In this document: one piece after another, positions 1-64,000 of the stretch
Layout of the letters: the number at the start of each line of letters is the position of its first letter
Numbering within the stretch: the first letter of the stretch is position 1
DNA from: Kingella negevensis
GTDB lineage: Bacteria; Pseudomonadota; Gammaproteobacteria; Burkholderiales; Neisseriaceae
Assembly (NCBI RefSeq): GCF_030177895.1
Contig: NZ_CP123448.1
Coordinates: 868,001-932,000 of the forward strand
Reading direction: 5' to 3'
DNA length: 64,000 nt
Translations under genes and position numbers: made by a program
The notes under the pieces: generated by a model
What the model saw: only the letters and a program-made list of their open reading frames with translations
Told to the model about the DNA's origin: nothing
Databases searched by the model: none

Positions 1-292
1 TGCTGAAATTTTTGCCCTGTGCGTGTAATGATTTGGCGGTAGCGACCGCTTCGGCAAGATTGCGCGGTTGGCGTATCAGGCTGCCTTTAACAACGCCGAT
101 GGCGTAGGGATTGAAATGGCTTTCCACACGAGCGACCGCTTGCAATGTGTTGGGGTGGACACCTTTACTGCATTGTTGCGCCAAATCGTTAAACCGCATT
201 TGTGAATAATTGATTGGTGGCGATGGTGCAGCAAAAGTTGGCAGCGCGGTTGCAATAGCTGCCGTCATCATCAAAAAATGTGCTGTGTGCAT
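1..292 (-). CDS. VirB1-like lytic transglycosylase, partial (runs off the left edge)
   Basis: The frame opens with ATG at 290-292 and stays open to the window edge (97 codons). A signal peptide of about 22 residues (MHTAHFLMMTAAIATALPTFAA) is followed by an SLT-type motif, VESHFNPYAIGV, in which Glu57 would be the catalytic acid. A Cys at position 41 precedes it, as in VirB1-type murein hydrolases. Such enzymes open peptidoglycan in the periplasm for type IV secretion or conjugation machinery. The gene sits about 190 bp from an orphan tRNA-Asn 3' half, so I infer it belongs to an integrated conjugative-type element lying mostly outside the window. The family call is fairly firm. The link to a T4SS is inference, and a free-standing endolysin-like SLT is possible. 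Confidence 0.72.
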   Translation of the reverse strand, partial: MHTAHFLMMTAAIATALPTFAAPSPPINYSQMRFNDLAQQCSKGVHPNTLQAVARVESHFNPYAIGVVKGSLIRQPRNLAEAVATAKSLHAQGKNFS

Positions 293-480
293 AGATTTTC
301 CTTTTATCAAAGTGAAAAAACACACTTTAAAAAGCGAGTGAACGCGGTTTTAAGTGTGTTTTCTTGTGTGTCCAATTTGTGCTAAAATGCGATTGTTATG
401 AGACTTTATGTGATGGTATGTGCAGACACCACAAAATAAATAATCTATAAAAATCAGTTAATTGAATTTTTTAAAAGTGG
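293..480. other. Intergenic stretch with one long-loop inverted repeat
   Basis: No gene is visible. An 11-bp perfect inverted repeat (AAAACACACTT at 317-327, AAGTGTGTTTT at 352-362) lies just upstream of the lytic transglycosylase start, with a 24-base loop. It could be an operator or part of an attenuator. Nothing else supports a function. Confidence 0.35.
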
Positions 481-536
481 GCGATTACGGACTGTTAATC
501 CGCAGGTCGCTGGTTCGAGCCCAGCTCGGGGAGCCA
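481..536 (+). other. tRNA-Asn(GTT) 3' fragment, probable attachment-site remnant
   Basis: The sequence from the anticodon stem-loop (CGGACTGTTAATCCG, anticodon GTT) through the variable region, T-arm (GGTTCGAGCCC) and acceptor 3' strand to encoded CCA matches a bacterial tRNA-Asn. The matching 5' acceptor strand (expected about TCCCCG) and the D-arm are absent; AT-rich unrelated sequence precedes it. A tRNA 3' half next to an element-type gene is the classic footprint of a tyrosine recombinase that integrates in a tRNA gene. The full tRNA-Asn would then be at the other end of the element, outside the window. Confidence 0.75.
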
Positions 537-541
537 GATAT

Positions 542-571
542 AAGCCCAAACAGAAATGTTTGGGCTTTTTC
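542..571 (+). terminator. Intrinsic terminator after the tRNA-Asn remnant
   Basis: A ten-base perfect stem (AAGCCCAAAC / GTTTGGGCTT) with a six-base loop is followed by T5. It lies six bases after the encoded CCA, so the tRNA kept its own terminator. Confidence 0.8.
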
Positions 572-600
572 TCTAATTAGTTATTCAGACAGCCTGAAAA

Positions 601-2607
601 ATGCAAGATACTTATCAATATTTAGAAAATCTCCATTCTCCCGAAACGCAAAAATTCCACCAATCTGCCCACGCCAAAACGCTGGCGAAATTTTGCCAAT
701 CCGAAAATTTCCACAAAACAAAACAACAAATTACCGAACAATTACAAGACGAGCGACAAATCCCATTTTGCCAAGAACACCGCGCCCGAATGTACCATTT
801 TCATCAGTCGGCGGATTTGCCCAAAGGCGTGTATCGCGTGTGCAGTGCGGCAAGCTATCGTGCTGGCATTCCCGATTGGGAAATTTTATTTTCAGTTGCG
901 GATTTTGATGAAATTTTGGGCGATGATGTGTATTTAGACGGCGTGTCGCATTATGTGGAACGCCCTGAATTAGCGTTGATTTCGCTGTCTTCACAAGGTT
1001 CGGATAGTGCGTACACGATTGAATTTAATCTGAAAACTAGCGAAATTGTATCGGGTGGTTTTCATTTTCCATTGGGCAAAAATCATGTGGCTTGGCGCGA
1101 TGAAAACAGCGTTTGGGTTTGCCCTGCATGGGACGAGCGGCAGCTCACGACTTCGGGTTATCCGCGTCAGGTTTGGTTGATGCAGCGCGGTCAGTCGTTT
1201 GACGAAGCCACGCCTGTTTACGAAATGGACGCGGACGGCGTAATGGTCAGCGCGTGGCGTTATTTGGACGCGCAGGGTGCGCCGTTGGATTTGATTGAAG
1301 CGAATACGTCTTTCTTTCAAAAGGATTATTTTTATGTGAATGCGGATTTGGCAGCGGTGAAATTGGCTCTGCCGCGTGATTGTGAAGTCGTGGGTTATTT
1401 GGCTGGGCAATTATTTTTGCATTTGAAATCGGATTGGCAGCGCAGTAAGCAAAAATATGTTTCAGGCAGCCTGATTGCGGTGAAATTGAATAAGGGCGAG
1501 TTGGGCGAAGCGTTTTGTCTGTTTGCGCCAACGAGTTCGCAAGCGTTGGAACTGATTGAAACGACACGGAAATTTGTGATTGCGAGTTTGTTGGACAATG
1601 TTTCAGGCAGCCTGAAAGCGTGGAAATGGGAAAATGGCGCGTGGGTTGAGCAGGCGTTGCCGCGTTTTCCGAATGGCGCGATTGAGCTTGCCGACCAGCC
1701 TTGGGGCGGCGATACGGTTTACTTGGCGGCGAGCGATTTTGTTACGCCTTTGACTTTGTTTGCGTTGGATTTAAATGTGATGGAATTGACGGTTTTGCGC
1801 CGTCAGCCGAAGCAGTTTAACGCGCAAGATATTGTGGTTACGCAGAATTTTGCTACTTCGGCGGACGGTACGCGCATTCCGTATTATCACGTTGGCAAAA
1901 CGCAATCGCCCGATACGCCGACTTTGGTTTATGTGTACGGCGGTTTTGCTGTGCCTGAATTGCCGCATTATATGGGCGCGATTGGGCGGCATTGGTTGGA
2001 GCGTGGCGGTGCGTTTGTGTTGGCGAATGTGCGCGGCGGCGGCGAGTTTACGCATTGGCACACGGCGGCGCAGCGTGAAAATAAACATAAGAGCGTTGAT
2101 GATTTGTTATCGGTAATCAATGATTTAGTGGAACGCGGGTACAGCAGCGCGAAAAAAATCGCCATTCAAGGCGGCAGCAATGGCGGTTTGGTTGTCGCGT
2201 CCGCATTTTGCAGGCTGCCTGAAAATTTGGGCGCGATGATTTGCGAAGTGCCACTCACGGATATGTTGCGCTACACGGAATTGTACGCAGGCGCGAGTTG
2301 GATTGACGAATACGGCGACCCAGCCGACCCAAAAATGCGCGAGTATTTGGCAGCGTTTTCGCCGTATCATCAGCTTTCAGGCAGCCTGAATTATCCGCCA
2401 GCGTTCATCACGACCAGTTTGTCAGACGACCGTGTCCACCCTGCTCACGCGCTGAAATTTTATGCGAAATTGCGTGAGAATCCGAATGCGAAAGCGTGGC
2501 TGTTTGCGCCCGAAAAAGGCGGACACACAGGCAACGGCACGCAAGCGGAAACGGCGGAAGAGTTGGCGGCGGTTTTAGCATTTTTGCAGCAGACGATTGT
2601 TTTGTAA
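601..2607 (+). CDS. Prolyl oligopeptidase family serine peptidase (S9A)
   Basis: A 668-residue protein with the S9A layout: an N-terminal beta-propeller region of about 400 residues, then an alpha/beta-hydrolase domain. The nucleophile elbow GGSNGG is at about residues 524-529 (Ser526). The acid lies in SDDRVHP at about 608-614 and the histidine in GGHTG at about 642. There is no signal peptide, so the enzyme should be cytoplasmic and cleave short proline-containing peptides. The ATG at 601 follows a DUS with little Shine-Dalgarno signal, so the start is not certain. Three in-frame DUS copies encode SGSL in the propeller and hydrolase parts. The gene is monocistronic, ending at a DUS-type terminator. 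Confidence 0.9.
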   Translation: MQDTYQYLENLHSPETQKFHQSAHAKTLAKFCQSENFHKTKQQITEQLQDERQIPFCQEHRARMYHFHQSADLPKGVYRVCSAASYRAGIPDWEILFSVADFDEILGDDVYLDGVSHYVERPELALISLSSQGSDSAYTIEFNLKTSEIVSGGFHFPLGKNHVAWRDENSVWVCPAWDERQLTTSGYPRQVWLMQRGQSFDEATPVYEMDADGVMVSAWRYLDAQGAPLDLIEANTSFFQKDYFYVNADLAAVKLALPRDCEVVGYLAGQLFLHLKSDWQRSKQKYVSGSLIAVKLNKGELGEAFCLFAPTSSQALELIETTRKFVIASLLDNVSGSLKAWKWENGAWVEQALPRFPNGAIELADQPWGGDTVYLAASDFVTPLTLFALDLNVMELTVLRRQPKQFNAQDIVVTQNFATSADGTRIPYYHVGKTQSPDTPTLVYVYGGFAVPELPHYMGAIGRHWLERGGAFVLANVRGGGEFTHWHTAAQRENKHKSVDDLLSVINDLVERGYSSAKKIAIQGGSNGGLVVASAFCRLPENLGAMICEVPLTDMLRYTELYAGASWIDEYGDPADPKMREYLAAFSPYHQLSGSLNYPPAFITTSLSDDRVHPAHALKFYAKLRENPNAKAWLFAPEKGGHTGNGTQAETAEELAAVLAFLQQTIVL

Positions 2608-2612
2608 TATAT

Positions 2613-2649
2613 AAAAGCAGCCTGAAAAATGTTTTTCAGGCTGCTTTTT
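2613..2649 (+). terminator. DUS inverted-pair terminator after the S9A peptidase
   Basis: Two facing uptake sequences form a stem (AAAAGCAGCCTGAAA with its complement) with a tiny loop and a trailing T-run. Confidence 0.8.
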
Positions 2650-2699
2650 GTTTTTTAGCTATATTAATACCTCATCTGTAACCCTCCGCCGTATCATCT

Positions 2700-2834
2700 T
2701 CAGGCACGCAAACCCGAATAATCTCCGCCAGCAATGACCATAGGCGAAACGTCAATATTAGATTGCAGTAATTTGATGATTTTCTCGGCTATCGGTTTGC
2801 GGTTGAAATCATCTTGAGCGAAAGTTTGCGTCAT
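2700..2834 (-). pseudogene. KAP-family P-loop NTPase, N-terminal remnant
   Basis: A 44-codon frame starts with ATG at 2832-2834. The residues FAQDDFNRKPIAEKIIKLL, followed by NIDVSPMVIAGG, resemble the opening of KAP-type P-loop NTPases, which begin with a DDFxRKPIAEKL-like block just before the Walker A loop. The expected GxGKT is missing and the frame stops soon after (ALSO: a neighbouring frame ending PEDDTAEGYR runs through the same bases to a later stop). This is probably a deletion scar joining two former coding segments. The 2650-2900 gap holds nothing else except terminators. Confidence 0.5.
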
Positions 2835-2856
2835 ATTAAATCCTCACATTTATACA

Positions 2857-2889
2857 AATGCAGCCTGAAAACATTTTCAGGCTGCTTTC
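2857..2889 (-). terminator. DUS inverted-pair terminator of rep
   Basis: GCAGCCTGAAAA and TTTTCAGGCTGC pair across a two-base loop just past the rep stop codon on the minus strand. Confidence 0.75.
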
Positions 2890-2899
2890 TAATCAAAAT

Positions 2900-4906
2900 T
2901 TACTGTCCCGTTTTCTTATTCAACATATCCAACATACCGCCCAACCTCGCCCGACCCTCAGCTTTAGACACAATCGGCGCACCACCCTTACGCCCCAAAA
3001 TTTCCAAATCCTGCTGCGGCATTTCATCAATAAAACGGCTCGGCTCAGGAAACTGCCACACCCCTTGGCGTTTGCGTTTCACACAATGCGTCAGCGTTAA
3101 TTGCTGTTTCGCACGCGTAATCCCCACATACATCAACCGCCGTTCTTCTTCCAAGTTCCCCTCTTCCACACTATCCGCGTGCGGAAACAACCCCTCTTCA
3201 CAGCCCACCAAATACACAAACGGATATTCCAACCCTTTAGACGCGTGCAACGTGGACAACTTCACCGCGTCCACTTCTTCTTCGTCCTTGCCCTCAAGCA
3301 ACGTCATCAACGCAATCGTTTGCGTCAATTCAATCAAATTTTTCTCGCCGTCTTCGCCCTTGCGTTCCAACCAGCCAGCCAAATCCTGCACGTTTCGCCA
3401 ACGCATTTCCGCCGCACGCAAATTTTCATCTTGCCCATTCAAATGCGCTTCGTATTGAATATCCGACAGCAAATCCTGCACCACTTCCCCAGCCGCGTCC
3501 ACCGTAGCCCGTTCACGGTAATCATGCAGCAACGCCATAAATTGCTGCACACTTTCACGGCTTTTTGTGGACAAGGATTCCATCGCTTTCAGACTGCCAG
3601 CCGCTTCAAACAAACTGCATTCGTGCTGTTTCGCATAATCGTTCAATTTGCCCAAAGTCGTGTCGCCAATGCCGCGTTTGGGCGTGGTTGCGGCGCGTAA
3701 AAATGCAGGGTCATCATTCGGATTCGCCAACAAACGCATATACGCCAACACGTCTTTAATTTCCGCCTTGTCGTAAAAACTTTGTCCGCCCGAAATCTGA
3801 TACGGAATCCGCGCCGAGCGCAACGCGTCTTCAAACAAACGCGCCTGATGATTGCCGCGATACAAAATAGCAAAATCCGCAAAATCCGCTCCGTAAACCA
3901 CCTTGTTTCGCGCGATTTGATTCACGACAAATTCGGCTTCATGGTTTTCATCTTTGCACGCAATCACGCGCACCACATCGCCCTCGCCAAATTGAGACCA
4001 CAATGTTTTTGGGAACAACTTGGGATTATTCGCAATCACATTATTCGCCACTTTCAAAATTCGCGCCGTTGAGCGGTAATTCTGTTCCAACTTGATGATT
4101 TTTAAGGCTGGGTAATCTTCTTGCAAACGGCGCAAGTTTTCCATATTTGCGCCGCGCCATGCGTAGATGGATTGGTCATCATCGCCCACGGCTGTGAACA
4201 TGCCTTCAATGCCTGTGAGTAAACGCATGAGCGCGTATTGGCAAGCGTTGGTGTCTTGGCACTCGTCCACCAGCAAATAGCGCAGACATTTTTGCCATTT
4301 CAGGCGCACGTCTGAATTGTTTTGCAGCAACAAGGTTGGCAAGCGGATTAAGTCGTCAAAATCTACGGCTTGATAGTGTTCCAGCGTGGCTTGATAGGCG
4401 GCGTAAACTTGTGCGACTTGTTGCAGCCATTCGTCATCGGTTTCTCTCGCAGCCTGAAAAGCGTCTTCGGGTGTTTTCAAATCGTTTTTCCACAGCGAAA
4501 TTTGGTGTTGTGCGCGAAAAATCGGCTCGCGCCCTGAACTGCCCAGCAATTCGCTGATAATTCTGCCGCTATCGGAGCCGTCTAAAATGGAAAAGTTTTT
4601 TTTGTAACCGATGTGTGGGGCTTCTTCGCGCAGAATTTTCATGCCCAAAGAGTGAAACGTGGACACGGTTAAGCCGCGCGTTTGGTCTTTGCCGAGCCGT
4701 TGGGCAATGCGTTCTTGCATTTCTTTGGCGGCTTTGTTGGTAAAGGTAATCGCGGCGATGTGGTGCGGTTTGTAGTGCGCTTGGGTAATCATGTAGGCGA
4801 TTTTTTCGGTAATCACGCGCGTTTTGCCGCTGCCTGCGCCTGCGAGTACGAATAATGCGCCGCCGAGATATTCCACGGCTTCTTGTTGTTGGGGGTTGAG
4901 TTTCAT
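2900..4906 (-). CDS. rep: ATP-dependent DNA helicase Rep (UvrD/Rep superfamily 1)
   Basis: The 668-residue protein begins MKLNPQQQEAVEYLGG with the Q-motif and the Walker A loop GAGSGKT at about residues 22-28. Further SF1A motifs follow: DECQDTN (motif II), GDDDQSIYAWRGA (III), LEQNYRS (IV) and LHASKGLEYPFV with VGITRAK near the C-terminus. Length matches E. coli Rep (about 670). It moves 3'-5' on single-stranded DNA and clears protein roadblocks ahead of the fork. In Neisseria rep also influences pilin variation and transformation (family knowledge, not shown here). The gene is monocistronic, with a Correia-like element just upstream. Confidence 0.95.
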   Translation of the reverse strand: MKLNPQQQEAVEYLGGALFVLAGAGSGKTRVITEKIAYMITQAHYKPHHIAAITFTNKAAKEMQERIAQRLGKDQTRGLTVSTFHSLGMKILREEAPHIGYKKNFSILDGSDSGRIISELLGSSGREPIFRAQHQISLWKNDLKTPEDAFQAARETDDEWLQQVAQVYAAYQATLEHYQAVDFDDLIRLPTLLLQNNSDVRLKWQKCLRYLLVDECQDTNACQYALMRLLTGIEGMFTAVGDDDQSIYAWRGANMENLRRLQEDYPALKIIKLEQNYRSTARILKVANNVIANNPKLFPKTLWSQFGEGDVVRVIACKDENHEAEFVVNQIARNKVVYGADFADFAILYRGNHQARLFEDALRSARIPYQISGGQSFYDKAEIKDVLAYMRLLANPNDDPAFLRAATTPKRGIGDTTLGKLNDYAKQHECSLFEAAGSLKAMESLSTKSRESVQQFMALLHDYRERATVDAAGEVVQDLLSDIQYEAHLNGQDENLRAAEMRWRNVQDLAGWLERKGEDGEKNLIELTQTIALMTLLEGKDEEEVDAVKLSTLHASKGLEYPFVYLVGCEEGLFPHADSVEEGNLEEERRLMYVGITRAKQQLTLTHCVKRKRQGVWQFPEPSRFIDEMPQQDLEILGRKGGAPIVSKAEGRARLGGMLDMLNKKTGQ

Positions 4907-4942
4907 GGGTTTCAGGCTGCCTGAAAGTTAAATCAAATAAAA

Positions 4943-5049
4943 TATAGTGTTGTAAATTTGAACGAGTACAAGGCGACAACGCCTGCCGTGTGCGCGTGGT
5001 ACATAAAGGCGTTGGCAACGCGGTAATCGTTCAAATTTAAAACACTAGA
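4943..5049. mobile_element. Correia-like miniature inverted-repeat element, copy 1
   Basis: A 107-bp unit with terminal inverted repeats: left TATAGTGTTGTAAATTTGAA, right its complement with two mismatches. The centre contains AAGGCGACAAC and GCGTTGGCAACGC, also present in copies at 37067-37173 and 60689-60795. TATAGT ends, TA target and internal AAGGCGAC/GGCAACGC blocks are the signature of Neisseria Correia repeats in their short form. It lies between the divergently transcribed rep and hfq genes. Confidence 0.85.
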
Positions 5050-5198
5050 ATTATAAATTTTGTGGTTTATTCTGTCATTTTCAGGCTGCCTGAAAAAATA
5101 TAGTTGGTTATTTTGGTTAATTCACGTTAAAATCAACACTTGTTTTACCGCCAGTTTTTCGCTGGCAACATAATCATAACCATAATGGAGTTTCAAAA

Positions 5199-5507
5199 AT
5201 GACAGCCAAAGGACAATTATTACAAGACCCTTTCTTGAACGCTTTGCGCAAAGAGCATGTTTCTGTTTCTATTTACTTGGTAAACGGGATTAAATTGCAA
5301 GGGCAAGTGGAATCGTTTGACCAGTATGTTGTGTTGTTGCGCAACACTTCTGTAACGCAAATGGTGTATAAACACGCTATTTCTACGATTGTTCCATCAC
5401 GCTCTGTTAGCGTTCAACATGATAGCAAACCTGCTGCTGCCCCACGTCCTGCGTTGCAACAAGTGGAAACCAATCCAAATCCTTTTGAAGATGCTGTGGC
5501 TGAATAA
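5199..5507 (+). CDS. hfq: RNA-binding chaperone Hfq
   Basis: A 102-residue protein beginning [18 protein letters not shown], with Sm1 (about residues 8-50) and the Sm2 signature [11 protein letters not shown]. Hfq assembles as a hexameric ring that pairs small RNAs with mRNAs. After the Sm core comes a tail of about 30 residues rich in Pro and Ala, as in other Neisseriaceae Hfq proteins. A clear ribosome site (GGAG) lies upstream of the ATG. Usual hfq neighbours (miaA, hflX) are absent, and the gene has its own terminator. Confidence 0.97.
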
Positions 5508-5532
5508 GTTTCAGGCAGCCTGAAAAAAATAT

Positions 5533-5567
5533 AAACCGTTATCTTGATGAAGATAACGGTTTTTTTG
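5533..5567 (+). terminator. Intrinsic terminator of hfq
   Basis: A perfect 13-bp stem (AAACCGTTATCTT / AAGATAACGGTTT) with GATG loop and a T-run; unrelated to the uptake sequence. Confidence 0.92.
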
Positions 5568-5587
5568 TTTTCAGGCTGCGTTTTATC

Positions 5588-5610
5588 GTAGGATGCGCCC
5601 CACGCACCAA
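5588..5610. repeat. Short palindromic repeat, GTAGG-TGCGCCCC-GCACC type, copy 1
   Basis: The unit GTAGGATGCGCCCCACGCAC recurs with small changes at 15170-15190 and 39001-39023. It is internally palindromic and in each case lies between genes beside an uptake sequence. Confidence 0.6.
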
Positions 5611-5629
5611 CAATCAGGCAGCCTGAAAA

Positions 5630-7780
5630 TCACACCCGAACAACCTTACGCACCTGCACAATCTTATGCAACCGAGCCATCACAGCCTGAACATGCAACA
5701 AATCACGCACAGTCAGCGTAAACTTAAACTCAATAAAGCCTTCTTGCGCCTTAGACAACGTATCCACCGAAACAATATCGCAGCCCGTTTCCGAAATCGC
5801 GCTTGCCATATTCGCCAGCAAACCATGCGAATCTTCTGAAGACACCACCAAAGCTGTCTGATAAATCTTTTCCATGCCCTCAGGCAAAGCCGCCCAATCC
5901 GCGTCCAGTTGATGTTCCGCGTCCGTTTTCAGCAGCACAGGGCAAATATCGCGATGAATCATCAAGCCCTGTTCAGGCACAACCACCGCACGAATACTAT
6001 CCCCAGCCACAGGCAAACAACATTTGCCCAAATGCACACGCGCCGTTTCATGGCTGTTTACCTGAATCGGGCTCAGTTTCACTTCATCGCCAAAATGCTC
6101 GCCAGCCATAGTTGCAATTTCCATCGCCACTGCCACAGGCATTGTGCGCCCAATGCCCACGTTATACAGCACATCTTCAAACGATAACTGCTTGTCCGCC
6201 AACTGCTGAAAATACTTCTCTTTCAGTTCATCAGATTCCGCCACTTTCTTCGGCAACAAACTGCCCAAAGCCGTTGCCAACAAACGCTCGCCCAATGCAA
6301 TCGCGTCCGAACGGTCAGCATTTTTAATGTAACTGCGAATGGCACTACGCGCACGGCTAGACGCGGCAAAATTCAGCCACGCAGGATTCGGTTTTGCGTA
6401 TTCAGATGTGATAATTTCCACCGTGTCGCCTGTTTTCAAGCGCGTCCGCAAAGGCACAGGAATTTTGTTTACACGCGCGCCCACGCAATGATTGCCCACA
6501 TCGGTGTGAACCGCATACGCAAAGTCAATCGGCGTTGCGCCGCGTGGCAGTGTGATGATTTTGCCTTTAGGTGTGAGCATATACGATTCATTCGGGAACA
6601 AATCAATTTTCACGTGTTCCAAAAATTCAATCGCATTTTCACTACGCGCTTGCAAGTCCAAAATATTTTTCAGCCATTGATTGGTTCGGCGCGTAGTTTC
6701 ATCTTCTTGACTACCTGAATCGCGCCAATGGCTCGCCAAACCCACTTCCGCAATCATGTTCATTTCACGCGTGCGGATTTGCACTTCAATCGGCAAACCG
6801 TAAGGTCCGCTCAAAGTGGTGTGCAACGATTTGTAACCGTTGGATTTTGGAATGGCGATGAAATCTTTAAATTTCCCAGGTTTTGGTTGATACAAACCAT
6901 GCAACGCGCCCAAAGCGGTGTAACACTGCGACACACTGTTCACAATCACACGAAAGCCATAAATGTCCTGCAATTCTTCAAACTTCACTTTTTTCGTCAG
7001 CATTTTTTGATGAATGCTGTATAAATTGCGCTCGCGCCCACGAATTTGCGCTTCAATATTTTGCCCCACTAAACGCAAGCTCATCTCACGCAACACGCGT
7101 TCAATCACATCATGGCGATTTTTTTTAAACGTCGTCATCGCACGCTGCAACACGCCGTAACGCGCTGGGTGCATGGCAAAAAACGCCAAGTCTTGCAGCT
7201 CACGGTAAACGTGGTTCAAGCCCAAACGGTTGGCAATCGGCGCATAGACTTCCAGCGTTTCTGTGGCAATGCGGCGGCGACTGGCTGGTTTTTTCGCGCC
7301 CAATGTCCGCATATTGTGCAAGCGGTCAGACAGCTTCACGATAATCACGCGCACGTCTTTGGTCATCGCCAAAATCAATTTGCGGAAACTTTCGGCTTGA
7401 TGTTCTTCTTTGCTGTCGTATTTCAAGTTTTCCAGCTTGGATAAACCGTCCACCATTTCAGCAATCGTGTCGCCAAATTCTGCGGTCATTTGTTCTTTGG
7501 TTACGCTGGTGTCTTCCAAAACATCGTGCATCAAACCTGCGCTTAAGGCTTGAATATCCATGCGCCAGCGCGCCAATTCTGTGGCAACGGCAATCGGGTG
7601 CGTGATGTAAGGTTCGCCGCTTTTTCGGATTTGGCCATCGTGTGCATGAAACGCAAACGCGCAGGCTTTTTCTAACTGCTGTTGTTCATCAGCAGAAAGA
7701 TAACGGGCTTCGCGGAGGAGTTGCTCACGATAATCGGCGGTGAGTGAATCGTATGGGGCTTGGGGTTGTGGTGTGGGCAT
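5630..7780 (-). CDS. spoT: Bifunctional (p)ppGpp synthetase/hydrolase SpoT
   Basis: A 716-residue long-RSH protein. The N-terminal HD hydrolase domain carries HDGQIRKSGEPYITHP (about 47-62) and MHDVLEDT (about 85-92), intact in the metal ligands. The synthetase domain has GKFKDFIAIPKSNGYKSLH. Its KFKD block is of the RxKD kind found in bifunctional enzymes, not the ExDD of synthesis-only RelA. A TGS domain (about 395-455) and a C-terminal ACT domain (about 640-716) follow. It sets the alarmone level in the stringent response. Elsewhere it follows gmk-rpoZ directly. Here about 640 bp with a dead IS and a terminator intervene, so it probably uses its own promoter. Confidence 0.95.
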   Translation of the reverse strand: MPTPQPQAPYDSLTADYREQLLREARYLSADEQQQLEKACAFAFHAHDGQIRKSGEPYITHPIAVATELARWRMDIQALSAGLMHDVLEDTSVTKEQMTAEFGDTIAEMVDGLSKLENLKYDSKEEHQAESFRKLILAMTKDVRVIIVKLSDRLHNMRTLGAKKPASRRRIATETLEVYAPIANRLGLNHVYRELQDLAFFAMHPARYGVLQRAMTTFKKNRHDVIERVLREMSLRLVGQNIEAQIRGRERNLYSIHQKMLTKKVKFEELQDIYGFRVIVNSVSQCYTALGALHGLYQPKPGKFKDFIAIPKSNGYKSLHTTLSGPYGLPIEVQIRTREMNMIAEVGLASHWRDSGSQEDETTRRTNQWLKNILDLQARSENAIEFLEHVKIDLFPNESYMLTPKGKIITLPRGATPIDFAYAVHTDVGNHCVGARVNKIPVPLRTRLKTGDTVEIITSEYAKPNPAWLNFAASSRARSAIRSYIKNADRSDAIALGERLLATALGSLLPKKVAESDELKEKYFQQLADKQLSFEDVLYNVGIGRTMPVAVAMEIATMAGEHFGDEVKLSPIQVNSHETARVHLGKCCLPVAGDSIRAVVVPEQGLMIHRDICPVLLKTDAEHQLDADWAALPEGMEKIYQTALVVSSEDSHGLLANMASAISETGCDIVSVDTLSKAQEGFIEFKFTLTVRDLLHVQAVMARLHKIVQVRKVVRV

Positions 7781-7889
7781 AGTGGTATTTATGAGGAATG
7801 GAGAATGTGTGATGATGTTTTTTTCAGGCTGCGATTGTTTGTTGCAGCCTGAAAGATTATTTCTTTTATTTTATGGCATAACTATGTTT

Positions 7890-8346
7890 TATAGTTAATT
7901 AAAATAAAAATAGGATAGTAGCGCATCTGTGAAATTATCATAACTAGGCAAAATTGAACGCATATATTTCTTAATATTTGCCCATGTTTTTTCTATTGGA
8001 TTTAATTCAGGCGAATAAGGTGCAAGCGGGAGCAACTAAACATTTCAGCCATTTCATAGAGATAAGCATCAGGATTTTGTTCAATATATTGTTTGAGTGC
8101 TTGCGTATCCAATTTAGTGGCATTTTGCCCTTTGACTTGATGTTTCAGGCTACCTGTTTGTTCTTCTAATTTAATCTAAAGGTAAAGCGTATTTCTTGAG
8201 ATACCATAGGTTTTGGCAACTTTACTTGCATTGTTACATTGCTTGTAACAATTTAATGCTTTTTCTCGTAAATCAATTGAATATGCCATTTTATGCACCT
8301 TAAAGATAAAATTAGAATTGCACTATTTTATTTTAAATTTACTATA
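7890..8346 (-). mobile_element. Decayed IS630-type insertion sequence
   Basis: The ends are imperfect inverted repeats: TATAGTTAATTAAAATAAAA on the left, and TATAGTAAATTTAAAATAAA read from the right end. They begin with the TA typical of IS630/Tc1 elements. The enclosed transposase gene is internally deleted and carries a nonsense codon. The element sits between rpoZ and spoT, splitting a normally tight gene cluster. Confidence 0.82.
7895..8289 (-). pseudogene. IS630 family transposase, internally deleted
   Basis: Reading from ATG at 8287-8289, the N-terminal helix-turn-helix part (MAYSIDLREKALNCYKQ, then NNASKVAKTYGISRNTLY) is recognisable. A TAG follows after about 38 codons and the frame then continues with LEEQTGSLKHQ. 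After about 50 more codons the sequence shifts frame and resumes at the family's C-terminal block LAPYSPELNPIEKTWANIK. The catalytic DDE core between these parts is missing. It cannot encode an active enzyme. Confidence 0.85.
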
Positions 8347-8362
8347 AAAAACAATATTATCA

Positions 8363-8404
8363 AAAAAATTTCAGGCTGCCTTTATAAAAAAGCAGCCTGA
8401 AAAT
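8363..8404 (-). terminator. Terminator between rpoZ and spoT
   Basis: Facing uptake sequences form a stem on the minus strand (ATTTTCAGGCTGC / GCAGCCTGAAAT) followed by T7. It would end the gmk-rpoZ transcript. Confidence 0.75.
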
Positions 8405-8416
8405 TCATCATTAGAA

Positions 8417-8623
8417 TTATTTATTGCGCGCCAAAATTTCTGCGCCCACTTGGCCTGCTGCGATTTCACGCAACGCGGTTACTGTTGGTTTGTCATTGCG
8501 AATATCATCAACCAAAGGCTGTGTACCGTTTTCTAATTGACGTGCGCGACGAGCGGCTGCCAAAGTCAAATCAAAGTGGTTAGAAATTTGTGGAAGACAT
8601 TCTTCAACCGTAATACGAGACAT
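8417..8623 (-). CDS. rpoZ: RNA polymerase omega subunit
   Basis: A 68-residue protein beginning [20 protein letters not shown], with the conserved core [11 protein letters not shown] and [13 protein letters not shown]. Omega helps fold and hold the beta' subunit and forms one ppGpp-binding site on RNA polymerase. I chose the ATG at 8621-8623 over a longer upstream extension because family members start MSRITVE and AAGAAAG precedes it at the right distance. It lies 67 bp downstream of gmk in the same direction. Confidence 0.95.
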
Positions 8624-8690
8624 ATTGCTTCTTTCTTCAAATAAACAAATAAAGTTTTCAGACTGCCTGAAACTGTGGAGTTTTTGGATT

Positions 8691-9308
8691 TTACTGATTT
8701 TGCAACACTTTTTCAACGGCTGTACGTTGATTTGCCAAATTTAGGCGGCTGGCTTTAAAAATGTGCAGCAAATCGCTTTCGGCTTGCACTAAATCGCGGT
8801 TGGTAACGATGTAGTCAAACGCAAAGGCGTGTTGAATTTCTTGTTCGGCTTCTCTCAAGCGACGTGCAATCACTTCTTTGCTGTCGGTTTGGCGGTTGCG
8901 TAAGCGTTCTTCCAGCACTGCCATTGACGGCGGCAAAATGAAAATACTGATGGCTTCAGGCATGGCTTTGCGGACTTGTTCTGCGCCTTGCACGTCAATT
9001 TCCAAAATCACATCGTAGCCTTGTTCGCACATTTCGGTTAAAGCGGCAGAGCTTGTGCCGTAGAAATTGCCAAATACTTCGGCGTGTTCTAAAAACGCGC
9101 TTTGTTCAATCAGGCTGCTAAATTGTTCACGCGTAACAAAATAATAATGTTTGCCGTGTTGCTCGTTTTCACGCGGTGCGCGTGTAGTGTGCGAAATGGA
9201 GACGCGAATATTGTCGTTGTGATTAACTAGGCGTGTTACCAACGTGGTTTTGCCTGTGCCTGATGCGGCGGAAATGATGAATACATTGCCTTTTTGTGAG
9301 GTTGTCAT
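8691..9308 (-). CDS. gmk: Guanylate kinase
   Basis: A 205-residue enzyme (usual length about 205) that phosphorylates GMP to GDP using ATP. The P-loop ASGTGKTTL is at about residues 14-22. The GMP-binding residues lie in [19 protein letters not shown], and the lid region contains RLRNRQTDS. It is the first gene of a gmk-rpoZ unit, a linkage conserved across proteobacteria. An uptake sequence lies 30-60 bp upstream of the start. Confidence 0.97.
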
Positions 9309-9331
9309 GGCGCATGTCCGATAGAATGTAA

Positions 9332-11086
<1,755 letters not shown>

Positions 11087-11092
11087 TAACAG

Positions 11093-11130
11093 AAAGCAGC
11101 CTGAAAATCGTTTTCAGGCTGCTTTTTTTT
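11093..11130 (+). terminator. DUS inverted-pair terminator of pyrG
   Basis: AAAGCAGCCTGAAAA and TTTTCAGGCTGCTTT pair over a two-base loop, followed by T5. Confidence 0.85.
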
Positions 11131-11210
11131 GAAAGGAAAATATAATGTAAGAATGGCGACAATCTTTAACTGAAATCAGCCAAAGTATTTTAAAGCAACG
11201 CAACAAGGCA

Positions 11211-11534
11211 GTGCGTTTCACGCAGACTGAACCGAACACGATTGTGGCACAATATGATTTGAATTTAACCACCGTAAATCTAACCTTAAAACTGGTTGGC
11301 AACACGCAAAACACGCTGACATTTCAATACGTGTTCCCGTTCGGCTTAGGTTTTGTTGCCAACATAGCACTTGGCAGCCCGAAAATGAAAAAACTTACCG
11401 TGGACACGTCTAACAAAACCATTCGGTTGAATTTAGCGGAATTTGCCTTATTCCGCCCGATGTTGAAACAGCATACTATTCAGGCTGCAAAAATTGAAAA
11501 TAACGAAGTGATTTTGCAGTTAGCAGAAATTTAA
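11211..11534 (+). CDS. Hypothetical protein; the natural ATG is followed directly by a stop codon
   Basis: The 107-residue frame can start only at GTG 11211. The sequence upstream is more telling. A good ribosome site (GAAAGGAAA) precedes ATG at 11145, and the second codon is TAA. After that stop the same frame stays open through 21 codons (EWRQSLTEISQSILKQRNKA) into the listed protein. The ancestral gene was therefore probably about 128 codons and has acquired a codon-2 nonsense mutation. The product has no signal peptide or family that I recognise. Whether anything is translated from the weak GTG is unknown. Confidence 0.5.
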   Translation: MRFTQTEPNTIVAQYDLNLTTVNLTLKLVGNTQNTLTFQYVFPFGLGFVANIALGSPKMKKLTVDTSNKTIRLNLAEFALFRPMLKQHTIQAAKIENNEVILQLAEI

Positions 11535-11546
11535 AACACCATAAAC

Positions 11547-11581
11547 AAAAAAGTCAGCTCAAATTAAGCTGACTTTTTTGT
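11547..11581 (+). terminator. Intrinsic terminator before tRNA-Pro
   Basis: A 13-bp stem (AAAAAAGTCAGCT / AGCTGACTTTTTT) with a seven-base loop; it can act in both directions between two convergent units. Confidence 0.88.
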
Positions 11582-11589
11582 TATTTTTT

Positions 11590-11666
11590 TGGTCGGAGTG
11601 AAAGGATTCGAACCTTCGACCCCTTGCACCCCATGCAAGTGCGCTACCAGACTGCGCCACACTCCG
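11590..11666 (-). tRNA. tRNA-Pro(GGG)
   Basis: The minus strand gives a full cloverleaf: acceptor stem CGGAGTG/CACTCCG, D-arm GCGCAGTCTGGTAGCGC, anticodon stem CTTGC/GCAAG with loop ATGGGGT (anticodon GGG), T-arm GGTTCGAATCC and encoded CCA. It decodes CCC and CCU. It lies just downstream of the ihfA-MerR pair in the same direction. Confidence 0.95.
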
Positions 11667-11691
11667 AAAGGAAGAGATTATATTAAGAGCT

Positions 11692-12000
11692 TTATTCAGG
11701 AGCAAGCACTTTTTGAATACTTGCTAGCATATCTTTCAACTCGCTACGCATTTCATCATTAGAAATAGCAGGATTACCAAAAGAATCCATATTGGTAACC
11801 GAAAGAATTGCATAACGCATTTGACGCAACTTCATCACATCTGAGCGCGTCAAAACATTTGCGCCCTTCCCTAACACCAAGCATTCCTGAAGTTGCCATT
11901 CAGTAAGCTGCTGGGTTGTAATCCCAGCTAAATCACATGCTTCTTCAATTGTGAAATACCGTTTTGCAGGGATAACAGATAAATTATCGTTGTTTATCAT
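11692..12000 (-). CDS. MerR-type helix-turn-helix protein downstream of ihfA
   Basis: A 102-residue protein. The central part [22 protein letters not shown] fits the winged-helix DNA-recognition part of the MerR superfamily. There is no Cys metal-binding loop or long effector domain, so this is a reduced MerR-like regulator or chaperone-modulator-like protein. It overlaps ihfA by 17 bp, which implies translational coupling. The same ihfA-MerR-tRNA-Pro order is known in Neisseria, where it follows pheT. The target is unknown. Confidence 0.7.
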
Positions 12001-12286
12001 AATGATGCTCCACCATGCCTTTAAGTTTTTGGCTTGCGTGGAACGTTACAACACGGCGCGCAGAAATAGGCACTTCTTCGCCAGTTTTAGGATTGCGACC
12101 AGGGCGCTGCGGTTTATCACGCAATTGGAAATTACCAAAACCAGAAATTTTAATTTCTTCGCCACGCTCTAAAGTTGTGCGAATTTCTTCAAAGAACAGT
12201 TCCACGATTTCTTTAGCGTCATTTTTGCTTACACTGCTTACTTTTTCAACCAAAATATCAGCCAATTCTGCTTTGGTAAGAGTCAT
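11984..12286 (-). CDS. ihfA: Integration host factor alpha subunit
   Basis: A 100-residue DNABII protein beginning [16 protein letters not shown]. It has the conserved [22 protein letters not shown] arm region with the minor-groove-intercalating Pro, then [13 protein letters not shown]. With IhfB it bends DNA sharply at specific sites in recombination, replication and transcription. The terms IhfA over HU come from the [13 protein letters not shown] and [12 protein letters not shown] blocks. It is the first gene of a two-gene unit with the MerR-like gene. In many bacteria it follows pheT; here it is detached and lies about 17 kb away. Confidence 0.93.
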
Positions 12287-12396
12287 TTTTTTATTACCTT
12301 CAATGTTTTAAAAATAAGCGCGGATTATCCTAAATTATCCGTTACAAATCAAGATAGTAGTGCCCAAAAATAGCAATTTTACAAAAAAATCAGCAA

Positions 12397-12433
12397 AAAG
12401 CAGCCTGAAAAGATGATTTTTATCTTTCAGGCT
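12397..12433 (-). terminator. DUS inverted-pair terminator
   Basis: GCAGCCTGAAAAGAT and ATCTTTCAGGCTGC pair over a short loop just beyond the stop of the interrupted gene at 12443. Confidence 0.7.
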
Positions 12434-13148
12434 GCCTGAAAATTATTTTTTTAATTGCTGTAAAAATTCATCTATGGAGTCGTTGCCATACAATGCCTTA
12501 ATAACCAACTCTTCTTTATCGGCATACATAGTGTAAATATCATCAATAGGTGTAATGAGTTCATTATTTTTATTCAATAAAACAAGCAAATTTTGAGCAG
12601 GTAAATCATATTGTTGCTGCCATTTCTTTTGCCCATCTTGATTTAAATTTAAGACAATCGTTTCTCGATTGCCTGCTGCACCCTGTATTGTTTTTTGTTT
12701 TAAATCATCAGCATCATTAGGCGTAATTGCCAAACGAGTATTGACCCATGCAGCATGCGTTGCCCATTTCTTTACGATTGCACTAGGTATTTGTTCATGA
12801 GTTTTAATTATTTGCCAATCGGCCATATTAGTTGGCTGTTTGTCCCGAGAAACTAGGCGAAACTCAATTTCATGATTTTTAATCATACCCTGTAATATTT
12901 TTATATCACTTAAAGAACCAGCATCGGAAAGTTGAAGTGTGTGAATCATTAAGGGTTCATACACATTGGCAACCATAATTTGTCGCTTGGTTTTAAAGTG
13001 AAAAATACCGACAGCATAATGATTTTTTGCTGCAAGCGTGGTCATTTCAGCAATTTCTCTTTGCGCGACTGGTGATAATTTAAGACTTAGAACCCGTATT
13101 CACAAACAACTATTTGATAAATTTTAATATTTGTGAAATATACCCTAG

Positions 13149-13997
13149 GGGCTATTGACAATTCAAAAAAAGAGGCAAAGGATTTAAGATATTGTTTCCA
13201 TACAACCATCCTAAACCTTTGCCATGTCCCGAAACACGCTTACAAATGAAACATGGTCAAGACTGTTGCCTATTTTGAAACAGCTTGGCATTTATCGCAA
13301 GAAAAATTTACGCAAAACAGTAGAAGGTATCCTGTTTCGCTTACGTACAGGCTGCCAATGGGCTGATATACCTAGTTATTTTGGTAAAGCAAACAGCCTT
13401 TACCAAAGTTTCAATCGCTGGTCTAAACGCGGTATTTTTACCAAATTATTTAAACATTTGGCAGATACACCCGATATGGAATGGGTCTTTATGGACGGTA
13501 GTCATATCCGTGTTCATCAACACGGCATGGGTAAAAAATCCATTGTGCATCAAGCTGTCGGTAAGAGTATCGGAGGTCATACGTCTAAAATTCATTTAGC
13601 GGTTGATGCTTGTGGTAATCCAATTGAATTTATGATTACAGCTGGTAATGTAAATGAGATTGTTGTTGCGCCTGATTTATTGGCACAATTGGACTTAAGT
13701 GATAATGAAACCGTGTGTGCTGATAGGGGTTTTGACAGTGATACTTTTCGTCGGTTAATTCATTCTAAACAAAGTAAAGCCAATATTCCATATAAGAAAA
13801 ATAGAGAACATCTTAATGTGGACACAGATTGGTATTTATATAAAATCAGGCACTTGGTAGAAAATGCTTTTGCACGATTAAAGCATTTTCGTGCACTGGC
13901 AACACGGTACGATAAATTAAAACGTAATTATGAAAGTACCGTGTCATTAGCTTGTGCTTTGATTTGGTTGAAATTATAGCTAAAATGTCATTAGCCC
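13149..13997 (+). mobile_element. IS5-family element B, complete 849-bp copy nested in element A
   Basis: The ends GGGCTATTGAC and GTCATTAGCCC are imperfect inverted repeats, flanked by a 4-bp CTAG duplication (13145-13148 and 13998-14001). The YTAR-type 4-bp target fits the IS5 subgroup. One intact transposase fills the element. Confidence 0.9.
13224..13979 (+). CDS. IS5 family transposase (element B)
   Basis: A 251-residue DDE transposase in one intact frame. The N-terminal part has the insertion-element domain (GCQWADIPSYFGKANSLYQ). The catalytic residues appear as MDGSHIRVHQ (first Asp), CADRGFDS (second Asp) and HLVENAFARLKHFRAL, with the Glu in the YREK-like block near the C-terminus. 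Nothing is disrupted, so the element could still be active. Codon use is A/T-richer than that of neighbouring housekeeping genes. Confidence 0.95.
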   Translation: MSRNTLTNETWSRLLPILKQLGIYRKKNLRKTVEGILFRLRTGCQWADIPSYFGKANSLYQSFNRWSKRGIFTKLFKHLADTPDMEWVFMDGSHIRVHQHGMGKKSIVHQAVGKSIGGHTSKIHLAVDACGNPIEFMITAGNVNEIVVAPDLLAQLDLSDNETVCADRGFDSDTFRRLIHSKQSKANIPYKKNREHLNVDTDWYLYKIRHLVENAFARLKHFRALATRYDKLKRNYESTVSLACALIWLKL

Positions 13998-14444
13998 CTA
14001 GTGGCGTAGCTGGTTAAAATGTGGCTCAATCACTTGCCATTGGGCATCTGTTAAGTCTGTTGGGTAGGATTTTCTAGTCATAAAGATATTTTATCATTTT
14101 TGTGAATACAGGTTCTTAATACAAACCGTTGTAGAGAATCTAGCGCGATTTCTGTATGGGTTATGCCATAATCTTTTTGCGTTAGCCATTTCTTTTTACT
14201 GACCCACATCGGATAATACTGGGTTGTATCCATTTCATTTTCAGCAATTTGAATATTGATTGCTTGATAATCCGTTGCAGATTGAGCAGGAATATCTTTT
14301 TCTGAAAAAACAACAGGCACAATTTTGAAATCTAATTGATTTAATGTGGGATTCGCTGCATACACAGCAGCAGTACATAATGCAAAAAATGAAATTAACC
14401 ATTGTCTCATGAACATATTTTATCCTTTCAGACTGCCTGAAAAC

Positions 14445-15140
14445 TCATTCCCCCAATTCCGCCAACACACGCCACATCATCTCCGCGCGTGTCCAATCTT
14501 CCAACGTATCAATATCTTGCACCCGATAACGCGGCACAACACAGGCAACGCTGTGGCTATTAAAAATCGGTTTTTGCGCCAACCAAGCTGCCGCCGTTCC
14601 CCAATAAAATTGTCCTGCATCGTGCCACGCTTCGGGCAAATCTTGCGAGCGCACCGCAAACAAATCAGGCTGAAACATGGAAACAGTGCCATTTTCTGCC
14701 AATTTCAAAGCGCGTTGAATTGGAAACGGAAAACTGGTAACACTAAACGCAAAATCTGCCTGATTGTCGCGCAAGGCAAGCAAACCACTTTGTAAATCAT
14801 TGGCTTGCACAAATGGTGCAGTTGCGTACAAACAACACGCGCTGTCGCCTTGCCAGCCGTGTTGCTGCATAAAATCAAAGGCATGGGCAATCACCGCGCC
14901 TGTGGTGGCGAAATCGTCCGACAATTCGGCTGGTCGCGTAAATGGCACAGTTGCGCCATATTGTTGCGAGATGTCGGCGATTTCCGCGTCATCGGTGGAA
15001 ACGATGATTTGCTCAAAGCAGCCTGAATCTTGCGCAGCTTGAATGCTGTGGGCAATCATGGGTTTGCCGTTGAATAATTTGATGTTTTTGCGCGGAATGC
15101 GTTTACTGCCGCCACGCGCTGGGATTATGCATAAGGTCAT
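14445..15140 (-). CDS. pseF: Pseudaminic acid cytidylyltransferase
   Basis: A 231-residue CMP-sugar synthetase. It opens MTLCIIPARGGSKRIPRKN, the CTP-binding signature of the acylneuraminate cytidylyltransferase family. Mid-protein TAPFVQANDL and the C-terminal DIDTLEDW (metal-binding Asp pair) complete it. It activates pseudaminic acid to the CMP form. I place the start at 15138-15140 because the family begins here; a longer frame only adds low-complexity sequence. pseC lies 75 bp upstream in the same direction, which favours PseF over sialic-acid NeuA. The other Pse enzymes (B, H, G, I) are not in the window. Confidence 0.85.
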   Translation of the reverse strand: MTLCIIPARGGSKRIPRKNIKLFNGKPMIAHSIQAAQDSGCFEQIIVSTDDAEIADISQQYGATVPFTRPAELSDDFATTGAVIAHAFDFMQQHGWQGDSACCLYATAPFVQANDLQSGLLALRDNQADFAFSVTSFPFPIQRALKLAENGTVSMFQPDLFAVRSQDLPEAWHDAGQFYWGTAAAWLAQKPIFNSHSVACVVPRYRVQDIDTLEDWTRAEMMWRVLAELGE

Positions 15141-15169
15141 TTTTATTCCTTTCAGGCTGCCCTTATTTT

Positions 15170-15190
15170 GTAGGGTGCGCCCCGCGCACC
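15170..15190. repeat. Short palindromic repeat, copy 2
   Basis: GTAGGGTGCGCCCCGCGCACC, internally palindromic (GGTGCG / CGCACC), lies between pseC and pseF beside an uptake sequence. Confidence 0.6.
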
Positions 15191-15214
15191 ATTTTCTCAA
15201 ATGAAATTAATTTT

Positions 15215-16378
15215 TCAGGCTGCCTGAAACGCTTGTTTCAATGTATTAACAACCACATCTTGCTCGGCTTCAGTCAAACCAAAATACAACGGCAAACTAA
15301 TCGCTTGCGCGTAATATGTTTCCGCGTGGGGGAATGCACCAGCCTGAAAACCAACAAGTTCGCGGTAATACGGCTGCGTATGCACAGGAATGTAATGCAC
15401 ATTCACACCAATGCCGTGTTCACGCAAATAATCAAACACTTGACGGCGATTTTTGCCGCTTTCAGGCAGCACACGAATCGGGTACAAATGCAGCGCAGAC
15501 ATATTTTCAGGGTTGCGATACGGTGTCGCTACAGGCGAATCCGCCAATAATTCATCATAACGCGTCGCCAATTCCTGACGACGAGCGACAAATTCATTTA
15601 AGCGCGTCATTTGGCTTACACCCAATGCTGCCTGAAGTTCCGTCATGCGATAGTTGAAGCCTAAATCCACTTGTTGATAATACCAAGAGCCGTCTGATTC
15701 GCCGACCATTTCATCAGCATTGCGCGTGATGCCGTGTGAACGTAACTGCGCGATTTTATTGGCTAATTCCGCGTTATTCGTTAAACATGCGCCGCCTTCT
15801 GCGGTTGTGATGATTTTGACTGGGTGGAAACTGAAAACGGTAATATCACTGTATTCGCAGTTGCCAACGTAGCCATTTTGATAACGTGCGCCAATCGCGT
15901 GTGATGCGTCTTCAATGATTTTGAAACCGTATTCTTTTGATAATGCGTGAATTTTTTGCATATCGCACGGTTCGCCACACAAATGCACAGGCACGATAAT
16001 TTTTGGTAAGCTGCCTGAAATTTTGGCGGCGGCTAATTTTTCCGCTAATGCGTCCACAGACATATTCATGGTTTTTGGGTCGATGTCCACAAAATCAACG
16101 CTTGCGCCGCAGTACAAACCGCAGTTTGCCGAAGCCACAAACGTGATTGGGCTTGTCCACAAAATATCGCCTTTGCCCAAACCAAGCGCGAGACAGGCGA
16201 TGTGCAGGGCAGCGGTGGCATTGCAGACGGCAATGGCGTGTTGTGCGCCGCAGTGGGTTTTCAGGCTGCTTTCAAATGCTGGGACTTGTGTGCCTTGGGT
16301 TAAATAGTCGGATTTTAAAACGCTGACAACGGCGGCGATGTCGGCTTCTGAAATGGTTTGTTTGCCGTAGGGAATCAT
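15215..16378 (-). CDS. pseC: UDP-4-amino-4,6-dideoxy-N-acetyl-beta-L-altrosamine transaminase
   Basis: A 387-residue PLP aminotransferase of the DegT/DnrJ/EryC1 family, second step of pseudaminic acid synthesis (adds the 4-amino group using glutamate). It starts MIPYGKQTISEADIAAV, typical of PseC. The cofactor loop is SFHPVKIITTAEGGA with Schiff-base Lys188; IIEDASHAIG holds the ring-stacking Asp. I prefer the start at 16376-16378 to one eight codons upstream, since family members begin with MIPYG. The protein ends FQAA because an uptake sequence supplies the last codons and the TGA stop. pseF follows. Confidence 0.92.
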   Translation of the reverse strand: MIPYGKQTISEADIAAVVSVLKSDYLTQGTQVPAFESSLKTHCGAQHAIAVCNATAALHIACLALGLGKGDILWTSPITFVASANCGLYCGASVDFVDIDPKTMNMSVDALAEKLAAAKISGSLPKIIVPVHLCGEPCDMQKIHALSKEYGFKIIEDASHAIGARYQNGYVGNCEYSDITVFSFHPVKIITTAEGGACLTNNAELANKIAQLRSHGITRNADEMVGESDGSWYYQQVDLGFNYRMTELQAALGVSQMTRLNEFVARRQELATRYDELLADSPVATPYRNPENMSALHLYPIRVLPESGKNRRQVFDYLREHGIGVNVHYIPVHTQPYYRELVGFQAGAFPHAETYYAQAISLPLYFGLTEAEQDVVVNTLKQAFQAA

Positions 16379-16463
16379 GATTTTGCTTTCGGGATTTTTC
16401 AAGCTGCGTTTTGTATTTGCAGCCTGAAAATGGAAAATTGAAAAATGTCATTTTAACGCAAAA

Positions 16464-16494
16464 CGCAGCCTGAAACTTTTTTCAGGCTGCTTTT
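16464..16494 (-). terminator. DUS inverted-pair terminator before pseC
   Basis: GCAGCCTGAAA and TTTCAGGCTGC face each other with a short loop at the stop codon of the HEXXH-type gene. Confidence 0.6.
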
Positions 16495-17038
16495 ATATGC
16501 GCATTTTTTCAGGCAGCAAACTGCTATCGGCGGGGTTGTGTAAAAAGCGCTGTAACACGGGTTTTAAAGCTGGGTCTTCTATGCCGTGCTGAAATTTGAC
16601 GGTGAAGTATTCGGCGATGATTTCGGCTTGTTGTTCCATGTTGAACTGGGCGATGTCTTGGCGGTCGCGCAGCAGGTGGCGATAACGGTAGGCGCGATTT
16701 TTGTAGTAGCCGCCTTGCAGGGCGAGACAGATGCCGCAGCGTAATACGGGGTAGCCGAGCCGATGTTGCCAAACGTGGGCGCATTCGTGAATGAAGAGTT
16801 GGCGCAATGTCCACGAGGATTGGGCAAAATCGGGGGCGTAGAGATTTTGTGGGAGGTAGATGATGCCGTTTGGGGTTATGGCGGTTTGGGCAGCCTGAAA
16901 GGGCATGAAGCATTTTGCGGCGACGCGCATGGCGGCATAATCCAGCGATTGTTTGAATATGGGGCGCAGTAGGTTACATTCGTTGGCGGTGAGATAGCGG
17001 CGACGGAGATAGCGGGTGATGAGGGGTTCGGGTTTCAT
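16493..17038 (-). CDS. Putative metallopeptidase-like protein with HEXXH motif
   Basis: A 181-residue cytosolic protein without signal peptide or membrane segment. The motif HECAHVWQ (His84, Glu85, His88) matches the zinc-binding HEXXH of gluzincin/minigluzincin-type peptidases, and a downstream Glu in EQQAEIIAEYF could be the third ligand. Preceding IYLPQNLY and the following HRLGYPVL fit small uncharacterised proteins found beside Vgr/type VI or phage genes. I do not recognise a named family, and peptidase activity is inferred only from the motif. It lies downstream of hemW (50 bp) in the same direction. Confidence 0.6.
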   Translation of the reverse strand: MKPEPLITRYLRRRYLTANECNLLRPIFKQSLDYAAMRVAAKCFMPFQAAQTAITPNGIIYLPQNLYAPDFAQSSWTLRQLFIHECAHVWQHRLGYPVLRCGICLALQGGYYKNRAYRYRHLLRDRQDIAQFNMEQQAEIIAEYFTVKFQHGIEDPALKPVLQRFLHNPADSSLLPEKMRI

Positions 17039-17088
17039 GTTGTGATATTTTTTCAGACTGCGTTTTCTATCGCAGCCTGAAAATGGGT

Positions 17089-18237
17089 TTACAAAAAGAG
17101 TTCAATTAAATCATTGAGAAAACGCTGCCCTAATTCGGTGGGTTTGAGTTTTTCAGGCTGCATTTCTAATAAGCCTTTTTGTTGCGCGAGCTGGATTTGC
17201 GTTTGAATGTGGGCGATGTCGCAGCCTGTTCGCTCGGCGAATAATGCGCTTGGCACACCGTCTATCAGGCGCAGGGCGTTCATCATAAATTCAAATGGTA
17301 CGTCTTCGGACGCAACGGTTTTTCGTTCGATGGCTTGCTGTGGTTGGCTGTGCATGGCGGCTAGGTATTCGCTGGGGTGGCGTTTGCGCGTGGTGCGTTC
17401 AATGTAATTGCGGTGTGAAATTTTGCCGTGTGCGCCTGCGCCAATGCCGATGTAGTCACCGAATTGCCAGTAGTTGATGTTGTGGCGGGCGCGGTGTTCG
17501 TTTCGTTTGGCGAATGCGCTGGTTTCGTATTGTGTAAATCCGTAGGCGGCTAATTCGCTGTGAACGGCGTCTTCTATGTCTTGCGCGGTGTCCATCTCGG
17601 GCAAGCCTTTGGGCGGCGTGTGTCCGAATGCGGTGTTGGGTTCGAGCGTGAGATGATACGCGCTGAGGTGGGTTATGCCAAATTGGGCGGCGGTGCGCAC
17701 GTCGTTTAACGCAGCCTGAACGGTTTGGTTGGGCAAGGCGTACATTAAGTCTATGTTTACGCGCTCAAAAATGTTTTGTGCGGTTTCTATGGCGGCGCGT
17801 GCTTCGTTGGCATTGTGAATGCGTCCCAGTGCGGCGAGCTTTTGGTCGTCAAAACTTTGTACACCGATGGATAGGCGATTCACACCTGCGTCTTTGAAAC
17901 CTTGAAATTTAGTGCGTTCAAATGTTCCTGGATTGGCTTCTAGTGTGATTTCGGCTTGTTCACTAAGGATTACGGTGTTGCGGATGTTGTCTAATAATTG
18001 CTGAATGGCGTTTGCGCTGAACACGCTGGGTGTGCCACCGCCGATGAAGATGGTTTCTATCGAGCGGTTGTTGATGTGGGGTAATTCGGTTCGCAAGTCG
18101 GTGAGCAGGGCTTGGATATAGCTGTTTTCGTCTAGCGTGGTTTTGATTTTGTGTGAGTTGAAGTCGCAATAGGGGCATTTTTGTATGCACCATGGAATGT
18201 GGACGTAGAGCGAAAGTGGGGGTAATTGGGCTAACAT
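17089..18237 (-). CDS. hemW: Radical SAM family heme chaperone HemW
   Basis: A 382-residue radical SAM protein. The [4Fe-4S] cluster motif is CIQKCPYC (Cys17, Cys21, Cys24) right after the LSLYVHIPWC start block. The SAM-binding FIGGGTPS follows at about residue 65. Length and the IGIGAGAHGKISHRNYIE block fit HemW rather than coproporphyrinogen oxidase HemN. It binds heme and hands it to membrane proteins such as NarI. It follows rdgB with a three-base gap, a linkage conserved widely in proteobacteria. Confidence 0.92.
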   Translation of the reverse strand: MLAQLPPLSLYVHIPWCIQKCPYCDFNSHKIKTTLDENSYIQALLTDLRTELPHINNRSIETIFIGGGTPSVFSANAIQQLLDNIRNTVILSEQAEITLEANPGTFERTKFQGFKDAGVNRLSIGVQSFDDQKLAALGRIHNANEARAAIETAQNIFERVNIDLMYALPNQTVQAALNDVRTAAQFGITHLSAYHLTLEPNTAFGHTPPKGLPEMDTAQDIEDAVHSELAAYGFTQYETSAFAKRNEHRARHNINYWQFGDYIGIGAGAHGKISHRNYIERTTRKRHPSEYLAAMHSQPQQAIERKTVASEDVPFEFMMNALRLIDGVPSALFAERTGCDIAHIQTQIQLAQQKGLLEMQPEKLKPTELGQRFLNDLIELFL

Positions 18238-18240
18238 TTT

Positions 18241-18834
18241 TCAGGCTGCGTTGATTTTTTGGACGAGTTCAGCAAGGGCTTTGCTGCGGTGGCTGATGGC
18301 GTTTTTTTGTTCGGGCGATAATTCGGCGGCGGTGCAACCGTATTCTGGGACGTAAAAATGGGGGTCGTAACCGAAACCGTTTTCGCCTGCACTTTCAGGC
18401 TGCCATTGTCCGCGCCAAATGCCTTCGGCGATGATGGGTTGTGGGTCGTTTTCGTGGCGCACGAACACGAGTACGCAAACGTAATAACAGGATTTGTCGC
18501 TGTGTGTGGCAAGGTCGGCGGATAATTTGGCGTTGTTGGCGGTATCTGATTTGGGGTTTTCGCCTGCGTATCTTGCGGATAACACGCCTGGTGCGCCGCC
18601 TAATGCGGTGGCGCAAATGCCGCTGTCGTCTGCCAATGCAGGCAATCCGCTGGCACGACTGGCGTTGCGTGCTTTGGCAAGTGCGTTTTCTACAAAGGTG
18701 TGAAATGGTTCGGGGCATTCTGGGGTATTGAATGCGGATTGCGGCAAAATTTCAATATTTTGCGCGGCGAATAAGGCGGAAAATTCGCGCAGTTTGCCTG
18801 CGTTGTTGCTGGCGAGTACGATTTTATTCAGCAT
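18241..18834 (-). CDS. rdgB: Non-canonical purine NTP pyrophosphatase (RdgB/HAM1)
   Basis: A 197-residue enzyme that hydrolyses dITP, XTP and ITP to monophosphates, keeping damaged purines out of DNA. It starts MLNKIVLASNNAGKLREFS. The metal-binding block is LPALADDSGICATALGGAPG and the nucleotide-recognition block FGYDPHFYVPEYG; HRSKAL ends it. I chose the ATG at 18832-18834 as in the family; the upstream membrane-protein gene overlaps it by 11 bp. The last codons and stop (NAA-TGA) come from an uptake sequence. Confidence 0.93.
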   Translation of the reverse strand: MLNKIVLASNNAGKLREFSALFAAQNIEILPQSAFNTPECPEPFHTFVENALAKARNASRASGLPALADDSGICATALGGAPGVLSARYAGENPKSDTANNAKLSADLATHSDKSCYYVCVLVFVRHENDPQPIIAEGIWRGQWQPESAGENGFGYDPHFYVPEYGCTAAELSPEQKNAISHRSKALAELVQKINAA

Positions 18835-19054
18835 GATTTTGTCCTGTTTTGGCTTTGAGATACAGCATGAGGCTGGTGAATTGTGCGCTGGCTGCGCCGA
18901 TGGCGAAAAGTATGGCGGCAATGCCGTATTGTTTTTCAGGCTGCGTTTTGAGGGATAGGAGATACACGCCTGTGCCGATGAGTAGCAGAAAAATAAACGA
19001 AAATAATAGGGTCAAAAAGAGAAATAACTTTTGTTTTTCCATATCATTATCCAT
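18824..19054 (-). CDS. Small two-helix membrane protein
   Basis: A 76-residue protein with two predicted transmembrane helices: about 9-33 (LFLFLTLLFSFIFLLLIGTG) and about 44-66 (GIAAILFAIGAASAQFTSLM). A short charged loop separates them and the tail is basic. No family is recognised. It overlaps rdgB by 11 bp, suggesting coupled translation, so it is probably real. The start could also be the Met five codons in (19042). Confidence 0.6.
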   Translation of the reverse strand: MDNDMEKQKLFLFLTLLFSFIFLLLIGTGVYLLSLKTQPEKQYGIAAILFAIGAASAQFTSLMLYLKAKTGQNHAE

Positions 19055-19103
19055 AAAAACAGCGTTTCAGGCAGCCTGAAAACTGCTTGAAACGCGTGTT
19101 GTG

Positions 19104-20060
19104 TTACATCATTAAAATAACCCAGTAGAACAGTTGCACGATTAAAACCATCAATGCAGCAATGGTTGCAACCGTCCAGTTCATATCGTTTTGTGTGGCA
19201 ACTGCGGTGCTTGCTTGAACTTGTGTTTGTGTAGCCGTGTTGGGTTCATCGCTAGACACGTAAGCATTATTGGCAGGCAATGCGTTTGCTGGAATTTGAC
19301 CGTCGCCAATCAAGGTAAACACTAGGCTATCTGTGTGGATAGTGATGTTATTTTGTTGGTCGCTGCGCTGCGCTGCTATGGCTGTTGTGCCATTTTTTTC
19401 TTTCATGGTTACTTGTGGCAGCTGTGAAGCGATGCTGTCTCGGTCAAGCATGGTGAAAGTGAATGGGTTATTTGCCGTCTCATCTTCCGCAAACATTTCT
19501 GCTGCTTTGGGGATTCGGTAAGACAATGGGTTCTTGGTTTGACGCTTCAGAATATTGTCTTCACCATTATCTTTCACTTCATGAAAAGAAGGAACTTGTT
19601 TATTGTCTTGCTCATCAACGTCTGCAAAATTATCAAACATATTTTGCAGGGATTTTGCTACATTGGTTTCATCTACTTCTTTAAAATCTGGTACTGGAGG
19701 AGAAGTAGGTTCTTCAATTTCTTGGAAACCGTTTAAATCCAGCGTGATTTCTTCATCAGTTTTTGAATTTAATTTTGCCACGCTTGAGTCTTCATCAAAT
19801 GCTTGAAACGTTAATTTATCGTTCATCAAGGCATCGTAATTTTTACTTGGCGTATTCGCTGATTCATTGCGAGGCATTGGACTAGGTGAACTGATTTCTG
19901 CTGGCGTAGCATTTGCAGGTTTTTTCTTGGATTTTTTAACCAAATGAAAGACAAAGCCACAATGCGGACAATCAGCACGACCCTGAGTCTTGTTCAACAT
20001 GGCAGAATCAAGAGAAACAGGTTGTTTGCATTCTGGGCAACTTACTTTAATTTCGCTCAT
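19104..20060 (-). CDS. MJ0042-type zinc-ribbon membrane protein
   Basis: A 318-residue protein. The N-terminus has a zinc ribbon with Cys8, Cys11, Cys31 and Cys34 (SCPEC...DCPHC), the MJ0042 finger. A long acidic, low-complexity middle (about 45-285) follows, and one C-terminal transmembrane helix (about 293-316, VATIAALMVLIVQLFYWVIL). The cytoplasmic ribbon plus a C-terminal anchor suggests a tail-anchored scaffold. It lacks a recognisable DUF3426. It follows prmA by 54 bp in the same direction, a neighbourhood seen in other betaproteobacteria. Role unknown. Confidence 0.7.
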   Translation of the reverse strand: MSEIKVSCPECKQPVSLDSAMLNKTQGRADCPHCGFVFHLVKKSKKKPANATPAEISSPSPMPRNESANTPSKNYDALMNDKLTFQAFDEDSSVAKLNSKTDEEITLDLNGFQEIEEPTSPPVPDFKEVDETNVAKSLQNMFDNFADVDEQDNKQVPSFHEVKDNGEDNILKRQTKNPLSYRIPKAAEMFAEDETANNPFTFTMLDRDSIASQLPQVTMKEKNGTTAIAAQRSDQQNNITIHTDSLVFTLIGDGQIPANALPANNAYVSSDEPNTATQTQVQASTAVATQNDMNWTVATIAALMVLIVQLFYWVILMM

Positions 20061-20114
20061 AATATTTGGTATGTTTTCTGTCTAATTTGGAATGAAATGT
20101 GGCAGCCTGAAAAA

Positions 20115-21002
20115 TCAGCGTTTTACGCCGCTTAAGCAAGCCCAGCCGTTGTCAGTAATGGCAGGTGCAAGGTCGAACCATTGTGAGTAAATACCGCTCA
20201 TTTCATCAATTTGTTCAGCCAAAATGCCTGATAACACAATGCGTCCGCCTGTTTTGGTACGCGCTGCCAGCATTTCGCCGAGCATACGCAAAGGGTTTGC
20301 CAAGATATTGGCAACAACAACATCAAATTGTCCTTCTGGCAAACCGTCTGGCAAATAGAATGCAGCCTGAACATCATTTTGTACTGCGTTATCGTTGCTT
20401 GCTCTAATCGCTTGTGGGTCAATATCCACGCCTGTGGCGGAACCTGCACCCACTTTCAAAGCAGCAATCGTTAAAATGCCTGAGCCGCAGCCGTAATCCA
20501 AAACACTTTCGCCGCCTTTCAGATTATTGTCCAACCATTGCAAGCATAAATGGGTGGTTGGGTGGCTGCCTGTGCCAAATGCTAAGCCTGGGTCTAAGCG
20601 CAAGTTAATGGCATTAGAATCTGGCGATTCGTGCCAAGTGGGGGTAATCCACAAACGGTCTGAAATTTTAATCGGGTCAAACTGAGATTGTGTTAAACGC
20701 ACCCAGTCTTGTTCTTCCAAAGTTTCAATGGTGTATTCAGGCTGAGGTAAATTAATGCTTTGGGCGGCTTGCGCGATAATGCTTGCTACATCGGCTTGCT
20801 CATCAAACAAGGCTACAATTTTGCTTTGTTGCCACAGTTGTTGTTCTGGCATACCTGGTTCGCCGAAAATGGGTTGCTCATTGTCTGTTCCTGCAAATGC
20901 GTCTTCAATGGCTGTGGATAATGCACCGCAATCCATAAGTGCGTCTGAAAAGGTTTCGGCGATGGCTTCTTGAACGGGAATGTTGGCTTGTTGATAAGAC
21001 AT
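20115..21002 (-). CDS. prmA: Ribosomal protein L11 methyltransferase
   Basis: A 295-residue SAM-dependent enzyme that trimethylates amino groups of ribosomal protein L11. An N-terminal substrate-recognition domain precedes a class I methyltransferase fold with SAM motif VLDYGCGSGILTIAALKVGA (about residue 166 on) and GVDIDPQAIRASNDNA. The catalytic region shows VVANILANPLR. Length fits the family. The DPGLAFGTGSHPTTHLCLQW block is typical of PrmA. Confidence 0.95.
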   Translation of the reverse strand: MSYQQANIPVQEAIAETFSDALMDCGALSTAIEDAFAGTDNEQPIFGEPGMPEQQLWQQSKIVALFDEQADVASIIAQAAQSINLPQPEYTIETLEEQDWVRLTQSQFDPIKISDRLWITPTWHESPDSNAINLRLDPGLAFGTGSHPTTHLCLQWLDNNLKGGESVLDYGCGSGILTIAALKVGAGSATGVDIDPQAIRASNDNAVQNDVQAAFYLPDGLPEGQFDVVVANILANPLRMLGEMLAARTKTGGRIVLSGILAEQIDEMSGIYSQWFDLAPAITDNGWACLSGVKR

Positions 21003-21147
21003 AATATGATTACTTTAATAATGCAGCCTGAAAACAGCAAAGCAGTGGAAACAAAATGAGGTATTTTATCATTATTTTACGAATATGTTGTAAAGACCGT
21101 TATTTTTTTCAGGCTGCCTGAAAAATGCGTTTTAGCATTGAAAATAC

Positions 21148-21176
21148 TTGCATTTTACCGACTTAGTGTTTAGAAT
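21148..21176 (+). promoter_or_regulatory. Sigma-70 promoter of rpsT
   Basis: A -35 box TTGCAT (21148-21153) and -10 box TAGAAT (21171-21176) are separated by exactly 17 bp, about 48 bp upstream of the rpsT ATG. Confidence 0.7.
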
Positions 21177-21223
21177 GGCGCGTTTTACGAAATCAACTAA
21201 TCCCTAATTCAGGAGTATTTACA

Positions 21224-21487
21224 ATGGCAAATAGCGCACAAGCTCGCAAACGCGCCCGTCAATCTTTGAAAAACCGTGCACACAACGCAAGTCTGCGTAC
21301 TGCTTTCCGTACTGCAGTGAAAAAAGTGTTGAAAGCTGTTGAAGCTGGCGACAAAGCTGCTGCTCAAGTAGTTTATCAAGAAAGCGTTAAAGTTTTGGAC
21401 CGTATCGCTGATAAAGGCGTATTCCACAAAAACAAAGCTGCACGTCACAAAAGCCGTTTGTCTGCTAAAGTAAAAGCAATGGCTTAA
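21224..21487 (+). CDS. rpsT: 30S ribosomal protein S20
   Basis: An 87-residue, highly basic helical protein starting [20 protein letters not shown], which binds 16S rRNA in the body of the small subunit. Length is the family norm. A ribosome site (CAGGAG) precedes the ATG. Monocistronic, with its own promoter and terminator, and divergent from prmA. Confidence 0.98.
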
Positions 21488-21502
21488 TTTTTAGACTGAT
21501 TA

Positions 21503-21539
21503 AAAAACCTGTTGTTATTTGAAACAACAGGTTTTTTTG
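21503..21539 (+). terminator. Intrinsic terminator of rpsT
   Basis: A perfect stem of about 14 bp (AAAAACCTGTTGTT / AACAACAGGTTTTT) with a short loop and a T-run. Confidence 0.92.
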
Positions 21540-21580
21540 CGTCTTTTAGATGAGTGTTATAAGAAGAATACAAAACTTTC

Positions 21581-21594
21581 TTGATGTACATCAA
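21581..21594 (+). promoter_or_regulatory. FNR-type binding site with stranded promoter and start codon
   Basis: TTGATGTACATCAA is a perfect match to the FNR consensus TTGAT-N4-ATCAA. Downstream are A/T-rich -10 candidates (GATTAT near 21614, TACAAT at 21625-21630), a GAGGA ribosome site and an ATG at 21657. That ATG opens only six codons (MKKSYL) before the IS copy begins at 21675. An anaerobically induced promoter has lost its gene and now reads into the transposase. Confidence 0.75.
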
Positions 21595-21674
21595 AATAAT
21601 GCAAATATTACATGATTATTTTTTTACAATTCTTTGTTGAGGAAACAAATACATTATGAAGAAAAGCTATTTAA

Positions 21675-22492
21675 GAACCTGTATTCACAAAAATGATAAA
21701 ATATCTTTATGACTAGAAAATCCTACCCAACAGACTTAACAGATGCCCAATGGCAAGCGATTGAGCCATATTTTAACCAGCTACGCCACTACAAATGGGA
21801 TAAACGTCAATTAGTGAATGCCGTTTTGTACATCACCAAAACAGGTTGCCAATGGCGTATGCTGCCCAATGATTTTCCACCTTATTCAACCGTATGGAGT
21901 TTCTATCGCAGAGCCAATCAATCAGGCTTATGGGATAGAATTCTTTTGGCATTGGTTCAAAAAAACGTTTAATCCATCAAAAACAAGCAATGCCAACTTA
22001 TGCCATTCTTGATTCACAAAGTGTCAAAACAGCTTCTAGCGCACATGATAAAGGTTTTGATGGAGGTAAAAAAATCAAAGGTCGTAAGCGACATATAGCT
22101 GTTGATACGTTGGGTAATCTATTGTCTGTTGTGGTTCATGCAGCCAATATTCATGACACAAAAGCAGGTATTTTTGTAGCAAAAAAAGCGTTTGAGACCT
22201 ATCCGAGTTTAAAAGGTTTCTGTGCGGACGCAGGTTATCGGAATACATTTGAGCGTGAAGTATCAGAGCAATTGGGTTTAACTGTTGAGATTTCAAAGAG
22301 AATTCAAGATATTTCTTGGCATATTCTGCCCAAACGTTGGATTGTAGAACGAACGTTTGCATGGTTAGGTTGGTCTCGACGTTTAGCAAAAGATTTTGAG
22401 CAGACGAATTTATCTGCTGAAAATTTTGTTAAACTAGGGTATATTTCACAAATATTAAAATTTATCAAATAGTTGTTTGTGAATACAGATTC
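21675..22492 (+). mobile_element. IS5-family element A, complete 818-bp copy
   Basis: Inverted-repeat ends GAACCTGTATTCACAAA and TTTGTGAATACAGATTC are flanked by TAA on both sides (21672-21674, 22493-22495), a 3-bp target as in the IS1031/IS427-type groups. The sequences outside the two ends do not belong to one gene: a promoter region lies left and a CheA fragment right. Confidence 0.9.
21709..22472 (+). CDS. IS5 family transposase (element A), two frames joined by a -1 frameshift
   Basis: Frame one (21709-21972, 87 residues, MTRKSYPTDLTDAQWQAIEP) carries the insertion-element domain. Frame two supplies the DDE core from AILDSQSVKT through DAGYRN to WIVERTFAWLGW, ending at 22472. At the end of frame one lies CAAAAAAAC, a slippery A_AAA_AAC heptamer. 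A -1 slip there gives QKKRLIHQKQAMPTYAILDS, which is continuous with the family. The fusion protein of about 253 residues is probably the active enzyme. This is the usual layout of IS427-type elements, so I do not consider it a broken gene. Confidence 0.87.
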
Positions 22493-22754
22493 TAACTTCG
22501 ACGCTATTCGTCGCAAAGCCGTATTGCTAGGCTTGATGGATACAGCAGAAGCTGAATCTATGGAACAGCGTCAAATGTTAAGCCTGATGTTCAGCAGCGG
22601 TTTCTCAACTGCCACCTCTGAAACAGAAGATGCAGGTCGCGGCGTAGGCATGGACATCATCAAAGAAACCGTGCAAAACATGGGCGGTCGTATCAGCGTA
22701 GCAACAGACGCAGAAAGTTACACACGCTTTAGCTTAACTTTCCCAAAAGCCTAA
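22493..22754 (+). pseudogene. CheA-like histidine kinase, C-terminal ATPase fragment
   Basis: After the IS the frame reads NFDAIRRKAVLLGLMDTAEA and then FSSGFSTATSETEDAGRGVGMDIIKETVQNMGG with a final FSLTFPKA. This is the end of a CheA-type HATPase domain (the GRGVGMD glycine box and the RF.LTFP strand). The N-terminal ~80-90% of the kinase, including phosphotransfer and dimerisation domains, is gone. No CheW-like domain follows. It sits 17 bp before a CheY-like gene, so it was part of a chemotaxis-type or pilus-control operon. Confidence 0.8.
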
Positions 22755-22771
22755 TTTAACGAAAGAAAACT

Positions 22772-23144
22772 ATGTATAAACTAATGATTATCGATGATTC
22801 CAACATCATCCGTAACCGTATTGAACGCAGCCTGAAAAACTTGTCTGTGGAAATAGTAGCCACCGCTTCTAATGGTGAACAAGTGTTGCAAATGTTCAAA
22901 GAACACAAACCTGAATTGATTACCATGGACTTAACCACGCCTGAAATGGACGGTTTGGAATGTATCCAACGCATTCGCGAAATCAGTGCTGATACCAGCA
23001 TTTTGGTGGTTTCTGCCTTGTCTGACCGTCAAACAGGTTTGAAAGCCTTGCAATATGGCGCACGTGGTTTTCATTTGCAAACCATTCACTGACGAACAGT
23101 TGGTAATGGCATTGGGCAAATTGATTACCCATCAGAAGAAGTAA
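22772..23144 (+). pseudogene. CheY-like response regulator, frameshifted
   Basis: MYKLMIIDDSNIIRNRIERS starts a receiver domain with acidic pair Asp8/Asp9 and phosphoacceptor Asp53 in ITMDLTTPEMDG. At 23068-23071 a run of four T replaces the expected three. The frame then reads FHLQTIH and stops at 23092. In the alternative frame the sequence FICKPFTDEQLVMALGKL continues to TAA at 23142-23144, restoring the conserved Lys of the KPF motif. One base insertion has therefore removed the last alpha/beta unit and the essential Lys. Confidence 0.85.
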
Positions 23145-23154
23145 TTTGTAAACA

Positions 23155-23192
23155 AAATAACCCTTTGGTAACATAACCAAAGGGTTATTTTT
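23155..23192 (+). terminator. Intrinsic terminator after the CheY-like gene
   Basis: AAATAACCCTTTGGT pairs with ACCAAAGGGTTATTT over a short loop, followed by T's and an uptake sequence. Confidence 0.88.
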
Positions 23193-23240
23193 CAGGCAGC
23201 CTGAAAGTTTCAGGCTGCATTTTATAGTGGATAAACATTC

Positions 23241-25121
23241 ATGAGCAATTACGAACAAATTTATCAAGAAGCCTACCAATTATGGCAAAGCGGATACAAA
23301 GCAGAAGCATTAGATAAAATTCTCCCTTTAACTGAGCAAACAAACCAAGATGCCATTTTCAATTTAGCCGCCGTTTTACTGTGTGAAAACAACCGTATTG
23401 ACGAAGGCATCACCATGTGGCAACGCTTGCCTAACTGGGAACAATCCACCACCATGCTCAGCAATATGGGCAGTGCCTATCACAGAATGAATCGCTATGA
23501 AGAAGCATACGATTTCTTTCAACGCGCCTTGCAGGTAGATGAAAAAAATGTAGACGCATGGTTCAATTCCAGCGTTGTGTTGCGCAAATTAAAAAAGCAT
23601 GATGAAGCCACTCAATGCTTGGAACGCATTTTAGAAATTGCCCCTGATTATGTTGACGCAAAATTCAATCTTGCCCATGAATACCGCAATCATTTCAAAT
23701 TACCCCAAGCCATTCAGTTATACAGAGAAATCTTAAACACGCAGCCTGAAAATGATGAAGCCAAATTTGGTTTAGCCGTATGTTTGCAAGGCAATCACGA
23801 AGGAGAAAGCGCCCTTCCCTTTTATCAAGATTTGCTAGAAAACCACACAGGTTATGCCAAAGCCTTTCCCAACATGATGTTCAGCCTGCATTACATGACA
23901 CACATGCAGCCTGAAAACCTGTTTGCAGAAGCCAAACATCATGGCGACAGAATTGTGCGTACCCTATGCAAAAAAACCGCACCCAAACCCACTTTAGAAC
24001 AACAAAATAAACGTTTGCATATCGGTATTTTATCTGCCGATTTATGTTTACATCCCGTTGGCTATTTCGTTTCCAGCCTACTCAAAAGCCAAGCAACCGA
24101 ACAATTCGACTGGTCAGCCTATGCTAACAACGAACCAGACCATTTCGACACCTTAAGCGATTACATCAAACCCAGATTTAAAAACTGGCATGCTATTCAC
24201 GATTTAACAGATGAACAAGTCATCAAAAAAATCCAAGCAGACAAAATCGACATTCTGCTGGATTTATCAGGTTTAACTAAAGGACACCGCATCGGCGTAA
24301 TCGCCGCACAAGCTGCACCCGTGCAAATCAACTGGTTAGGTTATTTCGCCACCACAGGCTTATCTACCGAACAAGCCGTCATTGCTGACCCCTATTGCGT
24401 CCCAGAAGGCGAAGAAAAATGGTTTGTCGAAAAAGTTTGGCGCATGCCGCATACACGCTTGTGCATGCACGAACCACCAGAAGCAGGAGAAATCAACCCA
24501 TTGCCTGCGCTAAAAAACGGTTACATCACATTTGGCTGTTTCCAAAATATCCAAAAAATCAACTTATCCGTATTATCCACATGGGCAGAAATCGCACGCA
24601 CTCTACCCAACGCACGCTGGCGCATTCAGGCAGATAAGTTAAAACCCAACAGCCTGCACATGCAAAAATTTAAAGAAACCCTACGTCAAAGTGGCTTAGA
24701 CGAATCACGCGTAGACATTCACGAAGCCACCGATTTAATCGATTATTTCAAAGCATACAATGAAATCGACATCATTTTAGATACTTTCCCCTACCCTGGC
24801 GGAACAACCACATGCCAAGCCCTATGGATGGGCGTACCCACGCTCACCCTCACACAGCCAGGCATGTTAGCCAGACAAGGCGAACAACTCATGTCTGCCG
24901 CGCAACTGCCCGACTGGATATGCCACAACGAAGCCGAATATTTAGGCAAAGCCATCTATTGGGCGAACCCAGCCCGTTGGGGCATGCTCAACGCCATGCG
25001 CCTAGGCATGCGTAAACACGTCCGCAAAACCCCATTGTTTGATTACCAACAATTTGGTTCAGATTGGGCAGACCTAGTCAAACAAATATGGCAAGACGCA
25101 TGTCAAAGTAGCAATGAATAA
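23241..25121 (+). CDS. TPR protein with GT41 (O-GlcNAc transferase/SPINDLY-like) domain
   Basis: A 626-residue protein. Residues about 1-215 are tetratricopeptide repeats (e.g. AYHRMNRYEEAYDFFQRALQ). From about 250 the GT41 fold follows: RLHIGILSADLCLHPVGYF, DILLDLSGLTKGHR, APVQINWLGYFATTGL, FGCFQNIQKIN and the UDP-binding LDTFPYPGGTTTCQALWMG near the C-terminus. Such enzymes move a sugar from UDP-sugars to Ser/Thr (or Asn) of proteins in the cytoplasm. The nearby pseudaminic acid genes and type IV pilus genes make surface-protein glycosylation a reasonable role, but this is inference. It is not linked to a visible adhesin. Confidence 0.87.
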   Translation: MSNYEQIYQEAYQLWQSGYKAEALDKILPLTEQTNQDAIFNLAAVLLCENNRIDEGITMWQRLPNWEQSTTMLSNMGSAYHRMNRYEEAYDFFQRALQVDEKNVDAWFNSSVVLRKLKKHDEATQCLERILEIAPDYVDAKFNLAHEYRNHFKLPQAIQLYREILNTQPENDEAKFGLAVCLQGNHEGESALPFYQDLLENHTGYAKAFPNMMFSLHYMTHMQPENLFAEAKHHGDRIVRTLCKKTAPKPTLEQQNKRLHIGILSADLCLHPVGYFVSSLLKSQATEQFDWSAYANNEPDHFDTLSDYIKPRFKNWHAIHDLTDEQVIKKIQADKIDILLDLSGLTKGHRIGVIAAQAAPVQINWLGYFATTGLSTEQAVIADPYCVPEGEEKWFVEKVWRMPHTRLCMHEPPEAGEINPLPALKNGYITFGCFQNIQKINLSVLSTWAEIARTLPNARWRIQADKLKPNSLHMQKFKETLRQSGLDESRVDIHEATDLIDYFKAYNEIDIILDTFPYPGGTTTCQALWMGVPTLTLTQPGMLARQGEQLMSAAQLPDWICHNEAEYLGKAIYWANPARWGMLNAMRLGMRKHVRKTPLFDYQQFGSDWADLVKQIWQDACQSSNE

Positions 25122-25232
25122 GCACTGCTACCCAGCATTTTCAAAACTTAACAGTAAACCATAAAAAATTCGTGTGAGTAGAAATTGAAAGGTGTAAAAT
25201 CCAGCAACTAACATACAGAAAGGGCTTTTACC

Positions 25233-25592
25233 ATGAATCTCCAAAAAATGACTGAAGGTTTAGTCACACTAAAAGGAGCAATAGCAGCAGCAATTGTCGA
25301 TTACGAAAGCGGCATGCTGATGGCATCTGCCAACAACGACCCAAGCTACGATTTAGAAGTGGTAGCAGGACGAGGCAGCGAAGTGATTCGAGCCAAACGC
25401 CGCATTATGGACAGATTAGCGATGGACGATGAAATCAACGATATTTTGATTACATTAACCACGCAATATCACCTGATGTGTCCATCAAAAAAATACAAAC
25501 ATATGTTTATCTATCTCGCCGTAGATAGAAAAGAAGCCAACCTCTCGCGTTGCCGACAAGCCATTTTTGCGCTTGAAAAACAATTAGCCTAA
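25233..25592 (+). CDS. Roadblock/LC7-like protein
   Basis: A 119-residue protein without signal peptide. The pattern LKGAIAAAIVDYESGMLMAS followed by ILITLTTQYHLMCP and MFIYLAVDRKEANLSRCR fits a roadblock/LC7 fold (as in MglB-type GTPase partners). A GTPase partner is not visible nearby. It lies 111 bp downstream of the GT41 gene with an AGAAAGGG ribosome site and its own terminator. Roadblock proteins often modulate small GTPases in motility and polarity; a role here is unproven. Confidence 0.6.
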   Translation: MNLQKMTEGLVTLKGAIAAAIVDYESGMLMASANNDPSYDLEVVAGRGSEVIRAKRRIMDRLAMDDEINDILITLTTQYHLMCPSKKYKHMFIYLAVDRKEANLSRCRQAIFALEKQLA

Positions 25593-26762
<1,170 letters not shown>

Positions 26763-26791
26763 TTTTTCAGGCTGCCTGAAAGGAAATCTAA

Positions 26792-27202
26792 ATGGCAGAA
26801 TTATCTATCCAACTATTTAGCGACATCGTTACCCGATTGCAAGAAGGCTGGCAGCGTTATTTGCAAGACACCAGCGACACGCAAATCCGCGATGGATTGA
26901 TTCAACGCTTTGAATTTACCTACGAAATCAGCCATAAAATTTTAAAACGCTATTTAGAAAACACGTCCGCCGACTCCACGCAATTTGATTTGATAAGTTT
27001 TCAAGACATCATTCGCACCGCCAACGAGCAAAATTTATTGCTGGGAAATTGGGCGGATTGGAAACAATACCGCGATATGCGCGCGCGGACGAGCCACACT
27101 TACGATGAAGAAACCGCGATTGCTGTGGTGCAAGGCATTGAGAAATTTCTTGCGGAAGCGCAATTTTTACAGCAAAAACTTCAAGAAAAATCATGCCAGT
27201 AG
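26792..27202 (+). CDS. HEPN-domain protein, HI0074/HepT type
   Basis: A 136-residue helical protein of the nucleotidyltransferase substrate-binding (HI0074) family. The HEPN motif RX4HXY is present as RARTSHTY (Arg97, His102, Tyr104). It pairs with the MNT-type gene that overlaps it by 10 bp. In studied pairs (HepT-MntA) the HEPN protein is an RNase toxin and the MNT partner adenylylates it to silence it. Ribosome site GAAAGGAA lies inside an uptake sequence that opens the island. Confidence 0.88.
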   Translation: MAELSIQLFSDIVTRLQEGWQRYLQDTSDTQIRDGLIQRFEFTYEISHKILKRYLENTSADSTQFDLISFQDIIRTANEQNLLLGNWADWKQYRDMRARTSHTYDEETAIAVVQGIEKFLAEAQFLQQKLQEKSCQ

Positions 27203-27501
27203 AATTAAACATTTCGCCCGATGAATGGCAAATTGTGCAAACGATTTTGCAGCAACACATTTCGCAACGCACGGTGTGGGCGTTTGGTTCGCGCGTAAAT
27301 GGCAAGGCAAAGCCGTATTCGGATTTGGATTTAGCAGTGCTGGGCGACACGCCGCTTTCTTTGGCGGAACACGCGGATTTGGTGGGCGCTTTTTCGGAAA
27401 GCGATTTGCCGTGGAAAGTAGATTTGGTGGATTGGTGTTTGATTGGCGATGAGTTTCGGGCGATTGTGGCGGTGCGGTATTTTGTGGTGCAGGCTGCCTG
27501 A
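27193..27501 (+). CDS. MNT-type nucleotidyltransferase, HI0073/MntA-like
   Basis: A 102-residue minimal nucleotidyltransferase. It shows the exact GSX10DXD signature: Gly32-Ser33, then Asp44 and Asp46 in GSRVNGKAKPYSDLDLAVL, with a third acid in KVDLVD. It probably neutralises its HEPN partner by AMP transfer. It overlaps the HEPN gene by 10 bp. The last three codons (QAA) and TGA stop come from an uptake sequence. Confidence 0.88.
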   Translation: MPVELNISPDEWQIVQTILQQHISQRTVWAFGSRVNGKAKPYSDLDLAVLGDTPLSLAEHADLVGAFSESDLPWKVDLVDWCLIGDEFRAIVAVRYFVVQAA

Positions 27502-27521
27502 AAATTTGAAGGAGTAGAAAA

Positions 27522-27773
27522 ATGAATAATGTTCACTATACATTTCAATTAGATAATCATTTGAAACAGGCATTTTTTCAGGCTGCCAAGGAATCCAATC
27601 GCAGTAGTGCGGAATTATTGCGCGAATTGATGCGCGAGTTTGTGCAAAAGCAGGCTGCCACGCCAAAGAAAGTCAGTTTAGCTGAAAAATTAGGCGGTTA
27701 TCATCCAGCAGCAGAAGTAAATTTTGAGTTTGAGCGAGAAATGGACGAATTTCGCGCAGCGGAGTTTGACTAA
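27522..27773 (+). CDS. RHH-type antitoxin of a PIN toxin-antitoxin pair
   Basis: An 83-residue protein: residues about 3-45 (VHYTFQLDNHLKQAFFQAAK, then SSAELLRELMREFV) look like a ribbon-helix-helix DNA-binding domain. An acidic tail (FEFEREMDEFRAAEFD) would wrap the toxin. The stop overlaps the toxin ATG (TAATG), the usual coupling of such pairs. In-frame uptake sequence codons encode FFQAA. GGAG ribosome site is present. Confidence 0.8.
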   Translation: MNNVHYTFQLDNHLKQAFFQAAKESNRSSAELLRELMREFVQKQAATPKKVSLAEKLGGYHPAAEVNFEFEREMDEFRAAEFD

Positions 27774-28201
27774 TGTATCTGCTTGATACCAATATTGTTT
27801 CTGAATTACGAAAACTAGACAGCAATAAAATCAATCCAAACGTGCAAAAATGGGCGGAACAAGTTGATTTTGATAAAACATTTATCAGCGTGATAACAAT
27901 TAGCGAAATTCAAATGGGTATTTTACGTTTGGCGCAAAGTGATAAACAGCAAGCGAATATGTTGGCGGATTCGTTTGAAAATCAGGTTTTACCCGAATAT
28001 CAATCGCGCAGTATTTTGATAAATAAAGAAATTGCTTTGCGTTATGCTACTTTACACATTCCCAATAAACGCCCTGTAAATGATGCCTTTATTGCGGCGA
28101 CTGCATTGGAATATGATTTTGTGTTGGTTACGCGCAATATTAAGGATTTTCAGGGTGTGGGACTGAAATTGCTTAATCCGTTTGAGTTTCAGGCTGCCTG
28201 A
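27773..28201 (+). CDS. PIN-domain toxin (VapC/FitB-like)
   Basis: A 142-residue PIN ribonuclease. Acidic active-site residues are visible: Asp5 in LLDTN, Glu45 in TISEIQMG, Asp104 in VNDAFIAATA, and Asp125 in RNIKDF. This spacing fits VapC/FitB; FitAB of Neisseria gonorrhoeae is the best-known relative. Antitoxin gene precedes it with one base overlap. The C-terminus ends FQAA through an uptake sequence. Confidence 0.9.
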   Translation: MYLLDTNIVSELRKLDSNKINPNVQKWAEQVDFDKTFISVITISEIQMGILRLAQSDKQQANMLADSFENQVLPEYQSRSILINKEIALRYATLHIPNKRPVNDAFIAATALEYDFVLVTRNIKDFQGVGLKLLNPFEFQAA

Positions 28202-28214
28202 AAAAGGAAAATCA

Positions 28215-29138
28215 ATGAAATATGAAGATATGAAACGATACGACCAACGCAGCATTTTAATGCCAATTTTAATTAAATTGCTGCAAAATCTTGGTGGTAA
28301 AACAACACGCAAAGAATTGCGAAATGAAATTAAATCGTCAGTAAAAGAAATTCCAGAAGAATTTATTGATGAAACAAGACCTGCAAAAAATGGGGGGACT
28401 TATCGTCCTTTTGATTTTGTATTTAATTTTGGAGTTGCCAATTTAGAAATGGCAGGCTTTATAAAACGTCCTAACCGTGGCGAGATTATTCTTACCGAAA
28501 AAGGTAGAGCCTGTAATAGTGAAGATATTGATGTTGAAAGAGATATTTACGCATTTTCTGACCCAATGTGGAAAGAACGCCGTGCAAATAAGAAAAATAG
28601 TAATAAAGTAAAAATTGAAGAAGAAGACGAAGAAGAAAATAGTATTAAAGAAACAGAAGAAAATGATGTCAGTGAAAATTGGAAAGAGCAATTAAAACAA
28701 GCTCTTCTTAATATGTCGCCCAAAAAATTTGAAATATTTTGTCGTGCATTGATCAAAGCCATGGGGGTAGATATAGACGATAAAAAAGGCGTTTCTGAAA
28801 CGAGAGACGGTGGATTGGACGGTTTCGGCTATATTGTTTCTGATGATTTTCGGACTTCTCGTGTTGCTATTCAAGCTAAACGTTGGACGAATACGCGAGT
28901 AGGTTCTCCTGAAATTAACCAATTTGCAGGGGCAATGGATCTTCACAATGCTGAATTTGGTATTTTTATTACTACTTCTGATTTTTCACGAGAAGCGATT
29001 GAAAATTCTCGTAATAGAAAAAGAGCTATTACCTTAATCAATGGCGATAAAATCATTGAATTAGTTGAAAAATATCAGTTATACGTCAAACCAATCACAA
29101 CCTTTCAGCTTGAAGATTTCTATTTTGAAGAAAACTAA
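28215..29138 (+). CDS. Mrr-like restriction endonuclease
   Basis: A 307-residue protein. An Mrr N-terminal winged-helix domain (about 8-110) precedes a very acidic linker (about 133-155, EEEDEEENSIKETEENDVSE). The Mrr catalytic PD-(D/E)xK domain shows ETRDGGLDGFGYI (Asp202) and VAIQAKRW (Gln220, Lys222). This resembles type IV enzymes that cut modified DNA; no methyltransferase is adjacent, consistent with that type. I take the ATG at 28215, which has an AAGGAAAA ribosome site, over an upstream start inside the PIN gene. Confidence 0.87.
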   Translation: MKYEDMKRYDQRSILMPILIKLLQNLGGKTTRKELRNEIKSSVKEIPEEFIDETRPAKNGGTYRPFDFVFNFGVANLEMAGFIKRPNRGEIILTEKGRACNSEDIDVERDIYAFSDPMWKERRANKKNSNKVKIEEEDEEENSIKETEENDVSENWKEQLKQALLNMSPKKFEIFCRALIKAMGVDIDDKKGVSETRDGGLDGFGYIVSDDFRTSRVAIQAKRWTNTRVGSPEINQFAGAMDLHNAEFGIFITTSDFSREAIENSRNRKRAITLINGDKIIELVEKYQLYVKPITTFQLEDFYFEEN

Positions 29139-29193
29139 TTTTCAGGCTGCCTGCCCCCCATTTTAATTTTAGAAAACAAAGAGATTTTAAAAA

Positions 29194-31548
29194 ATGCAAT
29201 TCTCCTACACATGGCTAAAAACCCAAGCCAACCCCAATTTATCCGCCGACCAACTTTCCCACTTGCTGACCATGGCAGGTTTGGAAGTGGAAGAACTCAA
29301 CGCAGCCGCCCCCGATTTTTCGGGCGTGGTGGTGGCGGAAGTCAAATCCGTTGAAAAACACCCCGACGCTGACCGCCTGAACGTAACCCAAGTGGACGCA
29401 GGCACAGGCGAGTTAATCCAAATCGTGTGCGGTGCGCCGAATGTGAAAGTGGGCATTAAAGTGCCGTGTGCTTTGCCTAACGCATTGTTACCAAACGACT
29501 TTAAAATCAAACCAACCAAAATGCGTGGCGTGGTGTCCAACGGTATGTTGTGTTCCGCCAAAGAATTGGGTTTGGAAGACAAGGTGGACGGCTTGCTCGT
29601 GCTGCCTGAAAACGCGCCAGTCGGTCAAAATATCCGCGAATTTTTGGATTTGGACGACGCGATTTTTACGCTGAAAATCACGCCAAACCGCACCGATTGT
29701 TTGAGCATTAAAGGCATTGCGCGTGAAGTGTCGGCTTTGACGCAATGCGAATTTAATCCTATTCAAATCAATCACATCGCCACGCAAACCACGCAAAAAC
29801 AAGCCATACAAATTGACGCACCAAACGACTGCGGACGTTTTATCAGTCGCGTGATTTTGGGTGTGAACGCGACCGCCGCCAGCCCTGATTGGTTGGTGCA
29901 ACGCTTGGAACGTAGCGGCATTCGCAGCATTTCGCCGCTCATGGACATCGGCAATTATGTGATGTTGGAAATCGGGCAGCCGATGCACGTTTTTGACGCG
30001 GATAAAATTTCAGGCAGCCTGCACGTTCGCCGCGCGAAAAATGGCGAAGTGCTTGATTGTTTGAATGAAAAAACGGTTACGCTGGCGGACAATACGCTTG
30101 TGATTGCCGATGAACAGCAAGCCTTGTCTATCGCTGGTTTGATGGGCGGTGCGGCGAGTGCGGTTTCTGATGAAACGAAAAATATTGTTTTGGAAGCGGC
30201 GTGGTTTAATCCGTTGATTATTTCAGGAAAATCAAGACAATACGGTTTTGGTTCGGACAGCTCTTTCCGTTTTGAACGCGGTGTGGACAGCGAATTACAA
30301 CGCGATGCGATTGAACGCGCAACGGAATTGGTCGTGCAAATTTGCGGCGGTGAAATGGGCGAAATCATGGAAGTGTTGGGCGATTTGCCTGCCGCGAAAA
30401 CGGTGGAAGTTCGCACGGCTCGCGTGGAAAAAGTGTTGGGCGTTTCTATTGAAAATCAACGCATTGAAACGATTTTGCAGCATTTGGGTTTGCAGCCTGA
30501 AAAAACGGCGGACGGTTTCCGCGTTACCGCACCAAGTTTCCGCTATGATATTGAAATTGAAGCGGATTTGATTGAAGAAATTGCTCGCGTGTATGGCTAC
30601 GAGAATATTCCTGATGATTACACGTCGGGTAAATTGGCGATGTTGAAGCTGCCTGAAAACCGTCATTCGCGTTTTGGCGTGTATCAAAAAATGGCGGCTC
30701 GTGGTTTCCAAGAAGTCGTGAGTTATGCGTTTGTAGACGAGCAATGGGAACAAGATTTTGCGAATAATCAAGACCCTATCCGTTTACAAAATCCGTTGGC
30801 GGCACAATACGCGGTCATGCGTTCTACGTTGATGGGCGGCTTGATTGAGATTCTGCAAAACAATTTGAATCGCAAACAAAATCGCGTGCGTGTGTTTGAA
30901 ATTGCGCGTATTTTCCGTAAAGAAAACAATCAGTTTGTACAAACGGAACGTGTGGGCGGTTTGGTTTACGGCTCGGCGTTACCTGAACAATGGGGCGAAA
31001 AATCGCATCCTGTGGATTTTTACGATTTGAAAGCGGACGTGGAAACGCTGTTGCGTGGCAAAAACGCGGCGTTTGTGAAAGCGGAACATTCGGCGTTGCA
31101 CCCAGGGCGTTGCGCGGCGATTGTGGTTGATGGCGCCAATGTCGGCATCATCGGTGAGTTGCACCCGAAATGGACGCAAAAATACGATTTGCCGCAAGCG
31201 CCGTTGTTGTTTGAATTGGACATGGACGCAGTGCTGGCGACTGAAAAAGTGCGTTATCAGGCGGTGTCTAAATTCCAAGCTGGGCGACGTGATTTGGCGT
31301 TTGTGCTGCCTGAAAATGTGGCGTTTGCGGATTTGCAGGCTGCTTTAGGTCAAGTAAATAACCCGATTATTCAAGGAATTGAGTTGTTTGACGTGTATCG
31401 CGGTGCGGGGCTGCCTGAAAATCATAAATCTTTGGCGGTCAAAATTTCGCTGCAAGATATGAACGCGACTTTGACTGATGAAACGGTTGAGCCGATTATT
31501 CAGGAATTGATTGCACAAGCGGAAACGGTTGGGGCGAAATTGCGTTAA
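29194..31548 (+). CDS. pheT: Phenylalanine-tRNA ligase beta subunit
   Basis: A 784-residue subunit (family about 790). In order: N-terminal tRNA-binding EMAP/OB domain (from MQFSYTWLKTQANPNLS to about 150), B3/B4 editing domain, B5 (about 405-475), core catalytic-like domain, and the C-terminal ferredoxin-fold anticodon-binding domain (KFQAGRRDLAFVLPENV onward). It completes the alpha2-beta2 PheRS with pheS. An in-frame uptake sequence encodes ISGSL in the editing region. ihfA does not follow it here, unlike in Neisseria. Confidence 0.96.
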   Translation: MQFSYTWLKTQANPNLSADQLSHLLTMAGLEVEELNAAAPDFSGVVVAEVKSVEKHPDADRLNVTQVDAGTGELIQIVCGAPNVKVGIKVPCALPNALLPNDFKIKPTKMRGVVSNGMLCSAKELGLEDKVDGLLVLPENAPVGQNIREFLDLDDAIFTLKITPNRTDCLSIKGIAREVSALTQCEFNPIQINHIATQTTQKQAIQIDAPNDCGRFISRVILGVNATAASPDWLVQRLERSGIRSISPLMDIGNYVMLEIGQPMHVFDADKISGSLHVRRAKNGEVLDCLNEKTVTLADNTLVIADEQQALSIAGLMGGAASAVSDETKNIVLEAAWFNPLIISGKSRQYGFGSDSSFRFERGVDSELQRDAIERATELVVQICGGEMGEIMEVLGDLPAAKTVEVRTARVEKVLGVSIENQRIETILQHLGLQPEKTADGFRVTAPSFRYDIEIEADLIEEIARVYGYENIPDDYTSGKLAMLKLPENRHSRFGVYQKMAARGFQEVVSYAFVDEQWEQDFANNQDPIRLQNPLAAQYAVMRSTLMGGLIEILQNNLNRKQNRVRVFEIARIFRKENNQFVQTERVGGLVYGSALPEQWGEKSHPVDFYDLKADVETLLRGKNAAFVKAEHSALHPGRCAAIVVDGANVGIIGELHPKWTQKYDLPQAPLLFELDMDAVLATEKVRYQAVSKFQAGRRDLAFVLPENVAFADLQAALGQVNNPIIQGIELFDVYRGAGLPENHKSLAVKISLQDMNATLTDETVEPIIQELIAQAETVGAKLR

Positions 31549-31559
31549 TCGTGTAAATA

Positions 31560-31597
31560 TTCAGGCAGCCTGAAAGGGGATTTTCAGGCTGCCTGAA
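31560..31597. repeat. Uptake-sequence cluster downstream of pheT
   Basis: Two full DUS copies, TTCAGGCAGCCTGAAA and TTTTCAGGCTGCCTGAA, lie within 40 bp. They stand for the family of repeats scattered through the window, mostly between genes or as facing pairs. Confidence 0.85.
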
Positions 31598-31603
31598 TCG
31601 AAA

Positions 31604-31640
31604 AAAACAGCCTGAAAATAATCTTTCAGGCTGCTTTTTC
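31604..31640. terminator. Bidirectional terminator between pheT and mntP
   Basis: CAGCCTGAAAATAATCTTTCAGGCTG forms a stem with A-run and T-run flanks between convergent genes. Confidence 0.75.
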
Positions 31641-32210
31641 TTATAAATATCCTAAATGTTCCAACAAAATAAACGTGCCAATCCCAATCAACACCAAACC
31701 ACCAATAAACTCTGCTCGTTTGCCTACAACATCACCCAACACGCCGCCTAATTTCACGCCAATCGCTGCCATCAATGTGGTTGCAGAGCCAATCGCCAGC
31801 GCGGTTAGCCAAATATTCACGTCCAAAAATGCCAGCGTTACGCCCACAATCATGGAATCAATACTGGTTGCGATGGCTGTAATCAACAAGAGCCATTTAG
31901 ATGGCATGACTGCCGTTTCAGCCTCGTCTTCATCATCGGGCGAAAAACTCTCCCAAATCATTTTTCCGCCCAACACCAGCAGCAAACCAAACGCAACCCA
32001 ATGGTCAAACGCTTCAATATACGGCGCGGCGATTGTGCCAGCTCCGTAACCAATCAGCGGCGTAATGGTTTCCACAACGCCAAAAGTCAGCGCAATTTTT
32101 ACGATGTGTGAATTGCTTGGTTTGCCCATACTTGCACCGCGTGCGATTGCTGCCGCGAATGCGTCTGCCGACATGCTGAACGCCAGCAACACTGTAGCCA
32201 CTAAGTTCAT
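31641..32210 (-). CDS. mntP: Manganese efflux pump MntP
   Basis: A 189-residue membrane protein with six predicted helices. The two MntP repeats are marked by SMSADAFAAAIARG (helix 1) and ATSIDSMIVGVT (mid-protein), holding the Asp residues needed for export. It exports Mn2+ from the cytoplasm. Its upstream gap of 48 bp is too short for a manganese riboswitch. Neighbouring DMP19-like gene is 48 bp upstream in the same direction. Confidence 0.92.
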   Translation of the reverse strand: MNLVATVLLAFSMSADAFAAAIARGASMGKPSNSHIVKIALTFGVVETITPLIGYGAGTIAAPYIEAFDHWVAFGLLLVLGGKMIWESFSPDDEDEAETAVMPSKWLLLITAIATSIDSMIVGVTLAFLDVNIWLTALAIGSATTLMAAIGVKLGGVLGDVVGKRAEFIGGLVLIGIGTFILLEHLGYL

Positions 32211-32258
32211 TGCCTTAATCCTTTATTCAAAAAGGGGCAGATTATACTCATTTTGATT

Positions 32259-32714
32259 TCAGGCTGCCTGAAAAAGCTCAAGATGCGCGTTCACGTATTC
32301 ACACACCGCCAAAATGTCTTCATCAGAACATTCAAAATATTCCGCGTCCAGCTCTTCAAAATCGGCAAAACGCTGACGCAAGGTATCCAAATCCACTTCA
32401 GGATTTTCGTCCACAGCCGCTTCAATTTGTTCACCAAATTTTTGGTACAACGCACGTGCTTTGTCCAACACTTTGGGCGTGGACTTGATTTTCCAACGGC
32501 GCAAACTATCGGCAACTGGGTTCAGCAAAATATATTCGCCGTAGCCTGATGCAATCAGTTGCACAAAACCGCCCTCTTGCACTTCACTATCCAGCCAGCA
32601 ATACGCCAGCAAGGTGTGCTGTTCATCGCTCAAAGCCTCGCTGCCTTGTGTTTCCAGTTTGTCCAACAAACGCGCAGCCAGCGAATACAATTCTTCAATC
32701 GTCATTTTTTCCAT
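32259..32714 (-). CDS. DUF4375/DMP19-like acidic protein
   Basis: A 151-residue, strongly acidic, helical protein. The pattern LLAYCWLDSEVQEGGFVQLI followed by SGYGEYILLNPVADSLR matches DUF4375, the family of the Neisseria DNA-mimic protein DMP19. The acid-rich C-terminus (DEDILAVCEYVNAHLEL) fits a DNA mimic. DMP19 binds a repressor in Neisseria; here a partner is not visible. It ends FQAA from an uptake sequence. Confidence 0.75.
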   Translation of the reverse strand: MEKMTIEELYSLAARLLDKLETQGSEALSDEQHTLLAYCWLDSEVQEGGFVQLIASGYGEYILLNPVADSLRRWKIKSTPKVLDKARALYQKFGEQIEAAVDENPEVDLDTLRQRFADFEELDAEYFECSDEDILAVCEYVNAHLELFQAA

Positions 32715-32746
32715 TCCATTTGATTGTTCAAAACACAGCCTGAAAA

Positions 32747-33616
32747 TCAGGATTCGGGACGCTCAGGCGCGCCAGCAGGCTGTTTATACCGATTATAAGC
32801 AAACAAATATTGCTCTGGGAAACGGCGCACCCAGTATTCCACATTTTCGTTCACTATCCGCGCATCGTGCGTTTTATCGCCGTTCAGGCTGCCTGAAAGT
32901 GGCGCAATATGCAGCGCGAAACCCTCTCCATTGGGCAACCGTTCGCCCACAAAAAACAAGGTCTTCACATTTTTCACTTGAGCCAACTTGGCTACTAAAG
33001 TCATCGTGAACGCAGGTTTCCCAAAAAAATCCGCCCACACACCATCGCCGCCCTCTTCAGGCGCAGGCACATGGTCAGGCAGCACAATCGTTGCCTCGCC
33101 AGCGCGTAGGGCTTTCATCACTTGCTTCACGCCGTGCAGATTGGTTGGCGCGGTTTGACCTTTGCCGCGCACCCTGCCCTCTTGCATGATTTCATCGAAC
33201 ACTTTGATTTTGGGCGGTTTATACATGGCTGTGAGCGGAAACGGCAGTTGCTCGCTGATGTATCGCCCAGCCAAATCATAACTGCCGATATGCGGCGTAA
33301 TTAGCAGCAAGCCTTGTTTCTCGTCTAACGCAGCCTGAATATGTTCCCAGCCGTGAATTTGTGTAAACATTGCGGCGATTTCTTCAGGCTGCCTAAAAAA
33401 TGCTACGGGCAATTCCAAGCCGCCTTTAATGGTTTCTTGGCACACGCGCAAAACCATGTTTTTATCGTTGGGCAGTTGTGCGGTGCGTAGGTTTTGACGA
33501 ATGCGGCGGCGGTCGCTGGGGCTGCAATAATAAAGAACGCGCCCCAGCCGATTTGCCAAACAGTGCAGTTTGGACAAAGGCTGTTGCGCCACGTATTGAA
33601 AGATTTTTCTTAGCAT
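32747..33616 (-). CDS. Lipid A biosynthesis acyltransferase (LpxL/HtrB family)
   Basis: A 289-residue inner-membrane acyltransferase adding a secondary fatty acid to lipid A. The catalytic HX4D is visible as HIGSYD (mid-protein, before LAGRYISEQLPFPLTAMYKPPK), followed by RGKGQTAPTNLHGVKQV and LPDHVPAPEEGGDGVWADFFG. I chose ATG 33614-33616 (MLRKIFQYVAQQPLSK) because the longer frame adds untypical residues. Which of the two neisserial paralogues it corresponds to is not clear. SGSL is encoded by an uptake sequence near the C-terminus. Confidence 0.88.
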   Translation of the reverse strand: MLRKIFQYVAQQPLSKLHCLANRLGRVLYYCSPSDRRRIRQNLRTAQLPNDKNMVLRVCQETIKGGLELPVAFFRQPEEIAAMFTQIHGWEHIQAALDEKQGLLLITPHIGSYDLAGRYISEQLPFPLTAMYKPPKIKVFDEIMQEGRVRGKGQTAPTNLHGVKQVMKALRAGEATIVLPDHVPAPEEGGDGVWADFFGKPAFTMTLVAKLAQVKNVKTLFFVGERLPNGEGFALHIAPLSGSLNGDKTHDARIVNENVEYWVRRFPEQYLFAYNRYKQPAGAPERPES

Positions 33617-33889
33617 TTTCAGGCTGTGTGTGATTAAAAAAACGAAATTATAGCATTGAATATTAAAATCGCTTTTTACAGAAAAAATAAATGAAACAAT
33701 GTCTTCCAATAGTTATTTATTGCGCAATTTTGTTGCTTATTTAACTTGTGTCATCTTTTACACATTTAACCTTTGTCAGCGTATACTATCTCTTGTAAAC
33801 TTATTTTTACCAAGTTTTAACCATTTCAGGCAGCCTGAAAACGCGCTGCTGTTATCTTTCTTTACTAACCTTAACTTTAGGAGTTCAAA

Positions 33890-35428
33890 ATGAGAATTGC
33901 CATTCCCAAAGAATCACTGGCAGGCGAAACTCGCGTGGCGTGTACGCCCACCACTGTGGCTCAATTGCAAAAATTGGGCTTTGAAGTAGCGGTGGAACGT
34001 GGCGCAGGGATTGCGGCTGGTTTAACCGATGCGGCTTATGAAGCGGCTGGCGCGGTGTTGGTGGACGCGAAAGAAGCGTGGAAGGCACCGTTGATTTACA
34101 AAGTGAATGCGCCGACTGATAAAGAATCAGGCAGCCTGAAAGCTGGGCAAACACTCGTGAGCTTTTTGTATCCGCGCCAAAATGAAGAGCTGGTTCAAAA
34201 ACTGAACGCGAAAAAAGTGAATGTATTGGCGATGGACATGGTGCCGCGCATTTCTCGCGCTCAGGCTTTGGACGCGCTGTCATCTATGGCGAATATTTCG
34301 GGCTATCGCGCGGTGATTGAAGCAGCGAATGCGTTTGGGCGTTTCTTCACGGGGCAAATCACGGCGGCGGGTAAAGTGCCGCCTGCGCAAGTGCTGATTA
34401 TTGGAGCGGGCGTGGCTGGTTTGGCGGCGATTGGTACAGCGAATTCGTTGGGCGCAATCGTGAAAGCGTTTGACACGCGCTTGGAAGTGGCAGAACAGAT
34501 TGAGTCGATGGGCGGCAAATTCTTGAAATTGGATTTCCCACAAGAATCAGGCGGTTCGGGCGATGGTTACGCGAAAGTGATGAGTGAAGAATTTATCGCG
34601 GCGGAAATGAAATTGTTTGCCGAGCAAGCACGTGAAGTGGACATCATCATCACAACGGCGGCAATTCCGGGCAAACCTGCGCCAAAATTGATTACCAAAG
34701 AAATGGTGGAATCAATGAAAGCTGGGTCTGTGATTGTGGACTTGGCGGCGGCGACTGGCGGTAACTGTGAATTGACGAAACCTGGGGAATTGTTCGTTAC
34801 CGATAACGGCGTGAAAATCATTGGTTACACTGATATGGCGAACCGTTTGGCTGGGCAATCTTCGCAACTGTACGCGACAAATTTAGTGAATTTAACCAAA
34901 TTGTTATCGCCAAATAAAGACGGCGAAATAGAGTTGAATTTTGACGATGTGATTATTCGCAATATGACGGTTACGCGCGACGGCGAAGTTACATTCCCAC
35001 CGCCAGCAATTCAGGTGTCTGCTGCGCCACAACAAGCAAACAAGCAGCCTGAAAAAATCGCGAAACCTGAACCGAAACCTACGCCTTTGTGGTTGAAATT
35101 TGCTCCTGCTGTGATTGGTGCGGCGTTGATTTTGTGGGTCGGTGCGGTTGCGCCTGCGGAATTTTTGAATCACTTTATCGTGTTCGTGTTGTCGTGCGTG
35201 ATTGGCTATTATGTAGTGTGGAATGTGAGTCATTCGCTGCACACGCCGTTGATGGCGGTTACGAATGCGATTTCGGGCATTATTGTGGTGGGTGCGTTGT
35301 TGCAAATTGGGCAAGGTCATGCGTTTGTATCGTTCTTGGCTTTTGTGGCGATTTTGTTAGCGAGCATCAATATTTTCGGCGGCTTTTTTGTGACGCGCCG
35401 TATGCTAAATATGTTCCGTAAAGGGTAA
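33890..35428 (+). CDS. pntA: NAD(P) transhydrogenase subunit alpha
   Basis: A 512-residue protein of the single-chain alpha form. Residues about 1-380 are the NAD-binding domain I ([20 protein letters not shown]; nucleotide fold [17 protein letters not shown]). A linker of about 25 residues rich in Pro/Lys, then four predicted helices (from [16 protein letters not shown]) form the membrane part. With PntB it uses the proton gradient to make NADPH from NADH. AGGAG ribosome site precedes the ATG. The 270-bp region upstream holds a DUS but no gene. Confidence 0.95.
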
Positions 35429-35458
35429 CTGAGTTTTCAGGCTGCCTGAAAATATCTA

Positions 35459-35527
35459 GGTAGGGTTGGTATTATTGCCCACGCGAAATCACAAATTTTG
35501 GTGAGCAAACGAGTTACCCACCCTACC
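35459..35527. repeat. Imperfect palindrome between pntA and pntB
   Basis: GGTAGGGTTGGTA at the left and its imperfect complement (TTACCCACCCTACC) at the right bound about 70 bp. It resembles small intergenic palindromes and lies inside an operon, so could cut or stabilise the mRNA. Confidence 0.5.
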
Positions 35528-35552
35528 GTGAAAAAAATTTTGGAGAATAAAA

Positions 35553-36938
35553 ATGTCCTTAGGTTTAGTTACGGCGGCATACATCATTGCTGCGATTTGT
35601 TTTATTTTTGCGTTGGCTGGTTTGTCTAAACAAGAAACGGCGAAACAAGGCTGCTATTCTGGCATCGCTGGTATGGCGATTGCATTAGTGACAACGGTAT
35701 TCAGCGAATCGGTGGCTGGTTTGGGTTGGATTATTTTGGCGATGATTGTCGGCGCGGCAATCGGTATTTACAAAGCCAAAAAAGTGGAAATGACCGAAAT
35801 GCCTGAATTGATTGCCTTGCTGCACAGCTTTGTCGGCTTGGCGGCGGTGTTGGTGGGCTTCAACAGCTTTATTGACGCTGGCGACGTGGCGGAAGAAATG
35901 CACACGATTCACTTGGTTGAAGTGTTCTTGGGCATTTTCATCGGCGCGGTTACGTTCACAGGCTCTATCGTGGCGTTCGGTAAATTGAACGGCAAAATCA
36001 GCAGTAAACCCTTGCAATTACCGCATAAACATAAATTGAACTTGGCGGCGTTGGTCGTGTCGTTTGTGTTGATGTTGTGCTTTGTGTCGGCTGGCGGTAG
36101 CTGGTTTGCGTTGATTGTGATGACGTTAATTGCGTTGGCGTTTGGCTGGCATTTGGTCGCGTCAATCGGTGGCGCGGATATGCCTGTGGTGGTGTCTATG
36201 CTGAATTCGTATTCAGGCTGGGCGGCTGCGGCGGCTGGTTTTATGTTGTCAAATGATTTGCTGATTGTAACTGGCGCGTTGGTGGGTTCTAGCGGTGCAA
36301 TTTTGTCTTACATTATGTGTCAGGCGATGAATCGTTCGTTTGTGTCTGTGATTGCTGGCGGTTTTGGTTCGGACGGCGCGGCGGCTTCAGGCAGCAGCGA
36401 AGAAGTGGGCGAATACCGTGAAGTGCAAGTGGCAGATGTGGCGAATATGTTGAAAGAAGCCAGCAGCGTGATTATTACCCCTGGTTACGGTATGGCGGTG
36501 GCGCAGGCGCAATATCCTGTGGCAGAAATCACCGATTTGTTGCGTAAAAATGGCACGGAAGTGCGTTTTGGTATTCACCCTGTGGCTGGGCGTTTACCAG
36601 GGCATATGAATGTGTTGTTGGCGGAAGCAAAAGTGCCGTATGACATCGTGTTGGAAATGGACGAAATTAACGATGATTTCGCGGAAACTGATGTGGTGTT
36701 GGTCATCGGCGCAAACGACACGGTAAACCCTGCCGCGCAAACTGACCCAAATTCGCCTATCGCGGGTATGCCTGTTTTGGAAGTGTGGAAAGCGAAAGAA
36801 GTGGTCGTGTTCAAACGCTCAATGAATACGGGCTATGCTGGGGTGCAAAATCCGTTGTTCTTCAATGAAAACAGCGTGATGTGCTTTGGCGATGCAAAAG
36901 CGAAAGTTGATGAAATTTTGGCGGAATTGAAAAAATAA
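35553..36938 (+). CDS. pntB: NAD(P) transhydrogenase subunit beta
   Basis: A 461-residue protein. About nine membrane helices (domain II, from [17 protein letters not shown] to about 275) precede the NADP-binding domain [23 protein letters not shown], the Rossmann-like nucleotide loop, and [15 protein letters not shown], followed by [16 protein letters not shown]. Length and layout are typical. It lies 124 bp after pntA in the same direction with a ribosome site (TGGAGAA). Confidence 0.96.
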
Positions 36939-36953
36939 TTCGCGCTAAATCAT

Positions 36954-36991
36954 TCAGGCAGCCTGAAAATATTTTTCGGGCTGCTTTTTTG
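36954..36991 (+). terminator. Terminator after pntB
   Basis: CAGGCAGCCTGAAAATATTTTTCGGGCTGC forms an imperfect uptake-sequence stem followed by T6. Confidence 0.72.
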
Positions 36992-37004
36992 TATTGGAAT
37001 ATAA

Positions 37005-37445
37005 ATGAAGAATTTTGTTTTTTTATTTAAAACGCTGGCATTGGCAGCGGTATTTGAAAGCGTGCTTATAGTAGATTAAATTCAAATCAGGACAAGGCGA
37101 CAACGCCCGCCGTGTACGCGTGGTACATAAGGGCGTTGGCAACGCTGTACTGGTTTGAATTTAATTTACTATACATTGTTGCTGATTGGAATAGGTCATC
37201 AATTACATACTTTTTTTGGAATTTTTATTTCTATTGTTTTTCTTAGCTTTTCTAATTTTATGTTTCATGGATTATTTGCCATGATTTTTATCCCTATTTT
37301 TGTATTATTCAAAAAAATGAATCATTGGGGCTACATTGGCTTATTTTTTGTGGCGGCAATTTATTTTAATGGGTTATGGCAATATCTCTTTCCGTCTGCC
37401 AATAGAGCAACGGTTGAAGCGGAATTTATAGTTTATGCGTGGTAG
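37005..37445 (+). pseudogene. Small membrane protein split by a Correia-like element
   Basis: ATG 37005 opens MKNFVFLFKTLALAAVFESV, which is cut by the element at 37067-37173. The frame then resumes LLLIGIGHQLHTFFGIFIS and runs to TAG at 37443-37445. Deleting 105 bp (element plus one TA) gives one 111-residue frame with about four hydrophobic helices. The element adds 35 codons but brings an in-frame TAA (ATA GTA GAT TAA), so only a shortened protein from an internal start could be made. No family is recognised. Confidence 0.82.
37067..37173. mobile_element. Correia-like miniature inverted-repeat element, copy 2
   Basis: A 107-bp unit bounded by TATAGTAGATTAAATTCAAA and its complement (TTTGAATTTAATTTACTATA), with core AAGGCGACAACGCC...GGCGTTGGCAACGC. 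The TA target is duplicated. Ends and core match copies 1 and 3. Confidence 0.92.
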
Positions 37446-37507
37446 TGGTCTAACTTTTTTCAGCTTGGTTTTATCGTATTGCACATGGATTTATTTAGCC
37501 AAACGCA

Positions 37508-37545
37508 AAAAAGCAGCCTGAAAAAATTATTTTCAGGCTGCGTTC
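37508..37545. terminator. DUS inverted-pair terminator
   Basis: AAAGCAGCCTGAAAA pairs with TTTTCAGGCTGC over a short loop downstream of the split membrane-protein gene. Confidence 0.7.
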
Positions 37546-37555
37546 TGATTGCTTT

Positions 37556-37693
37556 TCAATGCGTAATCAACCATTCACGCAATGCCGCGTTAATGCGCGG
37601 ATAGACATCTGCATGTTCAAAAAAATCATCGGTTAATTCAGGCACATCATCAAGTAAGTGCGCGTTGGAGTTTAGCTTGTTCTCGTTCATCAT
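37556..37693 (-). CDS. Small protein resembling the C-terminus of BrnA-type antitoxins
   Basis: A 45-residue protein from ATG 37691-37693 with a good ribosome site (GAGGAAAAT) just upstream. The sequence DDVPELTDDFFEHADVYP followed by RINAALREWLITH looks like the final part of a BrnA-like or similar antitoxin, with an acidic DDxPELTDxFF block and a basic helix. It is shorter than a full BrnA, and no BrnT toxin lies next to it. It may be a solitary antitoxin remnant. Confidence 0.45.
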   Translation of the reverse strand: MMNENKLNSNAHLLDDVPELTDDFFEHADVYPRINAALREWLITH

Positions 37694-37705
37694 ATTTTCC
37701 TCTAA

Positions 37706-38440
37706 TTAAATATTTTCAGGCTGCATTTCCCTTACATCCACCAAAATCTTCCCACCAAATTCCGCCGACTCCACCCACCGCACAATTTTCTCCGCCACAT
37801 TTTCAGGCTGCGTCAGCGCATTATCCTGCTTCAACGCCACAAATCGCCCCAACATCGGAAAATCCTGCGCCGCCGCACCGCGAATTTCCGCCTGCATATC
37901 CGTATCCACCACCCCCGGCGCAACGCTGCCCACCAAAATATTCCCATGCGCTTCGTCCGCCATGCACAGCGCATGCTGGTCAAGAGCCGCTTTGGTTGCA
38001 CCATACACATTCCAACCCGCAAACGGTCTGCGCCCTGCCCTGCTGCTAATATGCACAATTTTCAGGCTGCATTTTGGCAATTTCTGCTGCGCGACAAAGT
38101 TGCTCAAAATCATCGGCGCAGCCACGTTCAACGCCACCGCACGCGCAATATCCGCCGCGCTTTGTTACCCCAAAACCGCATTGGGCGCAACCGTTCCCGC
38201 GTTGTTAATCAGCACCAATTCATCGGCAGCCTGAAAAAACGTCTGCCAAATTGGTTGCGACAACGCCGCCAAAACGGCTTGCGTGTCCGACAAATCCAAC
38301 GCAATTTGCTGCAAATTGTCGTGCGCCAAATCTAACGGCTTGCGCGATACACCCAGCACATGATGCCCGTGCGCCAAATAATGTTGCGCCAACGCCTTGC
38401 CCAAACCGCGAGAATGCCCAGTAATAATGATGTATGCCAT
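37706..38440 (-). pseudogene. Short-chain dehydrogenase/reductase with in-frame stop
   Basis: From ATG 38438-38440 the protein begins MAYIIITGHSRGLGKALAQH, with the SDR cofactor motif TGHSRGLG. NNAG follows at about residue 80. A TAA at 38165-38167 then interrupts it. The same frame goes on (QSAADIARAVALNVAAP) to the catalytic ISSRAGRRPFAGWNVYGATK (Ser, Tyr, Lys) and stops at 37706. A CAA-to-TAA change would explain it. Both halves look otherwise sound, so this is a recent pseudogene or, less likely, a sequencing error. Confidence 0.87.
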
Positions 38441-38523
38441 AATGTGATTATCCTTTTTGTCTATTAAAAGCCACTTTATCATACGCTATAATTTGCAGCT
38501 TGAAACATTCTCAAAGGCAATCC

Positions 38524-38946
38524 ATGAAAACCAGTGCAAGAAACCGCTTTGGCGGCATTATCCAAGACGTTCAAACGCTAAACGGCGTGTGCGAAGTAAC
38601 CGTGCAATGCGGCGACACGACAATCATCAGCCAAATCAGCCCGCAAGCTCAAGCGCGGTTGCAGCCGAAAGTGGGCAGTGGCGCGGTGGTGATGGTGAAA
38701 GCTCCGTTTATTATTTTGATGACGGAAATTGAACCGTTAAGATTGTCGGCGGAAAATGTGTTGCATGGCACGGTTGTTCGTTTGGAAAAAGGCGCGGTTA
38801 ATCAAACGGTTATGCTGGAATTGTTTGACGGTTTAACCGTTACTGCCACGATTACTCTACACAGCAGCGAAAATTTGGATATTCACATCGGGCAGAAAAT
38901 GGCGGCGGTGTTTAACGCAGCAAATACGATTCTGGGTGTGATGTAA
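38524..38946 (+). CDS. Molybdopterin/molybdate-binding TOBE (Mop) protein
   Basis: A 140-residue protein of two Mop/TOBE repeats: MKTSARNRFGGIIQDVQTLN (about 2-68) and LSAENVLHGTVVRLEKGAVN (about 73-139). SARN/SAEN-type openings mark each repeat. Mop proteins bind molybdate and serve as cytoplasmic stores or transport sensors. It is convergent with modC across a terminator. The start at 38524 has AAAGG upstream; a start eight codons earlier is possible. Confidence 0.85.
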   Translation: MKTSARNRFGGIIQDVQTLNGVCEVTVQCGDTTIISQISPQAQARLQPKVGSGAVVMVKAPFIILMTEIEPLRLSAENVLHGTVVRLEKGAVNQTVMLELFDGLTVTATITLHSSENLDIHIGQKMAAVFNAANTILGVM

Positions 38947-38950
38947 ACAT

Positions 38951-38987
38951 AAAAGCAGTCTGAAAATATTTCTTCAGACTGCTTTTG
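38951..38987. terminator. Terminator between the TOBE gene and modC
   Basis: AAAAGCAGTCTGAAAA pairs with its complement TTCAGACTGCTTTT. The stem uses GTCTGAA, a variant of the uptake core. Confidence 0.75.
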
Positions 38988-39000
38988 TATTCACACAACC

Positions 39001-39023
39001 GTAGGGTGCGCCCCGCGCACCAA
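39001..39023. repeat. Short palindromic repeat, copy 3
   Basis: GTAGGGTGCGCCCCGCGCAC with palindromic arms GGTGCG/CGCACC, next to an uptake sequence. Confidence 0.6.
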
Positions 39024-39025
39024 TT

Positions 39026-39691
39026 TCAGGCTGCCTGAAGCGTCAAAACACCCTGCTCCATGCGCCACACTTCATCTGCCAACGCGTCCGCGTCTGCTTT
39101 ATCATGCGTAATCAGTAACATAGGAATATCCAATTCCTGCTGCAACGCCGCCACTTCCTGCCGCATTTGGGCGCGTAAATCCGTATCCAACGCAGAAAAC
39201 GGTTCATCAAGCAACAAGCAACGCGGCTGAACCACGCACGCTCTTGCCAATGCGGTGCGCTGTTTTTGTCCGCCTGAAAGCTGGTGCGGATAATGGCTGG
39301 CTAGGTGCGTTAATTGCATTTTGTTCAGCCATTTTTCTGTTTGTTCATCAAAGGTTAGCGGCGGATTGCGCCAGTTTTGGTGCAATCCAAAGGCGATATT
39401 CTGCACAACAGTTAAATGTGGAAACAGCGCGTAATCTTGAAACATCAATCCAACGCCACGTTTTTGCGTGGGCAACCATGTTTTTTCGTCTGCAAAACAG
39501 GTTTCTTGAATAACGATTTTGGTGGCGCGTGGGCGGATTAGTCCTGCCAACACTTGCAGCGTAAGGCTTTTGCCTGAACCGCTTGCACCCACAATCGCCA
39601 GCCGTTTGGCTTGGCTTTGGCATTGAACGTTCAGCGAAAAGGCGTGGTTTTTGTTGCGGATTTCGGTTTGAATGGAAAAATCAAAAATCAT
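39026..39691 (-). CDS. modC: Molybdate ABC transporter ATP-binding protein
   Basis: A 221-residue ABC ATPase: Walker A GASGSGKSLTL (about 37-47), the ABC signature LSGGQKQRTALARA, Walker B CLLLDEPFSALD and the H-loop LLITHDKADA. It lacks the C-terminal TOBE domain seen in E. coli ModC; the neighbouring TOBE protein might fill this part. It powers molybdate import with ModB. It ends LQAA through an uptake sequence. Confidence 0.9.
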   Translation of the reverse strand: MIFDFSIQTEIRNKNHAFSLNVQCQSQAKRLAIVGASGSGKSLTLQVLAGLIRPRATKIVIQETCFADEKTWLPTQKRGVGLMFQDYALFPHLTVVQNIAFGLHQNWRNPPLTFDEQTEKWLNKMQLTHLASHYPHQLSGGQKQRTALARACVVQPRCLLLDEPFSALDTDLRAQMRQEVAALQQELDIPMLLITHDKADADALADEVWRMEQGVLTLQAA

Positions 39692-39706
39692 GTTTTCAGA
39701 CTGCGT

Positions 39707-40378
39707 TTATTGGGATTGATAACGTGGTTTGCTGAGATATTGTGTCAGCCATAATATCGTTACGCACACCACAGAAATAATGATAACCAATTGATTTGCC
39801 AACGAATCATCGCCAGCTTGCACGGCTTCGTAGATGGCGATAGATAGGGTTTGAGTTTCGTTGGGAATACTGCCTGCAATCATCAGCGTCGCACCAAATT
39901 CGCCGAGCGCACGAGCAAAGGCGAGCAGCAATCCCGACAAAATGCCGCGCCATGCCAAAGGCAAGGTTACGCGGAAAAATACGGCTGTGCTGGACAATCC
40001 GAGCGTTTTGGCGGCTTGTTCTAGCTGTGGGTTCACACCTTCAAAGGCGGCGCGAGCGGGTTTGGTTATCAGAGGGAAAGTGACCACGGCGGCAGCAATC
40101 GCTGCGCCTTGCCATGTGAAGACTAGGCTGATGTCAAACGTGTTTTGCAGCCATTTGCCGATTGTGCCTTCTCTGCCGAATAAAACGAGCAGGTAGTAAC
40201 CCATAACGGTGGGCGGCAAAACCATGGGCAAGGTGAGCAGCGTGTCCAGTAAGTCGCGCCCGATAAAGCGGCGTTTGGCGAGTGCGTAGCCTGTGAGCAT
40301 GCCTAAAATCAGGTTGATAATTGTGGCGCAACTGGCGACTTTGAGCGAGAGATAAAGGGCTGGGGATAGGGTTTCCAT
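39707..40378 (-). CDS. modB: Molybdate ABC transporter permease
   Basis: A 223-residue membrane protein with about five helices and the ModB-type EAA loop (EQAAKTLGLSSTAVFFRVTLPLAWRGILSG). The block FARALGEFGATLMIAGSIP is diagnostic. It lies 15 bp upstream of modC and 400 bp downstream of modA, all on the minus strand, so the three form the mod operon with an unusual gap. Confidence 0.92.
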   Translation of the reverse strand: METLSPALYLSLKVASCATIINLILGMLTGYALAKRRFIGRDLLDTLLTLPMVLPPTVMGYYLLVLFGREGTIGKWLQNTFDISLVFTWQGAAIAAAVVTFPLITKPARAAFEGVNPQLEQAAKTLGLSSTAVFFRVTLPLAWRGILSGLLLAFARALGEFGATLMIAGSIPNETQTLSIAIYEAVQAGDDSLANQLVIIISVVCVTILWLTQYLSKPRYQSQ

Positions 40379-40778
40379 TGGGGTTTTCAGGCTGCGTTTG
40401 ATGTTTCATGCAGCCTGAAAATGTTGGATTCAAGAATCCAACCTATGTTTTTATGATTTTTTCAGGCTGCGTTTTGGAATTTTTTGAGAAACTTGTAGGT
40501 TGGACATTTTTGCCCAACATGATATTTTCAGGCTGCATTTCAATACACGATAGAACTTTTACAATGGAGCGTCGACGGTTCACCCACATATTTTTAAATA
40601 ACAGTAATCAGAGATTTTGTCGGCGAGCCGCCGACTCTCCATTTTTGTCGTGTATTGAAAGGCTGCATGAATTTTACAGGTTTCTGAATATTATCAAATG
40701 TCGGGCATAAATGCGCCGACCTACTAATATTTTCAGGCTGCGTTTGATTTCTCACGCAGCCTGAAAATCGTTCAAAAA
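40379..40778. other. Repeat-filled gap between modA and modB
   Basis: No gene. It contains several uptake sequences, three short palindromes of a related type (GTTGGATTC-AAGAATCCAAC; GTAGGTTGGACA; TGTCGGGC...GCGCCGACCTAC), and an inverted-repeat element at 40538-40660. Confidence 0.6.
40538..40660. repeat. Inverted-repeat element in the modA-modB gap
   Basis: TTTCAATACACGA at the left and TCGTGTATTGAAA at the right are perfect complements. The similarity continues inward with gaps (ACAATGGAGCGTCGACGG against AAATGGAGAGTCGGCGG), giving arms of about 40 bp over a 123-bp unit. A central GTCGGCG-AGC-CGCCGAC hairpin adds structure. It looks like a miniature element of another family. Confidence 0.6.
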
Positions 40779-41525
40779 TTAAGGTTTGCTAAACCCATAG
40801 CGTTGCAACACGCTTTGAGCTTCTGGCGACAACACAAAATCGGTAAAGCGTTTGGCTTCAGCGGCGTGTTGGCTACGTGTTGTGGTGGCGATTGGGTAAA
40901 TCACGGGCTGCACGGTTGGCACTTCGCCTGTGATGTTCAGCGCAAATTGTTTCAGTTGTGCGTCTGTGCGGTAAACAAAACCTGCATCCACTTCGCCACG
41001 GAACACATAATCTAGGGCTTGACGCACATTTTGCGTGTAAATATATTTGTTATTCAGTTGGTTAAACAAATTGTTCTTTTCCAATGCAGCTTTGGCATAC
41101 GCGCCTGCTGGCACGCTTTCGGGTTTACCAACCGCAATGCGTTTCACGTTGGCTTGACGCAAATCGGCTAAAGTTTTCACGCGAACGGTGGATTTTTTTG
41201 GCGTAACCAACACCAGCGAGTTACGTGCGAAATTTTTGCGTGTGTGGGCGACAATCAGTTTTTGGTTATTGGCTTTGTCCATAGTGGCGGTGTCAGCAGT
41301 CGCCAAAACGTCCACAGGTGCGCCTTGTGCAAGCTGTTGCAACAATACGCCTGATGCAGCGGTGTTCAATTTGATTTTGTCTTGCGGATTTTGTTTTTCA
41401 TACAATTTGGCGATTTCTGTGAACGCTTCTTTCAGGCTGGCGGCGGCGGAAACGGTAATATCCGCAGCCTGAACACTTTGCATGGCAAATAAAACAGCGG
41501 TGGCTAATGTGATTTGACGCAACAT
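40779..41525 (-). CDS. modA: Molybdate ABC transporter periplasmic binding protein
   Basis: A 248-residue protein with signal peptide MLRQITLATAVLFAMQSVQA. The molybdate-binding pattern shows ADITVSAAASLKEAFTEIAK and the AASGVLLQQLAQGAPVDVLATAD block. The later YVFRGEVDAGFVYRTDA is typical. It delivers molybdate to ModBC for molybdenum cofactor synthesis. It ends close to the repeat-rich gap before modB. Confidence 0.93.
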   Translation of the reverse strand: MLRQITLATAVLFAMQSVQAADITVSAAASLKEAFTEIAKLYEKQNPQDKIKLNTAASGVLLQQLAQGAPVDVLATADTATMDKANNQKLIVAHTRKNFARNSLVLVTPKKSTVRVKTLADLRQANVKRIAVGKPESVPAGAYAKAALEKNNLFNQLNNKYIYTQNVRQALDYVFRGEVDAGFVYRTDAQLKQFALNITGEVPTVQPVIYPIATTTRSQHAAEAKRFTDFVLSPEAQSVLQRYGFSKP

Positions 41526-41639
41526 GGTTTTTCTTTCGGTTTCAGTAAAAATTCATGGTAACAAAGCGGTTTTGTTTTGCCTAATCGTCAAAGGGATTAA
41601 ACGCAAAAACTATACTAAAGTATTAGTCCTCCAAAAAAA

Positions 41640-41673
41640 TTTCAGGCTGCATTATAAAATGCAGCCTGAAATT
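41640..41673 (-). terminator. DUS inverted-pair terminator of the RidA gene
   Basis: AAATTTCAGGCTGCAT and ATGCAGCCTGAAATTT pair over a short loop at the end of the minus-strand RidA-type gene. Confidence 0.78.
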
Positions 41674-42026
41674 TATTTTTGCACTGCAGAAACTTTAATT
41701 TCCACTTTCCATTCAGATTTAGCTAATTTCGCTTCCACACACGCACGAGCGGGCGAATTTTTCGTATCAACCCAGCTATCCCACGCAGCGTTCATGCCAT
41801 CGTAGTCCGCCATATCCGTTAAGAAAATCGTCGCTTCCAAAATGTGCGATTTATCTGAACCACATTGCGCCAGCCAATGGTCGATTTGTTTTAACACATC
41901 AGCCGTTTGCACCGTAATATTGCCCGAAGTATCTTCAGGTACCATGCCCGACAAAAATACAAATCCATTAGCCATAACCGCCTCTGAAAGGCGTTCATAG
42001 CAACCAAATCTCTGAATTTTACTCAT
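41673..42026 (-). CDS. RidA family protein
   Basis: A 117-residue YjgF/RidA-fold protein (ANGFVFLSGMVPEDTSG; ILEATIFLTDMADYDGMNAAWD; PARACVEAKLAKSEWKVEI). The arginine of PARAC, which binds the imine/enamine carboxylate in RidA enzymes, is kept. Such proteins speed hydrolysis of reactive enamines, but subgroup members differ. The start at MSKIQ (42026) is preferred because GGAGAAAG lies seven bases before it; it sits in the stop region of the upstream LysE-type gene. Confidence 0.85.
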   Translation of the reverse strand: MSKIQRFGCYERLSEAVMANGFVFLSGMVPEDTSGNITVQTADVLKQIDHWLAQCGSDKSHILEATIFLTDMADYDGMNAAWDSWVDTKNSPARACVEAKLAKSEWKVEIKVSAVQK

Positions 42027-42037
42027 CGCTTTCTCCA

Positions 42038-42661
42038 TTAACTTACCAAAACTTTGATACCCAAAGCCGTCATTGCCACACCCAGCACACGGTCAATCCA
42101 ATGCCCTGCTTTTTGGAAACGACTGTTCACCGCAGGCATAGACAGCAACAATGTTACTGTCGCAAACCATGCAAATTGAATCACCATCATCCACACGCCG
42201 TAAATCGCCAGTTGCCAAGTGGGCATATTGGGCGACAACACAATCGTGAAAATAGACACAAAATACACAGGCGCTTTAGGGTTCAGCACATTGCATAAAA
42301 AACCGCTTCGCAATGCAGACATCGCCGACTGCTGCTGTGCTTTTTCTGCATGAATTTCCGTTACTTCGCCTTTCGCTTTCGCACGGATACCTTTAATCCC
42401 CAAATAAATCAAATACGCACCGCCCACAATTTTCACCGCAGTCAGCAACCAAGCCGCCGATGCAATCAAAGCCGCCATACCCAGCACAGAGTACAAAATA
42501 TGCACGCCCAAACCCAACGCCATGCCCAAGCTGCTAATCAAGCCAATGCGCTTACCTTGGCTCAATGCCTGTTGCGACACAAACACAAAGTCTGGGCCTG
42601 GAGAAATCGCTCCCAATAAATGAACGCCCGTAATCAATAAAAAACCGTGCCAAAATTCCAT
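42038..42661 (-). CDS. LysE/RhtB family amino acid exporter
   Basis: A 207-residue membrane protein with about six helices. The LysE signature GAISPGPDFVFVSQQALSQG is near the N-terminus and GFLCNVLNPKAPVYFVSIFT mid-protein. Related exporters move lysine, threonine or homoserine lactones outward. ATG 42659-42661 has a GAAAGGAAT ribosome site. The RidA gene downstream is coupled (overlapping stop and ribosome site), hinting at a shared task in amino acid by-product removal. Confidence 0.88.
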   Translation of the reverse strand: MEFWHGFLLITGVHLLGAISPGPDFVFVSQQALSQGKRIGLISSLGMALGLGVHILYSVLGMAALIASAAWLLTAVKIVGGAYLIYLGIKGIRAKAKGEVTEIHAEKAQQQSAMSALRSGFLCNVLNPKAPVYFVSIFTIVLSPNMPTWQLAIYGVWMMVIQFAWFATVTLLLSMPAVNSRFQKAGHWIDRVLGVAMTALGIKVLVS

Positions 42662-42698
42662 TATATTCCTTTCTATATTGAGGCAGCCTGAAAAAAAT

Positions 42699-42962
42699 TT
42701 AACGCATAAAATACCACACAATATAGCCAATAAATACGCCCAACGGCACAAACTGCCACAACGCATGTTGTTTATTGCGCAAATCACGTTTTAAGTGCGA
42801 CCATATCGCCGCAAATAAAACATATTTGAACAAAAATGCGGCAGCGCATGCCATCACAATGCCGTTAATCAGATAGTCCGTTGGCGTTTGCGCGGGATTT
42901 ATGGCGAACCAAATCACTAATAAAAGTGGTGTGAGACAAACAATCAACCATCGTTTTAACAT
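42699..42962 (-). CDS. Small membrane protein
   Basis: An 87-residue protein with about three hydrophobic segments (MLKRWLIVCLTPLLLVIWFA; GIVMACAAAFLFKYVLFAAIW; FVPLGVFIGYIVWYF). It shows no family known to me. It lies 37 bp upstream of the LysE-type gene in the same direction. Confidence 0.55.
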   Translation of the reverse strand: MLKRWLIVCLTPLLLVIWFAINPAQTPTDYLINGIVMACAAAFLFKYVLFAAIWSHLKRDLRNKQHALWQFVPLGVFIGYIVWYFMR

Positions 42963-42981
42963 AGTCAAAATCTCGTGATAA

Positions 42982-43018
42982 AAAATGCAGCCTGAAACTA
43001 TTTTTCAGGCTGCATTTA
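42982..43018 (-). terminator. DUS inverted-pair terminator of metG
   Basis: AATGCAGCCTGAAA pairs with TTTCAGGCTGCATT over a short loop, ten bases past the metG stop. Confidence 0.8.
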
Positions 43019-43027
43019 TTTTGAAAA

Positions 43028-45082
43028 TTAACCCACTTTATCGCCAGGCTGCGCACCTTCGTGGACGGTCAGCAATTTCAAATTATGGTCTTTATCTGCC
43101 GCGCTCAAAATCATACCTTCTGACACGCCAAATTTTGCCATTTTGCGTGGCGCGAAATTTGCCACCGCAATCACCATTGTACCGTTCAATTCCGCAGGGT
43201 TCGGATAGCTCGCAGCAATGCCCGAGAAAATCGTGCGTTGCTCAAAACCAAAATCCAAGCTAAATTTCAACAACTTCGTGCTGCCCTCAACCGCTTCGCA
43301 ATTCAACACTTTCGCCACGCGCATATCCACTTTCATAAAATCGTCAAAGCTGCATTGCTCGGCAACTGGTGCAAATTCATTGTTTGCGGCTGCTGGGGTT
43401 TCAGGGGCTGCCTGAATCGTTTGTTTGTTCGCTTCTACTAAATCGTTCACTTGTTTTTCCTCAATACGTTGCATTAAATGTTCATATTTGTTGATGATGT
43501 GGTTTTCAGGCAGCGTGGAAACCGTGTGCGCCCAATCCAATTTACCCGCATTCAAAAACGCCGCCGCTTGCGTTGCCACATTCGGCAAAACAGGGGACAA
43601 ATACGCCGTTAAAATCTTGAATGCGTTAATCAATTCGCTGCACACTTCGTGCAAACGCTGTTCCGCGCCGTCTTGTTTTGCCAATTCCCAAGGCTTGTTC
43701 GCGTCTACATATTCATTGACCAAATCCGCTAAACCCATGATTTCACGCAAGGCTTTTGCGTATTCGCGGCTTTCGTAATCGTTGGCAATGGATTCCGATT
43801 TTTCGGTTAATTGGGCAATCAATTTGCTGCCTGAAACATCTTGCAGGCTACCTGAAAAGCGTTTCGCAATAAAACCACTTGCACGAGCAGCGATGTTTAC
43901 ATATTTACCCACCAAATCGCTATTCACACGCGCAATAAAATCTTGTAAATTCAAGTCAATATCTTCAATTTTGCTGTTCAATTTCGCGGCGATGTAGTAA
44001 CGCATCCATTCAGGATTTAAACCTTGTTCCAAATACGATTTCGCGGTAATAAACGTGCCGCGAGATTTAGACATTTTCTGACCGTCCACCGTCAAAAAGC
44101 CGTGCGCGAAAATGCCAGTCGGGGCGCGATGTCCACTAAATTCCAGCATCGCCGTCCAAAACAGTGCGTGGAAATACAAAATGTCTTTGCCGATGAAATG
44201 ATACATTTCGGTTTGGCTATCTTTACCGAAAAATTCGTTAAAATCCAAGCCGATACGGTCGCAAAGATTTTGGAATGAAGCCATGTAGCCCACAGGTGCG
44301 TCCAACCAAACGTAGAAATATTTATTCGGTTGGTCGGGAATTTCAAAGCCGAAATACGGCGCATCGCGTGAAATATCCCAGTCGGACAATTCGCCGTCTT
44401 TGAGCCATTCGTTCATTTTGTTCAAGGCTTCAGGCTGCAAATTGGCTTTGCCGTTGGTGCTGCCTGAAGTCCACGCTTTGAGAAAATCGCCGCATTCGCT
44501 TAATTTGAAAAAGAAATGTTCGGTTTCTTTCATGATGGGCGTTGCGCCTGATACGGCTGAATACGGTTTAATCAATTCGGTTGGCGAGTAGGTTGTGCCG
44601 CAGACTTCGCAGTTGTCGCCGTATTGGTCTTGGGCGTGGCATTTTGGGCATTCGCCTTTAACAAAACGGTCAGGCAAAAACATTTGTTTTTCGGGGTCAA
44701 ACAGTTGGTTAATGTATTTGCTGGCGATTTTGTTATTCGCTTTCAACGCCAAATAAATTTGTTCGGAATATTTTTTGTTTTCAGGCGAATGGGTTGAGTA
44801 ATAATTGTCGTAGCCAATGCCAAAGCCTGTGAAATCCGCCAAATGTTCGGCGTGGGTTTTGTCAATCATTTGTTCGGGGGTAATGCCTTGTTTTTCGGCA
44901 GCGAGCATGATTGGCGTGCCATGCGTGTCGTCCGCGCAGCAGTAATAGCATTCGTGTCCGCGTGATTTTTGGAAACGTACCCAAATGTCGGTTTGGATAT
45001 GCTCAACCATGTGTCCTAAATGGATTGAGCCGTTGGCATAAGGTAGGGCTGAGGTTACTAAGATTTTGCGTTTTTGTGTCAT
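43028..45082 (-). CDS. metG: Methionyl-tRNA synthetase
   Basis: A 684-residue class I synthetase (E. coli 677). The HIGH-type motif is in [16 protein letters not shown]. Four zinc-binding Cys lie in [18 protein letters not shown] and KMSKS at KMSKSRGTF. An anticodon-binding helical domain follows, and a C-terminal EMAP/OB tRNA-binding domain (from about 575, [15 protein letters not shown]) allows dimerisation. An uptake sequence encodes FSGSL near residue 410. Monocistronic. Confidence 0.96.
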
Positions 45083-45210
45083 GATTTTTATGCTTGAAAT
45101 GTAAAGTCATTATTATGCCACACTATTAAAATATATAGTTTTCAGGCTGCCTGAAAAATGCGGATATATGGCATAATCCTTTTCACTATTTTTTGATAAC
45201 GAGGTTACCC

Positions 45211-45609
45211 ATGTCGCTACCCTTAGCGCAGTATATTTTGTATTTGCAATATATGTTTATCGGCTCAGTGATGGTTATCATGCACTCAGTCGTTTACATG
45301 AAAATCACGCCTGTAAACGAGTTGAAAGAAATCCAAAACGGCAATATCGCCTGCGCCCTATCGTTTGGTGGCACGTTGATTGGCTTTTGCCTTGCACTCG
45401 CGTCCAGTATTACGCACAGCTTGGATATTCTCAATTTCATCGCGTGGGGCATTGGCGCAGGGATTGTGCAAATTTTGACCCACTTCACTACCACGCGCCT
45501 TATTCCGCAAGCTAATCAGCATTTAGCAAACAACAATATTGCCGTAGGGATTTTATTTGCTGCGTTGTCGATTGCCATTGGCTTGATTAACGCCGCTTGT
45601 TTATCCTAA
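45211..45609 (+). CDS. DUF350 membrane protein
   Basis: A 132-residue protein with about four helices (MSLPLAQYILYLQYMFIGSV; ACALSFGGTLIGFCLALASS; DILNFIAWGIGAGIVQI; GILFAALSIAIGLINAACL), matching the DUF350/YjfL pattern of a repeated pair. The ATG at 45211 has GAGG seven bases upstream. It lies 48 bp before the SPFH/SHOCT gene in the same direction. DUF350 proteins are often found with SPFH, PspA-like or YjfK proteins, suggesting envelope-stress or membrane-domain function. Confidence 0.8.
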   Translation: MSLPLAQYILYLQYMFIGSVMVIMHSVVYMKITPVNELKEIQNGNIACALSFGGTLIGFCLALASSITHSLDILNFIAWGIGAGIVQILTHFTTTRLIPQANQHLANNNIAVGILFAALSIAIGLINAACLS

Positions 45610-45657
45610 TTTTCACGCAGCCTGAAAACCCAACCCATTCACACAAAGGAAACCAAA

Positions 45658-46653
45658 ATGTTCGATTTTATCCGCAAGCAGTTTATTGACGTCATTCAAT
45701 GGGAAAGCCCAAGCGAAGAAACCCTAGTATGGCGTTTCCCCGTTGCCGACCAAGAAATCCAAAACGGCGCAAGCCTTACCGTGCGCGACAGCCAAATGGC
45801 AATGTTCGTAAACGAAGGCGTAACCGCAGACGTATTTGGCGCAGGACGATATACACTCAACACCCAAACCCTGCCTATTTTAACCAATCTGAAAAACTGG
45901 GATAAATTCTTCCAATCCCCATTCAAATCAGACGTTTACTTTTTCAACACACGCCAACAAATCGGCAAACGTTGGGGCACAGCGCAACCCGTAACCGTCC
46001 GCGACAGCGATTTTGGCATTGTGCAACTGCGCTCGTTTGGCATGTATTCCTATCGCATTGCTGACCCAGCCCTATTCTTCAAAGAAATCGCAGGCGTGGT
46101 AGAAGCCTACACGGGTGAGCAACTGGAAGCGCAATTGAAAAACATTGCCATGACACAACTTGCCGCCGCATTCGGCACATCAGGCGTACCGTTTTTGGAC
46201 ATGGCTGCCAACCAAGTTTTGTTGTCGCAAAAAATGAACGAATTGCTGAAACCAGAATTTGCCAAACTCGGTTTAGCATTGGAAAACTTCACTGTAGAAA
46301 GCGTAACGCTGCCTGAAAATATTCAGGCTGCATTAGATAAACGTATGTCCATGAATATTATTGGTGATTTGAACCAATACACCAGTTATCAAACCGCAGA
46401 AGCCATTCCCATGGCAGCGCAAAACGAAGGCGGTTTAGCTGGCATGGGCGCAGGAATGGGCGTGGGTGTTGGCGTAGGTCAAGCCATGGCAAGCGCAATG
46501 GCAGGCGCAGCGCAACCGCAAGCAGTCGCCCCAGCAGCCGAAGACCCACAAGCGAAGTTGCAAAAATTGAAAGCCTTGCTGGACGGCGGTTTAATTGCGC
46601 AAGCCGATTATGACGCAGCCAAAGCAGAAGTTTTGAAACAACTGATTGGCTAA
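45658..46653 (+). CDS. SPFH domain protein with SHOCT tail
   Basis: A 331-residue protein. The SPFH-like part spans about 10-250 (MFDFIRKQFIDVIQWESPSE; DSQMAMFVNEGVTADVFGAG; RYTLNTQTLPILTNLKNW). A Gly/Ala/Met-rich linker at about 260-290 (LAGMGAGMGVGVGVGQAMAS) leads to a C-terminal SHOCT motif (KLQKLKALLDGGLIAQADYD). This architecture is the virion-core/YdjI-like SPFH type, not flotillin. The DUF350 gene just upstream suggests a two-protein membrane module. Confidence 0.83.
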   Translation: MFDFIRKQFIDVIQWESPSEETLVWRFPVADQEIQNGASLTVRDSQMAMFVNEGVTADVFGAGRYTLNTQTLPILTNLKNWDKFFQSPFKSDVYFFNTRQQIGKRWGTAQPVTVRDSDFGIVQLRSFGMYSYRIADPALFFKEIAGVVEAYTGEQLEAQLKNIAMTQLAAAFGTSGVPFLDMAANQVLLSQKMNELLKPEFAKLGLALENFTVESVTLPENIQAALDKRMSMNIIGDLNQYTSYQTAEAIPMAAQNEGGLAGMGAGMGVGVGVGQAMASAMAGAAQPQAVAPAAEDPQAKLQKLKALLDGGLIAQADYDAAKAEVLKQLIG

Positions 46654-46735
46654 ATAAATGCAGCCTGAAAACCTTTCAGGCTGCCTGAAATCCGTTATAA
46701 TTCGCCCCGTTTTACTTTTACGCACACCAACAAAA

Positions 46736-47224
46736 ATGAACCGCCTAATTACTCAACTTCGCCGCGCCACGCCAGCCGATTGCTTCGACATTTACACCGT
46801 CCACCGCCTTGCTGTGCGCTACACTTGTCTAACCAGTTACACGCCCGAAATTTTAGAAGCATGGCTGGCTCTGCTCGACCAAGACAGTTATCAGGCTGCG
46901 ATTACATCTAAAGATAAAGAATTGTGGGTGATTGAATACAAAAACAAAATCAGTGGCTTCTTTTTGCTGGATTTGCAACGAGCGCAGTTGGACGCGTTGT
47001 ATGTTCATCCGTTTTTGCATCATTTGGGGCTGGGAACGGCATTGTTGCAACGCGCAGAAGCGTTGATGTTGAAAGCAGATTTGAGTATTTTGAGTTTGTA
47101 CGCTTCCGCTAATTCCACTTCGTTTTACACGCTCAATGGCTATGAAACTTTGGGTGAAGCTGTGATGCCGTTTAATGCAAAAATTTCGGCAAGTTGCACG
47201 TTAATGCGAAAATTTTTACAGTAA
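46736..47224 (+). CDS. GNAT family N-acetyltransferase
   Basis: A 162-residue GNAT: the acetyl-CoA loop QRAQLDALYVHPFLHHLGLG (motif A, with GLG) lies at about residues 80-100, followed by TALLQRAEA and the SFYTLNGYETLGE region typical of the fold's last strands. Substrate is unknown. ATG 46736 is preferred because 26 upstream codons would run through the uptake-sequence hairpin. Confidence 0.85.
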   Translation: MNRLITQLRRATPADCFDIYTVHRLAVRYTCLTSYTPEILEAWLALLDQDSYQAAITSKDKELWVIEYKNKISGFFLLDLQRAQLDALYVHPFLHHLGLGTALLQRAEALMLKADLSILSLYASANSTSFYTLNGYETLGEAVMPFNAKISASCTLMRKFLQ

Positions 47225-47259
47225 AAACAAAAAAGTAAATTTTTACTAAATTTGAAATA

Positions 47260-47288
47260 TTGACGATGAGTTTATCCATCTATATAAT
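47260..47288 (+). promoter_or_regulatory. Sigma-70 promoter of tRNA-Ser
   Basis: TTGACG (47260-47265) and TATAAT (47283-47288) are separated by 17 bp and lie 19 bp before the tRNA 5' end. Confidence 0.85.
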
Positions 47289-47306
47289 TCGAGTCTTTCC
47301 TGAAAC

Positions 47307-47400
47307 GGAGTAATGGCTGAGAGGCTGAAGGCACACCCCTGCTAAGGGTGCATCTGGGCTATAACCTGGATCGAGGGTTCGAATCCCTCTTACTCCGCCA
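47307..47400 (+). tRNA. tRNA-Ser(GCT)
   Basis: A 94-nt class II tRNA: acceptor GGAGTAA/TTACTCC, anticodon stem CACCC/GGGTG with loop CTGCTAA (anticodon GCT), a long variable arm (CATCTGGGCTATAACCTGGA), T-arm GGTTCGAATCC and encoded CCA. It reads AGC and AGU. Confidence 0.95.
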
Positions 47401-47409
47401 AATAACTAA

Positions 47410-47446
47410 AAACAACCTAAATATTTATATTTAGGTTGTTTTTATT
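47410..47446 (+). terminator. Terminator of tRNA-Ser
   Basis: AAACAACCTAAATA pairs with TATTTAGGTTGTTT over a short A/T loop, followed by T's. Confidence 0.88.
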
Positions 47447-47529
47447 TGCGCATTTTACTTATCAACTTTTATCTATCAGAATAACAAAAACGGTATAATT
47501 AAAGATATTTAACAATTAAAGGTCTTTCC

Positions 47530-48870
47530 ATGAACAACAAACAGACTTCACGCTTATTTAGTGCAAGTGCCGTTTTGATTCTCACCGCTTGCGCTACACC
47601 TACCACAGCACCTATTTTTTCCGGCACAGCAGCACCTGTAACTGCTGCCACCAGCACCGCAACCCCCGCAATAAACAACACCCATAGCACTACTCAATCA
47701 ACAACACCAGCAACCAATACCACTACAGTCAAAGATTCAGTCAATATTGACCTTAATAACCCTTACGGTGCTGTTGTAACAGATTTAAATGAAGAGTTAG
47801 ATACCAGCAAAGCAGAAGTATCAGAAAAAATCAAAAGCATGCAGGCTGAAGTTAAATCAGAATTAAAAGAACCTTTAAATCAGCAGAAAGAAACCATCAA
47901 ATCCACTACTGAAACAGTTTACCAACCCAGCAGCACCAATAGCACAGGATTATTAAAAACAGCTCACCATCCTAGTAATGCTACAGTTAATCCCAATGCA
48001 GCAACCCATTCCGTTGTTTCTGGCGATACCGTTTACAACATTTCAAAACGTTACGGCATTAGCCAAGATGATTTGCGTGCATGGAATAACTTATCAGACA
48101 ACAATATTAGCGTAGGACAAGTATTAAAAGTAAAGCCAGCAAGCACCAGCAAAAAGGCAACTACTTCTAGTACACAAACTTCAGCCTCTGGCACAAGCCA
48201 CGTAGTTGTTGCAGGCGATACCTTGTATAACATTTCTAAACGCTACAACGTTTCTGTTAATCAATTACGCGAATGGAATAATCTGCCTAGCGACACAGTC
48301 AAACTAGGGCAAGTTTTGCAAGTAGGCAGCTCAACCAACAAATACGCCAATGTTACCTCCAAAAGCACTAAAACCCAAACAACAAAAATTACTTCAACGC
48401 CATCAACTTACACTTCACCGAATCCCTCGATTGCAGAAACAGTAACACGTTCAGAAGTAACCAAGACTTACAGCTCATCAACACAAAGCTCAAGCAATGT
48501 AAGCACCCAATCTAAAAATGGTATTAATTGGCAAAGCCCTGTATCCAACGGACAAATCGTTAAAGCCTACTCAGCTATCACTCACGGCATTGATTTATCT
48601 ACTAGTAGTGGGCAATCTGTCGTTGCTGCAGCAGATGGAGAAGTTGTATATAGCGGTATTGGTCCTGAAGGTTATGGCAATTTAGTAGTAATAAAGCACA
48701 GTCAAAACTATTCAACTACTTATAGCAATGTTGCCTCTCTTGCCGTTAAAGAAAAAGCTATTGTTAAACGTGGTCAAAAAGTAGCAACTATGGGCAGTAA
48801 TCCATTGCATTTTGAAGTTCGTTTAGACGGTTCACCAGTCAATCCAAATAGCTTCGTTAATATCAAATAA
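47530..48870 (+). CDS. nlpD: NlpD-like lipoprotein (two LysM, degenerate M23)
   Basis: A 446-residue protein with a lipobox (VLILTAC, Cys21). A Thr/Ser/Ala-rich linker leads to two LysM repeats at about 160-205 (HSVVSGDTVYNISKRYGISQ) and about 230-275 (HVVVAGDTLYNISKRYNVSV). The C-terminal M23 domain keeps HGIDLS but lacks the second catalytic His (NPLHFEVR in place of HxH). It therefore probably activates an amidase rather than cutting peptidoglycan itself, as NlpD/EnvC do. A -10-like TATAAT lies at 47494-47499. Confidence 0.88.
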   Translation: MNNKQTSRLFSASAVLILTACATPTTAPIFSGTAAPVTAATSTATPAINNTHSTTQSTTPATNTTTVKDSVNIDLNNPYGAVVTDLNEELDTSKAEVSEKIKSMQAEVKSELKEPLNQQKETIKSTTETVYQPSSTNSTGLLKTAHHPSNATVNPNAATHSVVSGDTVYNISKRYGISQDDLRAWNNLSDNNISVGQVLKVKPASTSKKATTSSTQTSASGTSHVVVAGDTLYNISKRYNVSVNQLREWNNLPSDTVKLGQVLQVGSSTNKYANVTSKSTKTQTTKITSTPSTYTSPNPSIAETVTRSEVTKTYSSSTQSSSNVSTQSKNGINWQSPVSNGQIVKAYSAITHGIDLSTSSGQSVVAAADGEVVYSGIGPEGYGNLVVIKHSQNYSTTYSNVASLAVKEKAIVKRGQKVATMGSNPLHFEVRLDGSPVNPNSFVNIK

Positions 48871-48872
48871 CA

Positions 48873-48901
48873 AAATAGCCCTTTTATAGGGCTATTTTTT
48901 C
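48873..48901 (+). terminator. Terminator of nlpD
   Basis: AAATAGCCC pairs with GGGCTATTT over a short loop, followed by T's. Confidence 0.85.
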
Positions 48902-48931
48902 AGGCTGCCACTTAATTCAGGAGATTCCATC

Positions 48932-49777
48932 ATGATTATCGTCATGCAAGCCCACACTACCGATGATTCTATCCAAGCCGTTGTTCAATTTATCAATCAA
49001 AAAGGATTAAAAGAACACATTTCTCGCGGGACAGAGCGAACCATTATTGGCGCAATGGGTGATGTGCGTGTGGTTGATGCAGCAGAAATTGAACAATTAC
49101 CACAAGTAGAGCGTGCGATTAATATTGTGCACGAATGGCGAATGGTTAGCAAAGAAGCCGCGTTGCAAAATACAGAAATCACTGTTCGAGGGGTAACTTT
49201 TGGCGGGAATACGCCGATTAAACACATTGGCAGCCTGAAAACAGATGATGCTATTTTACTCGACCCTTTTTACTTGCCCAGCAATCCTTATTTATTTTCA
49301 GGCTGCAAAACTGAAAAAGAAATTAGCAATCAAATTAGTCTACATCATCAAAACAATCAACCTGTTATCATAAAAATTCACGATAGCAAACACATTCAGG
49401 CTGCTTTCAATATGCAGGCAGACATGATTTATATTGGTGGGGATTTGGTAGAAAATCGTTACGTTTTACATGAATTAGGCAGCCTAAATATTCCTGTTAT
49501 TGTGTGCAAGCATGCCACTCATACAGTCAAAGACTGGCTATTAGCGGCGGAACAGATTGTCTTGCGCGGCAATCAGCATGTGATTTTGGGCGATGCTGGG
49601 ACGCTAAATCCAACCAGTGAAATGTTACGCTTAGACGTTGATGCGACTGTTGCGGCTAAGCAACTGAGCCATCTCCCTGTTTTGGCGGATATTCGATTGC
49701 TTGCTCATCGCTTTATGCCGCAAGAAACGCTTATTCAACTGGCTACTATTGCGGGTGTTGATATGATTGCAAAATAG
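48932..49777 (+). CDS. DAHP-synthase-like protein, divergent
   Basis: A 281-residue protein. Residues 1-70 (MIIVMQAHTTDDSIQAVVQF; EHISRGTERTIIGAMGDVRV) match the ferredoxin-like N-terminal domain of AroF-type 3-deoxy-7-phosphoheptulonate synthases. The following barrel is short and lacks the usual AGPC and KPRTS-type signatures. IIKIHDSKHIQAAFNMQADM, GGDLVENRY and HVILGDAGTL preserve strand positions of an aldolase barrel. Catalysis is doubtful, and a regulatory paralogue is possible. AGGAG ribosome site precedes ATG. Confidence 0.6.
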   Translation: MIIVMQAHTTDDSIQAVVQFINQKGLKEHISRGTERTIIGAMGDVRVVDAAEIEQLPQVERAINIVHEWRMVSKEAALQNTEITVRGVTFGGNTPIKHIGSLKTDDAILLDPFYLPSNPYLFSGCKTEKEISNQISLHHQNNQPVIIKIHDSKHIQAAFNMQADMIYIGGDLVENRYVLHELGSLNIPVIVCKHATHTVKDWLLAAEQIVLRGNQHVILGDAGTLNPTSEMLRLDVDATVAAKQLSHLPVLADIRLLAHRFMPQETLIQLATIAGVDMIAK

Positions 49778-49784
49778 TCAATAA

Positions 49785-49821
49785 AAACGCAGCCTGAAAG
49801 TTTCAGGCTGCGTTGTTTTTT
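49785..49821. terminator. Terminator between the DAHPS-like gene and ponA
   Basis: AACGCAGCCTGAAA pairs with TTTCAGGCTGCGTT between convergent genes. Confidence 0.75.
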
Positions 49822-49823
49822 GA

Positions 49824-52145
49824 TTAATCGTACAAATCACTTGCACTAACTGGGTTTGCTTGCAATTCTGACGGAATATCAGATTCTTCTGCTTGAGTTG
49901 CCTCTTCTTCTTTGGCATTTCCTTTAGTGGTTGATTTAACCGCTTTAGGCTCTTCCGTTGAGTCTTCAGTTGGAATAGCAGGTTTAGCTGTTTTCTGCTG
50001 CTTTTGAGCATCTGCTACAGATTTTTCAGAACTTTTTGCATCAGGTTTATTCAACGCATAACGCATGTAATCTACCCAAATTGGTAAAGCTAATGTACCA
50101 CCAAATGCTTTTTTATCAATGGTTCTTGGTGTGTCATAACCTACATAAATCGCAGTTACAATTTTTGGAGAATAACCTACAAACCAAGAGTCTTTAAAGT
50201 CGTTTGTTGTACCTGTTTTACCAGCGATGTCTAAGCGTCCCAGAGCCATGGCACCTCTTGCTGTACCATGTTGCACCACATCGCGCATGATAGAAGTCAT
50301 CACAACCGCATTGTTTTTATCGATTACTCGCGGTGCGCTTTTCTCTGCGACTAATGGTTCCATTTCCGCAAGTAAATTGCCTTTGGAATCATAAATCTTA
50401 TCGATTACATAAGCTGATACCTTGTAACCGCCATTGGCAAATACTGAATAACCTTCTGCCATTTGCAAAGGTGTTACGGAGCCAGTACCCAAAGCCAATG
50501 CTACTGCTGCTGGAATTTGCTCTTTTCTAAAACCAAATTTTTGCAAATAATTGAGCACATAAGGTACACCCATTGCTTGCGCAATGCGCACTGATACAGT
50601 ATTACGTGAAGCGGTTAATGCTTGACGTAAAGTCATCATGCCGCGGAAGGTACCATCTGAGTTTTGCGGCGACCATTTACCAATGGTAATTGGCGCATCA
50701 TTCACCATAGTGTCCGCCGTCATACCTTTAGATAAGGCAGCGGAATAAACAAATGGCTTAAATGTTGAACCTGGCTGACGCATGGCTTGTGTCGCACGGT
50801 TAAAGGCTTTGGCATGGAAATCATAGCCACCCACCATCGCACGAACTGCGCCTGTTTTCACATCTAATGAAACCAGTGCACCTTGCAAGGCGGGTTGTTG
50901 CGTTACATTCCAACGGCTACCATTTTTTATCACTCGAATAACAGAGCCAACTTTAATTGCTTTATCGCCTAATTTTTTATTATTTAAAGCAAGCGCACTT
51001 TTAGCAATGCCTAAATCATTAATACTTAACTCAGCTTTTTGCCCTCCTTGCATAGCAATCGTAATGCCTTTTCTTGTTGTTTCTAAAACAACTGCCGGCA
51101 CCATTTTTTCCACTGTGTAAGTGTTCGCTAAAAACTGTTCTGCTTCTGTTTCAATATCATCATCATCTGCAAAAGTTAATTGTTGTTCTACACCGTGATA
51201 GCCTCCACCATCACGATTCCGCAAGGCTTTACGTAAGGCGTTTGTAGCTACTTTTTGGTTCTGACTATTCACAGTTGTGTAAACGTTAAAACCTCTGGTA
51301 TAGGCTTCTTCACCATAGCGCTCAAATAATTCTTGTCGTGCCATTTCTGCAACGTATAAAGAATTCTGATCAATAGGTAAGCTATAGCGCTCATACATCA
51401 ATTCTTCGTTATATGCTTCATTAGCTTGAGCAGCTGTAATAAAACCCATCTCAACCATATTGTTCAAAATATATTTTTGACGCTCTTTGGCACGAGTTGG
51501 ATTCACAATCGGGTTAAACGCAGAAGGGGCCTTTGGCAAACCTGCCAAAATAGTTGCCTCAGCCAAGCTCAAATCATTAACGTTTGAATTAAAATAAATT
51601 TTTGCTGCTGCTGCAAAGCCATAAGCACGCTGACCTAAATAGATTTGATTGAAATACAACTCTAAAATTTGGTCTTTGGTTAAGTTGCGCTCAATTTTAT
51701 AAGCTAAAAGTGCTTCGTTAAATTTACGTGTATATGTTCGCTCATTAGTCAAATAAAAATTACGAGCAACCTGCTGCGTAATGGTACTTGCACCTTGTTT
51801 ATGCCCACCTGCTAAATTGCTAACAATCGCTCGCGCAACACCTACAACATCCACACCCCAATGCTCACGGAATCTTTTATCTTCTGCTGCAATCACAGCA
51901 TTTTTTAAATTATCGGGAAATTTATCAATAGGCATAAATTCACGGCGTTCATCTCCGTATGAGCCAATTACTACTCCATCAGCTGAATAAATTGTTAAAG
52001 GTTCATGCGGTTGATAATTTCTGACATTATCTAACGCGGGTAGTTTTGGATAAGCCATCAAAATAGCAATTGATACAGCCCCAACACCAAATAAAAACAA
52101 ACCCAAAATTAGCCCAAATAATGTGGCAATGAAATTTTTAATCAT
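49824..52145 (-). CDS. mrcA: Penicillin-binding protein 1A
   Basis: A 773-residue bifunctional class A PBP (often ponA in Neisseria). A membrane anchor (about 7-30) precedes the GT51 glycosyltransferase with catalytic Glu88 in AAEDKRFREHWGVD and QGASTITQQVARN. The transpeptidase domain shows SXXK as GSTFKPFV, SXN as SRNTV and KTGTTN. An acidic tail (QAEESDIPSELQANPVSASD) ends it. It polymerises and crosslinks peptidoglycan. It diverges from pilM, the gene order conserved in Neisseria and Pseudomonas. Confidence 0.95.
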   Translation of the reverse strand: MIKNFIATLFGLILGLFLFGVGAVSIAILMAYPKLPALDNVRNYQPHEPLTIYSADGVVIGSYGDERREFMPIDKFPDNLKNAVIAAEDKRFREHWGVDVVGVARAIVSNLAGGHKQGASTITQQVARNFYLTNERTYTRKFNEALLAYKIERNLTKDQILELYFNQIYLGQRAYGFAAAAKIYFNSNVNDLSLAEATILAGLPKAPSAFNPIVNPTRAKERQKYILNNMVEMGFITAAQANEAYNEELMYERYSLPIDQNSLYVAEMARQELFERYGEEAYTRGFNVYTTVNSQNQKVATNALRKALRNRDGGGYHGVEQQLTFADDDDIETEAEQFLANTYTVEKMVPAVVLETTRKGITIAMQGGQKAELSINDLGIAKSALALNNKKLGDKAIKVGSVIRVIKNGSRWNVTQQPALQGALVSLDVKTGAVRAMVGGYDFHAKAFNRATQAMRQPGSTFKPFVYSAALSKGMTADTMVNDAPITIGKWSPQNSDGTFRGMMTLRQALTASRNTVSVRIAQAMGVPYVLNYLQKFGFRKEQIPAAVALALGTGSVTPLQMAEGYSVFANGGYKVSAYVIDKIYDSKGNLLAEMEPLVAEKSAPRVIDKNNAVVMTSIMRDVVQHGTARGAMALGRLDIAGKTGTTNDFKDSWFVGYSPKIVTAIYVGYDTPRTIDKKAFGGTLALPIWVDYMRYALNKPDAKSSEKSVADAQKQQKTAKPAIPTEDSTEEPKAVKSTTKGNAKEEEATQAEESDIPSELQANPVSASDLYD

Positions 52146-52285
52146 AATTTCCCAAAAGTATTTTCAACAAAATTACCATTTGTTTTTTAAAATAAAGTAA
52201 AATATCGCTTGTATTTGTTATTACAACAAACTTGATTGATAGCTGCCATTATAAATGTTTTAGCGAGAGGTAAGGATTTTAAATT

Positions 52286-53392
52286 ATGGGCTTTGGAAAA
52301 ACCAAAAAAAATACAAGCAATAATGCTTCAGTTGCGACATCTGGACACAGTGTAATTGGGGTAGATATTAGCCAAAATAATATTCGCATGGTTCAAGTAT
52401 CTGGACGCCAACTATCGCAAGTTCAGCTTGAAAAATATGCTATTTTGCCTCTTCCGCAAAATGTTGTTTTGGGTCATGAAATCAATGACTATGAACAGTT
52501 TGTATCTATTTTACAACAATGCTATGAAAAATTAAAAACGAACTGTAAACAAGCTAACATTGCACTACCTACTGGTTCTGTAACTATTGAAGAGAATCTT
52601 GTTTTCTCAAAAAATAATGAAGAAGAACTCTCTTTGCAAGAATTTGTGGAAGTAACCGTTTCTCAAATCGGCGATTTAGATGAAATGAATTACGATTGGC
52701 AGATTTTATCTGAGCAAGGTAATGACCAAAATATTTTGATGGTTGCTGCAAAAACTGAAGCTGTTGATAAATGCTCTGACTTACTAGATGAAATAGGTAT
52801 AACAGCTTCTAACGTAGATGTGGATTTATTTGCTATTGCAAATGCGTTTATTTTTGCTGATGCTAAAGAAGGTGGTGAATTCGCACATGAGCGTATCGCT
52901 GTTTTTGATGTTAGCGACATTTCATTAAAAGCGTTAATCATGGAAGGTAGTCGCATTCTGTACAAGCAAGAAAGTAATTTCGGTTTAGAACAACTTGTAC
53001 AATTAATTCAACGCAACTATCAAGTTCCTGATGATGAAGCGCTTGCTATGATTTTTGGTGAAGCGGCTCGACCAAAAGACTATAAAGAGTTGATTACTGA
53101 TAGCTTTAATATGCAAATTGCACAAGAAGTACAGCGTACTATGCAATTTTTCTATGCAACACAAAGCATGGACAGTGGCTCAGATGTAAAACATATCTTC
53201 ATTAGTGGTAGTGGTTGCACACCTAATTCAGGCGTTGCAGAGGTTATTTATTCTCAAACTAACATACCTACTCAACAATTAAACCCTATTTTGTTAGCAA
53301 CAAACAAAACAAAAATAGAAGAGGAACAACTGAATAAAGATGCTTCTTCTTTGACAACTGCTTTTGGTTTGGCTTTAAGAGGACTGATATAA
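52286..53392 (+). CDS. pilM: Type IV pilus assembly protein PilM
   Basis: A 368-residue actin-like cytoplasmic protein. The actin-fold phosphate-1 loop lies in VIGVDISQNNIRMVQV (about 23-38), the second at AVFDVSDISLKALIM, and ISGSGCTPNSGVAEVI later. It binds PilN at the inner membrane and links it to the ATPase. It opens pilMNOPQ and is followed by pilN after one base. Confidence 0.95.
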   Translation: MGFGKTKKNTSNNASVATSGHSVIGVDISQNNIRMVQVSGRQLSQVQLEKYAILPLPQNVVLGHEINDYEQFVSILQQCYEKLKTNCKQANIALPTGSVTIEENLVFSKNNEEELSLQEFVEVTVSQIGDLDEMNYDWQILSEQGNDQNILMVAAKTEAVDKCSDLLDEIGITASNVDVDLFAIANAFIFADAKEGGEFAHERIAVFDVSDISLKALIMEGSRILYKQESNFGLEQLVQLIQRNYQVPDDEALAMIFGEAARPKDYKELITDSFNMQIAQEVQRTMQFFYATQSMDSGSDVKHIFISGSGCTPNSGVAEVIYSQTNIPTQQLNPILLATNKTKIEEEQLNKDASSLTTAFGLALRGLI

Positions 53393-53393
53393 C

Positions 53394-54008
53394 ATGAAAT
53401 TGATTCAAATTAACTTACTTCCATATCGCGAAATGGAAGAGCAAAAGAAAAAGAAAAAATTTCAATTGATTATGGCTGCAGGTGCTTTAGCTGGCATTGG
53501 AGCATGTGCTGCAATTTATCTAGGCTTGACAGGTCTGATGGTTAGTCAAGAAAGTCGTAATGAAAGCTTGCAAGCAGGAATTAAAGAACTAGATAAGCAA
53601 CTCACTGAAATTAAAGAGTTGAATAAGCAAAAACAAAGTTTTTTGGCTCGTAAACTAAAAGTTGAAGAATTGGATCATAAGCGTTTTGAAGGTGCTTATA
53701 TTATTGATACATTGAATCAGCTTGTGCCTGAAGGAGCTTATTTAGCAAAAATTCAAGCGACAGCGGCTACAGGAAAAAATAGCAATACGTATAGCATTAC
53801 AGGTAAAGCCATCAGTGATAACAAAGTAGCGATGCTTATGACTGCCTTACCAAGTACTGGCATATTCGAAGCCCCTAAATTAATCAGCATTAAAAAAACT
53901 GATAATGGTCAAGAATTTGTTTTAGAAGCTGACTTGGTAGAGCAAAAAGTAGCTTCACAACCTACCGAACCTGCGGTTGCTGCAGCTTCTCAATCAAAAG
54001 GAAACTAA
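53394..54008 (+). CDS. pilN: Type IV pilus assembly protein PilN
   Basis: A 204-residue bitopic protein. The N-terminus MKLIQINLLPYREMEEQ carries the INLLPYR block that docks on PilM, then a transmembrane helix (about 24-44) and a periplasmic coiled coil with ferredoxin-like end. It forms the inner-membrane alignment complex with PilO. Spacing to pilM is one base. Confidence 0.95.
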   Translation: MKLIQINLLPYREMEEQKKKKKFQLIMAAGALAGIGACAAIYLGLTGLMVSQESRNESLQAGIKELDKQLTEIKELNKQKQSFLARKLKVEELDHKRFEGAYIIDTLNQLVPEGAYLAKIQATAATGKNSNTYSITGKAISDNKVAMLMTALPSTGIFEAPKLISIKKTDNGQEFVLEADLVEQKVASQPTEPAVAAASQSKGN

Positions 54009-54009
54009 A

Positions 54010-54645
54010 ATGAATTTAAATGAAATTGATTTTAAAAAACTTCATTTACAAAATAAGCCTATACAATTTTTAATGGCATTGATTTTGGCTGTTGTCATTG
54101 TTGTATTAGGATATTTTGGTTTATTTCAAGCGCAATGGGAAGAGTATCAATCAACCGTTGCAAAAGAAGCTGAATTGAAATCAGACTATGAAAAGAAAAG
54201 TGCTCAAGCAGCTAATTTGGATAATTTAAAGAAAGAATTAGTTGATATTGAAGCTTCAATTGAAGTCTTGATTAAGCAATTGCCTACAAGTGAAGAAATT
54301 CCAACATTGATTCAGGAGTTGCATCAAGCAGCAGCCAAAAATGGCTTAACAATGAACAGTGTAACTCCAGAAGCAAAAGTAATCGAAAAACCGATTGAAC
54401 GTTTACCTTTCGCAATATCAGTAACGGGTAATTACTCAAACGTTGCTCAATTTGTCAGAGATGTTGGTTCTATGTCTCGTATTGTTACTTTATCAAATAT
54501 TAATATTACAAAAAGTGAACAAAACGGAGAAGGTAGTAAATTGACTTTTACAGCTACTGCAAATACATATAAAGCAATGAATCTAACTGATACTGCTTCT
54601 TCCGCATCAGCTGCTAGCAAACCTGCAAACAATGCTGATGAATAA
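54010..54645 (+). CDS. pilO: Type IV pilus assembly protein PilO
   Basis: A 211-residue protein: short cytoplasmic N-terminus, transmembrane helix (about 17-37), coiled coil (about 48-95) and ferredoxin-like domain. It partners PilN. The start at 54010 follows the pilN stop by one base and lies well for the family; an 11-codon longer start would overlap pilN. Confidence 0.94.
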   Translation: MNLNEIDFKKLHLQNKPIQFLMALILAVVIVVLGYFGLFQAQWEEYQSTVAKEAELKSDYEKKSAQAANLDNLKKELVDIEASIEVLIKQLPTSEEIPTLIQELHQAAAKNGLTMNSVTPEAKVIEKPIERLPFAISVTGNYSNVAQFVRDVGSMSRIVTLSNINITKSEQNGEGSKLTFTATANTYKAMNLTDTASSASAASKPANNADE

Positions 54646-54676
54646 TTTTGATTTATAGAATCTTTAGGAAGCAATA

Positions 54677-55195
54677 ATGAAAACAATCTCTTTAATAATT
54701 GCATCACTACTTGTCTTATCTGCATGTTCAGAAGAAGAAGGAGATTTACAAGTATGGATGAAATCAACTCAAGCTAGTGCAAAATCCAAAGTTAAACCTA
54801 TTGCACCTCCTGAAAAAGTTGAGCGAGTAACCTACTACGCACCTCAAACATCAGGCCCTAATGCATTCAATGAAGATAGAATGCGTGCAGCTTATCAAAG
54901 CACTAATATGCCAGACTTAAATAGAAGCAAAGAACTATTAGAAAATTATAGTTTAGAAAGTCTGAAATATGTTGGTTCAATTGGCTCTGGTGACAACTTA
55001 TCAGCAATGATTGAAGTTGATGGCTTTGTGTATACAGTAAAACCTGGTAATTATATTGGTCAAAATCTTGGTCGTATCACATCCATAAAACCAGAAGTAA
55101 TTACTATCCAAGAGAATGTTGAAGATGTCTATGGCAAATGGAACCCACGAAACGTAGACCTACCTCTATCTGATTCAGATAGCCCTTCAAAATAA
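54677..55195 (+). CDS. pilP: Type IV pilus lipoprotein PilP
   Basis: A 172-residue lipoprotein with lipobox VLSAC (Cys17). The C-terminal beta domain (LKYVGSIGSGDNLSAMIEVD; VKPGNYIGQNLGRITSIKPE) is the part that contacts PilQ. It joins PilNO to the secretin across the periplasm. Ribosome site AGGAAG precedes ATG. Confidence 0.95.
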   Translation: MKTISLIIASLLVLSACSEEEGDLQVWMKSTQASAKSKVKPIAPPEKVERVTYYAPQTSGPNAFNEDRMRAAYQSTNMPDLNRSKELLENYSLESLKYVGSIGSGDNLSAMIEVDGFVYTVKPGNYIGQNLGRITSIKPEVITIQENVEDVYGKWNPRNVDLPLSDSDSPSK

Positions 55196-55226
55196 TTAGC
55201 AATTCAAATAATTTTTACGAGGTTTC

Positions 55227-57320
55227 ATGACTATGAAAGTAAATTCAATTAAAACTTTATCTGCTATAGCATTAGGCTTATTTATTCAATCTGCGCACGC
55301 AGGTAACATCACAGACATCAAAGTTTCTGTATTACCCAATCAACAACGTGTTATTAAATTGCAATTTGATGAAAATGCAGTAGAACCAAGCGGATTTATT
55401 ACTGCAACACCTGCGCGTATTGCTTTAGATTTTCCTTCTACTGACATTAAAGTTGCTCAATCATCACTTTCATTTAACGACCAGCTGTTAAATCAAATCA
55501 TTGCAGCACAAGGTAATGGGCACTCACGTGTATTGTTAGGTTTATCGAAAGAGGGTCAATATAATACTGAAGTGAAAGGTAATGAAGTATGGGTATATCT
55601 AAGTGAAGCAGAATCAACCAATTCTGCTGCATCTGCAATTTCTTCACCTGTTACAAAAAATACCACAAGCACAGTAACAGCTCCTGTAGCCTTTAACATT
55701 GATTTCCATAAAGGTTCTGCCAACTCAGGTGTGATTGAATATGCATCTAATTATACTGGACAGCCACAAATTAAACGACAAAATGATCGCTTAATCATCA
55801 CATTAAAAAATTACGCATTATCTACGCAAGACCAAAGAAATCTAGACGTAACAGATTTCTCTACACCTGTGCGTACTGTTTCTGCTAAACGTATTGGTAA
55901 CGATACTCAAATTACCATTCGCAACCAAGGTACATGGGAATATAAATTAACAGGAAAAGCAAATCGTCAAACTGTTCAAATTATTCCTAATAAAAATATT
56001 GCGTCATCAGGCATTGGGCAGCGTCAAGAAAATAAAACCTTTACAGGTAAAAATATTTCTTTAGATTTCCAAAATGTTGATGTACGTACAGTATTACAAA
56101 TTTTAGCTACTGAATCTGGCATGAACATTGTTGCAGGTGATAGCGTTCAAGGTAAAATGACATTATCTTTAAAAAATGTTCCATGGGATCAAGCATTAGA
56201 TTTGATTTTGGATGCGCGTAACTTAGATATGCGTCGTGTAGGTAACATTATTAATATTGCACCACGTGCAGAATTATTAGAAAAAGATAAAGACGAATTA
56301 AAAGCGAAAAGAGAATTAGATGAATTAGGTCCATTGATTTCTCAAAGCTTCCAACTGAAATATAAAAATGTTGAAGAATTTAAAACAATCCTGAAGCTTG
56401 AAGATTCTAATAATAGAGATGGCAAATCTATTTTAACTAGCCGTGGTAGTGCATTAGTTGATCCAGCAACAAATACTTTGATTATCACAGATACTCAATC
56501 TGTTATTCAAAAATTTGTTAAATTAATTGAGGAATTGGATGTTCCAGCTCGTCAAGTAATGGTTGAAGCACGCATTGTCGAAGCTGCAGATGGTTTTTCA
56601 CGTGATTTAGGTGTTAAATTTGGTTTCTCTCGTGCAGGTAACACGGGCTGGGGCTCAACTTGGGGAAATGGTTTAAATAACGTGAATGCAGGTACTGGTA
56701 GAGGAGCTAATAGCGGTATCATTACTAGCCCTAATATTTCTATGAGCGCAGCTTCTCCAACTAGTTCCATCGCAATTGTGAAAGCAGTTGCATCTGGAGC
56801 ATTAGGTTTAGAACTTTCTGCTTCAGAACAAGATAACCGTACCAAAACAATTTCAACTCCACGCGTTTTAACGCAAGATCGCCAAGAAGCTGAAATTAAA
56901 CAAGGCTATCAAGTTCCTTATACTACTCGTCAAGATAATACAGTAACAACAAGTTTTAAAGATGCTGTATTAAGCCTAAAAGCAACGCCACGTATCACAC
57001 CGGATAATAAAATTATTTTGGATATTGCTATCCAAAAAGATGCACCAAGTGATCGATATCAAAGTGCTCAAGGTGAACCTGGTTTAGAAACTAAATCACT
57101 TAAAACCCAAGCAATGATTGAAGATGGTGGTACCTTAATTGTAGGCGGTATTTATGTAGAAGAAGCATCAAATACTATTAAGAAAGTTCCTTTATTAGGT
57201 GACTTGCCAGTAGTAGGTAACTTATTTAAAGCACGCTCTCGCAGTGACAGCCGTAGTGAACTCCTGTTCTTCATCACCCCACGCATCATGGGCAGTGAAA
57301 CTAGCGTTCTTCGCTACTAA
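55227..57320 (+). CDS. pilQ: Type IV pilus secretin PilQ
   Basis: A 697-residue outer-membrane secretin. Signal peptide MTMKVNSIKTLSAIALGLF... ends at AHA; two AMIN-like domains (about 30-260) follow. The secretin N-domain LDFQNVDVRTVLQILATESG is at about 278, N1 near 375-450, and the secretin beta-barrel from about 445 to the end with the IEDGGTLIVGG loop. It is the pore for the pilus and for DNA uptake during transformation. The small-repeat block found in N. meningitidis PilQ is not present. Confidence 0.95.
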   Translation: MTMKVNSIKTLSAIALGLFIQSAHAGNITDIKVSVLPNQQRVIKLQFDENAVEPSGFITATPARIALDFPSTDIKVAQSSLSFNDQLLNQIIAAQGNGHSRVLLGLSKEGQYNTEVKGNEVWVYLSEAESTNSAASAISSPVTKNTTSTVTAPVAFNIDFHKGSANSGVIEYASNYTGQPQIKRQNDRLIITLKNYALSTQDQRNLDVTDFSTPVRTVSAKRIGNDTQITIRNQGTWEYKLTGKANRQTVQIIPNKNIASSGIGQRQENKTFTGKNISLDFQNVDVRTVLQILATESGMNIVAGDSVQGKMTLSLKNVPWDQALDLILDARNLDMRRVGNIINIAPRAELLEKDKDELKAKRELDELGPLISQSFQLKYKNVEEFKTILKLEDSNNRDGKSILTSRGSALVDPATNTLIITDTQSVIQKFVKLIEELDVPARQVMVEARIVEAADGFSRDLGVKFGFSRAGNTGWGSTWGNGLNNVNAGTGRGANSGIITSPNISMSAASPTSSIAIVKAVASGALGLELSASEQDNRTKTISTPRVLTQDRQEAEIKQGYQVPYTTRQDNTVTTSFKDAVLSLKATPRITPDNKIILDIAIQKDAPSDRYQSAQGEPGLETKSLKTQAMIEDGGTLIVGGIYVEEASNTIKKVPLLGDLPVVGNLFKARSRSDSRSELLFFITPRIMGSETSVLRY

Positions 57321-57341
57321 AAAACCTTAAACTAGGTTAGA

Positions 57342-57887
57342 ATGCCTACCATGAAAAACATGGTAGGCAATTTTTTTTTAATCGGATTGATGGGTGCAGG
57401 CAAGACTACACTCGGACATCAACTCGCTGATACATTAGGCTATTCATTCCACGATAGCGACCAAGAAATCTGCGAGCGAACAGGCGTGTCCATTCCAACC
57501 ATTTTTGAGCGAGAAGGCGAACAAGGTTTCAGGCTGCGAGAAGCAACTGTTATCCGCGATTTATGCCAACTCAACAACATCATCTTAGCCACAGGTGGTG
57601 GCGCAGTTTTACGCGAAGAAAACCAACAATGCCTCAAACAATCAGGCACAGTTATCTATTTACACGTGCAGCCTGAAACCCTATTTGAACGTATTCGCGG
57701 CGACCAAAATCGCCCACTGATTCAAGTAGAAGACCCATTGCAAAAGCTGCAAGACCTCTACACCCAACGCGACCCCATCTATCGCCGCACCGCACACATT
57801 ATCCTAGATATAGAACTTTCAGGCAGCCTGAAAACCTTTAACCAACTATTAGAAAGCATTGAAAATTATGCGCCAGTTAATCGTTGA
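57342..57887 (+). CDS. aroK: Shikimate kinase
   Basis: A 181-residue enzyme phosphorylating shikimate at the 3-OH. P-loop [15 protein letters not shown] is at about residue 15; the shikimate-binding [22 protein letters not shown] follows, and GGGAVL and RDQNRP-like RGDQNRPLI complete it. The first nine codons lie in a terminator-like hairpin (57343-57379), which is unusual. An alternative start at 57351 would also lie inside it. Its stop overlaps aroB by 20 bp, typical of the pair. Confidence 0.93.
57343..57379 (+). terminator. Terminator-like hairpin over the aroK start codon
   Basis: TGCCTACCATG and CATGGTAGGCA are perfect 11-bp complements with an A5 loop, followed by AT9. It would be a strong intrinsic terminator for the pil operon, but it contains the aroK start region, so it could act as an attenuator or block the ribosome site. 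Confidence 0.8.
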
Positions 57888-58950
57888 TACCCCATCACAC
57901 GCCTACCCCATTCACATCGGCAACGGCGTACTCAACAACTTCTCACTCTTGCAACCACACATCAGCAAAAAAGTAGCGATTGTCAGCAATACCACCGTAG
58001 CCCCGCTCTACATCGAATCCCTACACACCGTCCTAAAAAACAACCAAATCGAATACTTTGACATCATTCTGCAAGACGGCGAACAATACAAAAACCACGA
58101 ATCACTCAACCAAATCTACAACAGCCTACTGCAAAACCACGCCGACAGAAAAACCACCATCATCGCATTAGGTGGTGGCGTGATTGGCGACATGGCAGGA
58201 TTTGCCGCCGCCACCTATCAGCGCGGCATACCATTCGTGCAAATCCCCACCACATTACTCAGCCAAGTTGATTCATCAGTAGGTGGCAAAACCGCCATCA
58301 ACCACCCACTTGGCAAAAACATGATTGGCGCATTCTATCAACCCCAACTCGTATTAGCCGATTTAGACACATTAGACACGCTGCCTGAACGCGAACTCTC
58401 CTCAGGTATGGCAGAAGTCATCAAATACGCCATTTTAGACGATGCAGAATTTTTAACATGGCTAGAAAACAACATGGCAGCCCTGATGCAGCGCGACAAA
58501 GCCACACTCACCCAAGCCGTTTACCACTGCTGCCAAATGAAAGCCAACATCGTCGCACAAGACGAAACCGAGCAAGACATCCGCGCCCTACTCAATCTCG
58601 GACACACATTCGGACACGCTATAGAAACCGAAATGGGCTACGGCATATGGTTACACGGCGAAGCAGTCGCCGCTGGCACAGTATTAGCTTGCCAACTTTC
58701 TGAACAATTAGGCAGCCTGAAAACCACAGACACCGAGCGCATCAAAGCCATTTTGCGCCAAGCCAAATTGCCCGACACACCGCCCGTCTTCCCATTTGAA
58801 CGCTGGTTAGCCCATATGCGCCACGACAAAAAAGTTGCCAGCGGCAAAATGCGCTTCATCACATTAGCAGCATTAGGCAAAGCACAGCTCACCACCATTG
58901 AAGACGAGCAAATTTTAAAAACCGTATTATCAAATTATCTTCCCAAATAA
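57868..58950 (+). CDS. aroB: 3-dehydroquinate synthase
   Basis: A 360-residue enzyme that turns DAHP into 3-dehydroquinate using NAD and zinc. NAD-binding [21 protein letters not shown] and the [20 protein letters not shown] block are intact; zinc-binding residues are in [11 protein letters not shown] and the EXXXH of [16 protein letters not shown] 57868 ([14 protein letters not shown]) overlaps the end of aroK. Confidence 0.96.
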
Positions 58951-58969
58951 CGAAAGCTAGGACAAAACC

Positions 58970-59407
58970 ATGACACAAGAAACCGCCTTAGGAGCAGCCT
59001 TAAAAAACGCCGTGCAAACCATGAGCAAGAAAAAACAAACGGAAATGATTGCCGACTATATTTATAGCAAATACGAAGTTTTCAGCCGTTTCAAACCCCT
59101 CTCTATCGGCATTGAAAAAGACCTAGTAGAAGCCTTGCCACAGTTCGACCCAACACTGATTAATCGCGTGTTATCCAACCACTGCCGCCGACCAAAATAC
59201 ATCAAAGCCGTTGCGCGTGGTGGCAAACGCTTCAACTTAAACAATCGTTTCCACGGTGAAGTGAGCCCTGAAGAGCAACAACACGCCTTGTCGCACGAAG
59301 GCATTAAAGAAGCGATTGAAAAACAAGACGCTCGCCGCGCAGAAGCCGCACAAGCCCGCGCAGCCAAACAACAAGCCAAAGCAGCAGAAAAACAAGCTGC
59401 TGAATAA
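58970..59407 (+). CDS. proQ: ProQ/FinO family RNA-binding protein
   Basis: A 145-residue short ProQ as in Neisseria. The FinO-like domain spans about 30-110 (FKPLSIGIEKDLVEALPQFD; NRVLSNHCRRPKYIKAVARG, then RFNL). An Ala/Gln/Lys-rich helical tail (AEAAQARAAKQQAKAAEKQA) follows. It binds many small RNAs and mRNA 3' ends, adding a second global RNA chaperone to Hfq. It lies 19 bp after aroB. Confidence 0.92.
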   Translation: MTQETALGAALKNAVQTMSKKKQTEMIADYIYSKYEVFSRFKPLSIGIEKDLVEALPQFDPTLINRVLSNHCRRPKYIKAVARGGKRFNLNNRFHGEVSPEEQQHALSHEGIKEAIEKQDARRAEAAQARAAKQQAKAAEKQAAE

Positions 59408-59408
59408 T

Positions 59409-59449
59409 CAAAACGCAGCCTGAAAAATATTTTCAGGCTGCGTTTTGAT
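59409..59449 (+). terminator. DUS inverted-pair terminator of proQ
   Basis: AAAACGCAGCCTGAAAA pairs with TTTTCAGGCTGCGTTTT; strong perfect stem with T's. Confidence 0.85.
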
Positions 59450-59524
59450 TTCATTTTACAGTTGCTTACAACAAAACTTGCTAAAATTACTCTTCCTTAT
59501 TTAGACAACCAACAGGAAACCTCA

Positions 59525-60094
59525 ATGAAACAAACAATCAAAAAAATCGTTTTAGCCACCGTAATGAGCACCACCGCATTTGCTGCTCACGCCGAAACTC
59601 ACGCTGTGATTGAAACAAACATGGGCAACATCGAATTATCATTAGACGAAACCAAAGCCCCAAAAACCGTAGCCAACTTCGTGCAATATGCCAAAAGCGG
59701 TTTTTATAACAACACCATTTTTCACCGTGTGATTGACGGCTTTATAATTCAAGGTGGCGGTTTCACACCTGATATGCTAGAGAAACCAACCGCCAAAGCC
59801 ATCAACAACGAAGCAGATAACGGCTTGAAAAATACCGTTGGCACGATTGCCATGGCGCGAACCGCCGCCCCAAATTCAGCAACCAGCCAATTTTTCATCA
59901 ATACAGCAAACAATGATTTCTTAAATCACACTAGTAAAACCACGCAAGGTTATGGCTATGCTGTATTTGGTAAAGTTACCAAAGGCATGGACGTGGTTAA
60001 TAAAATTTCAAAAGTGCGCACAGGCAGCAAAATGATGCATCAAGATGTGCCAACGCAAACAGTGTTAATCAAACAAGTTCGCATTGAAAAATAA
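59525..60094 (+). CDS. ppiA: Peptidylprolyl isomerase, periplasmic cyclophilin
   Basis: A 189-residue cyclophilin with signal peptide [23 protein letters not shown]. The fold shows [20 protein letters not shown] (catalytic Arg), the [21 protein letters not shown] block and the [11 protein letters not shown] end. It turns peptidyl-prolyl bonds in the periplasm. ATG 59525 has AGGAAA upstream. It forms a pair with the following cytosolic cyclophilin, though a terminator lies between. Confidence 0.9.
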
Positions 60095-60102
60095 CACTCA
60101 CG

Positions 60103-60136
60103 CAGCCTGAAAGACTTGAATTTTTTCAGGCTGCCT
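60103..60136 (+). terminator. Terminator between the two cyclophilin genes
   Basis: GCAGCCTGAAA and TTTCAGGCTGC pair over a loop of about 11 bases. Confidence 0.6.
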
Positions 60137-60179
60137 ATATTTTGTAACCTATCTTTAACCTGTCTATAAAGGACTCAAA

Positions 60180-60689
60180 ATGATTAAATTGCACACCAAT
60201 TTTGGCGTAATCGGTATTGAATTAGAGCACGAAAAAGCCCCAATCACAGCGGCAAACTTTGAACAATACGTCAAAGATGGTTTCTACAACGGCGTGATTT
60301 TCCACCGCGTTATCAAAGGCTTCATGATTCAAGGTGGCGGCATGGACGAAAACATGAACGAAAAAGACACCCGCGAATCGATTCAAAACGAAGCCAGTAA
60401 TGGTCTGAAAAACGACAAATACACTATCGCAATGGCGCGTACTTCTGCACCCCACTCTGCCAGCGCACAATTTTTCATCAACACCAACAACAATGATTTC
60501 TTGAACTACCGTTCAAAAGAAATGCACGGTCGTGAAGTGGTACAAGAATGGGGTTATGCGGTGTTTGGTAAAGTGGTTGAAGGTACTGACGTTGTGGACA
60601 AAATTGAAGGCGTGAAAACAAAAAGCCACGGTTTCCATGATGATGTGCCAACTGAAGCAGTAGTCATCACTAAAGCAGAAATCGTATAA
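60180..60689 (+). CDS. ppiB: Peptidylprolyl isomerase, cytosolic cyclophilin
   Basis: A 169-residue cyclophilin without signal peptide. [20 protein letters not shown] carries the catalytic Arg, and the block [19 protein letters not shown] follows. It is close to E. coli PpiB in length. The TAA at 60687-60689 touches the first base of a Correia-like element. Confidence 0.95.
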
Positions 60690-60795
60690 ATAGTTGATTA
60701 AAATATCAATGATACTGCGTTGCCAAAGCCCTTATGTGCTACTTGCACACGGCAGGCTTTGTCGCCTTGCCTCATTTTCATTTTAACCAACTATA
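60689..60795. mobile_element. Correia-like miniature inverted-repeat element, copy 3
   Basis: A 107-bp unit with right end TATAGTTGGTTAAAATGAAA (read from the complement) and left end AATAGTTGATTAAAATATCA. The core has GCGTTGCCAAAGCCC and GGCTTTGTCGCCTTG, the complement of the block in copies 1 and 2 with changes. It begins at the ppiB stop and lies between convergent ppiB and pilU. Confidence 0.85.
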
Positions 60796-60796
60796 A

Positions 60797-60837
60797 AAAA
60801 AGCAGCCTGAAAACTTTTCAGGCTGCTTTTTTATTAC
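60797..60837. terminator. Terminator between ppiB and pilU
   Basis: AAAAAGCAGCCTGAAAA pairs with TTTTCAGGCTGCTTTTT between convergent genes. Confidence 0.8.
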
Positions 60838-60844
60838 AACTAAA

Positions 60845-62176
60845 TTACAAAACTTGCAAATCACGAACACGGTTAAAAATACCGTCTCGCTCTTTGCCAT
60901 CTTCCCAAAGATTAATTGCCAAGTTCAAATCGTTTACCGATTCGGCTTGTCTCAAGGCTTCTTCTTTGGTAATCAAACCTTCTTTATACAAATTCAACAA
61001 ATCTTGGTCGAATGTTTGCATACCATCGTTTTGAGAACGCGCCATTAAGTTGGAGCACTCCATCAATTCGCCTTTGAAAATAAAGTCTTGCATCGCAGGT
61101 GTATTCACCAACAAATCTACCACAGCGCGGCGACCGCCTTCTTTCAAACGCGCCAAACGTTGCCCAATAATCCCCACGGTATTCAACGCCAAATCCATCA
61201 AAACTTGTTGATGACGCTCTTCTGGGTAGAAGTTCATAATCCGTTCAATGGTTTGCACGGCGTTGTTTGCGTGAATCGTGAAAATACACAAGTGCCCTGT
61301 TTGCGCCAACTGCAAGGCGTATTCCATCGTGTGTTCATTACGCACTTCACCCACGCACACCACATCAGGCGCTTGACGCATAGCAGACTGAACCGCCATT
61401 GACCATGAATTGGTATCAATACCCAACTCGCGCTGTGTGAAAATACTTTTGATTGGCTTGTGCAAATATTCCACAGGGTCCTCAATGGTAACAATATGAC
61501 CTGCCGCGTGTTTATTGCGCCAGTCCAACATCGCTGCCATAGAAGTGGATTTACCCGAACCTGTCGCACCAGCCAAAATCAGCAAACCGCGCGGTTGCAT
61601 CGCTAAATCTTTCAAGCCTTGTGGCAAATGTAAATCGTCCACAGTCAAAATTTTAGTAGTGATGCGTCGCCAAACCATACCCATGCGACCTTGCTCGTGA
61701 TAGGCATTCACACGATAACGCGTTCCGTCAGATGATGAAACGGAATAGTTTAATTCCAGTTCTTGGTCAAAACGAGCGCGCTGGTCGGCGTTCATAGTTG
61801 AATACACCAAAATTTGCGTATCTTGCGGCGTGAGTGGTTTCAAAGGCACAGGTGTTAATTCACCGTTGATTTTAAAAGACGGTGGAAAACCTGCACTGAT
61901 AAAAATATCAGAAGCCTGACGTTTTTCACACTCTAACGACATGCGTTCCAGCAATGGATGCAAGCCTTTTCTCTGCGCCACTTCTGCTGTTGAAGCTGCA
62001 GCCGCTGCTTTTGCTGCTTGCGGATCATTTGGGTGCTGCTGCGCGTGAACAATCGCTTTACCTGCCGCGTGTGGCACAGGCTTTGGACCATTTTCGGGCG
62101 TAACCTGATAAGTGTTTACAAAGCCTTCCAACAATTGGGCTAACTCAGAAGAGGGATTTGAGTTTTGTTCTGACAT
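60845..62176 (-). CDS. pilU: Type IV pilus retraction ATPase PilU
   Basis: A 443-residue ATPase of the PilT family. Residues 1-65 form a Gln/Ala/Pro-rich extension (HAQQHPNDPQAAKAAAAAST) beyond usual PilU. Walker A is LAGATGSGKSTSMAAML, then IVTIEDPVEYLHKPIKSIF (Asp box) and CVGEVRNEHTMEYALQLAQTGH (Walker B, His box). It assists PilT in pulling pili back. It lies 28 bp downstream of pilT in the same operon. Confidence 0.93.
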   Translation of the reverse strand: MSEQNSNPSSELAQLLEGFVNTYQVTPENGPKPVPHAAGKAIVHAQQHPNDPQAAKAAAAASTAEVAQRKGLHPLLERMSLECEKRQASDIFISAGFPPSFKINGELTPVPLKPLTPQDTQILVYSTMNADQRARFDQELELNYSVSSSDGTRYRVNAYHEQGRMGMVWRRITTKILTVDDLHLPQGLKDLAMQPRGLLILAGATGSGKSTSMAAMLDWRNKHAAGHIVTIEDPVEYLHKPIKSIFTQRELGIDTNSWSMAVQSAMRQAPDVVCVGEVRNEHTMEYALQLAQTGHLCIFTIHANNAVQTIERIMNFYPEERHQQVLMDLALNTVGIIGQRLARLKEGGRRAVVDLLVNTPAMQDFIFKGELMECSNLMARSQNDGMQTFDQDLLNLYKEGLITKEEALRQAESVNDLNLAINLWEDGKERDGIFNRVRDLQVL

Positions 62177-62204
62177 GGCAACGCTCCTTTAAAAGAGAAA
62201 ACGA

Positions 62205-63251
62205 TTAGTTAATCATATCTGGGTTTTGTGCTTTAGAACGTGCGTCCGCCAAAGAAACGATGTTGCGGCGCACCAAGTCTTGCAAACATTGGTCAAGCGT
62301 TTGCATACCGTAGTTTTGACCTGTTTGAATGGTTGAGTTCATTTGCGCAATTTTGTTTTCACGAATCAAGTTACGAATCGCAGGCGTTGAAACCATGATT
62401 TCATGCGCTGCCACACGGCCTTTGCCGTCTTTGGTTTTCAGCAGCGTTTGCGCGATTACGGCACGCAATGATTCTGACAACATTGAGCGCACCATTTCTT
62501 TTTCGGCAGCTGGGAACACGTCGATAATACGGTCAATCGTTTTAGCGGCTGATGTGGTGTGCAAGGTACCGAACACCAAGTGACCTGTTTCGGCTGCAGT
62601 CAATGCCAAGCCGATGGTTTCAGGGTCACGCATCTCGCCCACCAGAATAATATCTGGGTCTTCACGCAACGCTGATTTCAATGCGTTGGCAAAGCTGTGA
62701 GTGTGTTCGTGCAATTCGCGTTGGTTTACCAAGCATTTTTTAGATTGGTGAACGAACTCAATTGGGTCTTCAATCGTCAAGATATGACCTGCGTGATTGT
62801 CGTTCACATAGTCCATCATCGCCGCCAAAGTGGTTGATTTACCAGAACCTGTAGGGCCTGTTACCAACACCAAACCGCGTGGGTTATCAGCAATTTTTTG
62901 GAAAATGCGCGGCGCTTTCAATTCTTCCAAAGTCAATACTTTGCTCGGAATGGTACGCAACACGGCTGCTGGGCCACGGTTAGTCGTAAACGCGTTCACA
63001 CGGAAACGCGCCACGTTTGGCAATTCAAACGAAAAGTCGGTTTCCAAGTTTTGTTGATAGTTTTTGCGTTGCAAGTCGTTCATGATTGAGCTAATCATGT
63101 TGCCAACATCTTCTGCGCTCATTTCTGGCAAGTTGATGCGGCGCACGTCGCCGTGGACGCGAATCATTGGAGGCAAACCTGCTGACAGGTGCAAGTCTGA
63201 TGCTTTGTTTTTCACGCCAAATGCGAGAAGGTCGGTAATTTGCATGCTCAT
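62205..63251 (-). CDS. pilT: Type IV pilus retraction ATPase PilT
   Basis: A 348-residue hexameric ATPase for pilus retraction, twitching motility and DNA uptake. Walker A VTGPTGSGKSTTLAAMM, Asp box ILTIEDPIEFVHQSK, Walker B LVGEMRDPETIGLALTAAETGHL and the C-terminal AIRNLIRE motif required for retraction are visible. Start MSMQITDLLAFGVKNKASDL; the family starts at the second Met or near. It precedes pilU. Confidence 0.97.
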   Translation of the reverse strand: MSMQITDLLAFGVKNKASDLHLSAGLPPMIRVHGDVRRINLPEMSAEDVGNMISSIMNDLQRKNYQQNLETDFSFELPNVARFRVNAFTTNRGPAAVLRTIPSKVLTLEELKAPRIFQKIADNPRGLVLVTGPTGSGKSTTLAAMMDYVNDNHAGHILTIEDPIEFVHQSKKCLVNQRELHEHTHSFANALKSALREDPDIILVGEMRDPETIGLALTAAETGHLVFGTLHTTSAAKTIDRIIDVFPAAEKEMVRSMLSESLRAVIAQTLLKTKDGKGRVAAHEIMVSTPAIRNLIRENKIAQMNSTIQTGQNYGMQTLDQCLQDLVRRNIVSLADARSKAQNPDMIN

Positions 63252-63338
63252 TGGGGTAAACCTTTTATTTTTAAAATGTTGTTAAATAAACCAGTATTTT
63301 AATCAACTTTCAGGCTGCATGAAAGCGGTTTGCTTAAG

Positions 63339-63375
63339 AAAAACCCATGTTTCAAATAGAAACATGGGTTTTGTT
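63339..63375. terminator. Intrinsic terminator between ilvE and pilT
   Basis: AAAACCCATGTTTC and GAAACATGGGTTTT are perfect complements over AAATA, with T's in both directions. It would end the ilvE transcript before pilT. Confidence 0.9.
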
Positions 63376-63397
63376 GCTTTTCAGGCTGCCTGAAAAA

Positions 63398-64000
63398 TTA
63401 ACCTACGTAAGTCAGCCAATGTTCATAATCCGCATTGCGACCTTCTACAATATCAAAGAATCGTTTTTGGATTTCAGTTGTCATTTCGCCGCGCTCGCCG
63501 ATACCGATTTGGCGATTGTCAATTTCACGGATTGGAGTAACTTCTGCCGCTGTGCCTGTGAAGAATACTTCGTCAGCAATATACAATTCATCTCGCGTAA
63601 TGCGTTTTTCTTGCACGTCCACGCCCATTTCACGCGCAATCATCATCACAGTTTTGCGTGTGATGCCATCCAAAGCCACGTCCAAAGCTGGTGTGTATAA
63701 CATGCCATCTTTCACGATAAAGATGTTTTCGCCAGAACCTTCAGTTACATAACCAGCCGCGTCCAACAAAATCGCTTCATCAAAACCGCCTTGTTTCGCT
63801 TCAGTATTTGCCATGATTGAGTTCATGTAGTTACCATTGGCTTTGGCTTTAATCATGGTTACATTTGGGTGATGGCGTGTGAAACTGCTGATTTTGCAGC
63901 GAATGCCTTTACGCATACCTTCTTCGCCCAAATAAGCACCCCAAGCCCATGCTGCCACAATCGCATTCACATCATCTTGTTGTGGCGCAACGCCCAATTT
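63398..64000 (-). CDS. ilvE: Branched-chain amino acid aminotransferase, partial (runs off the right edge)
   Basis: The frame continues to the window edge, giving at least 200 residues. The class IV aminotransferase pattern appears: KANGNYMNSIMANTEAKQGG, EAILLDAAGYVTEGSGENIF, and the PLP-binding part VFFTGTAAEVTPIREIDNR. The active-site Lys is in IKAKANGNY. It moves amino groups between glutamate and the ketoacids of Val, Leu and Ile. The N-terminus lies outside. Confidence 0.93.
   Translation of the reverse strand, partial: KLGVAPQQDDVNAIVAAWAWGAYLGEEGMRKGIRCKISSFTRHHPNVTMIKAKANGNYMNSIMANTEAKQGGFDEAILLDAAGYVTEGSGENIFIVKDGMLYTPALDVALDGITRKTVMMIAREMGVDVQEKRITRDELYIADEVFFTGTAAEVTPIREIDNRQIGIGERGEMTTEIQKRFFDIVEGRNADYEHWLTYVG

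Follow-up and report, generated by a model that had tools for sequence, protein, structure and literature searches.

Introduction

What occupies the interval between pheS and pheT in Kingella negevensis, and by what route does such content come and go? Minimal mobile elements are not known to carry mobility genes of their own. Saunders and Snyder in 2002 and Snyder et al. in 2007 reportedly described such an element in Neisseria, located at pheS/pheT. Passages of PMC3082526 describe the pheS/pheT content in Neisseria and define the element by different whole-gene cassettes in different strains; a passage of PMC7973814 places NmeDI at pheS/pheT. The concept and the site in Neisseria are already published, and what we add is the reach of the site across the family and HEPN/MNT as a recurrent occupant.

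We analyzed a 64,000-nucleotide stretch of K. negevensis DNA (the window; Table 1) together with related genomes. The pheS-pheT gap is most likely an accessory site of the minimal-mobile-element kind, exchanged by recombination and holding three modules here.

Content of the gap

The gap (26763-29193) contains five closely packed ORFs, all open and all on the plus strand. They make up three short modules: HEPN/MNT, RHH-like/PIN and an Mrr-type nuclease. ORF calls, family matches and exact matches to DNA uptake sequences (DUS) bear out the first-pass annotation, which had described five genes in one direction bounded by uptake sequences. G+C content is 0.39 in the gap versus 0.44 in the window. 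Profile scans of the window gap with Pfam, NCBIfam and PADLOC found no integrase, transposase or other mobility gene. Structured RNA was considered and rejected, Rfam giving 0 matches at the gathering threshold in 25000-32000.

Table 1. Features between and including pheS and pheT, in window coordinates.
Feature	Position	Strand	Evidence
pheS, conserved left flank	25767..26762	+	TIGR00468 above cut-off
DUS dyad (king/sim), directly 3' of pheS stop, TTCAGGCTGCCTGAA	26766..26780	.	exact match
ORF1, HEPN toxin-like, HI0074 family	26792..27202	+	PF08780 NTase_sub_bind 2.3e-32; TIGR01987; PDB 1jog, 8xdj
ORF2, MNT nucleotidyltransferase, antitoxin-like	27193..27501	+	PF18765/PF01909; PDB 1no5 HI0073 4.5e-30
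DUS overlapping MNT stop, contributes stop codon (Q-A-A-stop)	27491..27502	.	exact match
ORF3, RHH-like antitoxin candidate, 83 aa	27522..27773	+	74% to A. filiformis protein; weak 7by2_A; low-confidence model
ORF4, PIN-domain (VapC/FitB-like) toxin candidate	27773..28201	+	PF01850 1.2e-12; FitB 2h1o 1.8e-12
DUS dyad overlapping PIN stop, contributes stop codon	28188..28202	.	exact match
ORF5, Mrr-type (type IV) restriction endonuclease candidate	28215..29138	+	PF04471 Mrr_cat 7.1e-29; PF14338 Mrr_N
Single DUS between Mrr and pheT	29141..29152	.	exact match
pheT, conserved right flank	29194..31548	+	TIGR00472

The HEPN and MNT reading frames overlap by 10 bp. PF08780 appears among the HEPN domains adjoining MNT in sections of PMC7641770 and PMC11586414, and the former gives RX4HXY (HEPN) and GSX10DXD (MNT) as the motifs of HepT/MntA type VII toxin-antitoxin (TA) systems. 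Both occur in the window pair: translation and alignment place RX4HXY at R97-H102-Y104 of ORF1, and GSX10DXD is found in the translation of ORF2. The pair resembles HepT/MntA in these motifs and in its adjacent, overlapping genes, but belongs to the HI0074/HI0073 subfamily, known here from sequence, and ORF2 scores 42.2 against NCBIfam MntA, under the cut-off of 60. One homologue (locus L106) has L in place of the first R of RX4HXY, so the motif is not universal at the site.

For the second module, the PIN half of the RHH/PIN pair proposed in the first-pass annotation is borne out by its Pfam family, while an RHH identity for its partner is plausible, short of proof. A protein of Kingella kingae matches ORF4 at 97% over 89%, and ORF4 also matches the VapC chain of PDB 7by2. 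ORF3 has no match in Pfam, NCBIfam or PADLOC. In UniRef its Alysiella filiformis relative is called 'Ribbon-helix-helix protein, copG family', and ORF3 itself matches the CopG-type partner in 7by2 weakly (E 0.1). The structure model shows a coil followed by two helices but decides nothing, with a mean pLDDT of 55.5 from 5 sequences. PDB matches of ORF3 to a TAL-effector and to protein A were treated as chance. The module resembles FitAB/VapBC type II TA systems in its FitB match and the small partner gene upstream; it differs in that this partner falls in no recognised antitoxin family and its RHH fold is putative.

The third module has the domain composition of type IV restriction, the Mrr catalytic and N-terminal domains of ORF5 both scoring above cut-off. 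ORF5 also matches PADLOC mREase_IV (2.3e-25) and, weakly, AspBHI (4oc8, E 0.006).

Variation among relatives

The two conserved flanks lie on one stretch in 71 of the 77 genomes with pheS; the other 6 have pheT off the fetched stretch. Gap statistics refer to these 71 genomes, with a second locus of one genome (L159 of G010) excluded and the window itself outside the counts. The shortest gap measures 10 bp and the longest 4215 bp, and 37 genomes have one of more than 400 bp. As a control we used pilQ-aroB in the 63 of 83 genomes where both genes are adjacent on one contig, with distances copied by hand from match to match (accurate to some tens of bases). This omits genomes in which either match is missing, pairs on separate contigs and seven pairs far apart on one contig (G001, G017, G019, G029, G044, G052 and G068; the aroB of G019 is some 12.9 kb downstream). 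Gaps above 800 bp are found in 34/71 genomes at pheS-pheT versus 5/63 at the control (p 3e-7), or 11/69 with six of the far-apart pairs restored (p 6e-5). Above 400 bp the figures are 37/71 versus 15/63 (p 0.001), so the control varies too. Both length thresholds were chosen by us.

Cargo was recognised in 26 of the 37 gaps above 400 bp by hand tally, some of it assigned through its BLAST cluster without an individual scan. The recognised types are HEPN/MNT, type II restriction-modification parts, HEC-01, HEC-02, a YhcG-type nuclease and Mrr. Of 94 gap ORFs of at least 100 aa, 86 run in the direction of pheS. Among the 8 opposite ORFs, four are antisense to HEPN/MNT and only the methylase in two loci (L127, L129) was judged surely genuine. 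These ORFs are the longest non-overlapping set, a choice that hid some HEPN/MNT pairs; they were recovered by tblastn.

By PheS, the nearest of the genomes compared are G068, G083 and G067 (91-92%) and Conchiformibius sp. G002 (93% over 250 residues). All three closest linked relatives, A. filiformis (L087), G083 (L088) and Conchiformibius sp. (L161), carry other cargo than the window. G067, whose pheS and pheT sit on separate contigs, probably does as well. The first-pass annotation had set fixation of the same five genes in all relatives against its own proposal, and the three differing loci show that there is no such fixation. The co-directional, tight packing of the five genes would suit a fixed addition to the pheST operon passed on by vertical descent, but for this lineage that is very improbable: the cargo of the closest linked relatives contradicts fixation at species and genus level, and any Mrr homologue occurs in just 4/83 genomes. 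An exchangeable site is the preferred reading, with different whole-gene cassettes seen, in our comparison, between species and genera. With its varied cargo of defence or TA type, the gap is upheld as an accessory hot spot beyond Neisseria proper. The earlier proposal that the hot spot extends to the genus of the window was right in direction and too narrow in scope, as the site spans the DUS-bearing family.

HEPN is a recurrent occupant of the gap. A close homologue occurs in 12 genomes and lies within the pheS-pheT gap in 9/12, used as a count only, since a binomial value would presuppose independent random positions, which does not hold. An MNT match accompanies HEPN in 8 of the 9 other genomes with HEPN in the gap. 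HEPN/MNT is also found at other loci, for example adjoining rsmA in A. filiformis. HEPN and PheT identities are not significantly correlated (Mantel rho 0.20, with 207/2000 permutations as high; 12 genomes). The Neisseria animalis gap holds a related Mrr (65%). RHH/PIN was seen at the site only in the window, among the relatives compared. The 'new cargo set' of the first-pass annotation therefore holds for RHH/PIN, and not for HEPN or Mrr.

These counts bear on a different view of the cargo, that it is mainly selfish: two TA pairs persisting by addiction beside essential genes, at a merely tolerant site and with any defence incidental. Four of the five window ORFs are TA-like, and apart from type II restriction parts (10/37 filled gaps) no single type of occupant recurs as often as HEPN (9/37), mostly accompanied by MNT. 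Some copies are damaged, with stops in the HEPN of G007 and a fragmented MNT in G028 (L120), and RHH and PIN fragments, remnants of TA systems, are found elsewhere in A. filiformis and in G067. The type II restriction-modification parts in ten gaps are, however, cargo other than TA, as are the PADLOC candidates HEC-01, HEC-02 and PDC-S02 in others. We regard a mainly selfish cargo as possible, though rather doubtful.

Cassette exchange and uptake sequences

The preferred reading, exchange through the flanking genes, is illustrated best by two Neisseria genomes (L126 and L135), in which a 2752-bp cassette is 99.5% identical while the flanks on either side reach 90-92%. Mismatches number 13/2752 bp in the gap, 100/993 in pheS, 21 in the first 450 positions of pheT and 161 in the other 1902. 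A near-identical cassette between diverged flanks is the pattern that homologous recombination would leave, and in this pair such boundaries agree with the swapping through flanking housekeeping genes put forward in the first-pass annotation. A second pair (L127/L129) has one stretch 99-100% alike and another that differs.

Entry through integrase or transposon insertion is very unlikely. The initial arrival of a foreign module does require some illegitimate or short-homology step, and the window has two transposase ORFs outside the gap (13224-13979 and 21990-22472). Against this, identity between L126 and L135 declines gradually into pheT, as in homologous recombination, and a Pfam scan of 34 cargo proteins from linked gaps, which took in neither L092 nor the entire HEPN/MNT stretch of L113, found no integrase or transposase.

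In the window gap, DUS of the king/sim dialect (12-mer AGGCWGCCTGAA) lie at each module border. The gap has 4 places versus 1.44 expected from the 38 in 64 kb, which is weak as a count; their placement at the borders says more. With a relaxed 11-mer, one further place appears in the gap, inside a gene. Compared with shuffles, the hairpins of the two dyads give z of -1.32 and -0.85, and the remaining DUS give +0.97 and +0.61; as DUS folding is thus only modestly better than that of shuffles, we claim no terminator role. Across filled gaps including the window, 43/59 own-dialect DUS are at gene borders versus 14.3 expected from the non-coding share. Short gaps of DUS genomes already have DUS in 13/16 cases. 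Crowding of DUS near the ends of genes may be a general trait of such genomes and not peculiar to this gap.

Gaps exceed 400 bp in 35/51 DUS-dense loci versus 2/20 DUS-poor loci (cut-offs of 0.3 or 0.2 DUS per kb, chosen by us), an association confounded by kinship, as the DUS-poor loci look like few clades. Several observations weigh against the preferred reading: 16/36 filled gaps listed besides the window are without own-dialect DUS, two DUS-poor loci (L102 of G007 and L091 of G042) are filled, and the L126/L135 cassette has none within it.

Proposed mechanism and related systems

Under the preferred reading, DUS-bearing DNA would enter the cell, probably via natural transformation, and recombine via the conserved pheS and pheT, replacing what lies between. 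Each module is closed by a DUS and, by eye, appears to have its own ribosome-binding site in front. The modules are probably transcribed within the pheS-pheT transcript. Promoter signal in 25100-31700 is not above chance (4 found versus 11.2 expected), which fits read-through without demonstrating it. From their families, HEPN/MNT is predicted to be an RNase toxin silenced by AMP transfer and RHH/PIN is a candidate VapBC-like pair, while the Mrr nuclease would be expected to cut incoming methylated DNA. We infer, in sum, the transformation route, read-through expression, the activity of the modules and a benefit against phages or plasmids.

The site shares with the Neisseria pheS/pheT element its flanks and place, genome-variable cargo, restriction systems and the lack of observed mobility genes. 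It differs in extending to other genera and DUS dialects; in the window, three modules are stacked, and TA pairs with a type IV nuclease take the place of a type II system. According to PMC10250203, diverse immune systems at cDHS1 of Pseudomonas aeruginosa adjoin conserved translation genes, with PheS, PheT and RplT as neighbours; merR and a DUF4011 gene serve as its markers, its sites span 1-224 kb, and all but 29% have a detectable mobile gene. Both places hold diverse systems near PheS/PheT, but the Neisseriaceae gap splits pheS from pheT, reaches at most 4215 bp in the linked relatives and has no mobility gene seen.

If this is correct, one fixed address would reveal the restriction, TA and candidate defence genes circulating in any DUS-bearing Neisseriaceae species, and would offer a case in which the exchange of defence genes across species of differing uptake dialects can be tested. 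Unknown genes at pheS-pheT would then be good candidates for new defence systems. Two unrecognised families recur: a protein of 317-324 aa (L087, L091, L110 and L118; L102 carries a fused version) and a HATPase-like protein of 620-625 aa (L104 and L108). As a tentative joint reading, DUS-bearing Neisseriaceae might share one transformation-fed site in which DUS dyads at module joints let single modules be added or swapped, HEPN/MNT is a resident addiction module, and these two families are undescribed defence systems.

The pheS–pheT gap of the window

The window's gap holds five open ORFs, all co-directional, as expected from the first-pass annotation, which had named a HEPN/MNT pair, an RHH/PIN pair and an Mrr-like nuclease. 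Family and PDB matches make ORF1 and ORF2 an HI0074/HI0073-type HEPN/MNT pair; their translations contain RX4HXY (R97, H102, Y104) and GSX10DXD, respectively, the published HEPN/MNT signature motifs (PMC7641770). ORF4 is a PIN-domain protein that matches FitB. The small protein encoded upstream of it, ORF3, may be RHH-like, but this identity is weak and the structure model was too poor to help. ORF5 combines an Mrr_N with an Mrr_cat domain, and PADLOC assigns it as a type IV methyl-directed enzyme. Biochemical roles of the modules are those predicted from their protein families.

The DNA uptake sequence (DUS) 12-mer AGGCWGCCTGAA occurs at four places in the gap, one per border of the three modules, which agrees with the earlier claim that uptake sequences bound the cargo. 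At two of the four, the DUS provides the stop codon of the upstream gene (CAG GCT GCC TGA, Q-A-A-stop). QAA endings occur in 3 of the 53 mechanical ORFs of at least 150 aa in the window, plus the shorter MNT and PIN genes. Overlapping king/sim DUS dyads are described for Simonsiella muelleri (PMC3630211) and for Alysiella crassa and Kingella negevensis (PMC7371117), which places the window's organism close to these species. The window also has two DDE transposase ORFs, both outside the pheS–pheT gap.

Earlier reports of the site

One of the two founding papers on minimal mobile elements reportedly extends such elements to other bacteria in its title. The restriction system NmeDI is located between pheS and pheT (PMC7973814), and in Pseudomonas aeruginosa a large hot spot of defence systems lies close to pheST (PMC10250203). 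Judged by title and abstract start, none of the open-licence papers listed in our searches deals with pheS–pheT cargo in other Neisseriaceae genera; PMC11316581 does not mention pheS. The present analysis adds the reach of the site across the family, the recurrence of HEPN/MNT among its occupants and the stacked, DUS-bounded modules.

Gap length across the family

pheS was present in 77 of 83 Neisseriaceae genomes. We took all 77 neighbourhoods (78 loci) and located pheT by tblastn; both genes lay on one stretch in 71 genomes. The gap is 10–13 bp in five loci, 217–344 bp in twelve DUS-poor loci (Snodgrassella L143 and L144 among them) and at most 4215 bp. Excess length above 800 bp was found at pheS–pheT in 34/71 versus 5/63 for the control interval pilQ–aroB (p 3e-7), and above 400 bp in 37/71 versus 15/63 (p 0.001). 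The control omits seven pilQ–aroB pairs that lie far apart on one contig; with six of these counted as excess it reaches 11/69 over 800 bp (p 6e-5). The control is quieter than pheS–pheT, yet not silent. Gaps over 400 bp occur in 35 of 51 DUS-dense loci versus 2 of 20 DUS-poor loci, a comparison confounded by kinship.

In two loci (L151 in genome G065, L152 in G004) an S66 peptidase gene follows pheS and pheT is not nearby, so the pheST operon seems to be split; L151 additionally has a Sel1-repeat protein and a threonyl-type tRNA synthetase after pheS. In G054 (L164), pheS, pilQ and aroB are each fragmented, more likely through faults of the assembly than for a biological reason.

Cargo of filled gaps

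A hand tally over the 37 filled gaps (>400 bp) assigned a recognised restriction, toxin–antitoxin (TA) or candidate defence protein to 26 (Table). The proposal of an accessory hot spot beyond Neisseria with defence-type cargo is supported. HEC-01, HEC-02 and PDC-S02 are PADLOC labels for candidate systems. The nearest relatives carry other cargo, not the same five genes: 96-aa and 317-aa proteins in A. filiformis (L087), an HEC-01 pair and two more proteins in G083 (L088), and an HEC-02 pair in Conchiformibius sp. (L161). In G067 (L176), a type II system lies directly 5' of pheT, with pheS on a different contig.

In the recurrent 317–324 aa family, neither the L087 nor the L091 member has a PADLOC match or a Pfam match above the cut-off; HARE-HTH matches weakly in the L091 and L102 members. 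The family is a candidate for an unknown defence gene. The 95–104 aa ORF lies directly after pheS in several loci, and its L087 copy, the only one scanned, has no Pfam match.

Table. Features of the window and of pheS–pheT gaps (loci, L) in other Neisseriaceae genomes
Feature	Gaps	Location	Remark
Window pheS–pheT gap		26763–29193	
DUS as stop codon, MNT		27491–27502	C-terminal QAA tail
DUS as stop codon, PIN		28188–28202	C-terminal QAA tail
Other ORFs with stop codon from DUS		15215–16402, 32259–32714, 39026–39691 on the minus strand	In window
Six-C run		29154–29159	Directly after last DUS, ahead of pheT; could vary in length
DDE transposase ORF		13224–13979	PF01609; additional IS4/5-type PF13340 match
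DDE transposase ORF		21990–22472	PF01609
HEPN, with MNT intact or not	9	L093, L094, L097, L098, L101, L102, L106, L113, L120	
Type II restriction-modification parts	10	L119, L123, L126, L127, L129, L131, L133, L135, L148, L156	
HEC-01	2	L088, L153	
HEC-02	2	L132, L161	
YhcG/PDC-S02	2	L110, L112	Two pieces in L110
Mrr	1	L090	
Nothing recognised	11	L087, L091, L092, L095, L104, L108, L118, L124, L130, L134, L155	L092: just a fragment resembling the third gene of L127
317–324 aa family		L087, L091, L110, L118	Two ORFs in L110 and L118; L102 form fused behind MNT domain (412 aa)
620–625 aa HATPase-like protein		L104:12093–13967, L108:2516–4375	Main cargo; no PADLOC match
95–104 aa ORF	9	L087, L088, L094, L095, L097, L101, L124, L130, L134	
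Second accessory site, rsmA–ABC ATPase		L172:3945–7180, L173, L174	L172 is A. filiformis

Window modules in other genomes

Of the 83 genomes, 13 have a HEPN match, which is close (E < 1e-40) in 12. The close match sits in the pheS–pheT gap in nine of the 12; it is at another locus in A. filiformis (G068) and G067, and on a contig without pheS in G061. An MNT match adjoins HEPN in eight of the nine gaps, and G028 keeps pieces only. Four of the 83 genomes have an Mrr homologue; that of N. animalis, directly after pheS, is the closest at about 65%. PIN has homologues in 28 of 83, but the fetched pheS–pheT gaps contain no copy of it or of ORF3, making RHH/PIN the only window module not seen at this site elsewhere. 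The cargo set, first described as new, is so only in part. The nearest named PIN relative, with 97% identity over 89%, is annotated in Kingella kingae.

Between rsmA (PF00398) and an ABC ATPase gene, A. filiformis has an RHH-like protein (74%) whose gene is flanked by DUS, followed by NADAR, an RHH fragment, HEPN and MNT; near rsmA in G067, a PIN fragment lies with a NADAR gene. Parts of both window TA modules are therefore adjacent at a second site in relatives.

Evidence for exchange

The best exchange pair is L126 (G020, a mucDUS genome) and L135 (G051, Neisseria viridiae), which have a common 2752-bp gap with 13 mismatches (99.53%). Their flanks are less similar: pheS is 89.9% identical, pheT 95.3% over its first 450 bp and 91.5% over the remainder, and the upstream DNA 89.7% (1295 aligned bases). 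On the pheS side of L127 and L129 (Vsr gene and part of a methylase), several hundred bases are 99–100% identical and the sequences diverge further on, so individual parts can be exchanged on their own. Among 12 genomes, HEPN and PheT identities are not significantly correlated (Mantel rho 0.20; 207 of 2000 permutations gave at least this value). A single branch of the HEPN tree separates in-gap from other-site copies with weak support (66/76, 62% of bootstrap trees); 7 of 500 label shuffles equalled this split, and no inner branch of the tree is fully supported.

The anatomy of the site, its diverse cargo and the pattern of exchange between species are seen directly in these loci. Transformation would bring in the DNA, because gene borders hold 43 of the 59 DUS in filled gaps (14.3 expected from the non-coding share) and 13 of 16 short gaps in DUS genomes already contain DUS. 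Recombination via pheS and pheT would then exchange the cargo. Own-dialect DUS are absent inside many filled gaps, L126 and L135 included, and uptake there would have to rely on DUS within the flanking genes. Cargo may be expressed by read-through, since 86 of 94 gap ORFs run in the direction of pheS and promoter signals are not above chance in the window's 25100–31700.
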